From the NCBI GenBank assembly GCA_011524395.1, contig WTKN01000370.1, positions 17,208-64,862 of the forward strand: a stretch of 47,655 nucleotides of DNA, read 5' to 3'. The notes under the pieces were generated by a model, which saw only the letters and a program-made list of their open reading frames with translations, made no database searches and was not told where the DNA came from. The position numbers and the translations under genes are program-made. The stretch is from Moorena sp. SS36440bin_2. GTDB lineage: Bacteria > Cyanobacteriota > Cyanobacteriia > Cyanobacteriales > Coleofasciculaceae. Shown one piece after another: positions 1 to 47,655 of the stretch; positions within the stretch are counted from its first letter, which is position 1; every line of letters starts with the position of its first letter.

Positions 1-682
1 GGTCGTAAATGGTAGATTCTGAGAGTTTTCAGAGCTTTGATGGCTATAAATCCATAGATTTTCCAGCAAACCTTCATCAAGCCTGAATTTCTCAAGTTCT
101 ATTACTCAATTGCTTTTCGAGTGGTGACAAAGGACTAATAACAACTGCAAGCGGTGCGACCTAGCACTTTTTGCGACGCGCTAGGGAACGCCCACCAAGA
201 GAATGACTTACGAATTTGAGTCCAACTTGGTATTATTACTCTTTCTAGTGTTCTCCAAGAAAAGAGGCTTCCCACGCGAGCCTTTCTCTTAAGGAGTGGT
301 AACGCCACTGAATCCTAAGTTGCGATCAAACGATGCGGTGCTAAGCGCGCCCTTTTTGCGACGCGGTGCGACACCGGTCGGGTTTCCCGACAAGGGTGAA
401 CGCCCACCAACAGAGCTAAGGGTGAATGCCCACCAACAGAGCTAAGGGTGAACGCCCACCAACAGAGGGAAGGCTCACTTCTCAATTTGACACAATCTTT
501 ACACACTCTTTACAGAATTTTGAGATGATCCAGTGCAACTAGCCGTTACTAATGGTAAAACCCAAATAGTGATGAACACATATGAAGAAATTAAATATAG
601 CATCTGTCAAAAGAGGTATATTTTTGAGTGTTCTGTGTTTATCCAAAATTTGTAAAGGACTAGGCTTACAGCAGGATTGTTC
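1..682. other. Intergenic region with dispersed repeats
   Basis: I see no convincing gene here. The stretch carries copies of short repeats found elsewhere in the window: a GAACGCCCACCAAGAGAA motif near 186-203, a GGTCGGGTTTCCCGAC hairpin near 376-391 and a tandem repeat at 394-467. The last 150 bases are AT-rich and would hold the promoter of the response regulator. A 63-codon minus-strand frame over the tandem repeat (315-506) is only open because of the repeats. Confidence 0.6.
394..467. repeat. 26-bp tandem repeat, about 2.8 copies
   Basis: Three head-to-tail copies of a 26-bp unit begin at 394, 420 and 446. Each starts GGGTGAACGCCCACCAAC and ends CAGAGCTAA, and the last is cut after CAGAG. 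The second copy has one change (AATGCC for AACGCC). The unit is an expanded version of the AACGCSCACCAAGAG motif found singly at 186-203 and 7072-7087. Confidence 0.85.
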
Positions 683-3178
683 ATGAGACTTTTGCTGGTA
701 GAGGATGACAATGCTCTAGCTCTAACCTTGAGTAAAGTGTTGAGAGAGCAGAATTATATTGTAAATATTGCTGGAGATGGGGAAGAAGGTTGGGAGTATG
801 CTCAAGCCTTTACCTATGACCTGATTGTGCTCGAAGTGGATTTACCCAAGCTCGATGGTATCAGCTTGTGTAAGCGACTACGGCAGGCAAGCTACGATAG
901 AGGGATTTTGCTGTTACTTTCTCAAGCAGCTATTGCTGAGCAAGTCAAGCTTAATGCTGAGGCTGATGATTATATTGTTAAACCCTTTACAGCCAAGGAT
1001 CTGTTGACTCGGATTAAGACATTACTGCGTCACCACAGTGTTTCTGGATTAAGGCTACTGGAATGGGGTGATGTTTGCCTAGACCCGAGTACCTGTGAAG
1101 TAACGTATAAAGGGCAACTGCTCCATCTCTCACCAAAGGAATACGGTCTTCTAGAACTATTCCTGAGCCATCCCCGCCGAGTATTTAGTCAGAGTATCAT
1201 TCTCGAACATCTGTGGTCATTTGAAGACCCTCCTTCACCAGAAACAGTTAGGGCACATGTGAAGGGGTTAAGGCGCAAGCTCAAGAGTGTTGAAGCTGAT
1301 GATGTGATTGAAACTGTCTATGGAATGGGCTATCGCCTCAAGAGCTTACCGAGGAGCAAAAAAAAGAAACTCAAACCAACCCCAACAAGGTTTAATCAGC
1401 CTTGGGAGCGTTCTAAAGGAACCATGTGGCGTCAGTTTGCCACTGTAGAACAGGCGGTTAATGCTCTCGAAGCCGGACATCTTACTGAGGAGCTGCGAAA
1501 ACAAGCCCAGCAGCAAGTCCACAAGCTCGTGAGAGCTTTAGATAAGTTTGGCTTAGTTGAAGGATCACGCCTAGCCCAAACTATTGAGAACTGGCTACAG
1601 TTCGTCAATATAAGCACGACAAGGAACTCTGGTAAACAAAGATATCGGTCAAGACGCAGGAACTATGACAACCAAATAGAATTACCTAGTCCTCAATTAC
1701 AGCAACTCAGTTCCCCAACTAATATTCAAAATCTTGCATCTTTGGTAGCACTTCTGTCTGAAGAACTGCAGCAACCTCCATCAGCTTCATCTGGTGATGT
1801 CAGTAGTGAGTTGGACGATAATCCAACCATTACTGTCTTAAAAGAGTATGAACTAACCGATGATAATAAATCAGACCCCCTGGCACCAGAGCAATTATCA
1901 AAAAAGCTTCCCTTGATTTTAGTTATCGATGGAGACGTGCAACTGACACAACAGTTGGAAAGAGAAGCAGTGAATTGGGATATGCAAGTAAAAGTTGTCC
2001 TAGATCCCAGGGAAGCAAGAGTTGTAATGGATCAAGAAATACCTGATGTTGTGCTACTGGACTTGATGTTTCCAAATTATCCAGAGGTCGGAATCGCACT
2101 CCTAAAATATTTCCAGAACCAATACCCTCAAATCCCAGTAATCGTTTCTACACAGCAAAATCGGTTTAGCGATCGCGTTGAGGTTGCTCGTCAGGGAGGA
2201 CGAGCGTTTTTATCCAAACCCGTGACCCCAATACAGTTACTAGAAACTGTTGAAGATGTCTTAAATCAAGACAGACCTTCCACCGCCAAAGTCCTGGCAG
2301 TAGACGATGATCCCCTAGTGCTCGAAAGTATACGACACTTCCTACAACCTTTAGGAGTGCAGATTATTACCTTAGAAGAACCCGATCAATTTTGGGAACA
2401 GCTCGAAGCGACAGGACCTGATCTACTGATTTTGGATTTAGACATGCCCCAATTCAATGGGATTGAACTATGCCAAGTTGTGCGCAATGATCGCATCTGG
2501 CATGGATTACCTATCCTATTGCTTTGTGAACACCAAGACTCTGAAACAATTCACCGCATTTATCAAGCTGGAGCTGATGACTATATCTTTAAACCGATAA
2601 CGAAATCTGAGTTAGTCACCCGTGTTTTCCATCGTCTAGAGCGTACCAAACTCCTCCGTAGTTTAGGAGAAATCGACCAATTAACTGGTGTGGCTAATCG
2701 TCGTCAATCTACCATAGAATTCAATCGATTACTGCACTTATCCCAACGCTACCATCAACCTCTTTGCTATGCCTTATTGGATTTAAACAACTTAAAGCAG
2801 GTGAATGAGCAATATGGTCATGTGATGGGAGATAGAATTCTGAAGCGGTTAGGACAAATCTTGCGGCAAAAGTTTCGCAGTCACGATATAGTTGCCCGCT
2901 GGGGAGGTAAGGAGTTCTTCATCGGGATGTATGGTCTCAATCGACAGGCTGGGGTCAGAAGGCTCCAAGAAATTTTGGAGACTGTTGGTGAAGAATTTGA
3001 TGACTGTGATCTAGTGCAGGTAACATTTAGTGCTGGGGTGGCAGAGTACCCTGAGGATGGCACAGACATCGAAAGCCTCTATCGAGCCGCTGATGAGGCT
3101 ATTGAGCGAGCCAAAGCCATTGGTCAAGATTGTGTATTTCCAGCTCAATCCCTAGCTGGAAACATCAGTCAGTTGTGA
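683..3178 (+). CDS. Multidomain response regulator: REC, OmpR-type wHTH, HPt, REC, REC, GGDEF
   Basis: This 831-residue signalling protein combines DNA binding with a diguanylate-cyclase-like output. In order: receiver (1-120), winged-helix OmpR/PhoB DNA-binding domain (about 127-222), HPt-like helical segment with candidate His280, receiver 2 (about 410-527, Asp460), receiver 3 (about 545-655, Asp585) and a GGDEF domain (about 665-820). The first receiver has Glu51 in the phospho-acceptor slot (LIVLEVDLP), while its acidic pocket and Lys100 remain. The cyclase signature reads GGKEF (741-745), not GG[D/E]EF. I chose ATG 683; a TTG two codons upstream (677) is also in frame. Two DUF4388 genes follow on the same strand, but 1.3 kb away. 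Family membership is clear from motifs; enzymatic activity is uncertain. Confidence 0.93.
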   Translation: MRLLLVEDDNALALTLSKVLREQNYIVNIAGDGEEGWEYAQAFTYDLIVLEVDLPKLDGISLCKRLRQASYDRGILLLLSQAAIAEQVKLNAEADDYIVKPFTAKDLLTRIKTLLRHHSVSGLRLLEWGDVCLDPSTCEVTYKGQLLHLSPKEYGLLELFLSHPRRVFSQSIILEHLWSFEDPPSPETVRAHVKGLRRKLKSVEADDVIETVYGMGYRLKSLPRSKKKKLKPTPTRFNQPWERSKGTMWRQFATVEQAVNALEAGHLTEELRKQAQQQVHKLVRALDKFGLVEGSRLAQTIENWLQFVNISTTRNSGKQRYRSRRRNYDNQIELPSPQLQQLSSPTNIQNLASLVALLSEELQQPPSASSGDVSSELDDNPTITVLKEYELTDDNKSDPLAPEQLSKKLPLILVIDGDVQLTQQLEREAVNWDMQVKVVLDPREARVVMDQEIPDVVLLDLMFPNYPEVGIALLKYFQNQYPQIPVIVSTQQNRFSDRVEVARQGGRAFLSKPVTPIQLLETVEDVLNQDRPSTAKVLAVDDDPLVLESIRHFLQPLGVQIITLEEPDQFWEQLEATGPDLLILDLDMPQFNGIELCQVVRNDRIWHGLPILLLCEHQDSETIHRIYQAGADDYIFKPITKSELVTRVFHRLERTKLLRSLGEIDQLTGVANRRQSTIEFNRLLHLSQRYHQPLCYALLDLNNLKQVNEQYGHVMGDRILKRLGQILRQKFRSHDIVARWGGKEFFIGMYGLNRQAGVRRLQEILETVGEEFDDCDLVQVTFSAGVAEYPEDGTDIESLYRAADEAIERAKAIGQDCVFPAQSLAGNISQL

Positions 3179-4473
3179 TGTTTCAGTTGTAATTTTTCAG
3201 TAGGTGAGTAAAGCTTTCTGAGCCTTACACCAAGCTGATACCTGATCTATTAAACCCAATTGCTAGCAGGTAGGACCTAAAAAATCGACCTGATACATTG
3301 ACATTTTATTCAGAACTTACTCGATGATTTCACAATTGGGGATAATATAAAGATAGTTTAAAGATTATCGATTCAAAGATATTAATCTTTCATTTGGAGT
3401 TAGGCTCAACAGTATAAAGCTTGAGAGTAGCCATCAAGCATCGGTCATTTTTACGATCTCATTAGGGTGTAAAGCTTATTTAGTTGAATCCGACAATAGT
3501 TCAGCAAGAGTGAAAGTGCAGACTTTCCGTTGACCGTAGGTCACGCTACGCGAACGGAATCGACGTTTATTGACCCAAGTAGCAAACCTTTGACCGTAGG
3601 TCACGCTACGCGAACGTTGCTTTGTTTCTAACCGGAATATTGGGTGGGGAGTCAGGCAATGGTGGTCTTGCGGTGTGATCCCGTGCTTTTTTAAAGCGCT
3701 AGGTAACGCGCACTAAGAGATTAATTGTTGTGGGCTGTCTGAAGAGCGCACCTCAAAAATAGGTTGCAGCCCATAGACTTTGTAGGGCTTACCCTGAATG
3801 GATTCTCGTACACATATGCCCTTAAGCTTGCGCCATGCTCGTGCTCAAGCGCGGTGGTCGTTGCTCTTTAGGGGCGGCCTTTGGCCTTAGTAGCCCTTGC
3901 CATTAAATATAGCCCTTCGATTAAGGGTAACGTAGGTTGTGGATGCACAGCCTATTGGCGAGGGCGTCAGTTGAAAGATTTTGATCCAACCCTAGTAAGC
4001 AATTACTGATCAGAGTCTAACTAAAAAATCAAGCCTGACCAATAGGGTATAAAACAGGGTATACAAACGTTTATAGCCTATTAATGTGCTTTTCCCCTCG
4101 CCTGTTAAATATAAAATTTCTTGGAAAATTTATCTGGCCATAGCAATAATTTTGGTATTCCAGATCTTAAGGTAGAAGCGTTCTAGGAAAATTTTTTACC
4201 AGCATTAACATCGCTAGTACCTGATTAGTTGATGGGTCAGACCCCTCATCGCTCGATAGGTCTGACCTTTCGGAAACTGCTACCAATTATTGTTTCTCTC
4301 AAGAGAATTAATCAATTGATATGGGATTTAATTTCAAATTAACAAGCCACTCAGGTCATAGGACGTTGACTTTGACTGTTAAAAACGATTTTCAGGTGTT
4401 TTTTTAACAAATCTTAATTTATTATAAATTAGTAATTTCCGCTAACCCTTTAGTATGAAGTAAATTAACAATT
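3179..4473. other. 1.3-kb intergenic region with dispersed repeats
   Basis: No open frame here looks like a gene. It holds two perfect 26-bp repeats (3531-3556 and 3591-3616), an AACGCGCACTAAGAGA repeat near 3706-3721, and a GC-rich palindromic stretch around 3840-3910 including GGCGGCCTTTGGCC. The last 250 bases are AT-rich and contain the likely promoter of the first DUF4388 gene. Confidence 0.6.
3531..3616. repeat. Pair of perfect 26-bp dispersed repeats
   Basis: The 26-bp unit TGACCGTAGGTCACGCTACG-CGAACG occurs at 3531-3556 and again, identical, at 3591-3616. Its first half is a small hairpin (TGACC TAGG-type centre GGTCA). Related units lie at 8211-8234, 10424-10446 and, as reverse complements, in the 26761-26888 array, so this is a genome-wide repeat family and not a local duplication. 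Confidence 0.85.
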
Positions 4474-5232
4474 ATGTCTGTTACAGGCTATTTAAGCGAT
4501 ATTTCCCTACCAGAAGTTTTTCAGTTTATCGCCCAGGGACAAAAAACTGGTTTGCTAAGGTTGGTTCCCTTGCCCATAAACCAAGCAACCCCTAGGAGAA
4601 CTCATTATATTTGGATGTATCAGGGTCACCTGGTGGCAGCTGCAGATCGATTAGACAATCAAGGTTTGGTATCGCTGATTGTTAAACACTGCGGGGTTAG
4701 CGAACGGGTAATTGCTAAGTTGGCTCAGCTGTGTGCCATAGATAAACCTCTGGGTTTATGCCTGAAAACTCAGGGTGCTTTACAAGGTGAACAATTAAAA
4801 CAGCTATTTCGTATGCAAGTTTTACAGCATGTGTGTGCTTTGTTTCAGCTCCGAGATGGTCAGTTTAACTTTGAACAGAATGTACCCATACCAACACGAG
4901 AAATGACGGGTTTGAGTATGCCAACAAAAATAGCTATGTTGAAGGGATTGCGATCGCTCCGCAACTGGGAAGCTCTGGCAGATAAAATACCTGACCCGAA
5001 TGGCGGTTTGGTCAGTATCAACGGTGGTCAACCTAAATACAGTTTGGACTCTATAGAGTGGCAAGTTTGGGAGTACACCAATGGCAATGTTTCTCTCAAG
5101 AGAATTGCAAGGCAACTGAGAGTACCAGTAGAAAAAGTGCAACAAGTTGCTTTTAGACTGATCACAATAGGTTTAGTAGAAGAAGTTCCCTTATTGGTTA
5201 GCAAATTATGTGACATATCTACATTTAACTGA
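4474..5232 (+). CDS. DUF4388 (PatA-like N-terminal) domain protein, copy 1
   Basis: A 252-residue protein that starts with the DUF4388 signature (MSVTGYLSDISLPEVFQF). This domain is known from the N-terminus of PatA-type regulators in cyanobacteria and from gliding and signalling proteins in other bacteria. Here it stands without a receiver domain. The last 60 residues (about 188-245) look helical and resemble a winged-helix or PatA-type tail. There is no signal peptide or membrane segment, so it should be cytoplasmic. The gene at 6110 is a clear paralogue sharing QNVPIP and EMTGLS motifs in the same order. Role in signal transduction is inferred from the family and from the response regulator upstream. 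Confidence 0.85.
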   Translation: MSVTGYLSDISLPEVFQFIAQGQKTGLLRLVPLPINQATPRRTHYIWMYQGHLVAAADRLDNQGLVSLIVKHCGVSERVIAKLAQLCAIDKPLGLCLKTQGALQGEQLKQLFRMQVLQHVCALFQLRDGQFNFEQNVPIPTREMTGLSMPTKIAMLKGLRSLRNWEALADKIPDPNGGLVSINGGQPKYSLDSIEWQVWEYTNGNVSLKRIARQLRVPVEKVQQVAFRLITIGLVEEVPLLVSKLCDISTFN

Positions 5233-6109
5233 CTGTAAAGTGTGGTATAATAATCCCTTTTTAAGGGGGATCAAAACTTGCGTAAAGTACTACTTAAAGG
5301 TACTCTTAATTGTGGCTTTCAACACAACTGTATGACCTCAAAGCGAGTTTTATAGTTGGGAAAATTTTCATAATTGCTCGCACTTTAGTTGATTGCTCAG
5401 TTGATATCACCGTTAATCCAAAGCTGCAAATCGTAATCAAACTAGTCTTGAATACTACAATTATTTATCCAGTGCTATCCCGCGCTTTTTAAAAGCTAAG
5501 CTTCAACGCGAACCAAGAGTTTCACTTATCTCGATAAGAAAAGAGTGGAGACTTAGAGCCAGGGTTTTACTCGAACACTATGTATCTAGCTTCTTCAGCT
5601 ACGTTTTCAACTATTCAAAAGAACTTTCACCCATCAGCATCAAGGGAAGATTTATTTAATTCAAACTTAGCACTTTGTCGATTTGGCCAACCTTATAAGC
5701 AGGTGCACAAAATTAATTACACATTTTCCAAAACTCAAAGCCTTACGATGTAAGGGTTACAGAGATTGGTAGTAGGAAATTAATTTTGTAATGGTGCTTA
5801 GTAATATGGCAAAACATCTTTGCTCCGATAAAAAAACAACCTCTGTCTGGGATTGATGAGGAGCTGAGTAGTCATCAAAGGTTGCGTCCCTACCTTGAAA
5901 GCCAAGACCGATGGCTAACCTACGTCTTATACTTGTCCTAAGGACTCTCGGCCTTAGTAAACAAAAGCCAACGCCCAGGGTCACACATGGGGCTGATCGC
6001 GGTTGATCTAAAACTCGGATTGTGCCGCACAAACCATCTAACACTATATAATTTATTGTCACTCATAGTTGACACTTTCAAGGTGCTCTCTTGGTTTTAA
6101 TTACCCGAC
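5233..6109. other. Intergenic region between the two DUF4388 genes
   Basis: The 877-bp spacer contains an AACGCGAACCAAGAG copy of the dispersed repeat near 5505-5519. A 101-codon minus-strand frame at 5757-6062 and a 60-codon plus-strand frame at 5310-5492 have no recognisable motifs and no ribosome-binding site, and I do not call them. The length suggests the two paralogues have separate promoters. Confidence 0.5.
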
Positions 6110-6955
6110 ATGTCCCTTAATGGTTACCTAAGCGATTTATACTTGCCAGAACTTTTTCAGTTTCTAGAGAAAGGAAAGAAAACTGGTTGGCTCAGAATTA
6201 CTGCCTTACCCAGAGTTTCTGGATACCGGCGACCAGTTCATCACTTTTGGGTGTATCAGGGTCGGATTGTGGCAGCAGCTAATCGATTGGACCATCAGGG
6301 TTTAATTGTCCTGATTGCTCAACATCAGTGGGTTAAACACAGTATAGTCACTACACTAGCTGAGTCATGTACTCCCAATCAGCCACTGGGTTTATACCTC
6401 CAAAGTCAAGGTATTTTACAAACTGCACAACTAAAATGGTTGTTTCAGATTCAAATACAACGGCAAGTGTGTCCTTTGTTTGAACTGAAAGATGGTCGAT
6501 TTAAATTCGAGCAGAACGTGCCGATTCCAACCCTGGAAATGACCGGTTTAAGTATACCGGCAACAGAAGCAACATTGATCGGGTTAAGGGAACTGCAGCA
6601 CTGGGAGGCTTTGGCTGAGCAATTGCCTGACCCTCATTGGGGTTTAGTCAGTACCATATGCGATCCACCCCAATCCCATTATCGACTCAACGTTTTAGAA
6701 TGCAAAGTGTGGAATTATACAACAGGCAAAGTTTCTCTCAAAGCGATCGCAAAGCAGCTGAAACTACCAGTAGCACAAGTACGGCAGATTGCGTTTAGGC
6801 TAATCACAGTGGGTCTTGCACAAGCAAGACCTTTGTTGAAGGATACTTCTCATCAAAACTTGGACAAATCTAGACAAAACCCAATTGCTCTCGACAAACA
6901 AAAATATCCATTCATTAGCTTCCGCCGCAATTCATCCCACGTCCGAAAGCAGTAA
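6110..6955 (+). CDS. DUF4388 (PatA-like N-terminal) domain protein, copy 2
   Basis: A 281-residue paralogue of the 4474 gene. It opens MSLNGYLSDLYLPELFQF and keeps the same block order: GLLR/GWLR, YQGRIVAAANRLDHQGL, the FKFEQNVPIPTLEMTGLS segment, then a tail with KAIAKQLKLPVAQVRQIAFRL. It carries an extra polar tail of about 35 residues (after residue 245) rich in Lys, Asn and Ser that the first copy lacks. No receiver, membrane segment or signal peptide is visible. The two genes probably arose by tandem duplication and then acquired repeat-filled spacing. Function beyond a signalling role is unknown. Confidence 0.85.
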   Translation: MSLNGYLSDLYLPELFQFLEKGKKTGWLRITALPRVSGYRRPVHHFWVYQGRIVAAANRLDHQGLIVLIAQHQWVKHSIVTTLAESCTPNQPLGLYLQSQGILQTAQLKWLFQIQIQRQVCPLFELKDGRFKFEQNVPIPTLEMTGLSIPATEATLIGLRELQHWEALAEQLPDPHWGLVSTICDPPQSHYRLNVLECKVWNYTTGKVSLKAIAKQLKLPVAQVRQIAFRLITVGLAQARPLLKDTSHQNLDKSRQNPIALDKQKYPFISFRRNSSHVRKQ

Positions 6956-7045
6956 CGTCGGCGTCGGATGAACGGACCCGGCTGCGGCTATCGGATCTTA
7001 TTCTTGTACATGCTGGCGGAGTAAGGATGAAGAGCGACAGTGCTA

Positions 7046-7088
7046 CCCTGGTCGGGTTTCCCGACCAGGGTGAACGCGCACCAAGAGA
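7046..7088. repeat. Perfect hairpin followed by AACGCGCACCAAGAG repeat
   Basis: CCCTGGTCGGG (7046-7056), loop TTT, CCCGACCAGGG (7060-7070) is an 11-bp perfect stem. It is followed directly by TGAACGCGCACCAAGAGAA. The same hairpin plus motif, slightly degenerate, is at about 376-411. It lies between the converging ends of the second DUF4388 gene and the GerMN gene, with no T-tract, so it is more likely a mobile repeat than a terminator. Confidence 0.8.
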
Positions 7089-7210
7089 ATCGAGTCCGGT
7101 TTTTAATCAATTGATGAAATTTTTACTGGATCAGGCTTTTGGAATTTACATGGGGTAAGCCTTCTGAAAGTATCACAAACTGAGGTTTTGTGTAAGTTTT
7201 ATTGAACAGT

Positions 7211-7834
7211 TCAAATATAAATATCTTCTCCTTGCTCTGTGAAGCGAACATCTTTAATATTCAACTGAGAGTTAGCAGTAAGAGTTTTACGCAAACTACC
7301 GAAAAGGGCAAATTGCTCACAAGTGGAGAGAGAGACAAACTGCCGCTGGGAATCTGGTGATAGGCGCAAATCGACGGTAGCCACACCAGTATTGGCATTG
7401 ATATTCACGCGGTATCCCGATACATTAAAGTCACTGGAGTTACCAGTCTCTAAAACTTTTCCTATAACTGTATTTACTGGATTTCCTACTGGTACAGCTA
7501 CCTGTTCAGATACCAGAGACTGACACTGACTGTCAGCCCGATAGACATTAAGAATTACTCCGTTAGCTCGATTGCTATTATTATTACCTTGGCTGACTGT
7601 AGCCTTAAGCGCGACCTTACCAACCTTATTAGGTACAGTACTCTTAGGTAGAGTAGTATTAGAGGGTGCTACACCAGTGGTAGAGCTAGCCTCGGTGGTT
7701 GCTTCAGCAGATAGATTCCCTACAGGAGTTTTCTGGGAACCAGGATTGTTATCACTCACCAAACCATAGCTACTGAAACCAACGACAATTGCTGCAATCG
7801 CAACAGGAGCTAGATAGTGTTGAAAACTTTTCAT
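7211..7834 (-). CDS. GerMN-domain exported protein
   Basis: A 207-residue protein with an N-terminal hydrophobic segment (about residues 9-27), suggesting export or membrane anchoring. A low-complexity Ser/Thr/Ala linker covers about 28-75, and a C-terminal domain from about 85 resembles the GerMN (sporulation/germination) fold: ILNVYRADSQC, then VIGKVLE, then VATVDLRLSPDSQ. In cyanobacteria such proteins are common and of unknown function; they do not imply sporulation. The start ATG is clear, with a dispersed-repeat spacer downstream. The gene stands alone, converging with the DUF4388 gene. Confidence 0.72.
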   Translation of the reverse strand: MKSFQHYLAPVAIAAIVVGFSSYGLVSDNNPGSQKTPVGNLSAEATTEASSTTGVAPSNTTLPKSTVPNKVGKVALKATVSQGNNNSNRANGVILNVYRADSQCQSLVSEQVAVPVGNPVNTVIGKVLETGNSSDFNVSGYRVNINANTGVATVDLRLSPDSQRQFVSLSTCEQFALFGSLRKTLTANSQLNIKDVRFTEQGEDIYI

Positions 7835-8486
7835 TTGGCTTCGCTCAAAACAATGCTTATAGCTGTTGTCTAAAGCAACAGTTACATCAATCCATATTCA
7901 AGGTGAAGCGTGGTTGATCAGGATAAAACAGTTAAAAAATAGAAACTAGAAAATAAAAATTGAAATCATTTTCAGGCTTATATCCCAATTCTGGCAAATT
8001 AGGGCTATAGATCAAATTAATCTGGGCATCTCCCGACACTCTCAAAACTCTTAACACTCGTCCTACTTTGAATAGTTGGTATTAACTGTGGGGGAAGTTA
8101 AACCCAGTTATCCTGTTGTAATAGCCTTGCTATCGTGACATACTCCTAAACTGACTCTTAGAGTTCAGTTTAGGCTTCTTGCCAACTCCACCCAACGGTT
8201 AGGATACAAGGCCTTTGGCCACGCTACGCGAACGACAAGCTTTATTAACGACACGGGATGCCCCTCCGCACCGGAACAATACAACTCGTTCTATTTTTTA
8301 GGCACGCAGGTGGCGGTTAGCTCTTAATTTGTTTTCCCTGCTATCTTCATTATAGATGAAAATAAAAAAACAAAGTTCCGCCTCCGCCATTCATCCCACG
8401 CCCACCTTTGGTACGGATATGGGGCATAAGCGCGGATCAACCTAAAAGAAGTTCCCCCGTGGAGGACATCCCCGATTCAATCAACC
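7835..8486. other. Intergenic region upstream of the NDH-2 gene
   Basis: No gene is seen. It holds a 24-bp dispersed repeat unit at 8211-8234 (GCCTTTGGCC then ACGCTACGCGAACG) and a CCGCCATTCATCCCACG motif near 8386-8402, also present near 6923-6940. A GGAGG at 8461-8465 lies 20 bases before the next start and is probably too far to act as its ribosome-binding site. Confidence 0.5.
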
Positions 8487-9683
8487 ATGACTAAACAACC
8501 AGCCCGAATCTGCATTCTCGGTGGAGGCTTTGGGGGTCTCTATACAGCCCTACGCTTAAGCCAGCTGCCTTGGGAAAAGCCCCAACAACCAGAAATTGTC
8601 TTGGTTGATCAAAATGATCGGTTCTTATTTTCACCGCTGTTGTATGAACTGATGACTAGTGAACTACAAACCTGGGAAATTGCTCCACCCTATGAAGAAT
8701 TGTTAGCAAACACAGGTGTAAGGTTTACTCAGGCAGCGGTAGCAGGCATTGATGTAGAACAGCAGCAGGTACAGCTAGAGACTGGATCGGAATTTCAGTA
8801 TGATCGCCTGGTGTTAGCCCTAGGTGGAGAAACCCCCCTAGAGCAGGTGCCTGGGGTGGCTGAGTATGCTATCCCGTTCCGAACTATTACTGATGCCTAT
8901 CACCTGGAAGAACGGTTACGGATTTTGGAAGAATCGGATACAGATAAAATCCGGATCGCTATCGTAGGTGCAGGTTACTCTGGTGTGGAACTAGCTTGCC
9001 ATCTAGCCGAACGGTTGGGAGAGCGCGGAAGGTTGCGGTTGATTGAACTCGCTGATGTGATTCTAAGAACATCAACGGACTTTAACCGAGAAGCAGCACG
9101 CAAAGCTTTGAATGAACAAAAGGTCTGGATTGATTTGGAAACCAGTGTTGAGTCCATTGGACCTGACACCATTTCTCTGTTGTATAAAGGACAGGTTGAT
9201 ACTATCCCCGTAGATTTAGTGCTGTGGACAGTAGGCACAAGAGTCACACCAGTTGTGCGATCGCTTCCGCTCAAACAAAACCACCGTGGTCAGCTGATCA
9301 CCAGCCCAAGGTTACAAGTGGTTGACCATCCCGAAATTTTTGCCCTAGGTGATCTAGCCGATTGCCGAGATGCTGATAATCAACCAGTTCCCAATACAGC
9401 TCAATCCGCTTTTCAGCAAGCTGATTATGTGGGTTGGAATGTCTGGGCTTCTTTAACTGGGCGTCCCCTGCTGCCCTTCCGTTACCAGCAGTTGGGAGAG
9501 ATGATGACTTTGGGGAAAGACAATGCAACTCTTACTGGTTTAGGTGTGAAGCTCGATGGTCCTTTAGCCCACATAGTGCGGCGACTTGCCTATCTTTATC
9601 GAATGCCAACTATAGAGCACCAACTGAAAGTTGGCATGAACTGGATTACTCAACCATTAACAGATCTTCTGTCTGGAACATAA
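8487..9683 (+). CDS. ndbB: Type II NAD(P)H dehydrogenase (NdbB-like)
   Basis: A 398-residue FAD enzyme that passes electrons from NAD(P)H to quinone without pumping protons. The N-terminal Rossmann motif GGGFGG (residues 12-17) binds FAD. A second one, GAGYSGVE (about 162-169), binds NAD(P)H. The conserved FAD segment FALGDLAD is at about 287. The LGVKLDGPLAHIVRRLAYLYR tail is the amphipathic membrane-contact region usual in NDH-2. Length and opening residues match cyanobacterial NdbB, which in Synechocystis reduces demethylphylloquinone in vitamin K1 synthesis. That assignment is from memory of the family, so the symbol is tentative. The gene is followed by a HAD hydrolase 71 bp downstream and may share a transcript with it. 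Confidence 0.87.
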   Translation: MTKQPARICILGGGFGGLYTALRLSQLPWEKPQQPEIVLVDQNDRFLFSPLLYELMTSELQTWEIAPPYEELLANTGVRFTQAAVAGIDVEQQQVQLETGSEFQYDRLVLALGGETPLEQVPGVAEYAIPFRTITDAYHLEERLRILEESDTDKIRIAIVGAGYSGVELACHLAERLGERGRLRLIELADVILRTSTDFNREAARKALNEQKVWIDLETSVESIGPDTISLLYKGQVDTIPVDLVLWTVGTRVTPVVRSLPLKQNHRGQLITSPRLQVVDHPEIFALGDLADCRDADNQPVPNTAQSAFQQADYVGWNVWASLTGRPLLPFRYQQLGEMMTLGKDNATLTGLGVKLDGPLAHIVRRLAYLYRMPTIEHQLKVGMNWITQPLTDLLSGT

Positions 9684-9754
9684 AGGCATACATACAGGAA
9701 AATGGAAAATTGAAATTAAATGAACAATTAACCATTAACAATTAACCATTAACT

Positions 9755-10408
9755 ATGGAAAAACCGCGAGTAATTTTTCTAGATGCTGTCGGTACACTAT
9801 TTGGTGTTCAAGGGAGTGTAGGGGAAGTTTATAGTGCGATCGCTAATCAATTTGGGGTTACAGTACCTGCTTCAGCTTTGGACAAAGCCTTTGTCAAAGC
9901 CTTCGCCTCAGCAGAACCAGCGGTTTTTCCAGAAACAGATCCTGAAGAAATTCCCCAGCGAGAATTTGAATGGTGGTCGGTGATTGCCTCCCGCACCTTT
10001 GAACAAGTTGGTGTACTTGACCAGTTCACCGATTTCATTGATTTTTTTGACGAACTCTATGCCCACTTTGCCACTGGTCAACCTTGGTTAATTTATCCGG
10101 ATGTTATCCCAGCTCTGAAAGCATGGCAGCATATTGGTATTGAGTTGGGTGTTGTCTCAAATTTTGATTCCCGTCTTCATCTTGTCTTAAAAGCCCTAAA
10201 ATTAGAAGAATTTTTCTCCTCCATCACAATTTCGACCCAAACTGGCTTTGCCAAGCCTGATCCACAGATTTTTGGTGCTGCTTTACAAAAACATCACTGT
10301 AGTGCTCAGGAGGCTTTTCATATTGGTGATAGTTTTCAACAAGACTATCAGGGTGCTCAGGCAGCTGGCTTGAGAGCATTTTTGATCAAGCGCAAACCAA
10401 TGACTTAA
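9755..10408 (+). CDS. HAD-IA family hydrolase lacking the second catalytic Asp
   Basis: A 217-residue soluble HAD-superfamily protein with a helical cap (about 20-110). Motif I is DAVGT (10-14): the nucleophile Asp10 is present, but the usual Asp at +2 is Val. Motif II Ser/Thr is in VVSNFD, motif III Lys in GFAKPDPQIF and motif IV in HIGDSFQQDYQGA. Loss of the +2 Asp is known in the REG-2/HDHD3-like and haloacid dehalogenase branches, so this is not a plain phosphatase signature. Substrate is unknown. It starts at an ATG after an AT-rich stretch of short AACAATTAACC repeats. Confidence 0.8.
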   Translation: MEKPRVIFLDAVGTLFGVQGSVGEVYSAIANQFGVTVPASALDKAFVKAFASAEPAVFPETDPEEIPQREFEWWSVIASRTFEQVGVLDQFTDFIDFFDELYAHFATGQPWLIYPDVIPALKAWQHIGIELGVVSNFDSRLHLVLKALKLEEFFSSITISTQTGFAKPDPQIFGAALQKHHCSAQEAFHIGDSFQQDYQGAQAAGLRAFLIKRKPMT

Positions 10409-10423
10409 GCATTACGCGATGCT

Positions 10424-10446
10424 CCTAGGTCGCCGCTACGCGAACG
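10424..10446. repeat. Dispersed CTACGCGAACG repeat unit
   Basis: CCTAGGTCGC-CGCTACGCGAACG is a degenerate member of the family seen at 3531, 3591 and 8211. It lies just after the HAD gene stop, between converging genes. Confidence 0.65.
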
Positions 10447-10528
10447 CACCAATTGGTTTCCACAACAGTTTCTGGTTAATCAGCGGTGCTCTGGTATAGT
10501 TTCGCTGCTTCTTTGAGCATATTGGCTG

Positions 10529-11128
10529 CTAACTGTGAATTCTTGGTTCTGAGTACAGGGTAAGCAGCAACTCACTTTCTTTAACTGCTAACTCATCCAA
10601 CCGCTGAGCTACAAGTACTCGCTCAAAATAGGTATCAGCCAGTACCCAGTAAACACCATAGTGACGAGCCTCAGATGCCATCAAGCTACGATAAAATTTT
10701 GCTAAAGATGGATCACAGCAGTTAGTTGCTAGTAATCCCAAACGTTCGTGAGAACGAGCCTCGATCAGTCCAGCAACTAGTAAAGAATCCAACAACCGTT
10801 CTGGTTCGTTTCGGCGAATCTGAGCTTTCAATCCAGCTCCATAGGGTGGTGAAGAAAGCGGAGCTAAGGGAATGCTACGTCTTTCTAGCCACTGGTTAAC
10901 TTGCTCGAAATGTTCTAGTTCCTCACGGGCAATAACCGTCAGCTGACGCACCAGTTTACTGTAGGAGGGGTAGCGAAACATTAAATTCAGTGCTACTCCA
11001 GCCGCTTTACGTTCACAATGGGAATGGTCAAGTAAAATAACATCAAGGTTTGCAAGGGCTTGCTCGATCCAAGCCTGGCTAGTAGGTTGTTTGAGGGTAT
11101 TAATCAAAGGCAGACCAGAAGAAGACAC
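10529..11128 (-). CDS. miaE: tRNA-(ms2io6A)-hydroxylase MiaE
   Basis: A 199-residue all-helical non-heme diiron enzyme that hydroxylates the isopentenyl group of the modified adenosine at position 37 of tRNAs reading UNN codons. Carboxylate/His ligand motifs are visible: EELEHFEQV (about 69-77), EARSHERL (about 122-129) and EARHYGVYW (about 152-160). Length matches the family. The start is a GTG (reading MSSSGLPL); no ATG is available for about 50 residues. It stands alone, converging with the HAD gene. Confidence 0.85.
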   Translation of the reverse strand: MSSSGLPLINTLKQPTSQAWIEQALANLDVILLDHSHCERKAAGVALNLMFRYPSYSKLVRQLTVIAREELEHFEQVNQWLERRSIPLAPLSSPPYGAGLKAQIRRNEPERLLDSLLVAGLIEARSHERLGLLATNCCDPSLAKFYRSLMASEARHYGVYWVLADTYFERVLVAQRLDELAVKESELLLTLYSEPRIHS

Positions 11129-11707
11129 GGTTTTTGTTCAAATCAGAGTAGTTGGCTTGTTCATTGCAGATAGGCTTTGGTATCGGTAGGGGATGCTATT
11201 AATTTTAACTGAATCGTGTCAATCCCCGTCTTGTTAAGGGGCAGGTGTAATCCCTTCAAAAACTGGGTTCAAGACCGACTTTTGTAGCAAAAAGTTGGGT
11301 GCGAAAGCCCGACTTACCCGTAGCCAATCCGGGTAGTTCATGATAAATTTACATAGATACTACACATAGATACTTAGAAGACAAGTTAAACTAACTACTT
11401 GAGCCTATTTCTAAAACTATTACACTTAACGACTCTATTCAGGAATAGCAAATCTCTTAAAAGGAAGACCACTGTGAAAGAATCGGTGCATCAATCTATA
11501 AATGGGTATGAGGCTAATGGTATTAGGTATTAGGTACAACAAAAGCAGTTGATAGCCTCTGTGCTTGAGGAGGGCCGCTTCATACGCTGGTCAGAACCCG
11601 CTTAGCCATTTAACCTAGAAATCTGATGCCTAAAGCCATTAACCTTAAATTTTATATGAAGGCGTCTACCTGATATTTAACGAAATTAGATTTGGATAAG
11701 TAAAGTA
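11129..11707. other. Divergent intergenic region between miaE and the phosphoesterase gene
   Basis: It contains one copy of a roughly 110-bp intergenic repeat (11518-11640, listed separately) and otherwise AT-rich sequence. No gene is seen. Promoters for both divergent genes must lie here. Confidence 0.5.
11518..11640. repeat. Roughly 110-bp intergenic repeat, copy 1
   Basis: It begins TATTAGGTAYWA-type, then AAAAGCAGTTGATAGCC, a small hairpin CCTC-TGTGCTT-GAGG (11556-11570), then GCTTCATA, CAGAACCCGCTTAGCCATT and TAACCT. Related copies are at 13700-13815 and 32821-32925, with a weaker one at 39250-39360. It ends about 70 bases before the phosphoesterase start. Confidence 0.7.
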
Positions 11708-12454
11708 ATGACCCACCGTCGTATTGTTATCGGTGACGTTCATGGTCACTATAATCCTCTTATGGCCTTATTGGATGCGATCGCACCCACTAGTGACGAC
11801 ACCGTTTATTTTCTCGGAGACTTGATTGATCGAGGACCGATGAGTTCTCAGGTTGTGGAATTTGTCAAGCAAAACGCTCACCCCTGTTTATTAGGTAATC
11901 ATGAGCTGATGTTACTAGAAATTATCGGTAACAATTCAGTACCTAACTCAACACGACAAGCCTGGCTCTATAGTGGTGGTGAAACTACTATCAACAGCTA
12001 TGGTGGAAAAGTCTCTCAAGATCACCTAGATTGGATCAAAACACTGCCAACCTACATGGATTTAGGAGATATCTGGCTAGTTCATGCCGGGGTTAATCCT
12101 CGCATGACCATTGAGGAGCAAACCGTTGAGCAATTTTGTTGGATTCGGGATGAATTTCACAGTATGCGTGAACCTTACTTTCTCGACAAGCTGATCATCA
12201 CGGGTCACACCATGACTTTCACATTACCAGGAGTGGCTCCCGGTACCATAGCCCAAGGTTGTGGTTGGCTAGATATAGACACTGGTGCTTATCATCCCAA
12301 AAGTGGTTGGATGACGGGTCTAGACATTACCAATAATCTTGTTTATCAAGTTAACGTCTTTCGGGGTGATGTTCGCCAATTCCCCTTGGAAGAAGCCGTG
12401 ACCAAGATAGAACCTAGTAAAATATGCCGACGTCAAGTATTGAGTACCTCGTGA
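11708..12454 (+). CDS. PPP-type metallophosphoesterase (Ser/Thr phosphatase-like)
   Basis: A 248-residue calcineurin-like phosphoesterase. All metal-binding blocks are present: GDVHGH (about 9-14), GDLIDRGP (about 38-45) and LGNHE (about 62-66). A later His lies in LVHAGVNP (about 122-129) and another in GHTMTF (about 168-173). This order is that of PPP phosphatases and of symmetrical diadenosine-tetraphosphatase relatives, so either phosphoprotein or dinucleotide is possible. It is cytoplasmic, with no signal peptide. ATG start follows TAAGTAAAGTA, a weak ribosome-binding site. Confidence 0.85.
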   Translation: MTHRRIVIGDVHGHYNPLMALLDAIAPTSDDTVYFLGDLIDRGPMSSQVVEFVKQNAHPCLLGNHELMLLEIIGNNSVPNSTRQAWLYSGGETTINSYGGKVSQDHLDWIKTLPTYMDLGDIWLVHAGVNPRMTIEEQTVEQFCWIRDEFHSMREPYFLDKLIITGHTMTFTLPGVAPGTIAQGCGWLDIDTGAYHPKSGWMTGLDITNNLVYQVNVFRGDVRQFPLEEAVTKIEPSKICRRQVLSTS

Positions 12455-12515
12455 CGGTGATATAGGTTAACAAAAAGACTATTGATCAAGCTTTCTGCTC
12501 TTGAGCTAGCTGTGC

Positions 12516-13424
12516 TTATCTGAGCACTCGCCCTCCACGACCTGTTGTCCTTTTCAGGGCAGCTTTTTTCTGGTTGCGGACTACACGAGTTCTGTTTTTG
12601 TAAGCCCGATTGTTTAATCCATCACCAACATAAGCACGATTTGTATCGATAGATTGCTCCAAGGAATCAATTCGGTCTGCTGTTGACGGATGAGTACTCA
12701 GAAACCCTGGAATAAAGCCTCTTTGCTTGAGGAGTTTTTTCATAAAGTCTACTGATCCTATCGGAGCATAGCCTGCTTGTTTTAAGTTCTTGATACCTAG
12801 TTCATCAGCTTCAAATTCATGCTGACGACTGTTGGGACGACGTAGTGCTAATTCCACGCCCAGATTAACCATCGTGTTGCTATCAACTCCAGCCGCTTCT
12901 GCTAAACCTCTAGCGATCGCGGCTTGCTTAATTTGCTGGATACTATGACGACCTACAATATGACCAATTTCATGAGCCATTACACTTGCCAGTTGAGCTT
13001 CATTGTCTGCTGCTGCGATTAAACCCGTGTTAATATAAACAAATCCTCCCATGGTAGCAAAGGCATTAATATTACCATCATCAACCACCTGAAATGTATA
13101 GTTAATATTTGGGCGTTCGCTCCTTTTAGCTAGTCGCTGACCAATTTGATCAACATAGCGATTAATTTCCCGATTGCGATAGAGCTTAAATTGCTTTCCA
13201 ACAAGTTGCTGATTAATTTGCTGACCAATTTGAACTTCCTGTTGATCAGACATATTAGATAACTGGATAATCTGAATACCACGCAATAGCAGCTCTAACC
13301 AGGGAACTCCTTGGGCAACCTGAGCTGTTCCCACCATCAGAGTCAGGGATAGAAGCATGCTGATTAACGGATACAACAAACGACGTCGATAACGCGAGTA
13401 AATCGATAATATATTGCTTAACAT
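12516..13424 (-). CDS. M48-family zinc metalloprotease, exported
   Basis: A 302-residue protease when started at ATG 13424; an in-frame TTG at 13451 would add nine residues. Arg-rich residues 11-15 followed by a hydrophobic stretch (about 17-37) make a signal peptide or anchor. The zinc motif is HEIGH (151-155), with the third ligand Glu in HEFEADELG (about 205), and a conserved NAFATMGGFVYINTGLI block precedes it. This is the BepA/LoiP-like periplasmic layout (protease domain without TPRs), suggesting quality control of envelope proteins. A C-terminal Arg/Lys-rich tail (about 275-302) is unusual. A 39-bp near-perfect palindrome lies 41 bp upstream of the start. Confidence 0.88.
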   Translation of the reverse strand: MLSNILSIYSRYRRRLLYPLISMLLSLTLMVGTAQVAQGVPWLELLLRGIQIIQLSNMSDQQEVQIGQQINQQLVGKQFKLYRNREINRYVDQIGQRLAKRSERPNINYTFQVVDDGNINAFATMGGFVYINTGLIAAADNEAQLASVMAHEIGHIVGRHSIQQIKQAAIARGLAEAAGVDSNTMVNLGVELALRRPNSRQHEFEADELGIKNLKQAGYAPIGSVDFMKKLLKQRGFIPGFLSTHPSTADRIDSLEQSIDTNRAYVGDGLNNRAYKNRTRVVRNQKKAALKRTTGRGGRVLR

Positions 13425-13465
13425 AGCAAAATTATGAATTCTTAAATCCAAAAGAGATTATTTTA

Positions 13466-13504
13466 GCTATTATCCCTTGTTCCAGTGGAACAAGGGATAA
13501 TAGC
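13466..13504. repeat. 39-bp near-perfect inverted repeat
   Basis: A 19-nt arm GCTATTATCCCTTGTTCCA (13466-13484), a single central G, then the exact complement (13486-13504). It sits directly upstream of the M48 protease start. Such long perfect palindromes recur at 21682, 23387 and 38180. It has no T-tract and no coding capacity. Confidence 0.9.
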
Positions 13505-13699
13505 CATGGCTTGCTGTAGAGGAGCCTTGTCTTTAACATCATAAGTCCACTCTCTACTAGGAGTGTTCTGCCATAATTACTGACCAGTAGCATTCCTCGT
13601 TATGGTTGAACCCCAAATAGGGTAATATGTTCCACAGACGAACCTGGTGTTTGTTATTCTCACTCGCCACTTATGGATAACTTTAATTATAGGTATTAT

Positions 13700-13815
13700 T
13701 TATGAGGTATTAGATACATCAAAAGCAGTTGACAGCCGACCTGCTTTAACAGGAGCGCTTCATAACTAGGTTAGAAACCCCTTAGCCATTCAACCTCGAG
13801 CGAGCGAACCTTAAG
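13700..13815. repeat. Roughly 110-bp intergenic repeat, copy 2
   Basis: GAGGTATTAGATACATC, then AAAAGCAGTTGACAGCC, hairpin CCTG-CTTTAA-CAGG (13740-13753), GCTTCATA, then CCCCTTAGCCATTCAACCT. The stem differs from copy 1 (CCTC/GAGG) on both sides, so pairing is kept. It ends about 50 bases before the DUF4330 gene start. Confidence 0.7.
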
Positions 13816-13864
13816 GAGTTATCTTGACACTATACAATTTTATCAAAAACAGCTAACCAAGTTT

Positions 13865-14386
13865 ATGGCTATTGTAGATTCTAAAGGACGTTTGTTTGGC
13901 AAGGTGAGCATTATCGACTTCGGTGCTGCCTTGGTGATTTTGTTGGTAGTTGTAGGAATTTTCTTCTTTCCTGGTGAGTCTGGTTCCGTTGCCCAACTCA
14001 ATAGCACCAAACCAGTAGAAGTAGATGTTATTGTCCGGGGGTTAAGCTTGCTTGAACCAGATGTGTTGGTCAATCAGTTGGAGGAGACCAAGAAGACTAA
14101 TATTGTTATTCGTAAGCAACCCTATGGTCAGGTTGACGTCAAATCCGTCAAAATTCTGCGTAGAAGTGTCCTGGTGCCACAACCAGATGGCTCTATCAAA
14201 GAACTACCAGATCCCAGACCTAGCTTTTATGGGATTAATATGTTACTCACCTTAGGTGGTAAAGCAACAATCACCAAAGATGGAGTAGTCCTGGGCAATA
14301 GCAAGATTAAAATTGGTACTCCGGTAGAGTTAGAAGGTAGAGATTATAACTTCAACGCCAGTGTGATTAATGTCAGAGTGAAGTAA
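13865..14386 (+). CDS. DUF4330 family membrane-anchored protein
   Basis: A 173-residue protein of a family restricted mainly to cyanobacteria and of unknown function. It opens MAIVDSKGRLFGKVSIIDFG, followed by one transmembrane helix (about 22-38, AALVILLVVVGIFFF). The rest (about 45-173) is predicted to be a beta-rich extracytoplasmic domain with VIVRGLSLL and a C-terminal DYNFNASVINVRVK strand pattern. The start is certain from this conserved N-terminus. A repeat copy lies just upstream and a lipoprotein gene converges from the other side 92 bp downstream. Confidence 0.82.
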   Translation: MAIVDSKGRLFGKVSIIDFGAALVILLVVVGIFFFPGESGSVAQLNSTKPVEVDVIVRGLSLLEPDVLVNQLEETKKTNIVIRKQPYGQVDVKSVKILRRSVLVPQPDGSIKELPDPRPSFYGINMLLTLGGKATITKDGVVLGNSKIKIGTPVELEGRDYNFNASVINVRVK

Positions 14387-14478
14387 TAACGAGTGATGGG
14401 GTTAATGGAACTAATAATTCTCCGATACACCCCACCATCGCTCACCCGCAAGGGAGCCATTGTCATCATTTCTTGACT

Positions 14479-14991
14479 TCACTTAGTATCAGCTTTTTCC
14501 ACCGAAGCATCATTGATTCCCAGGGTAAGTCGTAGAGGTTTCCGGTAAGGATAGGCTCTAGCAACTTGCCGGTAAACGTCATAGTTAGTAGGTAGTGTAA
14601 CTATCTGTGCCCCCTCTTTATAGGTGATCTCATATTTAACTGTACGCAACATCTCTGGGTTGCTAGGCTTATGATGAAGTGGCTGACGCTGTTCTACCTC
14701 ATCAATGGTTGGTTTTGGTGGCACAACTGGCCACCATAACCCCTTGTCATCAGGTCCTGTTACAGCACCTTCTGGTTTCTCACCATTGCGGTTAACTACG
14801 GACTTGGAAGCAAACTCCTCAACATCAGGATCTCTATCAGTTGTTGAATTAATAGAATACTCAACTCGCCAAGTTAAGGTGGTAAGTGCTGTAGCTTCAT
14901 ACTCAGTAATAATCACAGTGTTACAACTGCTAAGCACTACTGCTACACAAAAGCCGATCAACATCAAGATAATCTGGCGACGCCGCAACAT
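14479..14991 (-). CDS. Hypothetical lipoprotein
   Basis: I do not recognise the family. Started at ATG 14991 it is 170 residues with an RRR n-region, a hydrophobic core and a lipobox LSSC (about 20-23), so it should be a lipoprotein with the mature protein beginning at Cys23. A GTG at 15027 in frame would add 12 residues and has GGATGGGGTGGA just before it. The mature part is polar with a central Pro-rich WWPVVPPKP segment. A polysaccharide deacetylase is divergently transcribed within 63 bp, so a shared promoter region and a link to the cell envelope are possible but inferred. Confidence 0.72.
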   Translation of the reverse strand: MLRRRQIILMLIGFCVAVVLSSCNTVIITEYEATALTTLTWRVEYSINSTTDRDPDVEEFASKSVVNRNGEKPEGAVTGPDDKGLWWPVVPPKPTIDEVEQRQPLHHKPSNPEMLRTVKYEITYKEGAQIVTLPTNYDVYRQVARAYPYRKPLRLTLGINDASVEKADTK

Positions 14992-15053
14992 GCGATCAAG
15001 TAGGACATGGAAACTAGTCAAATTCACTCCACCCCATCCAAACTTACGACTAA

Positions 15054-15722
15054 ATGCAATTTGCTCCGCTATACCCTATTCTGTACCAAATTCTCAAACC
15101 TGCCTTTCCCAATTGCCTGTGGTCAGGAGCAACGGATTCACCTGCGATCGCACTGACCTTCGATGATGGACCCCATCCAGACTACACTCCCAAGTTACTG
15201 CAAGTCTTAGACCGCTACCAAGTCAGAGCCAGTTTTTTCTGGTTGGGCGTTTGCGTAAACCAAGCTCCCAGTGTCGCCAGAGAAGTTTACCAACAAGGTC
15301 ACTGGTTAGGACTTCATGGATATTACCATCAGTCTTTTCCCTTTCTAAAACGGGATGCCCTTAAGCAGAGTTTGCTCCTTACCCAAGACGCGATCGCTCA
15401 AGCTTGTCAGATTCACCCAGACAAGGTAAAAGATGTTCGTCCCCCTAACGGATTATTTACGCCCCGAACCTTGAATATACTGCACCAGTGGAACTATAGA
15501 TCAGTAATGTGGAGTGTTGTCCCAGAAGACTGGAAACGTCCTGGTGTCAGTATAATTGTGGAGCGAGTCCTAAAGCAGGTTCAAAACGGTTCCCTGATCG
15601 TCTTACATGATGGTTATTATGGAGGACAAGATGTGGTTGAAACTACGGCTGAGTTAATTCCTCAGCTATTGCACCAAGGTTACAACTTTGTTAGTATTAA
15701 CCAGCTATGGCAGGAAAATTAG
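15054..15722 (+). CDS. Polysaccharide deacetylase family protein
   Basis: A 222-residue NodB-homology domain enzyme. Motif 1 is TFDDGPHPDYT (35-45), with the catalytic base Asp37 and metal-ligand Asp38. Motif 2 HGYYH supplies His88 and His92. Motif 3 is RPPNGLF (129-135), motif 4 includes W in VVPEDW, and motif 5 is LHDGYYGG (about 183-190). The usual targets are N-acetyl groups of peptidoglycan or chitin-like polymers. No strong signal peptide is visible; the N-terminus is mildly hydrophobic. The length is near that of a minimal catalytic domain. Confidence 0.87.
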   Translation: MQFAPLYPILYQILKPAFPNCLWSGATDSPAIALTFDDGPHPDYTPKLLQVLDRYQVRASFFWLGVCVNQAPSVAREVYQQGHWLGLHGYYHQSFPFLKRDALKQSLLLTQDAIAQACQIHPDKVKDVRPPNGLFTPRTLNILHQWNYRSVMWSVVPEDWKRPGVSIIVERVLKQVQNGSLIVLHDGYYGGQDVVETTAELIPQLLHQGYNFVSINQLWQEN

Positions 15723-16641
15723 TAGTGCATGTTAATTGACTTACGGTTTTCTCGCTGACTGCACCGTAAACTCCTAGAAAAATTGCTTTGCTAGACGCTT
15801 CCGGTTTTCCATTTCATTACTCCTGTAGTGAACTACTCGGGTCGAATTACCTACTCTATATACTTCATATAGAGTACAGTATCGAGTTTGACGCTATATG
15901 TAGTGCTCAGCTAATCTGATAAATTTTAAAAAGAATGAGCAAAACGTAAAAATTAAAATTAGAAATTAAAATAATGATCAACCTAAAGCTCTATCAGACG
16001 AGGAGAGTTGCTTCCCCTAGGCAATGTTGATATCGTCTTTCTCTGGAGTATTTCCGATGCCCTGGTTCACCATTCTCTTGCGCAGAAATAGGGAATTAGG
16101 AGCTGGTTAAATGAACTTACTTGGCAGTACTTTCACTTAGGGTCTTACTACATTGGCTAGGGTTATGTGTTACAAGAGTAATGCAAAATAATCATTACCT
16201 AGACCCAGAGCTTGTCAATGGTTATCATACAGGACAAGTTAATTAACGTAGTAAAGTCCAACTGTCGGGTTTTATAGAACATTAGTACTAAAATAGTGAC
16301 TATAATTTTAGACATAAGGGAAGTGGGTACTTATTGCTACAATTTCTCAAAGCTTTTGACCGGATAAATAAGCTAAATTTTTCTGATAAACACTAGAGCA
16401 AAATTTTGTAAATAAGGCTACAATCAAAAAGTCTTCCCAAAATTCAGTATTAACACTTAAATGGATAGTAGATTCACTGCAAGTTAAGTCCAAGGAAATA
16501 GAGTCGATCTAATTCCTACGGCTGAAGCGATTCGACCCACCATAGGGTGCAACAAACAAGGTTCTCACTGACTAAGCTATCTTAAGTAGATCAACGGACA
16601 TCATCTACTGGTCTGAAACTGAAGGAGCATGAGGAAAAAAC
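15723..16641. other. 919-bp leader/promoter region of sigA
   Basis: No gene is seen. A 25-bp inverted repeat lies at 15852-15876 (TACTCTATAT-ACTTC-ATATAGAGTA). The region is AT-rich from 16100 onward. GAGG in GCATGAGGAAAAAAC just before 16642 is the probable ribosome-binding site. A long leader before the principal sigma factor is common in cyanobacteria, but I cannot place the promoters. Confidence 0.5.
15852..15876. repeat. 25-bp hairpin in the spacer after the deacetylase gene
   Basis: A perfect 10-bp stem TACTCTATAT / ATATAGAGTA with loop ACTTC. No T-run follows, so it is only a weak candidate for a terminator. Confidence 0.6.
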
Positions 16642-17763
16642 ATGACCCAGGCAAATGAATTACTCGCAACAATCGCCCAACCTCAGAGCGATTTAGAAGT
16701 CTTGATTGAGGATGACGTGAACCGAGATGATTTGGTGGACGCTCAACCGGATGAGGAGAATACTAAGCCTGGTAAGGGGCGATCTAACCGTCGCCGAACC
16801 CAAAGCAAAAAGAAGCACTATACAGAAGATTCAATTCGCCTCTATTTGCAGGAAATTGGCAGGATTCGTCTACTCAGAGCTGATGAAGAAATTGAATTAG
16901 CCCGTAAAATTGCTGATTTGTTGGAATTAGAACGAGTGCGGGAGCGCTTGTTTGAGCAGTTAGACCGGGAACCTGGAGATCGGGAATGGGCAACAGAGGT
17001 CCATATGGAGCTGCCAGCTTTCCGTTACCGCTTACACGTCGGTCGGCGGGCTAAGGAAAAAATGGTGCAGTCTAACCTCCGTTTGGTTGTTTCCATCGCC
17101 AAAAAATACATGAATCGAGGACTCTCATTCCAAGACTTGATTCAAGAAGGTTCTCTAGGTTTAATCCGGGCTGCGGAAAAATTTGACCACGAAAAAGGCT
17201 ACAAGTTTTCCACCTATGCTACCTGGTGGATTCGTCAAGCTATTACTCGTGCTATTGCTGACCAGTCCCGGACTATCCGCTTACCCGTTCACCTTTATGA
17301 AACCATCTCGCGGATCAAGAAAACTACTAAACTCCTTTCTCAAGAAATGGGTCGCAAGCCCACAGAAGAGGAAATTGCAGATCGGATGGAAATGACCATC
17401 GAGAAGTTGCGATTCATTGCCAAATCAGCTCAACTTCCCATCTCCTTAGAAACGCCTATTGGTAAAGAAGAAGACTCCCGCTTGGGAGACTTTATTGAAG
17501 CCGATGGTGAAACCCCAGAAGATCAGGTTTCCAAAAATCTACTCCGGGAAGATCTAGAAAGTGTCCTTGATACCCTTAGTCCCCGGGAACGTGACGTACT
17601 GCGTCTACGCTATGGATTAGATGATGGACGGATGAAGACTTTGGAAGAAATTGGCCAAATCTTTAACGTGACGCGGGAACGGATTCGACAAATTGAAGCT
17701 AAAGCCCTTCGCAAACTACGCCATCCAAATCGCAATAGCATTCTCAAGGAATATATCCGATAG
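16642..17763 (+). CDS. sigA: RNA polymerase principal sigma factor (SigA/RpoD, group 1)
   Basis: A 373-residue sigma-70 factor that directs RNA polymerase to housekeeping promoters. Region 1.2 ([20 protein letters not shown]) starts near residue 68. Region 2 contains [21 protein letters not shown] and the -10 recognition and melting segment [14 protein letters not shown]. Region 3 and region 4 follow, the latter with the helix-turn-helix [20 protein letters not shown] near residues 333-352. The acidic tract and Lys/Arg-rich segment at 20-60 replace a long region 1.1, as usual in cyanobacteria. Length and completeness fit the group 1 protein, not the group 2 paralogues, though those are close relatives. 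A strong terminator follows immediately. Confidence 0.93.
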
Positions 17764-17797
17764 AAAACCCTGCTGCTTGATAGCAATCAGGGTTTTC
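17763..17797 (+). terminator. Terminator of sigA
   Basis: GAAAACCCTG (17763-17772) pairs perfectly with CAGGGTTTTC (17788-17797) around a 15-nt loop that can itself pair GCT/AGC. It starts at the last base of the stop codon, so the stem follows the gene without a gap. Confidence 0.8.
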
Positions 17798-18012
17798 TGT
17801 TATCGCTACATCTACTGGGTGGGGAATAGGGAGTCACTATGAAGTCTGGTTAATCACATATAATACGGTTGGTGCCATACCTGTTAATTGTCAATTGACT
17901 TATAACAATTTCTAATTTTCAATTTTCAATTGGCTATCAACCAAACATGATAAGTATTCAAGCAGACATTATATCACATTCCTTACCCCAATTCCTATCC
18001 AGAAATCAGTTC

Positions 18013-18060
18013 CGGTGCGCTTGACCTTTGAAGAATTAAATTACGGGGTCGCACCGTTTT
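18013..18060. other. Stable hairpin downstream of sigA
   Basis: CGGTGCG (18013-18019) pairs with CGCACCG (18050-18056). Inside, GACC can pair with GGTC, and TTTTAATATTTT follows on the plus strand. It is a second terminator-like structure 250 bp past sigA with no gene between, which suggests a short non-coding transcript or another mobile palindrome. Confidence 0.45.
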
Positions 18061-18067
18061 AATATTT

Positions 18068-18105
18068 TAGCTGACATTCCGTAGAAAAAACTATGGAATC
18101 AGCTA
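18068..18105. other. Imperfect long hairpin
   Basis: TAGCTGACATTCC (18068-18080) pairs with GGAATCAGCTA (18095-18105) with one bulge around an A-rich loop. It lies between the hairpin at 18013 and the hli terminator at 18120. Confidence 0.5.
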
Positions 18106-18119
18106 AAAACACATAAGAA

Positions 18120-18148
18120 AGCTGGAGTTCTAATGTTGAACTCCAGCT
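18120..18148 (-). terminator. Probable terminator of hli
   Basis: AGCTGGAGTTC (18120-18130), loop TAATGTT, GAACTCCAGCT (18138-18148) is a perfect 11-bp stem. Read on the minus strand it is followed by TTTCTTATG, a moderate T-rich tail, 38 bp after the hli stop codon. Confidence 0.7.
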
Positions 18149-18186
18149 ATTTATTGAGATTGACAAATTGAACTAACTATTAGGAA

Positions 18187-18339
18187 CTACATTAAGCCCA
18201 AAAAGTGTAGTACACCTTGACCAGTAATATATTCTGTGACTAAAGCAGCGATGAAGCCGATCATAGCTAGACGACCATTTAAGTTTTCTGCTTTAGAGGT
18301 GAAACCGAACTTGGCTTCGTTAGACTCTTGATTGGACAT
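18187..18339 (-). CDS. hli: High-light-inducible protein (HLIP, small CAB-like)
   Basis: A 50-residue single-helix chlorophyll-binding protein of the thylakoid membrane. It protects photosystem II assembly intermediates and quenches excess light in stress. The hallmark [20 protein letters not shown] (residues 18-37) has the Glu-Asn-Gly-Arg-Ala-Met pattern of the CAB/ELIP/HLIP first helix, with Glu and Asn as chlorophyll ligands. The start ATG at 18339 is preceded by GGAGCAAAG as a ribosome-binding site. It lies divergent from the peroxiredoxin gene, another stress gene, so a shared stress-responsive intergenic region is plausible. Confidence 0.92.
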
Positions 18340-18508
18340 TGTTCTTTGCTCCGCGAATTTACTCTGTGTAGCCCGTTTATATTAAAAAATGTAACAAATT
18401 TTTGGCTAAATGTCAATTATCTGCATAGCCAACCGGGATGAATTGTTTATAAAGTCTTAGTTCATCAATGATGTAAACTTATGTGAAGAATAATTTCCTG
18501 TTTTCATC

Positions 18509-19096
18509 ATGATCTCTCGTCGCGCATTTATCGGCAGTCTGTTGGCTAGCTTTATCGTTTTCCTAGCTTGGATAAATTTTCCAAACCCTGCCCATGCTCT
18601 CGGTGGCAAACAACCTCCTCTCGATAAACCCGCACCCGAGTTCACCCTACCAACTAATACTGGTAAGGGTCAGGTGTCCCTCTCGGATTATCACGGTAAG
18701 TGGGTGGTACTCTATTTCTATCCCAAAGACTTTACTAGTGGTTGCACCTTGGAAGCTCAGCGATTTCAGAAAGATTTGCCCAAATATACAGACAGAAATG
18801 TGCAGATCCTAGGGGTGAGCGTGGATGATGTCGATTCTCACGCCGAGTTTTGTGACTCAGAGGGTTTACAGTTCCCACTTTTAGCTGACACCGATGGCTC
18901 TGTCAGCAAGGCTTATGGTTCTTGGTTAGGTATTATGTCCCTACGCCATACCTATATCATTGATCCAGAAGGCATTCTACGGAAAATATTCCTTGGTGTG
19001 AAGCCAGCAATTCATAGCTCCGAAGTACTGGCTAGCCTGGATGAGTTAATTTCTACTTCTTGGTGGGTTGATTTGCTACTAAAGATTAAGCTTTAA
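18509..19096 (+). CDS. PrxQ/BCP-type peroxiredoxin with signal peptide
   Basis: A 195-residue thiol peroxidase that reduces H2O2 and organic peroxides with thioredoxin. An N-terminal SRRAF then a hydrophobic stretch ending AHA (residues 3-30) looks like a Tat-type or Sec signal, placing it in the lumen or periplasm. The peroxidatic Cys79 lies in DFTSGCTLEA. The position five residues later, often the resolving Cys in PrxQ, is Gln. The only other Cys, Cys115 (HAEFCDSEG), sits 36 residues on, the spacing seen in the alternative PrxQ class with the resolving Cys in helix 3. The last 15 residues are an unusual hydrophobic tail. Confidence 0.88.
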   Translation: MISRRAFIGSLLASFIVFLAWINFPNPAHALGGKQPPLDKPAPEFTLPTNTGKGQVSLSDYHGKWVVLYFYPKDFTSGCTLEAQRFQKDLPKYTDRNVQILGVSVDDVDSHAEFCDSEGLQFPLLADTDGSVSKAYGSWLGIMSLRHTYIIDPEGILRKIFLGVKPAIHSSEVLASLDELISTSWWVDLLLKIKL

Positions 19097-19227
19097 CAAG
19101 ATTTATGCCCTGAGGAGGTTTAATCTCTGGTCTAATATCTCTGGTCTAATATCTATAGATAGAGTTTAAGCAAATCAACTCATTTCTAGATATAGCTCTA
19201 CATATAGCTTGAGTGCCTAAGTCCTAT

Positions 19228-20013
19228 TTAAGCTTCCTTAAAGGAGGCTACTGAAAGCAAGCTAAGTAGGGAAGCCGGATCATCAACAGTAGCGCTGGTT
19301 AGCTGAACATTGTCAATGATTAGTCCAGACTGAGTTTGATTACTCAATTCATTCACAAGACCAAAGCCTAGGCTGTAGGTTCCAGGTGTAGTGAAGGTAT
19401 GAGTAAATGTTTGAAATCCGGTTTGGTGGTAAAAGTTGTTCGGTGCTTGACTAAAAACTCCTAGGATGGGGTTAGCTAATTCATAGACAATTTGGGACTT
19501 GGGAGAACTAAGGCAAACGAAAGCGAAGTCGGCAACAATAGCCTCATCTCCCACGTCTTCATTGGTGAGAAAATTCCAATCAAAGGTTAAGGTATCACCA
19601 AGACCAGGGGTAATAATTTGTTGGATAGCAGCACCTCTGACTACCTTGCTAGAAGTACCACATATGCCAACGGTGTCTAAAATTTTCTGGGCAATACAAT
19701 CTAGAGTTCCTGTGGACAGGTATAAAAACTCTTCCAGTTTAGAGGCTGATGGGGCTTTTGGCTGACCTGTTCTGGTGACTTCGGTATTGCTAGTTCTGAG
19801 TAAAAGTTGCTTTTCTCCCTCTGTTGGAGTAATGCCAAAACTAGCTCTTTTGATCCCACCTGGTCCTAGCTTTTGCCACCCTTTGAGTCCTTCTTCAAAG
19901 CCACCATTAACTAGTTTAACTGGTTGTTCAGCACTAGAAAAACTAGACGAATCAACCAGATAGTTAATTTCTTTTCTTAAGGTGGACTGTTTTGGCATTT
20001 GAGACGTGGACAT
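19228..20013 (-). CDS. Hypothetical beta-sandwich protein
   Basis: A 261-residue protein I do not recognise as a named family. It has a short basic start without a classic signal peptide, then VNGGFEEGLKGWQKLG (about residues 35-50). That is the NGGFE-x-GLxGW pattern typical of choice-of-anchor or carbohydrate-binding-like beta-sandwich domains. It ends with SGLIIDNVQLTSA (about 233-245), the closing strand of such domains (DNVxLxS). There is one Cys pair (about 110 and 119). The C-terminus (LLSLLSVASFKEA) does not match a PEP-CTERM sorting signal. It may be released or surface-bound by an unrecognised route. The start is a clear ATG. Confidence 0.7.
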   Translation of the reverse strand: MSTSQMPKQSTLRKEINYLVDSSSFSSAEQPVKLVNGGFEEGLKGWQKLGPGGIKRASFGITPTEGEKQLLLRTSNTEVTRTGQPKAPSASKLEEFLYLSTGTLDCIAQKILDTVGICGTSSKVVRGAAIQQIITPGLGDTLTFDWNFLTNEDVGDEAIVADFAFVCLSSPKSQIVYELANPILGVFSQAPNNFYHQTGFQTFTHTFTTPGTYSLGFGLVNELSNQTQSGLIIDNVQLTSATVDDPASLLSLLSVASFKEA

Positions 20014-20444
20014 AAAATTAATTTTTCTAGAACGCTAAAAGTTGAAACGACGATGATTCCAGAAAAATCAGAGGCAATCTTAACTTTTGACATGAGCACC
20101 AACCGTATTAACACCCTGATTAATCTGATCAGTTTGATGATCGTCTAATGAATCATCAACGTATTGTGTAAATTTTTACACGGTTGTTTCATGAAAAGTC
20201 AATGTATCTAGGTTATCTTTACAAACTATTTATATTTTGATATTTATTCATTAAGTTTCCGAGAAGAAACGATTAACTATAACCTTGACAAATTCGGGTT
20301 TTTATCCATCCATAAGCTAATCTCCAATATGAAGATTTTGGAAAGAGGTCTGTTCAAGTGAGCTTAATTACTTACTATTCCGAAATCAGAGCAAAAGGAA
20401 TAGCAAAGATTGGTCAGTTTTTTGACTTTTATTATTTATTTTTT
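20014..20444. other. Intergenic region upstream of the hypothetical gene
   Basis: 431 bp of AT-rich sequence between the start of the 19228-20013 gene and the end of lpxD. I see no gene and no clear repeat. TATGATA-like hexamers are plentiful but none is distinctive. Confidence 0.4.
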
Positions 20445-21488
20445 CTATTTGAGGTTTCGTTGAAGTTGCTTCAAGATTTTATACATTTCTGGAAGCCGAT
20501 TGTAGATGGCAGATATTTTTAGCCAGAGTTTGTTGGAAATAGCAGGATAGCCAGACACTACACTTCCGGGTTCTACATCTTTGTGGATTCCAGATTTAGC
20601 GGTCACAATTGCTCCATCCCCAACTTTCACTTGATTCGCAATTCCTACCTGACCTGCCAGCAGCACTTGATTACCCACTTTGACTCCTCCAGATAATCCG
20701 ACTTGGGCTGCCAAGGCACAGTTTTGTCCCACCTCGGAGCCGTGACCAATATGTACCAAATTATCTAATTTAGTGTTGCGTCCAATCCGAGTTTCCCCAA
20801 CCGCTGGACGGTCAATAGTGCTGTTACAGCCAACTTCCACCCCATCTTCTAAGACCGTGTAGCCAGACTGTTGCATTTTATACCACCCTTGGGGGGTTGG
20901 CACAAAGCCAAACCCTTCAGCACCAATGACTGCACCACTATGAATTACACAATCGTTACCAATGCGGCTCCGTTCATGAATAGTGCAGTTGGCATGTAAG
21001 ACAGTGCGATCGCCTATGTCTACTTCAGGATATATTACTACATTAGGATGGATACAAACCTGATTGCCAATCTTTACCCCTGCTGAAATTATGACGTTGG
21101 GTCCAATATAGACATCTGTTCCTAAGTGAGCATCTGGGTCAATCACTGCAGTGGGGTGGATGACTGGTGCTGGTTGAAAGGGTTGATAGAAACATGCGAT
21201 CGCATTCGCAAATAGTAATCTCGGTTCAGATGTCCCTACCCAAGCAATACCTCTTTCTGTCGCTTTTGCCTGTAATGCTTCATCCAGAGACAAAATTAAG
21301 GCACTCGCCTGGGTTTTTTCTACCATGTGGGCAAACTTGGGTCCCTCAATATAACTGAGAGTGCCTGGGGTCGCTTTATCGATGGGAGCAACTCCGGTAA
21401 TTTCAGGGTTAAGCTCTGTAGCGCTATTCAGGCTATGGCACAAAGACGCTGTATTACCCAGGTTTTCTATTAAAAGACTAAATTTCAT
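20445..21488 (-). CDS. lpxD: UDP-3-O-acylglucosamine N-acyltransferase LpxD
   Basis: A 347-residue acyltransferase that adds the second acyl chain in lipid A synthesis. It has an N-terminal uridine-binding domain (about 1-100) and a left-handed beta helix of hexapeptide repeats from about 110 to 300, such as IDPDAHLGTDVYIGPNVIIS. The catalytic His lies in NLVHIGHG (about 244-251). A C-terminal helix closes the trimer. Length matches E. coli LpxD (341). The gene is alone: lpxA, lpxC and fabZ are not in the window, and the gene appears to have its own promoter. Confidence 0.9.
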   Translation of the reverse strand: MKFSLLIENLGNTASLCHSLNSATELNPEITGVAPIDKATPGTLSYIEGPKFAHMVEKTQASALILSLDEALQAKATERGIAWVGTSEPRLLFANAIACFYQPFQPAPVIHPTAVIDPDAHLGTDVYIGPNVIISAGVKIGNQVCIHPNVVIYPEVDIGDRTVLHANCTIHERSRIGNDCVIHSGAVIGAEGFGFVPTPQGWYKMQQSGYTVLEDGVEVGCNSTIDRPAVGETRIGRNTKLDNLVHIGHGSEVGQNCALAAQVGLSGGVKVGNQVLLAGQVGIANQVKVGDGAIVTAKSGIHKDVEPGSVVSGYPAISNKLWLKISAIYNRLPEMYKILKQLQRNLK

Positions 21489-22649
21489 GGCTCGGCAATG
21501 GGTGGGTGTGGAATTTCACATCTGGAATGATAGGATAAATTGGTGACTAACCGCCATTGCTCCGCGAGTTAGTTAGATGGGATTCACAATGCCTTAGTTA
21601 GATTGGGTTTTCCTGGGGATTAACTTATTCCATTACTCCGATTGCCCTTGGATGATTGAGTCATTAGTCTACAAGTTTCTTAGTTCCATCTATAGATGGA
21701 ACTAATTAAGACCTCGAAAGTTTAATGACTAATGACTAATCAATCATGTCTGGTGGTACTATGGTAAACTTGATAAAACTTTTGGGGTTTCCTGTAAATG
21801 TGGTAAACTCTCAGACTGTTGAGGATCTGGTGGACTAATATAGACTAGTAAGTTGAGCAATATTGTAATAGTAAGCGCCTGAAAAACTTTCTTAAACACG
21901 AGCCACACTCCTCATTCCTAATATTTAGTCTTGGTGAAACAATCGGAAACGATGCTAGTTAACTGAGATACGAACTTTCTAAAAATTGATACACCCGTGA
22001 AGGTAATTAACTCTACCAGTTTATTTAAGCAGCCATATAAGTGCCAAGTTATATGTTCCGCCTTAGTGACTGGCACAGTGCAAAGGGTTGCTCCTAAATC
22101 ATTCTGTGTAATTTAATACATTAGGGGTAGCCGAGATTAGAACCAAAGCAGGAGTTTGCTAGTCGCTACAATGTAAAGAAAAACCAATCTAGCAGCCACC
22201 TTGGGTCAGTACCCCACTCTTGCCTAGACAGCACTCCCTAGCGTAGTCAAGCAAGATCGCTGACCAGCCTAAGACCTCTGAAGCCTAGGTTATCGGCAAG
22301 GGTGAAAGTTCCTAGCTTAGGATCGAATGGCAGTCCGAAGCTGATTAACCAGATAGTTAAACAGTCCTACAAGGGGTAAGACAGTGCCATCTGAAGAATG
22401 AAGAATTTAAAATTCTAAATTCGCGCATTCCGCATTCTACATTCTGACAGGATAGTACCTACCGATAACAAGCCGCGAGGCAAACATGACCTCTTGCTTC
22501 GATAGGGGCTTGAGGCTGTTAACAGGAACGGGTATGAACTGCATCTGTTCTCCCCACATTGATCCAAGACGGTTTTAACCGCCCTTTTCCTTTGTTTTTC
22601 CTCCCCAGTCGCCCATACACGGGGTTTGCAAATTTCACGCTTATTTTTT
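21489..22649. other. 1.16-kb intergenic region between lpxD and clpP
   Basis: No protein gene is seen. A 22-bp perfect palindrome lies at 21682-21703. The stretch 22060-22560 is richer in G and C than the flanks and contains many short self-complementary segments, such as TCCTAGCTTAGGA near 22311-22323 and GACGGTTTTAACCGCCC near 22569-22585 followed by TTTTCC. It does not show the signature motifs of tmRNA, RNase P RNA, SRP RNA or a cobalamin riboswitch. It may hold an unrecognised structured RNA or a long clpP leader. Confidence 0.45.
21682..21703. repeat. 22-bp perfect palindrome
   Basis: AGTTCCATCTA followed by TAGATGGAACT with no spacer, lying in the lpxD-clpP spacer. It resembles in design the perfect palindromes at 13466, 23387 and 38180, but the arms differ in sequence. 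Confidence 0.85.
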
Positions 22650-23252
22650 ATGATTCCTACAGTTATCGAGCAATCCGGTCGTGGCGAACGTGCCTTTGAT
22701 ATTTACTCTCGTTTGTTGCGAGAGCGCATTGTATTCCTCGGACAACAGGTTGATTCTGACTTAGCTAACTTAGTGGTTGCCCAATTACTCTTTCTAGAAG
22801 CCGATGACCAGGAAAAAGATATTTACCTGTACATCAACTCTCCCGGCGGTTCAGTGACTGCGGGCATGGGCATTTTCGATACGATGAATCAAGTTGCTCC
22901 TGACGTCTGCACTATCTGTGTTGGACTAGCAGCTAGTATGGGGGCTTTCTTACTCAGTGCTGGTGCTAAGGGTAAACGCATGAGCTTGCCTCACTCCCGG
23001 ATTATGATTCATCAGCCACTGGGAGGAGCACAGGGACAGGCAAGCGATATAGAAATCCAAGCAAAAGAAATCCTGTACCACAAGCAGCAGCTAAACAATT
23101 ATTTAGCAGAACATACCGGTCAGCCACTGGAAAAGATTCAGGAGGATACCGAGCGGGATTTCTTTATGTCAGCGACTGAGGCTAAGGACTATGGTTTAAT
23201 CGACCAGGTCATTGAGCGACGTCCCATAGCAACCCCTCTCCCAACAAACTAA
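22650..23252 (+). CDS. clpP: ATP-dependent Clp protease proteolytic subunit ClpP
   Basis: A 200-residue serine protease that forms the heptameric-ring chamber of ClpXP/ClpCP and degrades unfolded or tagged proteins. The catalytic triad is Ser96 (GLAASMGAF), His121 (RIMIHQP) and Asp170 (ERDFFMS). The conserved [13 protein letters not shown] lies at 61-73. I chose ATG 22650, giving the usual [17 protein letters not shown] start; a TTG at 22626 in frame adds eight residues without support. Cyanobacteria carry several ClpP/ClpR paralogues, often beside clpX or clpR. None follows here, so this is a stand-alone copy. Confidence 0.92.
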
Positions 23253-23611
23253 GGTCTTAGTTTGGGAAGATGCTAAAGCGATTAGCCCGAAGGGCGTTGG
23301 CTAGCGAACGCTAACCAGCTTCCGACTATTGCTTAAGTGGCTCCGGAAATTAACAATAGGCAGTTAATCACAGGAGTTAAGCCATGACTTTCCATAAACA
23401 ACTATATATAGTTGTTTATGGAAAGTAACAATAAAATCAATCACCAAAAGGTAACTTCAGCTATAGGAAATGAAAACGGATATCGGATTTCCTAGTTAGC
23501 GTGAGGTACATCTAGATTTTTTTCCTGATCTTGATTCAGAATTTCGCTTATATCAAAATCGAATCATATAAAAAATTAATCTTAATAGCTGCTTTACTAT
23601 TAATTATCAAA
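23253..23611. other. Intergenic region after clpP
   Basis: It contains a CTAGCGAACGCT-type repeat near 23290-23312 and a 40-bp perfect palindrome at 23387-23426. The rest is AT-rich and faces the end of the ABC operon. No gene is seen. Confidence 0.5.
23387..23426. repeat. 40-bp perfect palindrome downstream of clpP
   Basis: ACTTTCCATAAACAACTATA (23387-23406) is followed directly by its exact reverse complement (23407-23426). It lies between clpP and the converging ABC operon. It could serve as a bidirectional terminator in RNA, but it has no T-run, so I list it as a repeat. Confidence 0.9.
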
Positions 23612-24442
23612 TCAATTATCTCTGGTAAGAGAACTTTCATGCCATTGCCCCAGAACCAAGTTGGATAAGGTGGTCAAGAGTAAAAAAATCAAGATACCTA
23701 GACTACTAATCATAAACAAAGCAGCAAACATCCGGGGAATTTCGAGATTGTAGCCAGCAATTAGCATTTGATAAGCAATTCCTGAATTAGCACCGCCTGT
23801 ACCGGCAACAAACTCAGCTACTATTGCTCCGATTAAGGCTAATCCACCACTGATACGTAATGCAGCTAAAAAATAGGGTAAAGCACTTGGTAATCGCAGA
23901 TACAGCATTGTCTGCCAGCGAGATGCTTTGTAAAGCCGGAACAGGTCACTTAAGTTGGAATCGATACTATTTAAACCAAACGTCGTATTAGAAATAATCG
24001 GGAAGAATGCTACAATCCAAGCACAAATTACCAAAGCAGCAAAGGTATTGTTCCTCAGCCAAATAATAATTAAAGGCGCGATCGCAGCAATAGGCATTGT
24101 TTGCAGAACGACTGCATAGGGATATAAGCTTTTTTCAATCCACTTACTCTGAGCCATTAACATGGCAATTAGCAATCCTGAAACGGCTGCTGTTATAAAG
24201 GCCGCTATAGTGATTTTTATAGTGATCAGCAATGGCTGAAATAAACTGTTCCAGTCCCTAATTAATACCTTGATAATCAGCAAAGGACCTGGTAATATAT
24301 AGGAGGGGGTACTAGTAACTCGAACCGAGATATCCCACACCATCAACACCAGGATTCCCACTGCCACAGGTGCTATAATATCGATAGATAGCAAACGTTT
24401 CAATTTTAGCTTTGGCAGAACGAAGGCTTTGGTTTTTGTCAT
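23612..24442 (-). CDS. ABC transporter permease (NMT1/SsuC-type)
   Basis: A 276-residue inner-membrane permease of the BPD_transp_1 family with about six transmembrane helices, the first at residues 23-40. The EAA loop that contacts the ATPase is around LFRLYKASRWQTMLYLRLPSA (about 184-204). It is the last gene of a leftward operon (binding protein, ATPase, permease) with a 90-bp gap to the ATPase. This subfamily moves nitrate, sulfonates, taurine, thiamine pyrimidine or riboflavin-type substrates. The substrate here cannot be told from the sequence. Confidence 0.88.
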   Translation of the reverse strand: MTKTKAFVLPKLKLKRLLSIDIIAPVAVGILVLMVWDISVRVTSTPSYILPGPLLIIKVLIRDWNSLFQPLLITIKITIAAFITAAVSGLLIAMLMAQSKWIEKSLYPYAVVLQTMPIAAIAPLIIIWLRNNTFAALVICAWIVAFFPIISNTTFGLNSIDSNLSDLFRLYKASRWQTMLYLRLPSALPYFLAALRISGGLALIGAIVAEFVAGTGGANSGIAYQMLIAGYNLEIPRMFAALFMISSLGILIFLLLTTLSNLVLGQWHESSLTRDN

Positions 24443-24532
24443 AAAATTATTAGATACCGTTTAATATAGCTGTAAAATTTATAGTCATATTTTTGATAAT
24501 CATAATTGATCAGTTAAATTTATAATTTATCA

Positions 24533-25288
24533 CTAATAATTCATCCCTTTTGATAACTGCTCACTCACCTTCTGACAATATTTGGTATAAACTAAGGATG
24601 TACGAAACTGTTCGTTACGTGGTGATGGTTCATCAATAGTTATATCCGCCACTACTCGACCTGGACGAGCTGCCATTACTACCACCCGATTGGATAGATA
24701 TACGGCTTCATAAATATTGTGAGTCACAAAAACCACAGTCCAGTGTTTTTTACTCCACAAATCAAGTAACTCCAGGTTAAGCTTAGTACGAGTGATATCA
24801 TCCAAGGCTCCAAACGGCTCATCCATCAGCAATACCTTGGGAGAAGTAACAAGAGCTCTGGCAATAGAGACTCGCATTTTCATGCCACCGGAGAGTTGAC
24901 GGGGATAGGATTGGGCAAAACTTTCCAGTCCAACTAATTGGAGCGCTTCTTTAATAGCATTATCAGCAACTTTTTTAGAGACCCTAGCTAATTTAAGAGG
25001 CAAACGAACATTTCCCATTACCGTTGCCCAAGGCATTAGTGCTGCTTCTTGGAAGACAAAAGCTATCTCCTTTTGGTGGGCGCGATCGCTCCATTCTATG
25101 TTTCCCGAACTCATAGAGCTTAGTCCAGCAATGATGCGTAGCAGGGTACTCTTACCACATCCCGATGGTCCAACCAGACTGATGAATTCAGACTTATTGA
25201 TGTTCAGATTTAGATCTTTTATGGCTACAGTACCATTGTCAAAAGTTTTATTGACATGGGTAAGAGAAATAGCTGGTTTTTGGTTCAT
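24533..25288 (-). CDS. ABC transporter ATP-binding protein (SsuB/TauB/ThiZ type)
   Basis: A 251-residue nucleotide-binding subunit powering uptake through the neighbouring permease. Walker A GPSGCGKST is at 40-48, the Q-loop VFQEAALMPW at about 77-86, the signature SGGMKMR at about 129-135, Walker B LLMDEPFGALD at about 153-163 and the switch His in VTHNIYEA at about 194. The layout and length are typical of the NitD/SsuB/TauB group. It is the middle gene of the operon, 246 bp downstream of the binding-protein gene. Confidence 0.9.
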   Translation of the reverse strand: MNQKPAISLTHVNKTFDNGTVAIKDLNLNINKSEFISLVGPSGCGKSTLLRIIAGLSSMSSGNIEWSDRAHQKEIAFVFQEAALMPWATVMGNVRLPLKLARVSKKVADNAIKEALQLVGLESFAQSYPRQLSGGMKMRVSIARALVTSPKVLLMDEPFGALDDITRTKLNLELLDLWSKKHWTVVFVTHNIYEAVYLSNRVVVMAARPGRVVADITIDEPSPRNEQFRTSLVYTKYCQKVSEQLSKGMNY

Positions 25289-25534
25289 CTATTGTCAGTT
25301 ATTAGCAATAGACTTCTTGCAGAAGTCGGAAGTAACAGGTAACAGCGTAAAGAAATTTATAAAAACAGTATCATAAAACTATTTTGACAAGAGTTATAAT
25401 CAGTAATTAGGAATCCGTTAATAGTTTAAATTATCAATCTGGCTTGGCAAGACTAGATATAAATTAATGTCTAATAACAATATATATTTGACTTGGATAT
25501 TAACATTTATATAACTAATATATTATAATGTTAA

Positions 25535-26587
25535 CTAATTTTTTGTATAAAAATCTACTCCTTTATTAACAAAATCCAAGGTGTAGGCTTGTTTGTAATC
25601 AGTCTTGGCATCAATTACCCCAACGGTAACTAACTCATTGAACAAACTTTCCCAGCGTTCATCGGTCATTGCCCCAATGCCAAGTTTTTCAGCATCACCA
25701 GAGATGATAATACCATAGTCTTTAAGCTTCTCCAGACCATAGGTGATTAGGTCATCCTTCATCTCTGGATTATCTTTTTTAATCAGCTCATTACCTGGTT
25801 CAGGATTCTCTAGATAGCTATACCATCCTTTGATTGACGCATCAACAAATCGCTGAACCAGATCGGGGTTAGTTTCAACGAGTTTCTTCGTGGTTTCGAT
25901 GGTGAAAGCATAGGGATTATAACCAGCATCTGCTAACGATAATATATTGGGCTTCAAGCCTCCTTGCTTTTCTATAAGGTAAGGTTCAGAAGTTAAAATT
26001 CCCTGTTGAGCTGAATTTTTATCTACTAAAAAAGGGCTAACATTAAAGTTGTAGGGTCGTTTCTGGTCATCTGTAAAACCATATTTTGCCTTGAGTAATG
26101 GCCAATAGGTTGTGATGGCTCCAGGAGAAATAAAAATCGGTTTACCTTTTAATTGTGCCAGAGAGTCATTGCCTACCCCTGGATGAGCCAATAGAATTCG
26201 TATTTCTTTTTGGAAGATACTTGCTACAGTAATTTTGGGAATACCTTGTTGCACTGCTTTAATAGCATCAACAGCCTGTCCCATAGTTAAATCAACTACT
26301 CCTCCCATTAATAATTGGGTGGTATTGCTTTGAGGACCTGTTGGTTGTATAGTAACATCTAGGTTATAATTTTGATAAATGCCAGTAGCAACAGCCTGAT
26401 AAAAACCACCATACTCTGCTTCAGCTTTCCAGCCCAAAGCAAATTTTATTTTATCTAATTTACCTTTGTTTTCTGTAGTTAATGGTGTAGAGCTTTGATT
26501 ATTACAAGCTGCCAAAACACTACTACCAAGAGTTATGGAGCTAAGTTTAATGAATTTGCGACGCTTAATTTTATATATTTCTTTCAT
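25535..26587 (-). CDS. ABC transporter substrate-binding lipoprotein (NMT1/THI5-like)
   Basis: A 350-residue periplasmic binding protein. The N-terminus has KRRKFIKL, a twin-Arg-like motif, and a lipobox LAAC (about 25-28), so the mature protein should be a lipoprotein from Cys28. The NMT1/THI5-like fold starts with KIKFALGWKAEAEYGGFYQAV (about 44-64) and contains QPTGPQSNTTQLLMGGVVDLTM. The family covers thiamine-pyrimidine precursors, sulfonates, nitrate and related ligands. No TPP-type riboswitch motif is seen upstream, so a thiamine role is not supported. It is the first gene of the leftward operon. A 26-bp tandem repeat array lies 170-300 bp upstream. Confidence 0.87.
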   Translation of the reverse strand: MKEIYKIKRRKFIKLSSITLGSSVLAACNNQSSTPLTTENKGKLDKIKFALGWKAEAEYGGFYQAVATGIYQNYNLDVTIQPTGPQSNTTQLLMGGVVDLTMGQAVDAIKAVQQGIPKITVASIFQKEIRILLAHPGVGNDSLAQLKGKPIFISPGAITTYWPLLKAKYGFTDDQKRPYNFNVSPFLVDKNSAQQGILTSEPYLIEKQGGLKPNILSLADAGYNPYAFTIETTKKLVETNPDLVQRFVDASIKGWYSYLENPEPGNELIKKDNPEMKDDLITYGLEKLKDYGIIISGDAEKLGIGAMTDERWESLFNELVTVGVIDAKTDYKQAYTLDFVNKGVDFYTKN

Positions 26588-27291
26588 ATAAAAGGCTAGA
26601 GCCGTCCTGTTAGATTATATGGTTCTGGTGGTTGGAAATGGTGCAGCTTTAGGCCAACTAGAATGCTCTGGTAGGGAAAAAGCTTGAGTTTGGTATAGGT
26701 TCGTGATTAGCAGCTTCTAAGATAGTGCGTAATTTACTTAAGTTACTACCGATAGCGTTCGCTTTTAGCGTGGCCAAAGGCCAATCGCGTAGCGTGACCT
26801 ACGGTCAATCGCTTTTAGCGTGGCCTACGGTCAATCGCTTTTAGCGTGGCCTACGGTCAATCGCTTTTAGCGTGGCCTACGGCCAATCGCACTCAGCTGG
26901 TACTCTTTAAGCTGGTACTTTGTAGTTGCCATTTTTTATAAGCTCACTATCACTTTGGCCTTTAAACTCCAACAAACACATAGATGAAGATATTACCATA
27001 CTCGCTCTAATTAAAAAATTAAGAATATATAATCATAGAGAAATAGAAAAATATTACAGTAACCATGGCTTTTCAACTAACACGGACGGATCTAAATTGA
27101 ATCTGTTCATCTTATGAAACAAACCGTGAAACCCTATCCCCACCTGAACTTCCCCGTCTTCCAATCAGCCTAAACCCAAAAATTAAGTGGGTGGCAGTTT
27201 AGGCAGGGGATGGAGGCAGGTTCTGGACGAAAGAGGGAGTTAGAATGAACGTGACGCTTTGTTAATACAGCCATGAGGAGTTATTAAGAAA
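26588..27291. other. Divergent intergenic region between the ABC operon and the small membrane-peptide gene
   Basis: Besides the tandem array it holds a 63-codon AT-rich plus-strand frame (26926-27117) with no ATG start or motif, which I do not call. No riboswitch was recognised before the ABC operon. Confidence 0.45.
26761..26888. repeat. Tandem array of five hairpin-bearing repeats (26/24 bp)
   Basis: Units begin at 26761, 26787 (24 bp), 26811, 26837 and 26863. The main unit is GCTTTTAGCGTGGCCTACGG then TCAATC. The core varies as TGGCC-AAA-GGCCA, TGACC-TAC-GGTCA, TGGCC-TAC-GGTCA and TGGCC-TAC-GGCCA, so the small hairpin is mostly kept by paired changes. These are reverse complements of the family at 3531-3556 and lie upstream of the ABC operon. 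Confidence 0.9.
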
Positions 27292-27414
27292 ATGGATGTA
27301 AAACTGGTTTTAGTGGTACTAACAATTGCTTTTACTGCTTTGTGCCTGTTTTTTGGGACTAAGAACGGATTTTATGATTCAGACGATTATCACGGCAACG
27401 GCTCTGCACACTAA
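27292..27414 (+). CDS. 40-residue single-helix membrane peptide
   Basis: The reading frame starts at ATG 27292 after a GAGGAG (27275-27280) and gives 40 residues. A transmembrane helix covers about 4-21 (KLVLVVLTIAFTALCLFF), followed by GTKNGFYDSDDYHGNGSAH. The layout of one helix plus a short Asp/His-rich tail recalls tiny subunits of cyanobacterial photosynthetic or respiratory complexes, but it does not match PetN, PetL, PsbX or PsaM as I know them. I have the impression that this sequence is conserved in cyanobacteria but cannot verify it. Function unknown. Confidence 0.65.
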   Translation: MDVKLVLVVLTIAFTALCLFFGTKNGFYDSDDYHGNGSAH

Positions 27415-27489
27415 GCTTCCAGTATTTACTTTAGCTGTCAGCTGCTGAGGTTTCAAAAAGCCTTCATCGTTGAGTCTTGGAAAAACCCA

Positions 27490-27514
27490 GGCATCTGCTA
27501 TTACAGCAGATGCC
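27490..27514. other. Hairpin downstream of the small peptide gene
   Basis: GGCATCTGCT (27490-27499), loop ATTAC, AGCAGATGCC (27505-27514): a perfect 10-bp stem. On the plus strand no T-run follows; on the minus strand TGGGTTTTTCC does. It may end transcription from either side only weakly. Confidence 0.55.
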
Positions 27515-27625
27515 AAAGGCTAGAAGCTGAAGGAAAAGCGGGGAGTTTAAGGGGGCTGACTGGGGTTTTCCCAAGCCCCTTCCTTCTAGGCATAGGTAGT
27601 GTCAAAAAATTGAAATTCTCACTTA

Positions 27626-27646
27626 GAGGGACTTCGCGAGTCCCTC
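27626..27646. other. 8-bp perfect hairpin
   Basis: GAGGGACT / AGTCCCTC around TCGCG. Read on the minus strand it is followed at a distance by AATTTCAATTTTTTGACAC. It may be the end of a small minus-strand transcript or a transposon-end remnant; neither can be shown here. Confidence 0.5.
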
Positions 27647-28046
27647 CCTACTTAAGTCCCTACTGTGGTCATGTTCCAATCCTTATACCCTCTTGACTCT
27701 GACCTCGAAAGGAGGGAAACTAGGTGAGAACTCCCAAAATCCACCCTAAGGGTTAGGGTTTGAGGTTCTTGTAAACTCCAGAGTGACCTATAGGGTATAT
27801 CGAGCATACAAACCCCTCTAAATTGGTACGGAGTGACAACTCTACCACGTTTGTTTTGACTGGGGAAGAATCTGTTTAATTTTCCTTTCAAGGAAGATGC
27901 AGCCTTCGTAAAAATAGTTCCACCTTATTTTCCGTTGGCGATCGCCGATTCTGTCTGCCTCTTCCAAGGCTTAATCATTCACCCTTCCCTGATTAGTAAG
28001 ACGTGGGTTAACTGAGCCGGATTAGCTAAAACTTAAGTTGAAGCTC

Positions 28047-29681
28047 ATGAGCAATCAACACCCAGTAGCATCCTCTAATCAGGATGACCGATTAACCTGC
28101 TTTCCTTACGGTGTTGGTCATGGTGCAGAAGGGGTTTGTTTGTTGGTGCAGATGGGGCCACACCGCATTCTCCTTGATTGTGGATTAGAAGACATTTCCC
28201 CCCTACAGATCGATGGGATACCACCAGCAGATTTAGTCCTGTGTAGCCACGCTCACTCAGACCATAGTCAGGGATTGCTGGCTCTTCACCAAACTTTTCC
28301 ACAATTACCAATCTACGCCAGTGAGGTAACGACTCAACTATTACTACTCAACTGGCCGGAACTGCCTCCTGAGGATATTCTCCCATTTTGTCAAGCTCTT
28401 CCGTGGGCTACCCCTGTAGAATTCTGTGAGGGACTGACTGCTCAATTGTTCCCAGCTGGACACTTGCCAGGAGCAGCAGCATTTTTACTCACTTATACAA
28501 CTAGCCATCGAACTTACCGACTGCTTTACACCGGTGACTTTTTCCTGTCTAACTCACGGCTGGTGGAGGGATTATCCCTTGAATCGCTCAGGGGGACACA
28601 GCCGGATGTGGTAATTGTAGAAGGCAGTTATGGCACTGCTCGACATCCCCATCGGCGGCAACAAGAAAATCAACTAGTAGAGCGTATTGAGCAGGCCATT
28701 GCTACCAATAACTCAGTTGTTTTGCCAGTGCCTACCTTAGGCCTAGGTCAAGAAATCCTGATGCTCCTGCGCTCTCATCACCACTTTACAGGACGCGACC
28801 TTGATATTTGGGTGAATGGAACCGTGGCTGCTGGTTGTAATGCTTACTTAGAACTGCTGTCTCACTTTCCCAGCTCAGTACAAAATTTTGCCCGACATCA
28901 AGCCTTGTTTTGGGATGAGCGGGTACGTCCTCGGGTGCGACGGTTAGATCCCCAGCAGGGAGATGCTATCGGTACATCTCCCTGTATTATCCTCACTGAC
29001 TTAAACATGGATTGGAGGGAGTACTCGCAGCAAGAGAACCGTTCTTGGGTTGTCCTGCAACCGGAACATACTAAATCTTTGGAGGATCTAATCGATGACT
29101 ACGGATGGCTTAAGGTTGAAACTTATCTGCTGGCTCAACATGGGGATTGTCTGGGCACCACACAGTTGATTCATAATCTTCGACCTCAACATGTGATTTT
29201 TGTTCACGGTTCTCCTACCTACCTAGCTGATCTTGCTGGTTTGGAAGAGTTACAAAATCGATATCACCTCCATACCCCAGCAGCAGGAACACTGGTAGAA
29301 CTTCCCATTGGTGATACCTTTATCAGACCAGCTCTACCAACGGAAACAAACTATGAAGGAGAGTTGCATGAATTAGATACACTTGTCTATATCACTCTTT
29401 CAAGAGCGATCGCAACGGATCCTCGTTGGCAAAATTTCGCTGATACTGGTTTAGTAGAAGCCCGCTGGCAAGGAGAAGAACTGGTCTTGCGGGGATTGTC
29501 ACAACGAGAACTACTCAAACAAGGGGGCAGAGCCAAGATACCAATTAATATCGAGTGTTGTGGTAATTGTTTGTACCAAAGAGGGCAGCGCTGCTGGAAT
29601 CCAGCCTCAGCTCTCTATGGTTTTAAAGTAACACTGGAGGGGTACTGTCCAGTTTTTGAACGGATAGAACCCCTTGAGTAA
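28047..29681 (+). CDS. Beta-CASP metallo-beta-lactamase-fold hydrolase with C-terminal Cys cluster
   Basis: A 544-residue MBL-fold protein, started at ATG 28047 (an in-frame TTG lies at 28038). The zinc motif is CSHAHSDHSQG (about 69-79). Further ligands are in PAGHLPGAAAF (about 143) and the GDF segment TGDFFLSNSRL (about 170). A beta-CASP insertion follows (about 205-340), then HGSPTYL near 390 as the late His motif. This architecture is shared with CPSF/RNase J-type nucleases and with uncharacterised hydrolases; RNA cleavage is therefore plausible but not shown. The C-terminal 45 residues hold five Cys (ECCGNC, RCWNP, YCPVFE), which could bind zinc or an Fe-S cluster and are not part of RNase J. 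Confidence 0.85.
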   Translation: MSNQHPVASSNQDDRLTCFPYGVGHGAEGVCLLVQMGPHRILLDCGLEDISPLQIDGIPPADLVLCSHAHSDHSQGLLALHQTFPQLPIYASEVTTQLLLLNWPELPPEDILPFCQALPWATPVEFCEGLTAQLFPAGHLPGAAAFLLTYTTSHRTYRLLYTGDFFLSNSRLVEGLSLESLRGTQPDVVIVEGSYGTARHPHRRQQENQLVERIEQAIATNNSVVLPVPTLGLGQEILMLLRSHHHFTGRDLDIWVNGTVAAGCNAYLELLSHFPSSVQNFARHQALFWDERVRPRVRRLDPQQGDAIGTSPCIILTDLNMDWREYSQQENRSWVVLQPEHTKSLEDLIDDYGWLKVETYLLAQHGDCLGTTQLIHNLRPQHVIFVHGSPTYLADLAGLEELQNRYHLHTPAAGTLVELPIGDTFIRPALPTETNYEGELHELDTLVYITLSRAIATDPRWQNFADTGLVEARWQGEELVLRGLSQRELLKQGGRAKIPINIECCGNCLYQRGQRCWNPASALYGFKVTLEGYCPVFERIEPLE

Positions 29682-29760
29682 CGAATAGTTAAGGGAAAAT
29701 TGCTAGCTAGTTGTGGGTTATCAATTTTATCTTAACAGTTGTCCATTAACAATGAACAAT

Positions 29761-30072
29761 CTAGTCCTGATTTAAGTCTTGGGAGCGGGGGTGAATTTGT
29801 TCAGCCTCCGGACAATCATCAGAGACTATCGGATCAACATTACCTCGGAAAACAGAAGCTAGCTTGTGACTCACAGAGCCTATGCTTTCCAAGCGGACCA
29901 TTTCTTCCCAGGAACTGATCTCATCCTCTTCGTCTGTTTCATAACGAATTGTGACTAAATCTCCCTCGATATCAACAATGCGGGCCTGTTCAATCCAACG
30001 TTGCTGATCCCGCAAGAAAACGCAGACCTCACGACCATCGCAGCAGAGTTGATAAATCTTGCGGTGTAGCAT
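29761..30072 (-). CDS. Small conserved protein, DUF6679-like
   Basis: A 103-residue acidic protein starting MLHRKIYQLCCDGREVCVFL, with an RYETDEEDEISSWEEMVRLESIG block at about 43-65. It looks like a small beta-barrel, and I recall a cyanobacterial family of this type (DUF6679), but the number is from memory. There is no signal peptide or membrane helix. The last 25 residues are polar and probably disordered. Start at ATG 30072 with CAGGAG about 8 bases before it. It converges with the beta-CASP gene 79 bp away. Confidence 0.72.
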   Translation of the reverse strand: MLHRKIYQLCCDGREVCVFLRDQQRWIEQARIVDIEGDLVTIRYETDEEDEISSWEEMVRLESIGSVSHKLASVFRGNVDPIVSDDCPEAEQIHPRSQDLNQD

Positions 30073-31010
30073 ATTCGGCTTCTCCTGTTGCAGATAACTC
30101 TTGGTTTTACTGGTGAAGTAAGCGGTTGGGTTTCTCTAGAAACAACTTTATTTTGACATACTTCCCACGAATATAATTGGCGGGTTTCTCTCCATCCGGA
30201 ACGATGATGAGATACAATCGAAGGCTAAAATAAACCTGAGCCACCAGAGTAGGAATACTCCAGATCCTTTTTTTGTTGGCTCTGGCGACTAAAATACCAT
30301 TTACTTGAGTAGTCGAGCCGCCATGAGCACCAAAAATAGATTCCAAGAATTTAAAGGATTAGCAATAATTGTAGCTCACTCCTCGTATCCCCAGCCCTAA
30401 AGGGTAGGGGTTGGCTTGAAATCATTTTTGGTTAACTTAACATGGAATCAAGCGGGTTTGTCTATTCCTTGTTAAAGATTAAAATAGCTTAATAGTCTTT
30501 TATGTTCATTGCTTGAGAGTAAGGCATGCATTAAAAGCGAGTTTGAGTTGATCAACGCTGCTTGTGTGATTGATTACTTTTTTTATGCATTGTTTTTATG
30601 CATTGTCTTGATGCAGAACGCGAATTTGGGAAATCCCCTCAGGTCGGCGCTACATCCCTTAATTGATTTAACTAGGTATCCTATACCTCCGCGGGCCCAT
30701 TTCTCCTGCTTGCCAGCAATGGTGCTGTAGTCTTTCAGAGATGGTGTTTGGGGGTATGGTTACTCTATAGTTATTTGGAAACTTAGATTCTACTAGTATT
30801 GCTATCGATGGCAATGGAGTAAGAATCCGAAAGCTCCCCCAAGTTAAAAATAGGGGATTGTGAGCGAATGTTGCTCATGGGGTTAAAAACCGGGTACTAG
30901 CAACGTTGACAGTAGGATTTTACTCACACGCTTTGTGGCAGTTTAAACACACTACTAACAAACTTGGCTCAAAAAGAGCTGTGGCGTTCCCCTTAGTCTT
31001 CTTAGCTGTG

Positions 31011-31430
31011 ACACTCCCCGCCCGCTTATGAGCGGGGATTCTTAGTTCTACGACATGCCTTACAATTAGTTATCCAGCAAAGGCAATATTTAAGCCAAAT
31101 ACCCGTTTAAAAACGCGCATATCGAGCCTAATTTAACTAATCGAGCGTGGGCTTATCTCCCTAAGCGTTGGGTCTCCCCCGTTCCCGTGTGCCCCACGGT
31201 ACGTTTGTATTTCAATTTGCTATTTTACTGGTTTTCGGTATCCGTTAAGATCCATGCGTTTTGGCGAGGTTTTTCGCTCCTCGTGTACTAGTATCGCTTT
31301 ACGTCGTTGTTTTTAAATTGGCAGTACCGACGAATCCTACCTGTACTAGGCTACATGTTTATTCTAACATACTCTACTTAAAAGCCGTCGAACGAAGGAC
31401 GGGGCTTGAGACCCAAAATTTTGGGTCACC
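31011..31430 (-). ncRNA. Probable orphan HEARO / IscB omega RNA
   Basis: Read on the minus strand, the segment starts with a GACCCAAAATTTTGGGTC palindrome (31427-31410) and CAAGCCCCGTCCTTCG. It continues to the core GTACCGTGGGGCACACGGGA then ACGGGGGAGACCC, AACGCTTAGGGAGATAAGCCC (31202-31149), and ends with hairpin CCCGCTCATAAGCGGG and GGGGAGTGTCAC (31036-31012). From memory, this order matches HEARO RNAs, later shown to be the omega RNAs that guide IscB nucleases and normally sit just upstream of iscB. Here no iscB or other HNH frame lies in the following 900 bp. It is thus a stand-alone guide RNA gene or the remnant of a lost IscB element. The identification is by pattern recall and needs a covariance-model search. 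Confidence 0.6.
31410..31427. repeat. 18-bp perfect palindrome at the 5' end of the omega RNA candidate
   Basis: GACCCAAAATTTTGGGTC, fully self-complementary, immediately upstream (minus-strand sense) of CAAGCCCCGTCC. In omega RNAs a hairpin of this kind lies near the guide end of the transcript. Confidence 0.8.
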
Positions 31431-31743
31431 GACTTGGCTATCTATAGGATACAGCAGGAGAAACCCTACTGCTGATAAACATCGGCGTGGCTAAAGCCTT
31501 CTGGTTCAAGAAGCAAGCATTTTGGTAGGTGTCTACAGGTTCCACATACCGATCATTGTGACATACTAATCCCTGTAAGTGCTTGGCACTAAGCATGAAT
31601 TTGGGAAAAAAAACTGCCAACCTGCCAACCTGCCATCGGTCGCAGTCAGAATAACTCAAAAATAGGCTATTGCTGTAACCAAAAGTGGTAAGACACTCAA
31701 TAGACTGATAAAGCTGATTTTAAATCGTAAGGGAGAAAAGCCA

Positions 31744-32613
31744 GTGTTTGAGATCCTACGGAGTCAAGACCAATACGAAACTTACATTCTCACTGACCAC
31801 AATGCCCAGTCTCGATTAGAAGTGGTTCCTGAACGGGGTGGCATTGTCACTCGCTGGAATATCCAAGGTCAGGAGATTTTTTATCTTGATGGGGAACGCT
31901 TTAAAGATCCCAATCTGAGTGTACGGGGTGGCATTCCCATCCTCTTCCCCATCTGTGGAAACTTAGTTAATGATACTTATACATACCTTGGCCAAGACTA
32001 TACTCTCAAACAACACGGCTTTGCCCGTAATTTGCCTTGGGAGGTGACTGATAGTGCAACGAGTGACATGGCAGTGTTGACTCTCACCCTCAAGAGTAAT
32101 GATCAAACTCGCTCTGTCTATCCGTTTGACTTCGAAGTTACCTTTACCTATCGATTAAAGGGCAACACCCTAGACATTGATCAGCGCTATACTAATCATT
32201 CCGCTGAACCGATGCCCTTTTCCACAGGTTTCCATCCCTACTTCTTGACCTCTGACAAAACTAAACTGGAGTTTGATATTCCTGCATCGGAGTATCAGGA
32301 GAAGCAAACTCCAGCAGTACATCCTTTCACTGGCAGTTTTGATTTTAGCTGTGATGAAATTGATGTAACCTTTCGGGAACTGAGTAATAATACTGCCAGT
32401 GTTACTGATGCCGAACGGGGATTAGCGATCGCATTGACCTACACTGATGTTTTCTCGACCTTGGTATTCTGGACAGTTCAAGGCAAAGACTTTTATTGCC
32501 TTGAACCTTGGAGTGCTCCCCGTAATGCTCTTAACACTGGGGAAAATTTAACTTACTTAGCTCCCGGAGAGAGTAGTGAGGCATCCGTGAGGCTAACGGC
32601 GAAATTTTTCTAA
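31744..32613 (+). CDS. Aldose 1-epimerase family protein
   Basis: A 289-residue galactose-mutarotase-fold protein that probably interconverts sugar anomers, possibly hexose phosphates as in YeaD. Signature residues: the GGI-PILFPICGN block (about 62-73), HGFARNLPWEV (about 91-101) with the catalytic His, FHPYF (about 162-166) and the Glu in CLEPWSAPRNA (about 254-264). The start is a GTG (reading MFEILRSQ) after GGGAGAAAAG, a good ribosome-binding site. It sits directly downstream of the omega-RNA region but is transcribed away from it. tRNA-Lys follows 66 bp later. Confidence 0.87.
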   Translation: MFEILRSQDQYETYILTDHNAQSRLEVVPERGGIVTRWNIQGQEIFYLDGERFKDPNLSVRGGIPILFPICGNLVNDTYTYLGQDYTLKQHGFARNLPWEVTDSATSDMAVLTLTLKSNDQTRSVYPFDFEVTFTYRLKGNTLDIDQRYTNHSAEPMPFSTGFHPYFLTSDKTKLEFDIPASEYQEKQTPAVHPFTGSFDFSCDEIDVTFRELSNNTASVTDAERGLAIALTYTDVFSTLVFWTVQGKDFYCLEPWSAPRNALNTGENLTYLAPGESSEASVRLTAKFF

Positions 32614-32679
32614 ATTTCCCTAGACATTTCCTTATCAATGTGATATTCTTAGTAAAGGTATGTTTCAAAAGAGCTTACC

Positions 32680-32751
32680 GGGTCGCTAACTCAATGGTAG
32701 AGTACTCGGCTTTTAACCGATTAGTTCCGGGTTCGAGTCCCGGGCGACCCA
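32680..32751 (+). tRNA. trnK: tRNA-Lys (TTT)
   Basis: A 72-nt cloverleaf: acceptor GGGTCGC / GCGACCC, discriminator A at 32751, anticodon stem TCGG/CCGA with loop CTTTTAA (anticodon TTT), and T arm CCGGG-TTCGAGT-CCCGG. CCA is not encoded. It is followed by T5 and a small hairpin. Confidence 0.95.
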
Positions 32752-32780
32752 TTTTTAGCTAACTGTTAGTTAGCCTTATT
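32752..32780 (+). terminator. Possible terminator of tRNA-Lys
   Basis: TTTTT then GCTAAC (32758-32763), loop TGTTA, GTTAGC (32769-32774), followed by CTTATTTATC. The stem is only 6 bp and the tail is T-rich but interrupted. Confidence 0.5.
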
Positions 32781-33361
32781 TATCTATTGATACAAAGTAT
32801 ACATATGAGCCTTATGGTATGAGGCACTAGGTACAAGATTGGCAGTTGACCGCCTCTGTGCTTTAAGAGGGATACTTCCTGGGCTTGTCATAACCCGCTT
32901 GCGCCAACGAACCTTAATTTATTGATCCCATCAGAAAGGTTAGCACTTGTTTTCAAAAATCAAGGGCAAAACTACCTATACTTTACTGTTTATCCAGATT
33001 TTTACCAGGGGTCGTTGGGCAATATTTTATAGACTTGGTAAGTTTTCTCAAGTTTTATAGACTCAGCTTTGTCTAGATGATCTAATCAAGAAATTTGAAT
33101 AAAAGCTGCAAAATATCTTAAGATTATCTAAAGAATTAACCTGTCTTGATGCAGTCGCTCATGGGGAAACCTCCAAGAGCGCACCGGTAGTCGCTCATGG
33201 GGGTTTCCCCCGCAGGTCGGCGCTACCTCGCTGCATCGCTGTCTAGAAGCAACTAAATTGACATGTCTGGACTGGCGATTCTGTTCACGAGTCACTAGGG
33301 AGTGTCAGACGTGAGGCTTCTCGCCGGAATAGCTAACAAACAAAGTTAGGAGGAATATAAT
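32781..33361. other. Intergenic region upstream of fba
   Basis: It holds repeat copy 3 and, at about 33155-33235, two GTCGCTCATGGGG repeat units with a CAGGTCGGCGCTACC motif. AGGAGG at 33350-33355 is the ribosome-binding site of the aldolase gene. Promoter elements for fba should lie here; I cannot place them. Confidence 0.5.
32821..32925. repeat. Roughly 110-bp intergenic repeat, copy 3
   Basis: GGCACTAGGTACAAGATT, GGCAGTTGACCGCC, hairpin CCTCT-GTGCTTTA-AGAGG (32853-32870), then ATAACCCGCTTGCGCC and GAACCTTAA. It matches copies 1 and 2 in order and spacing of blocks. It lies between tRNA-Lys and the aldolase gene. Confidence 0.65.
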
Positions 33362-34441
33362 ATGGCACTTGTACCCATGCGGCTACTGTTGGATCACGCA
33401 GCTGAGAACGGCTACGGGATTCCAGCATACAACGTTAACAACATGGAACAAATCCTGTCTATCATGCAGGCTGCTGAAGAAGCGGATAGTCCGGTTATCT
33501 TACAAGCTTCTCGTGGTGCCCGCAAATATGCAGGTGAGAACTTCCTCCGCCATCTGGTCACAGCAGCGGTGGAATCCTACCCTCATATTCCCATTGCCAT
33601 GCACCAAGACCATGGCAATAGCCCAGCCACCTGCTATTCGGCAATTCGTAACGGCTTCACCAGTGTGATGATGGATGGCTCCTTGGAAGCTGATGCTAAG
33701 ACTCCAGCCAGCTTCGATTACAACGTCAGTGTTACTGCCGAAGTAGTAAAGGTTGCCCATGCTATCGGTGTTAGTGTTGAAGGGGAACTGGGTTGCCTAG
33801 GTTCACTGGAAACCGGTAAAGGTGACAAAGAAGATGGTCACGGATTTGAAGGAACTCTGAGTCGCGACCAACTATTGACCGACCCGGACGAAGCAGTTGA
33901 ATTTGTTGAGCGCACCCAAGTTGATGCTCTAGCTGTAGCTATTGGTACTAGCCACGGTGCTTATAAGTTCACCCGCAAGCCGACTGGAGAAATTCTTGCC
34001 ATTAGTCGCATTGAAGAAATTCATAAGCGTCTGCCTAACACTCACTTAGTGATGCACGGTTCTTCCTCTGTGCCTCAAGAGTGGCTTGACATGATCAACC
34101 AGTACGGTGGTTCTATTCCTGAAACCTATGGTGTACCCCTTGAAGAAATTCAAAAGGGTATTAAGAGCGGTGTCCGTAAGGTTAACATCGACACCGACAA
34201 CCGCTTAGCTATCACTGCTGCTATCCGGGAAGCTGCTGCCAAAGATCCTTCTAACTTTGACCCCCGTCACTTCCTCAAGCCTTCTATCAAGTATATGAAG
34301 CAGGTTTGCTTGAAGCGTTACGAAGCCTTTGGTACTGCTGGTAATGCTAGCAAGATCAAGCAAGCGACTATCGATGTTTTTGCAACTAAGTATGCCAACG
34401 GTGAGTTAAGTGCTGTGGCGAAAAAGGCTGTAACTGCCTAA
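33362..34441 (+). CDS. fba: Class II fructose-bisphosphate aldolase
   Basis: A 359-residue zinc enzyme that joins dihydroxyacetone phosphate with glyceraldehyde 3-phosphate or erythrose 4-phosphate, feeding the Calvin cycle and gluconeogenesis. The N-terminus [20 protein letters not shown] is that of cyanobacterial and proteobacterial CbbA-type aldolases. Zinc and catalytic residues lie in MHQDHGNS (about 80-87), in the Glu-rich [13 protein letters not shown] block (about 140) and in MHGSSSVP (about 231). The phosphate-binding NIDTDNR is at about 276-282. A strong ribosome-binding site (AGGAGG) and a good terminator fit a highly expressed gene. Confidence 0.93.
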
Positions 34442-34502
34442 TTTTTAAAGCTTCACAGGCAAATCTTTGCTGTTTTGGTGAACCAAGAACAAGCAGAATT
34501 AT

Positions 34503-34533
34503 TTGGGTAGCTGTTAAAGTTACCCAATTTTTT
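34503..34533 (+). terminator. Terminator of fba
   Basis: TTGGGTA (34503-34509) pairs with TACCCAA (34521-34527), the stem can extend with GCT/AGT, and TTTTTT follows directly (34528-34533). It lies 62 bases after the fba stop. Confidence 0.85.
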
Positions 34534-34577
34534 GTTATTAGTGATTAGTTATTTTAAAATTGCTTATCTTCAGATAC

Positions 34578-34892
34578 TTACAGCTGTCTTTGATACTCTT
34601 CGAGAATATCGATTAGATCCATCTGACACTGCATGGGTAGCAAATCTGCTAGGGGAACTTGCCGTTTACCACCACCTAGCTTCACAGAAATGCTTTGCAG
34701 GATTGGCATCATCTGGTCTTCTGTGATTGTATTAGTGTTGCCGATTAATAGGGGATAAAATTGTTCAGCCAAAGTGGTATGTAGATGGGCATCCCTGAGG
34801 TAAAGATGCCATTTGGCTACATCAATATATACCTTGTCGCCAATTTCAGCAGCGAGAGTTTCAATTGCTTCTGTAGAACTTGGATTAGCCAT
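34578..34892 (-). CDS. DUF3181 family protein
   Basis: A 104-residue soluble, largely helical protein of a small cyanobacterial family of unknown function. It runs from MANPSSTEAIETLAAEIGDKVYIDVAKWHLYL to a C-terminal LADLLPMQCQMDLIDILEEYQRQL helix. There is no signal peptide, membrane helix or metal motif. ATG start at 34892. It converges with fba and is followed upstream by AT-rich and repeat sequence. Confidence 0.8.
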   Translation of the reverse strand: MANPSSTEAIETLAAEIGDKVYIDVAKWHLYLRDAHLHTTLAEQFYPLLIGNTNTITEDQMMPILQSISVKLGGGKRQVPLADLLPMQCQMDLIDILEEYQRQL

Positions 34893-35072
34893 GGTAATTA
34901 GCTGTTTCTAATTAATTGCATGTTTGGATATCTAAGGAAGGTTTAAAGTTGAACGCGCATGCGTGGCTTTTGGCCAAGGTTTAAAATTAAAGGTTTAAAG
35001 TTTAAAGTTTACCTAAAAAAAGTTTGCTTATCACCTTGTATTAAAAGACTGGAGTTTATTTGCTGGCTTTCG

Positions 35073-35136
35073 GTTAACCGTCAACAGTTAACCGTCAACA
35101 GTTAACCGTCAACAGTTAACCGTCAACAGTTAACCG
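35073..35136. repeat. 14-bp tandem repeat, 4.6 copies
   Basis: GTTAACCGTCAACA repeated perfectly at 35073, 35087, 35101 and 35115, then a partial GTTAACCG at 35129-35136. The unit contains two related halves (GTTAACC and GTCAACA). Similar single elements occur at 45712-45740 and 9722-9752. Confidence 0.95.
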
Positions 35137-35168
35137 AAAATCAATTACTACAATTATCTTGGGTGATT

Positions 35169-35447
35169 TCATCCTTGAGGGGATTCGGTTGGAGGTTCTT
35201 GAGTAGGCAGGGGGGTATAGTTTGCGATCGCAAATATATAAACCCCATGCCCTACTAAAATCAATCCCCACAGACCAGTAAACCAGTATGCCCAAGTCCA
35301 TTGAGCATACTGTATAGTTCTGAAGAACCACACTCCGGAATTACAAGCAGCAAAAATTGCCACATGTACAGCAAAGTTCATGCGGTCATCTAGACGACGG
35401 TAGGCTGGATCACGTCGATCAGGTTTACGAGGCCAACGAGGAGGCAT
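35169..35447 (-). CDS. 2TM-domain membrane protein
   Basis: A 92-residue protein with a basic N-terminus (MPPRWPRKPDRRDPAYRRLDDRM) followed by two transmembrane helices (about 23-40 and 52-73) with the Trp-rich turn QYAQWTWAYWF between them. The arrangement is that of the 2TM family often joined to histidine kinases; here it stands alone. The C-terminal tail is Pro-rich. The start ATG is clear, with no strong ribosome-binding site. Function unknown. It is divergent from moaB. Confidence 0.75.
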   Translation of the reverse strand: MPPRWPRKPDRRDPAYRRLDDRMNFAVHVAIFAACNSGVWFFRTIQYAQWTWAYWFTGLWGLILVGHGVYIFAIANYTPLPTQEPPTESPQG

Positions 35448-35539
35448 AGATATTTGTCAGTTTTTTGTTGTGTAACGGCTTGGTCTGATACCAACCCTAG
35501 TCAGTTAATTTAATTTTAGAACCTAATGGTGGATTGAAG

Positions 35540-36061
35540 ATGATCCGAACCAAACAGTTTGTTCCCTTAAATATTGCAGTGATGACGGTGTCCGATTCCC
35601 GTACGGAAGCCACGGATAAGTCCGGTAAGCTGCTGGTTGAGAGTTTAACTCAAGCGGGGCATCACTTAGCCGAAAAGGTTATTGTTCCAGACAACATCTA
35701 CAAAATCCGTGAGGTGGTTTCCCGATGGATTGCTGACGAATCGGTACAGGTAGTGTTGACTACAGGAGGAACTGGTGTTACAGGTCGAGATGGTACACCA
35801 GAAGCGATTCAACCCCTGCTGGATAAGGAAATCCAGGGCTTTGGTGAAATTTTCCGGATGATTTCCTACCAAGAGATTAAGACTTCTACTATCCAATCTC
35901 GTGCCCTGGCTGGTGTGGCTAACGGAACATACATCTTTTGTCTGCCAGGATCTTCTGGAGCTTGTCGGACAGGTTGGGAGCAGATTATCAAAGACCAGCT
36001 CGATTTGGGCAATTCCCCCTGTAATCTCGTGGAACTGATGCCACGTTTGCGAGAAACCTAA
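35540..36061 (+). CDS. moaB: Molybdenum cofactor biosynthesis protein MoaB/MogA family
   Basis: A 173-residue molybdopterin-binding protein that adenylylates molybdopterin before metal insertion. I start it at ATG 35540; a TTG two codons earlier (35534) is also in frame. The fold signature TTGGTGVTGRDGTPEA (about 73-88) is complete, as is SDSRTEATDKSG near 18 and the C-terminal PGSSGACRTGWEQII (about 138-152). moaC converges 103 bp downstream, so two molybdenum cofactor steps lie side by side. Confidence 0.9.
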   Translation: MIRTKQFVPLNIAVMTVSDSRTEATDKSGKLLVESLTQAGHHLAEKVIVPDNIYKIREVVSRWIADESVQVVLTTGGTGVTGRDGTPEAIQPLLDKEIQGFGEIFRMISYQEIKTSTIQSRALAGVANGTYIFCLPGSSGACRTGWEQIIKDQLDLGNSPCNLVELMPRLRET

Positions 36062-36164
36062 TCTTAGCGATAGATTTCCTGTTCAAACGGTAATTGGCAA
36101 CTAAGTGCTGAGCGTGGATAAGTGCTAAGTGCTGACCCAACTTAACTTGAGATCATTCCTTAAC

Positions 36165-36659
36165 TTAGCAATCGCCTGAGATTTCGTAATCGCCGGATTT
36201 ACCTCCGGTCTTACTCAACAGGCGAATCGATTCAATCGCGATAGACTTTTCCAACGCTTTGGCCATATCGTAAAGGGTCAAAGCTGCAACAGAAACTGCT
36301 GTTAGTGCTTCCATTTCGACACCAGTTTCAGCTTTAGTAGTCACAGATGCCTGAATCTGATATCCCGGTAGTTGGGGGTCAGGTTCCACTTGAACTTCGA
36401 TCTTGTGTAGGGGCAAGGGATGACACAGAGGAATCAGTTGGGAAGTTTGCTTTGCTGCCATAATCCCAGCCAGCCTAGCGGTTCCTAAGACATCACCCTT
36501 GGGGGCATTACCAGCTTGGATGGTGTTGAAGGTTGCGGTTTTCATCCGTACCTGAGCAGCGGCTACTGCCTGACGTTTGGTAAGCTCTTTGCCAGAAACA
36601 TCGACCATCTGAGCTTGACCTTGACTATCGAGATGGGATAGCGAGCGATTGATTTCCAC
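36165..36659 (-). CDS. moaC: Cyclic pyranopterin monophosphate synthase MoaC
   Basis: A 164-residue enzyme that converts the MoaA product into cyclic pyranopterin monophosphate. Hallmarks are [18 protein letters not shown] near the N-terminus, [20 protein letters not shown] (about 54-73), the substrate-binding [10 protein letters not shown] (about 75-84) and the [27 protein letters not shown] block (about 108-134). The start is a GTG (36659); no ATG fits the expected length. It converges with moaB. No moaA, moaD or moaE lies in the window. Confidence 0.93.
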
Positions 36660-36734
36660 AAGAGTATTGCAAAATTTTTGATCTATGTGTTATGATAAGT
36701 AACTGTTGAGCCACAAAAAAGCGGCAACATTTAA

Positions 36735-36808
36735 GGGCTTGTAGCTCAGTGGACTAGAGCACGTGGCTACGGACCACGGTGTCGGGGGTTCGAATCCCTC
36801 CTAGCCCG
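36735..36808 (+). tRNA. trnR: tRNA-Arg (ACG)
   Basis: A 74-nt cloverleaf. The anticodon stem CGTGG/CCACG encloses loop CTACGGA (anticodon ACG, read as ICG). T arm is GGGGG-TTCGAAT-CCCTC-like. The acceptor GGGCTTG / CTAGCCC has one T-T mismatch at position 6. Discriminator is G at 36808 and CCA is not encoded. The MFS gene ends 9 bp downstream on the other strand. Confidence 0.92.
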
Positions 36809-36817
36809 TTTATTTAG

Positions 36818-38086
36818 CTAAGGCATTATAGTGTCTATAGCATATAAATCCCGTTCACGACCGATGGAGAATCTGAGGGAACGGGATAAATTTTTGTTGG
36901 ACTGGGTCATAAAGATAATCAGTGCCAAAAATGCTATAGCAGCACCACAGGAGAAAATTCCTCGATATCCTAACAGGTCGGCTAAATAACCAAAGATCGG
37001 CCCAGCTAGGCCAATCCCTAAATCAAACCCACTAATGCAGACAGCGAATACCTGACCCCGTTCGTCAGCAGAGGAGCGGTCAGCCATCAAAGCAGTCATC
37101 ATCGGTATGAATAGTCCAGTGCCGGCTCCTTCTAATAAAGCAGCTAGTAAAAATCTGACTCCCGTTTCAGCCTGGGAAATCATCAACATTGAGATGATAT
37201 AGCAAACCACACTAGCGGTGATAAAAACTCCTCGTCCATACCGATCAGATGCCTGACCAGTTAATGCACGAATCATAAAACTAGCGATCGCAGCAGCTGT
37301 GAAAAACAATCCTGGATTGAGATTAATACCAGTCTCTCGAATAAACAGAGAAACAAAGCTAACTTTTGTTCCAAATACTATACCGAACAACAGCATTACC
37401 AAAGCTGGAATTCCAAGAGGAGGGCTGGTTAACAACTGCCATAGTTTGACCAATAGCTGCCAAATCGAGTTTAACCAAGATTTTGATTGTTCCTGCTCAG
37501 GTCTAACATGCCTAATTGGTTCAGGAATCTGACTCCCTAACAGCACACCCAGCCCACCTAGAGCTGCAGACACTAAGAATAAAACAGTGTAGCTAACCTC
37601 TTGTTGTAGAAAACCCCCCAGCGCTGGTCCGAGACCTAAACCAATCGATGTTGCCAAACTCATGTAACCAATTAACTCACCCCGCTTGTCAACAGGAGAC
37701 AAATCGGTGACTAGAGCCAAATAACCGATGGTAAAGGCTGCAATACTGATGCCATGAAACATTCGAACCACCATCAACAGGCTAATCGACTGGGTAAATA
37801 GATAGCCCAAAGGCGCTAGAGCTACAGCACTAGTACCAATAATTACTACCAACTTGCGACTGCGCAGGTCTGCCATACGCCCCAGTGGGTTTCTAAACAG
37901 CAACAGACCAATGGCAAAGCAACCCATTACTAGCCCGACCTGTTGCTTACTCCCACCCAAGTCTTCAATATATTGCGGCAGGGTTGGCAACAAAGACGTT
38001 AAGCTTGACCAAAATAGCAGAGCAACAGTAAATAAAATCAGCAAACTTTGGCGTTGCTGCCCTTCCAGGGTCTGAAAAACTTTCAC
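36818..38086 (-). CDS. MFS transporter
   Basis: A 422-residue major-facilitator protein with twelve predicted transmembrane helices. The cytoplasmic loop 2-3 signature is GRMADLRSRKLVV (about 69-81), repeated in the second half as GQASDRYGRGVF (about 272-283). Its overall type resembles TetA/Bcr-like exporters or sugar transporters (DHA1-like), but the substrate cannot be inferred. The start is GTG 38086. Its stop lies nine bases from tRNA-Arg, so transcription converges there. It stands alone. Confidence 0.87.
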   Translation of the reverse strand: MKVFQTLEGQQRQSLLILFTVALLFWSSLTSLLPTLPQYIEDLGGSKQQVGLVMGCFAIGLLLFRNPLGRMADLRSRKLVVIIGTSAVALAPLGYLFTQSISLLMVVRMFHGISIAAFTIGYLALVTDLSPVDKRGELIGYMSLATSIGLGLGPALGGFLQQEVSYTVLFLVSAALGGLGVLLGSQIPEPIRHVRPEQEQSKSWLNSIWQLLVKLWQLLTSPPLGIPALVMLLFGIVFGTKVSFVSLFIRETGINLNPGLFFTAAAIASFMIRALTGQASDRYGRGVFITASVVCYIISMLMISQAETGVRFLLAALLEGAGTGLFIPMMTALMADRSSADERGQVFAVCISGFDLGIGLAGPIFGYLADLLGYRGIFSCGAAIAFLALIIFMTQSNKNLSRSLRFSIGRERDLYAIDTIMP

Positions 38087-38730
38087 ACGCTCTATAATCC
38101 TGAGAAAACTGGCACTTGAGATAGTTATATAAAATCCGGTTGACTAATCATCATAGTCCTGATCGGGTAATGACTATTTGCGCTTTGGCTTACAGGTAAT
38201 TGACAATTACCTGTAAGCCAAAGCGCGAACACCCAAAAATCCGGGGACTATTTCGGAAGTAATTAACCGGACTTTATACTATTTCTTTAGTTTACTCTTC
38301 TTAACATTTTGCCCAGAGGCTTAGACAGGGTGATGGGGTGATCGGCGTTGAGGGAAGAAGATCACAACTGGTTTTTATCAACAAATTAATTAAGATGGCG
38401 ATGCTCTGAAAGAGCCGCTACGCTTCAGAAGCGGAGGCCTTTGGCCACAACGCTTCCACGCTTATGCGATTGACATGCAGGTCACGCGGGGCGCGATTGG
38501 CCTACGGCCACGCGGGGCGCGTTCGCAGCAACAACTAAGGTCAAGCTTGGCTACTGGTAGCGCATAATGGAGCGCTCAATATGATCACAAAAGTATTCCC
38601 GAAAGCGTTTGTAGAAGGGATAGGCGTCTTGCTTTGATTAACTTTACAGGTTTTACTTGATCAAAGATAATCTTGACGGGGCCTGTGGCTTACCGGAATA
38701 GTCACTATTTTCACTGTTTTATTTAACGGT
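38087..38730. other. Intergenic region between MFS and a hypothetical gene
   Basis: It holds the 47-bp inverted repeat at 38180-38226 and, at about 38410-38530, a GC-rich cluster of repeat fragments (GGAGGCCTTTGGCC, GATTGGCCTACGGCCACGCG). No gene is seen. Confidence 0.55.
38180..38226. repeat. 47-bp near-perfect inverted repeat
   Basis: A 23-nt left arm (38180-38202, starting GCGCTTTGGCTTACAGG), one central A (38203) and the exact complement (38204-38226). It lies 94 bp upstream of the MFS start and would form a very stable hairpin in single-stranded DNA or RNA. Confidence 0.92.
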
Positions 38731-39075
38731 TTATGATCCTCTAATAATCGATTTTCTAGCCCAGTCTTTAGTATTCTCCAGGTAAGTCACCAACATTCTC
38801 CATTCCCTAGCTTCTTTTGTTAAATCCTTAACATTGCTCAGGTAGACTAGAGTAATGCGGCGCTCTTCGTTATCAGAACAAACCTCCAGAATGGTTTTGT
38901 ATAGCTTTTGCCAATGCTCTAACCAGTTATCTTCAATGGGATCAAAAATTGCCTCGAACAAATTACTCCATATTAACTCAATAGTTTTAATAGTTTTGAG
39001 ATTTTCCTCGGTAGGCTTATCCCAGCCTACATGGCGCTGACGTAATACTTTAATAGGTGGGGGATTTTCACTCAT
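38731..39075 (-). CDS. Hypothetical protein
   Basis: I do not recognise this 114-residue protein. Started at ATG 39075 (MSENPPPIKVLRQRHVGWD) it is soluble and helical, with a Trp-rich pattern (IWSNL, NWLEHW, EWRM, DWARK) in the second half. No signal peptide, membrane helix or catalytic motif is visible. The helices and Trp spacing suggest a small interaction domain, not an enzyme. Codon use looks like its neighbours. It is flanked by repeats on both sides, so recent gain is possible. Confidence 0.55.
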   Translation of the reverse strand: MSENPPPIKVLRQRHVGWDKPTEENLKTIKTIELIWSNLFEAIFDPIEDNWLEHWQKLYKTILEVCSDNEERRITLVYLSNVKDLTKEAREWRMLVTYLENTKDWARKSIIRGS

Positions 39076-39249
39076 AGACAGCAAATTTTCTCTTCAGTCT
39101 TTGGAGCTACATTCCTAGAATTCCCTAAATGCTGTCTTAAAGTCACAGTCTTACAACAGGTGCGAACCGTGGCGAATTTAATTCTTAATCGTAAGAGCGC
39201 ACCTAAAATCAAAAATTCCTCCTAGCTTAGCAAAGAATAGGAGGAATAC

Positions 39250-39360
39250 TCGATTAGTTGAGAGCTTCCGTGCTTGAGGCGGAGCTAATCAACGTTGCCA
39301 AAACGCGCTTACTCTAAAACCTAGAGCCATTGAGCCTATTACCTAGAAGCATTAACCTAC
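39250..39360. repeat. Roughly 110-bp intergenic repeat, weak copy 4
   Basis: GATTAGTTGAGAGCTTCCGTGCTTGAGGCGG, an AACGCGCTTACTC block, then GAGCCATTGAGCC, TACCTAGAAGCATTAACCT. It keeps the GTGCTTGAG loop and the AGCCATT and TAACCT ends of copies 1-3 but not the full order. It directly abuts the ndhH stop, unlike the others, which sit upstream of starts. Confidence 0.4.
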
Positions 39361-39361
39361 C

Positions 39362-40546
39362 TTAACGGTCTACTGACCCCATAATGATGTCAATACTACC
39401 GAGAATGGCCATAATATCGGCAACTTTTACTCCTGTGAGGATATGGGGCAGAATCTGTAAGTTATTGAAATCGGCTGGACGAATCTTCCAACGCCAAGGA
39501 AAGACATTATCATCACCAATAATGAAAATTCCTAGTTCTCCTTTCCCAGACTCAAGACGGACATAGTGTTCGCCCTTGGGAATCTTGAAGGTAGGGGCAA
39601 TTTTCTTGCCCATGAACTGATAATCGAAGTCGTTCCACTGGGATTTGCGACCCTCTGCCATCCGCTTAGCTTCTAGGTTTTCGTAAGGACCACCGGGAAG
39701 TCCTTTTAAGGCTTGACGAATAATCTTAACGGACTCCCGCATTTCCCTAATCCGCACCACATACCGGGCAAAGCAATCACCCCCGGTTTCCCAGTGTACT
39801 TCCCAATCGAAGTCGTCGTAGCATTCGTAGTGGTCAACTTTGCGTAAGTCCCACTTGACTCCAGAACCTCGTAGCATCGGGCCAGAAAGTCCCCAGTTAA
39901 TCGCTTCTTCCCGACTAATGGTACCGATACCTTCAACTCGGCGGCGGAAGATAGGGTTGTTGGTGATTAACCGTTCGTACTCATCAACTTTAGGATCAAA
40001 GTAGTCACAGAAGTCTTCGCACTTATCTATCCATCCATAGGGTAGGTCAACAGCAACTCCACCAATACGGAAGTAGTTGTTGTTAATTAACCGTTGTCCA
40101 CTGGCAGCTTCCCATAGGTCATAAATCATCTCCCGTTCTCGGAAGATGTAGAAGAATGGGGTTTGGGCACCCACATCTGCTAGGAATGGTCCAAGCCACA
40201 GCAGGTGATTGGCAATCCGATTCAACTCCAGCATAATCACGCGGATGTAGCTGGCACGTTTGGGTACCGGAATATCTGCTAATTTCTCTGGGGCATTGAC
40301 TGTAATTGCCTCGTTGAACATCCCTGCTGCATAGTCCCATCGGCTCACGTAAGGGACATACATAATGTTAGTGCGATTCTCGGCAATTTTCTCCATGCCT
40401 CGGTGCAGGTAGCCAATCACCGGCTCGCAATCTATCACATCCTCCCCATCCAGGGTGACAATTAAGCGGAGAACGCCATGCATGGAGGGATGGTGGGGAC
40501 CCATGTTGATCACCATGGGTTCGGTTCTGGTCTCGATCTTTGCCAT
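39362..40546 (-). CDS. ndhH: NAD(P)H-quinone oxidoreductase subunit H (NdhH)
   Basis: A 394-residue peripheral-arm subunit of the thylakoid NDH-1 complex, the 49-kDa/NuoD homologue, which helps form the quinone pocket in cyclic and respiratory electron flow. The N-terminus [22 protein letters not shown] and the [14 protein letters not shown] segment are fully conserved, and the C-terminus ends in [12 protein letters not shown]. Length equals that of other cyanobacterial NdhH. The gene stands alone; ndhA, ndhI, ndhJ and ndhK are not in the window. It is divergent from the kinase gene at 40831. Confidence 0.95.
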
Positions 40547-40830
40547 ATTTTGATTAATTGCCCCAACTGTTAGCTGCTAGCTCTTAGCCGCTAGCTATTA
40601 GCTTACCAAAACAGAGGCAGATAGGTAGTGTATTTTGTTAACTCTAACAATGCAATAAAAATTTGATATTCTTAATTCAAACTGTTAATTTCTGTTTAAG
40701 CTCCTTGTTTCCAATGCCTAGGTTAACGGGAATTTCTACGTAGAAGTTCGGTTCTACGATCTTTAAACTATCAGCAATCACATTACCATCATTATCAAAG
40801 GAGTTGATAGTTTGAATTACTGCACTAGCT

Positions 40831-42579
40831 GTGCATCGGGGGTGGATTGTGGTGCAATGGTGGTTATTACCGAGTATACGTGAAATTTTATCCCAAAAGG
40901 AACTAATTGGAAGCGATGACAAGGTTGCTGTTTCAGTAGAGCAAGCAACTGTGATTGAAACTTGTTCAATCGGTGCTACCAGTCACAGGACAAGAGAAGG
41001 TGCTAGCCCTAAGCATAGGGCAGCAGCAGCTAAAGCTCAACGGGAATGGCAAAGTGCGATCGCTACCTTGGAACAGTTGCTGTTGCCAGCGGTTTCAGGA
41101 AATGGATCAACAAGCCATAATCCCGAAGACTCGTCGAAGCAAGGGTTAATTCTAGCTGGTCCTGCTCCAGTCTTAAGTGATCGAGAGCTACTGGCAAGTT
41201 TCGAGACTGGGATTTTTACGAACGACGCCTTGAATCCCTGGAATTTTATGCCCTTCCAGCTACCTCCGGCTCAACCTGAGACTACTCCATTTGTAGAAAA
41301 TACGACGCACAGGTTACCCCTGTTTCCAGGAGACCCGTTAGTTAAGGAGCAGTTTTGTTTAGTTTTTACCAAAGACTTTAGCTTAGTCATGGTCTCTGGG
41401 GAAGACCACTTTGGCGTTCCAGGCTTTCAATTCTCCTTTGACCCAGAGGATATCCAACGTGTTTGGGCATCACTGCGCTGTAGATTATTACTGAGCAGTT
41501 CTCATCATCTAAAGCAGTTGGAAGCTTTAATGGAAAAATTTGTGCCAAAACCCCCTGATTACCGCATTGTAATGAACTTTGGTCGTGGGCTTCTGAAAAA
41601 TTTACCAGAACTGCCTTCAGTAGAACTGAGCCAGACTATACCGGTGACAATATCGGAGTCAACAATGGTTCAGCCAAGACAACCTCAGGATCACAGGGAT
41701 AAGGTCAAAACTGGTAGTAACTCACAAAATGGGTCTTCTAGTACACCCAATGCCCTGAAACAGAAAGGAAGCGAGCCTAACTGGCAAAGATTGGTGAAAA
41801 ATGAAGCGCGAGGCTTTCCTAGAATCTCTATTGTTAACCCAAAAGAAAATGCTGAAGCTAGACCTGACCTTGAGCTGCTCCGAGCTCTAACCCATGAAAT
41901 CCGGACACCCCTAACAACAATTCACACGCTGACTAAACTACTGCTTAGACGTCGTGACTTGCCTCCAGAAGTCATGCGGCGTATAGAAATTATTGACCAT
42001 GAGTGTAGCGAACAAATCAACCGTATGGAGTTGATTTTCCGGGCAGTAGAATTAGAAACCAAAGCAGCCAAGCAAACCCCTGTTAGCCTGACCTCTATAT
42101 CTCTGACTCGAGTTTTTGACAACAGCATCCCCCGTTGGCAAAAACAAGCACAGCGACGTAATTTAACCCTAGATGTAGTCTTACCGCAACAGTTGCCAAC
42201 AGTGGTCAGTCATCCCGCTTTGCTAGATCAGGTACTAACTGGCTTGATGGAAAATTTCACCCGGTCTATTCCAACAGGGGGTCATATCCAGTTACAGGTT
42301 ACACCTGCTGGAAACCAGCTGAAGTTACAATTCCAGTCTCAGATTGATCACGAAACAATCGCTGACGACCATTGCCCGACATTGAAGTCCCTTGGTCAGC
42401 TGCTGACTTTCCAGCCAGAAACGGGTAGTATCAGTTTGAATTTGAATGTGACCAAAAATCTATTCCAGGCGTTGGGCGGTAAACTAATTGTTAAGCAACG
42501 ACCCCAACAGGGTGAGGTGATGACAGTATTTCTACCGTTAGCTGACCTGGCTAAGACACCCTTGCCTGGGATTGGTTAA
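40831..42579 (+). CDS. Histidine-kinase-like protein with degenerate ATP-binding domain
   Basis: A 582-residue protein. Residues about 105-240 (KEQFCLVFTKDFSLVMVSG, then SFDPEDIQRVWASL) resemble the sensory region of the neighbouring kinase, a DICT-like layout. A linker (270-345) leads to a HisKA domain with phospho-acceptor His355 in LTHEIRTPLTT. The C-terminal domain (about 440-575) retains one N-box Asn475 (GLMENFTRS) but lacks the G1 motif DxGxG; FQSQIDHETI stands there instead. It also lacks the glycines of G2: TGSISLNLNVTKN replaces GxGLGLxI. It can therefore probably not bind ATP normally. The start is GTG 40831 (MHRGWIVVQWWLLPS). A convergent kinase gene ends 19 bp away. Confidence 0.85.
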   Translation: MHRGWIVVQWWLLPSIREILSQKELIGSDDKVAVSVEQATVIETCSIGATSHRTREGASPKHRAAAAKAQREWQSAIATLEQLLLPAVSGNGSTSHNPEDSSKQGLILAGPAPVLSDRELLASFETGIFTNDALNPWNFMPFQLPPAQPETTPFVENTTHRLPLFPGDPLVKEQFCLVFTKDFSLVMVSGEDHFGVPGFQFSFDPEDIQRVWASLRCRLLLSSSHHLKQLEALMEKFVPKPPDYRIVMNFGRGLLKNLPELPSVELSQTIPVTISESTMVQPRQPQDHRDKVKTGSNSQNGSSSTPNALKQKGSEPNWQRLVKNEARGFPRISIVNPKENAEARPDLELLRALTHEIRTPLTTIHTLTKLLLRRRDLPPEVMRRIEIIDHECSEQINRMELIFRAVELETKAAKQTPVSLTSISLTRVFDNSIPRWQKQAQRRNLTLDVVLPQQLPTVVSHPALLDQVLTGLMENFTRSIPTGGHIQLQVTPAGNQLKLQFQSQIDHETIADDHCPTLKSLGQLLTFQPETGSISLNLNVTKNLFQALGGKLIVKQRPQQGEVMTVFLPLADLAKTPLPGIG

Positions 42580-42598
42580 CCATTACCTCGACGATTTT

Positions 42599-44035
42599 TT
42601 AGCTTTCAGAGGCAATTGGTAGCAAGACTTTAAATTGGGAGCCTTGCCCGAATCGACTAACTACTGAAATCGAACCACCACCCCGTTGTAATAATTGTTG
42701 CACAATGGTTAAACCTATCCCTGCACCAAAGTCTTCCCTGGGTGTTGACCTCCCACGATAAAAACTGTCAAAAATCTTAGGTATATCACTTTCAGCTATG
42801 CCAATACCTGTATCACTAAATATCAGCTGAACATACTTTCCCTTACGAGTTGCCTGTACTCTAACCTTACCGCCAGCGGTAGTAAACTTTAAACTATTGT
42901 GCAACAGATTAATCACGATATGCCTCAATCCCACCTCTGAAAACAAGACTGAGGGGAGATTGGCGGGAATTGTGTAGCCGAGCTGGATGTCTTTTTCTTG
43001 GGCAAGGGGTTGATAGGTGCTGACAATACCAGGAACAATCTCTGCTAGCTGCAACGGCAAGGTTTGATCGCTTTGGGGGTCACCCTCTAGCTGAACTAGT
43101 TCTAGTAATCCAGCCACTAAGGAATTTAAGCGATCGCATTCTTTATAAAGAAGCCCAATATAGCGTTGGCGTTGGGAGAGCTTCATTTGTGAGGCATCAA
43201 GCAGCTTCAGGGCAGTTTTCATGTTCGTTATGGGTGTCCGTAATTCCTGAGCCACTCGCTGGAGTATCTCATCACTCATATAAGGCTCCACCCTTGATAA
43301 GGAATTCTTGCCTACCACAACCGACTCAGGAACTGCTGGGGATGATGGGGGTGATGAGTTAGTCTCCTCGATTGGCTGTGTTGCCAAGGTATCCTGAACA
43401 ATTTCTTCTGTACGTTGTACTTGTTTAACCAACAACTGGGTTAGTAGTGTATGATTAGAGCTTTGAGGGACAGGTAAAAGGGTTTCCCAATGGCTGAGTT
43501 GCTCTTCTGTCGTGCTTCCAATAACTGTACTTAATCCCTCTAAAAACTGCCTAATTACTGATTGCTCAAGGGTAAAAACAGCTAACAATGGTTGACTGAG
43601 TTCACTATCAGTTAGATTTTCTGATTCCGATAGCTTAGGTTGGCAAGCCACAATTAAACTACTATAGTTCTCACAGAGAATGAGTAAGAAATACTCATGT
43701 TTTAGTTGAGTTTCAGTCTCCAATGGTAGTGAAAACAGTTGAGACTCTTTGTTCAGGTTAACTGCCTCTTCCCAGTCATCTTCTAAACCGTGGCACAGAT
43801 AAATCGTTGTGGGTAAATCAACGTGTTGTTGATACCGTTGTATTTCTCTGTGCCAGCCCTCAGCCTGTGGCTTGACCCAAATTGTGGCTGAGATGTTTTG
43901 AGCAATTAGCAGGTCAAAGGTTGCTGTGACTAGGGATTTCAGGGTTACAGGAGTGATTGTCACAGACTCGGGAGAGGCAAGAGTTTCTAAAACCAGCTGG
44001 TAGAGAGACAATTCTGGATTAGGTGGCAGGTTCAT
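42599..44035 (-). CDS. DICT-type sensor kinase with Gln in place of phospho-acceptor His
   Basis: A 478-residue protein. The N-terminal half has a DICT-like sensory domain (about 15-175, with NISATIWVKP and FLLILCENYSSLIVAC). An HisKA-like dimerisation helix pair follows at about 255-315. Its H-box reads VAQELRTPITN: the position of the phospho-acceptor His is Gln263 (codon CAG). The ATP-binding domain is intact, with N-box NLLHNSLKFT (376-385), G1 SDTGIGIAESD (407-417) and G2 FGAGIGLTIVQ (436-446). Thus it should bind ATP but cannot autophosphorylate on His in the normal way. It converges with the 40831 gene (19-bp gap) and lies 104 bp upstream of murE, transcribed in the same direction. Confidence 0.87.
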   Translation of the reverse strand: MNLPPNPELSLYQLVLETLASPESVTITPVTLKSLVTATFDLLIAQNISATIWVKPQAEGWHREIQRYQQHVDLPTTIYLCHGLEDDWEEAVNLNKESQLFSLPLETETQLKHEYFLLILCENYSSLIVACQPKLSESENLTDSELSQPLLAVFTLEQSVIRQFLEGLSTVIGSTTEEQLSHWETLLPVPQSSNHTLLTQLLVKQVQRTEEIVQDTLATQPIEETNSSPPSSPAVPESVVVGKNSLSRVEPYMSDEILQRVAQELRTPITNMKTALKLLDASQMKLSQRQRYIGLLYKECDRLNSLVAGLLELVQLEGDPQSDQTLPLQLAEIVPGIVSTYQPLAQEKDIQLGYTIPANLPSVLFSEVGLRHIVINLLHNSLKFTTAGGKVRVQATRKGKYVQLIFSDTGIGIAESDIPKIFDSFYRGRSTPREDFGAGIGLTIVQQLLQRGGGSISVVSRFGQGSQFKVLLPIASES

Positions 44036-44139
44036 TTAGGGTTAGAGGTGGTTTAGTTAAAGGTAGTTTGGTTCAAGATTAAACGTTTAGCTTCAATGTG
44101 ATAATCTACAACCTGCCCGCTGAAATAACTGTCAACTTG

Positions 44140-45660
44140 CTAACCTATAACCTGTAACCTACTCATCAAAGCATCTCGGGCTTGCTCTCGGTCATCGAAG
44201 TGGATTTTTTCAGTACCCAGAATTTGATAATCTTCGTGACCCTTGCCAGCAATTAACACTCCGTCCCCTGGTTGTGCTTGCAAGATGGCAGTCCGAATGG
44301 CGGTAGCGCGATCGCAAATTACCATTGGTTCCACTGATTGAGGAATCCCCTCTAAAACATCCTCTAAGATGCTTTCTGGGTTTTCGGTGCGAGGGTTATC
44401 CGAAGTTACTACAGCAACATCAGCTAACTCAGCCGCTATTTTCCCCATCTTAGGACGCTTGGTGCGATCGCGATCACCACCACAGCCAAATACACAAATC
44501 ATCTTGCCCTCAATAAAGGGTCGTGATGCCCTGAGTAAGTTTTCTAAACTATCTGGGGTGTGGGCATAATCGACAATCACACTAATATCCTGTTCTGATT
44601 GAATTTGCACCCGTTCCATGCGCCCTGGCACTCCTGGAAATTGAGCCAAGGCTACTGCTACTGATTCTAAATCCACACCCAGCTCTAAAACTGTTCCTAC
44701 TGCTGCGAGCAAGTTAGACAGATTGTATTGACCCACTAGGGGTGAATTGAAGCTAACCTCTCCTACGGGAGTATGCATAATTCCTCTAACCCCTGTTGGC
44801 TCGTAACTTAAGTCCTTCGAAAAGAAGTCAGCTGATGGGTTTTGGATACTATAGCTCCAGACTTGCTCAGTTGGTAACTGTTGGATTAACCGCTCTCCAT
44901 AGGAGTCATCAGCATTAATAATTGCTCTGCCTTTGAGATAGTCGGAACTAAACAGCTTGGCTTTAGCGCTGAAGTAATCATCCATGTTCTGGTGGTAGTC
45001 CAAATGATCTTGGGTGAGATTGGTAAACACCGCCACCTCAAACGGACAGCCCTGGATTCGACCTTGTGCTAAGGCGTGAGAACTAACTTCCATCACTCCC
45101 ATTTGGGCACCTGCTTTGACCGCTAACTGGAGCTGTTGTTGCAATTCAACTGCAAATGGTGTAGTGTAGCTGGCGGTTTGCTCAAAACCTGGCCAACGGG
45201 CATAGAGGGTACCCAAAAGTGCTGTGGGGATAGGACTAGAGCTATGAGCTAGGAGAAATTCAATCAGATGGGTAGTGGTAGTTTTGCCATTGGTACCAGT
45301 GACTCCAATCAGCCTGAGCTGCTGTGCTGGGTAGTCGTAGAAAGCTGCTGCGGTTTGAGCAGACACGGTGGTCATGTCATCGGCAGCAATTACACAAACT
45401 CCTCTTTCCGGTGAAAGTTCCTGGGGGGGATGTTTGGCCGCCGCTTGGGGAGAAATGATCGCTGCTACTGCCCCAGATGCGATCGCACTTTCCCAGAACT
45501 CTCCACCATCTACCCTAGTGCCTGGCATTCCAATAAATAAATCCCCCGGTTGACAGGCGTGGGAATTGGTACAGATGCCTGTAACCGTTACATCAAGACC
45601 CTCGGGGCTAGGCATTTCCACAATATTGGCAACTTTGGCTAATAATTCCCTTAGCTTCAT
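44140..45660 (-). CDS. murE: UDP-MurNAc-L-Ala-D-Glu:meso-diaminopimelate ligase MurE
   Basis: A 506-residue cytoplasmic ligase that adds the third amino acid of the peptidoglycan stem peptide. I start it at ATG 45660 (MKLRELLAKVANIVEMPSPEG); the frame is open 19 codons further but that part has no conserved residues. ATP-binding motif is GVTGTNGKTTT (about 117-127). DNPRTENPE (about 402-410) marks specificity for meso-diaminopimelate. The carbamoylated-Lys segment lies around YFSAKAKLF. It lies in tandem with the kinase gene and downstream of the tnpB remnant. Confidence 0.93.
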   Translation of the reverse strand: MKLRELLAKVANIVEMPSPEGLDVTVTGICTNSHACQPGDLFIGMPGTRVDGGEFWESAIASGAVAAIISPQAAAKHPPQELSPERGVCVIAADDMTTVSAQTAAAFYDYPAQQLRLIGVTGTNGKTTTTHLIEFLLAHSSSPIPTALLGTLYARWPGFEQTASYTTPFAVELQQQLQLAVKAGAQMGVMEVSSHALAQGRIQGCPFEVAVFTNLTQDHLDYHQNMDDYFSAKAKLFSSDYLKGRAIINADDSYGERLIQQLPTEQVWSYSIQNPSADFFSKDLSYEPTGVRGIMHTPVGEVSFNSPLVGQYNLSNLLAAVGTVLELGVDLESVAVALAQFPGVPGRMERVQIQSEQDISVIVDYAHTPDSLENLLRASRPFIEGKMICVFGCGGDRDRTKRPKMGKIAAELADVAVVTSDNPRTENPESILEDVLEGIPQSVEPMVICDRATAIRTAILQAQPGDGVLIAGKGHEDYQILGTEKIHFDDREQARDALMSRLQVIG

Positions 45661-45787
45661 ATCAATCGCACCAAACGACACTATAATATCTACCGAATCA
45701 TCACAGCCACCAGTCAACCGTCAACCATCCACCTTTAACAGTCAAACCTTCAACCGTGAATCTGATGTATCGCCTATTGTGACTACT

Positions 45788-45817
45788 CTCACATCAAATC
45801 AAAGATTATGATGTGAG
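45788..45817. other. Hairpin overlapping the tnpB stop (transposon right-end candidate)
   Basis: CTCACATCA (45788-45796) pairs with TGATGTGAG (45809-45817) and encloses the TAA stop of tnpB (45806-45808). Subterminal imperfect hairpins of this sort mark the ends of IS200/IS605 elements, and in TnpB loci the omega RNA ends at this boundary. Confidence 0.6.
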
Positions 45818-45850
45818 CTTCTCAACTTCACAATTGAGACTTGCTGTTCC

Positions 45851-45879
45851 TCGCCTACGGCCTCCGCTTTCGCGAACGA
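45851..45879. repeat. Dispersed GC-rich repeat inside the tnpB C-terminal tail
   Basis: TCGCCTACGGCCTCCGCTTT then CGCGAACGA. It matches the core words of the family at 38430-38530 and 26761-26888 (CCTACGGCC, GCTTT, CGCGAACG). In frame it encodes the Arg/Gly-rich RESGGRRRG of the TnpB tail. Confidence 0.6.
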
Positions 45880-46609
45880 TATCCTGTAACGATTTCCCAC
45901 AGCCATTGAGCGGCAGTCCAACCGCCATTAATCCACGATTCAAAATATTGATACCACTGTTCCAATCACGGTCAATTTTGACTTCACAACTGGAACAATG
46001 ATGAACTCTGTCACTCAAGTCTTTCTCTACTCGTTTTCCACAGTTAAAACACTCAATACTTGTCCGACGTGGATCAACTTTCTGGACTAACAAACCGCGT
46101 TTGACCGCTACTGCTTGTAATATTTCCAGAAATGACCCCCACGCTGCATCATATATTGATTTTGCTAACTTAGTCCGAGCGAGTCCTTTGATGTTTAAAT
46201 CTTCATGAGCAATCAGGTCGTACTTACTACATAACCAATGGGCAACTTGATAGTTAAATTCCTGGCGGCAACGGGTTAAATGAAGGTGCAATAGAGCTAC
46301 TTTTTGTTTGGCTTTCTGCCAGTTTTTAGAACCCTTAACACGACGCGACATTACTCGTTGAGCTTGAGCCAGTCTGTTTTGAGCCTTTCTGTAGAGCTGC
46401 GGAATCGCAATAGCTTCACCGTCTGATGTGGTTAAAAACTTCTCTAGACCAACATCGATGCCAACAGCCGATCTGACCAAATCCACAGGTAACAGCTTAG
46501 GTACGGTATCATCAAGCATGGAAAAACAAGCATACCAGCCGTCTGCTTTCTTAACGATAGTGCATTGTTTCAATGTGAAACCGTCCGGTATCTGTCGGTG
46601 CATCACCAC

Positions 46610-46748
46610 GGGTGCATCTCATCTTTGTAAAAAAGAAGGGAAGTGCCGGAAGTGTCGGAAGTGTGGGGATTTTAGAGAGGGTGGGTAGTCTAGGCACTGT
46701 CGGAATTTTATTAGAATTTTGGTCTAATTGCAAAAGTGAGATGCACCC
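46610..46748. mobile_element. 139-bp MITE inserted in tnpB
   Basis: The element starts GGGTGCATCTCA (46610-46621) and ends TGAGATGCACCC (46737-46748): perfect 12-bp terminal inverted repeats, extending imperfectly to about 21 bp (TCTTTGTAA versus CTTTTGCAA inside). It is flanked by CATCACCAC at 46601-46609 and 46749-46757, a perfect 9-bp target duplication. There is no coding capacity; the interior has short GGAAGTGYC repeats. A non-autonomous element needs a transposase from a full-length relative elsewhere in the genome. Confidence 0.93.
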
Positions 46749-47231
46749 CATCACCACAGGCATTGACCCAATGCGACTTAGCTTTAAAACACCATCAATC
46801 AGGTGTGCCCCCGCTCTTGAATTGTTGACTCTGGGAAACACAAATGACCGGAGATCTCCAGGCTTTTTGAAGCGAGGTCTACCGCCTCGCTTACCACGCT
46901 TCACCGGTTTTCGCCATCTATCCCATGCTTTGTTAAGCCGTTTTAGGTTAACCTGCTGAGTCTCTGCATAGATTTGTTTGTACTCAGGGAATAGCCGCTT
47001 AGTTTCTTTAAGGGCTGCCTGTTGGGTGTAGTAGTTAACTGCTTCTGGTATTTCACCGATCGGCTCACTAATCAAGCTACATCTATCAATCGGTGAACGA
47101 GTCCGATTGAGCCAATCAAGCCGTTGCCCTAGAGCATAATTCCAGTGACGGCGCAACAGTTCTAGCCACTTTTCCATGATGGCTATCTGTTCGGCAGTTG
47201 GCTTGATTCTATAGCAGTAAGTTAGGTGCAT

Positions 47232-47655
47232 TTGATGAGTCTACCACTTATTGTAAAAACTTTCAAAGGTAATTACACAATAGAGAACAGGTCAGTTTAT
47301 AGACTTACCGCACATAAGCGTGTTAGTTACAAAATACCGCCGAAAAACCATAACAGATTAGATTCTGATCAGGTTGAAACAGATTTGTTCTGATACCTGT
47401 GTCAAATGGCAATGCAATCTAGTAGAGTTCAATGGCGAAAATGACCATGTTCACGCTTCTTGTTGACCTTAACCCGCGCATTGGCTCCGGTTAAACTGAT
47501 CCCCAATATCAAGACAGTGACCAGTAGATTGATTCGTTTTCGTTGCCTCTTGTGGAGGCGTGACTATTGAACAGCTAAAAAGTTATGTCCACGCACCAAA
47601 AAACCCCGTCAGGCAATTCCCAAGGGGCGGTGTGGGTCACCTGCGTCCGCACTTT
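47232..47655. other. Region upstream of tnpB at the window edge
   Basis: No gene is seen in these 424 bp. The left end of the tnpB element should lie just upstream of its start, around 47232-47330, but I cannot find the exact boundary. The final 60 bases are GC-rich (ACCCCGTCAGGCAATTCCC). Confidence 0.4.

Follow-up and report, generated by a model that had tools for sequence, protein, structure and literature searches.

A tnpB-less IS200/IS605-type element of Moorena sp. with a structured RNA built on a TnpB omega-RNA-like scaffold

A short stretch of DNA without a protein gene in Moorena sp. SS36440bin_2 raises the question of what it encodes and how it reached its place. It lies in the window, the whole stretch of 47,655 nucleotides that was analysed (contig WTKN01000370.1, positions 17,208 to 64,862). 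A preliminary description had read positions 31011-31430 as a stand-alone omega RNA of the HEARO/IscB kind that could serve a nuclease encoded elsewhere. The blocks quoted there (a palindrome, CAAGCCCCGTCC, GTACCGTGGGGCACACGGGA, AACGGGGGAGACCC, TTAGGGAGATAAGCCC, CCCGCTCATAAGCGGG and GGGAGTGTCA) are all present on the minus strand inside these coordinates. The reported lack of an HNH or RuvC frame nearby also holds, since 30073-31743 contains no ORF of at least 90 aa (ATG, GTG or TTG start), and iscB is thus absent downstream of the RNA. In contrast, the family assignment did not survive the covariance-model search proposed as its check. Rfam gave no match in 30900-31600 at E<=10 and, at gathering thresholds, nothing but two tRNAs in the whole window. 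The RF02033 search of the own genome returned 18 HEARO matches, 13 of them above the cut-off and none at the locus, and 12 of these 18 loci, inspected by eye, lack the motifs of the window element. The sequence matches of the locus are tnpB/OrfB_IS605 elements. Of the original proposal there remains the form, an apparent guide RNA with no adjoining nuclease gene, and not the IscB family. The sole HEARO match in the window, at 22205-22490 on the plus strand, is weak (45.6 bits against a cut-off of 83), has no adjoining iscB-like ORF of at least 150 aa and is probably decayed.

Matches to the element were found in 23 of 37 genomes (its own included), many of them to the ends only. The nucleotide search of the own genome gave 29 matches, many to the left end (query 53-101) or the right end (419-472), and these two stretches also flank tnpB genes; the other matches are tnpB-less elements resembling that of the window. 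The congener G001 carries a 98% full-length copy at the same site together with many full copies at 79-92%, and G003 carries several copies, further copies in both genomes falling within 79-92%. Copies at 79-98% in these two genomes, and compensatory changes in favour of a structure, place the element far beyond chance. The window site is empty in G002 and G003, and comparison with these empty sites set the element at 31008-31424 (minus strand, 417 bp), close to the coordinates first given. The locus is a small mobile element of the IS200/IS605 type, free of protein genes and without tnpB, and a structured non-coding RNA of ~347 nt stands in tnpB's place. Its parts, with the adjoining target and flank, are the following.

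31008-31424, minus strand: whole element; no protein gene, the longest run without a stop being 65 codons (opposite strand) or 30 codons (same strand).
31425-31428, minus strand: target tetranucleotide TGAC, adjoining the left end (it would be the TAM for a TnpB acting here), seen at empty sites and before 29 of 31 copies (exceptions L127 and L131).
31413-31424, minus strand: left-end terminal palindrome CCAAAATTTTGG, read in the sequence and aligned among copies.
31405-31409, minus strand: internal guide TCAAG, covarying with the target; its TCAA can pair with the TTGA of the common target.
31385-31402, minus strand: left-end hairpin CCGTCC-TTCGTTC-GACGG, common to some tnpB elements.
31361-31366, minus strand: -10-like box TAGAAT, from alignment A1 of 22 copies.
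31228-31354, minus strand: 5' RNA domain of 127 nt with five helices (model R1 match at C175:48435-48561).
31008-31202, minus strand: 3' RNA domain of 195 nt, a TnpB omega-RNA-like scaffold; the corresponding part of tnpB elements measures 143 nt and lacks ~50 nt of its stem-loops.
31181-31202, minus strand: core hairpin GTAC-CGTG-GGGCA-CACG-GGAAC, common to the 3' end of tnpB genes.
31015-31038, minus strand: right-end hairpin TCCCCG...CGGGGA, then GTGTCA, common to tnpB elements.
30992-31007, minus strand: presumed guide, the first 16 nt of the right flank, AGCTAAGAAGACTAAG (a length that we assume from TnpB work); TGAC plus this guide matches the G002 empty site exactly.

The G002 empty site reads GTCGGTGAC-AAACCTGA-CAGCTAAG, compared with GTCGGTGAC-element-CAGCTAAG at the occupied site, and at the occupied junction the window copy lacks 8 bp of the G002 sequence. 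The G003 empty site reads GTGAG at the target. An A follows GTGTCA in 29 of the 31 copies; its place is taken by a C in the window copy and in the orthologous copy of G001, giving GTGTCAC and not GTGTCAA. The GTGTCAC end, the 8 missing bp and the GTGAG of G003 together indicate that the history of the window copy was not clean. The G002 site contains TGAC at another position as well (CCTGAC, directly followed by AGCTAAG), which suggests insertion at that point and a small deletion afterwards. A sister copy in G001, L107, has clean empty sites: TTTGAC abuts the right flank in G000, G002 and G003. The sequence in G003 is ATAATCCTGAG, from which G000 and G002 deviate by one or two letters. This copy is a precise insertion without target duplication. 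With TGAC preceding nearly all copies and L107 clean, the element was found to insert 3' of a fixed short target and to leave no duplication of it. The ends lie 405-693 bp apart in the 31 copies, which is too short for tnpB, and no tnpB ORF was found within 1.5 kb at seven distant tnpB-less loci. The element belongs to a lineage with many copies, and congeners differ in which sites are occupied. A phage origin was rejected, there being no phage match and no match of the RNA pattern among viral contigs, as was a plasmid origin, for which a single partial match was found (Allocoleopsis franciscana, 21% of the query). Some copies are themselves interrupted: L020 (C18) and L023 (C126) of the own genome carry a small insert of 107-108 bp, whose start, within the core hairpin after GTACCGTGGGG, is identical in these two and in L024 (C264), and L128 and L129 of G002 show gaps of ~105 bp at the same place.

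IS200/IS605 elements, which transpose as single strands, find their target through base pairing with an internal guide close to the left hairpin. The corresponding agreement of guide and target is visible here. Among 78 distinct left ends gathered with a strict pattern, which admits TTAC, TGAC or TAAC targets only and collects related rather than independent copies (with a few double counts possible at locus edges), TGAC goes with CAAGC in 52 and TTAC with AAAGC in 26, and crossed combinations were not seen. A looser pattern added two exceptions, L105 (= L077; TGAC with AAAG) and L029 on C203 of the own genome (TTAT with AAAG); as this pattern also counts out-of-register frames, its in-register rows and exceptions alone were used. 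Subterminal hairpins and a target-matching internal guide are thus present, with L105/L077 and C203 as exceptions. The target follows the element type: TGAC in type A, the kind found in the window, TTAC in three of four left ends of type B (see later in the text), and both among tnpB elements. Of 20 tnpB loci in G001, 18 have the core hairpin, 19 the right end and 6 the standard left end. The ends and target of the element are those of tnpB (IS1341-like) elements in the same genome. This genome also contains 14 matches to Y1, one of which adjoins a subfamily tnpB in an element with the same right end; the Y1 gene on C69 has an apparent in-frame stop near the N terminus. Elsewhere in the window, a degraded IS605-type element occupies 45806-47466. 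It retains two tnpB-like frames on the minus strand (45806-46609 and 46551-47231) and, at ~47320-47466, a fragment of a Y1 tnpA interrupted by stops.

The RNA was analysed with three alignments. Alignment A1 holds 22 of the 31 copies (L119, L121, L127-L131, L020 and L023 were dropped for inserts, partial left ends or near-duplication), and RNAalifold proposed for it 98 pairs, 15 of them with compensatory change. The 5' domain was aligned separately in 21 sequences, including those of G022, G017 and G016 (alignment A2: 19 of 26 found plus L137 and L141; L104, L106, L113, L115, L119, L133 and L143 dropped). Its 27 pairs are formed in 98.1% of cells, 14 of the pairs show two-sided changes, and slid versions of the structure pair in 26-48%. 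On four of the five measures these values were equalled by none of 500 shuffles, and on the fifth, 'further pair types', by 42 of 500; related rows can beat shuffles without any structure, though rarely on pair count. No match to the 5' domain was found in the tnpB loci examined. For the core hairpin, in rows chosen among located loci (alignment A3; 13 tnpB-less and 8 tnpB), three of seven pairs change on both sides, a change that mostly splits tnpB from type A rows and therefore counts few events. A -10-like box precedes the RNA in the 22 copies (TATAAT in 8, TAGAAT in 8, variants in 6); a consensus scan for a full sigma-70 promoter found none in the window copy, shuffles giving a mean of 1.5.

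The RNA is not confined to this genus or to one form. A scan of the phylum with model R1 found it in at least 7 of 386 genomes, 9 candidates being scored per listed genome. A second tnpB-less family, type B, has a different 5' domain and is represented in the own genome by L025/L033 (C403), L029/L043 (C203), L028 (C313), L037 (C53) and L044 (C381), and outside it by L136/L082 and L140/L102 of G015; in its proposed fold, built from seven sequences without a shuffle control, 10 of 25 pairs change on both sides. A third type is apparently represented by L134 of G020. In L146 and L153 (G073) and in L147 (G051; identical DNA to L237, Anabaena sp. 4-3), a divergent ORF of 46 aa separates the left end from the RNA. 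Its Pfam matches, to DUF6364, DUF6290 and NikA-like proteins, fall below the cut-off, and it resembles a ribbon-helix-helix protein.

The 3' domain ties the element to TnpB. It is common to the 3' ends of tnpB elements and aligns with them over the GGGCA-loop hairpin, AACGCTTnnGGAGA, AAG..GTCG and AAGAATCCCCG..CGGGGAGTGTCAA. In the tnpB gene L062, 22 of 22 bases of GTACCGTGGGGCACACGGGAAC lie inside the 3' coding end, where the subfamily codes for S-T-V-G-H-T-G-T, and 29 of 30 subfamily tnpB loci keep the core hairpin paired, with differing stems. At tnpB 3' ends the core-hairpin residues change in pairs (e.g. L026, L036 and L040: TVGHT, TTGHV, TLGHN), and the protein sequence there is apparently constrained by the pairing demands of the RNA structure. 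The RNA of the element keeps this 3'-end scaffold and adds to it a covarying 5' domain and further stem-loops.

Whether a matching TnpB is at hand was judged from the genes of each genome. Subfamily tnpB (E<=1e-60) is present in all 14 carrier genomes searched; further carriers, beyond these 14, are G009, G011, Crocosphaera, Cyanothece and Calothrix. The own genome has 106 OrfB_IS605 genes and the 13 other carriers between 7 and 150, so that co-occurrence with tnpB is a weak test. In the own genome, L026 and L031 combine a TTGAC target with an open frame. At most two subfamily tnpB were viewed per distant genome, of 1-17 counted, and on this basis agreement between the scaffolds of RNA and local tnpB appears mixed. 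It is clear in G022, where the tnpB-less RNA and both viewed tnpB share ATCGTGGGGCGCACGA and GGAGCGTCAA. In G031 the RNA shares GTCGGGCGGAC and GAGCGTCAA with one of two viewed tnpB, and in G015 it agrees with one of two. The TAGGGCATA form is common to RNA and tnpB in G051 and G073 (three of four tnpB viewed), and it is also found in the own tnpB on C99 and in G020, whose RNA has TGGGGCACA. RNA and viewed tnpB disagree in G016, G020, G087 and G351, and the comparison in G017 is ambiguous. The top OrfB_IS605 matches of other genomes belong to other subfamilies, in which no common scaffold was seen by eye. In one G031 region (C1:2740630-2747193) the RNA (2743437-2743560) lies between two subfamily tnpB, ~2 kb from each, and that at 2745997 (L204) shares its scaffold form. 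Truncated tnpB genes were also encountered: all five viewed in G001 and G003 (L223-L227) have the same 24-nt repeat, which shifts the frame, at the Glu codon of VAYEDL, presumably the catalytic residue, and further truncated matches end near residue 271-275. A nuclease-dead tnpB lineage may be spreading.

TnpB omega-RNAs combine a right-end scaffold with a guide derived from the flank and a TAM equal to the target site, and in the HEARO/IscB omega RNA the guide is on the opposite side. By TnpB logic, the guide of the window element would sit 3' of the right-end hairpin, at 30992-31007, and not on the 5' side (31430-31450) where it had been placed. When four congener genomes were searched for TGAC followed by the window guide, the empty site of G002 was the only exact match, and the flank of L107 likewise matches its empty site beside the TAM. 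Other sites found had two or three mismatches; a reversed-pattern control gave one per genome, which puts these mismatch sites at chance level. The occupied junction in the carriers G000 and G001 reads TCAC, as would be expected for self-protection.

We therefore favour, with a probability of about 0.6, a non-autonomous IS200/IS605-type element that carries an enlarged TnpB omega-RNA and uses TnpB and TnpA in trans; the mixed scaffold agreement lowered our confidence from 0.66 to this value. Loading of the RNA into TnpB is inferred from sequence, and the TnpB would probably be borrowed from related transposons elsewhere in the genome. On this model, a Y1 TnpA acting in trans would peel the element and paste it behind TTGAC. 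Transcription would continue past the right end, and the transcribed flank would become the guide. A TnpB encoded elsewhere would load this RNA and cut the empty sister site beside TGAC, and repair from the occupied copy would restore the element. TnpB would thus be exploited by an element that does not encode it, and the enlarged RNA could serve as a stable or competitive guide in the absence of tnpB mRNA. The 5' domain is not explained by TnpB guidance alone; it may stabilise the RNA, replace a processing step that depends on tnpB mRNA, or recruit something else. A bolder and rather unlikely version sees a class of selfish, guide-RNA-only transposons, whose new RNA domains (at least two unlike 5' types) would outcompete the guides of tnpB or partly replace functions of the protein, the element driving its own retention with a borrowed nuclease, or even with another partner or alone.

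Other readings have to be weighed against this one. Haloarchaeal palindrome-associated transposable elements (PATEs), described from Haloquadratum walsbyi, are transposase-free, IS605-related mobile repeats, and in one of their families a portion of the sequence coding for the TnpB C terminus is retained (PMC3119063). The window element could likewise be moved by TnpA in trans without its RNA guiding TnpB at all, the structure serving single-stranded DNA transposition or another RNA role and the scaffold being merely inherited. Covariation cannot separate RNA from single-stranded DNA, and the mixed agreement with local tnpB fits such inheritance. However, the structure extends far past the end hairpins, a -10-like box lies upstream of it, and the divergent tnpB of G022 has a matching scaffold and right end; we regard this alternative as unlikely, if still worth keeping in mind.

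A protein-independent RNA riding on IS605 ends, through IStron-like splicing or as some other ribozyme, would suit a large covarying domain in which the protein gene is absent, and IStrons, group I introns joined to insertion sequences, offer a precedent (PMC4227781). The window copy has no Rfam match at E<=10, although a divergent group I intron could be missed by this search, and a type B copy gave a single sRNA match (E 3.8) far under the gathering score; this reading is improbable. Least credible by far is the orphan HEARO/IscB omega RNA: HEARO RNAs do occur in the genome, but none of their matches falls at the locus.

The TnpB guides known so far arise as by-products of the tnpB gene. Under the favoured reading, a lineage devoid of tnpB has retained its guide RNA and made it larger, and its many copies would draw their guides from different flanks. 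Two testable questions follow: does TnpB serve, in trans, elements that parasitise its own transposons, and why should an omega-RNA grow once its protein gene is missing? TnpB engineering could moreover make use of a natural scaffold of larger size. Among the titles and abstract openings of open-licence PMC literature, we found no tnpB-less element with an enlarged TnpB guide RNA.

Several known systems share features with the element. With the TnpB omega-RNA/reRNA of IS200/IS605 and IS607 elements (a subject of PMC10278001 and PMC11061315, for example) it has in common the right-end scaffold, the flank guide and a TAM that is the target site. However, that RNA comes with tnpB, whereas the window element lacks the gene and adds a 127-nt 5' domain and ~50 nt of 3' stem-loops. 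The HEARO/IscB omega RNA (Rfam RF02033) is similarly a non-coding guide RNA at a transposon end, but its covariance model does not match here. IStrons also join a structured RNA to an insertion sequence, as outlined in PMC4227781; for the window copy, no intron match was found in Rfam at E<=10. The nearest known kind of element appears to be the PATEs, which, going by their descriptions in PMC3119063, resemble it in their near-terminal palindromes, absence of target duplication, 4-5 bp targeting sequence and many copies. PATEs are also attacked by small mobile repeats (PMC3119063), comparable to the 107-108 bp inserts in copies of the own genome. Compared with these descriptions, the window element is cyanobacterial and carries a large covarying RNA behind a promoter-like box, a kind of RNA that they do not mention.
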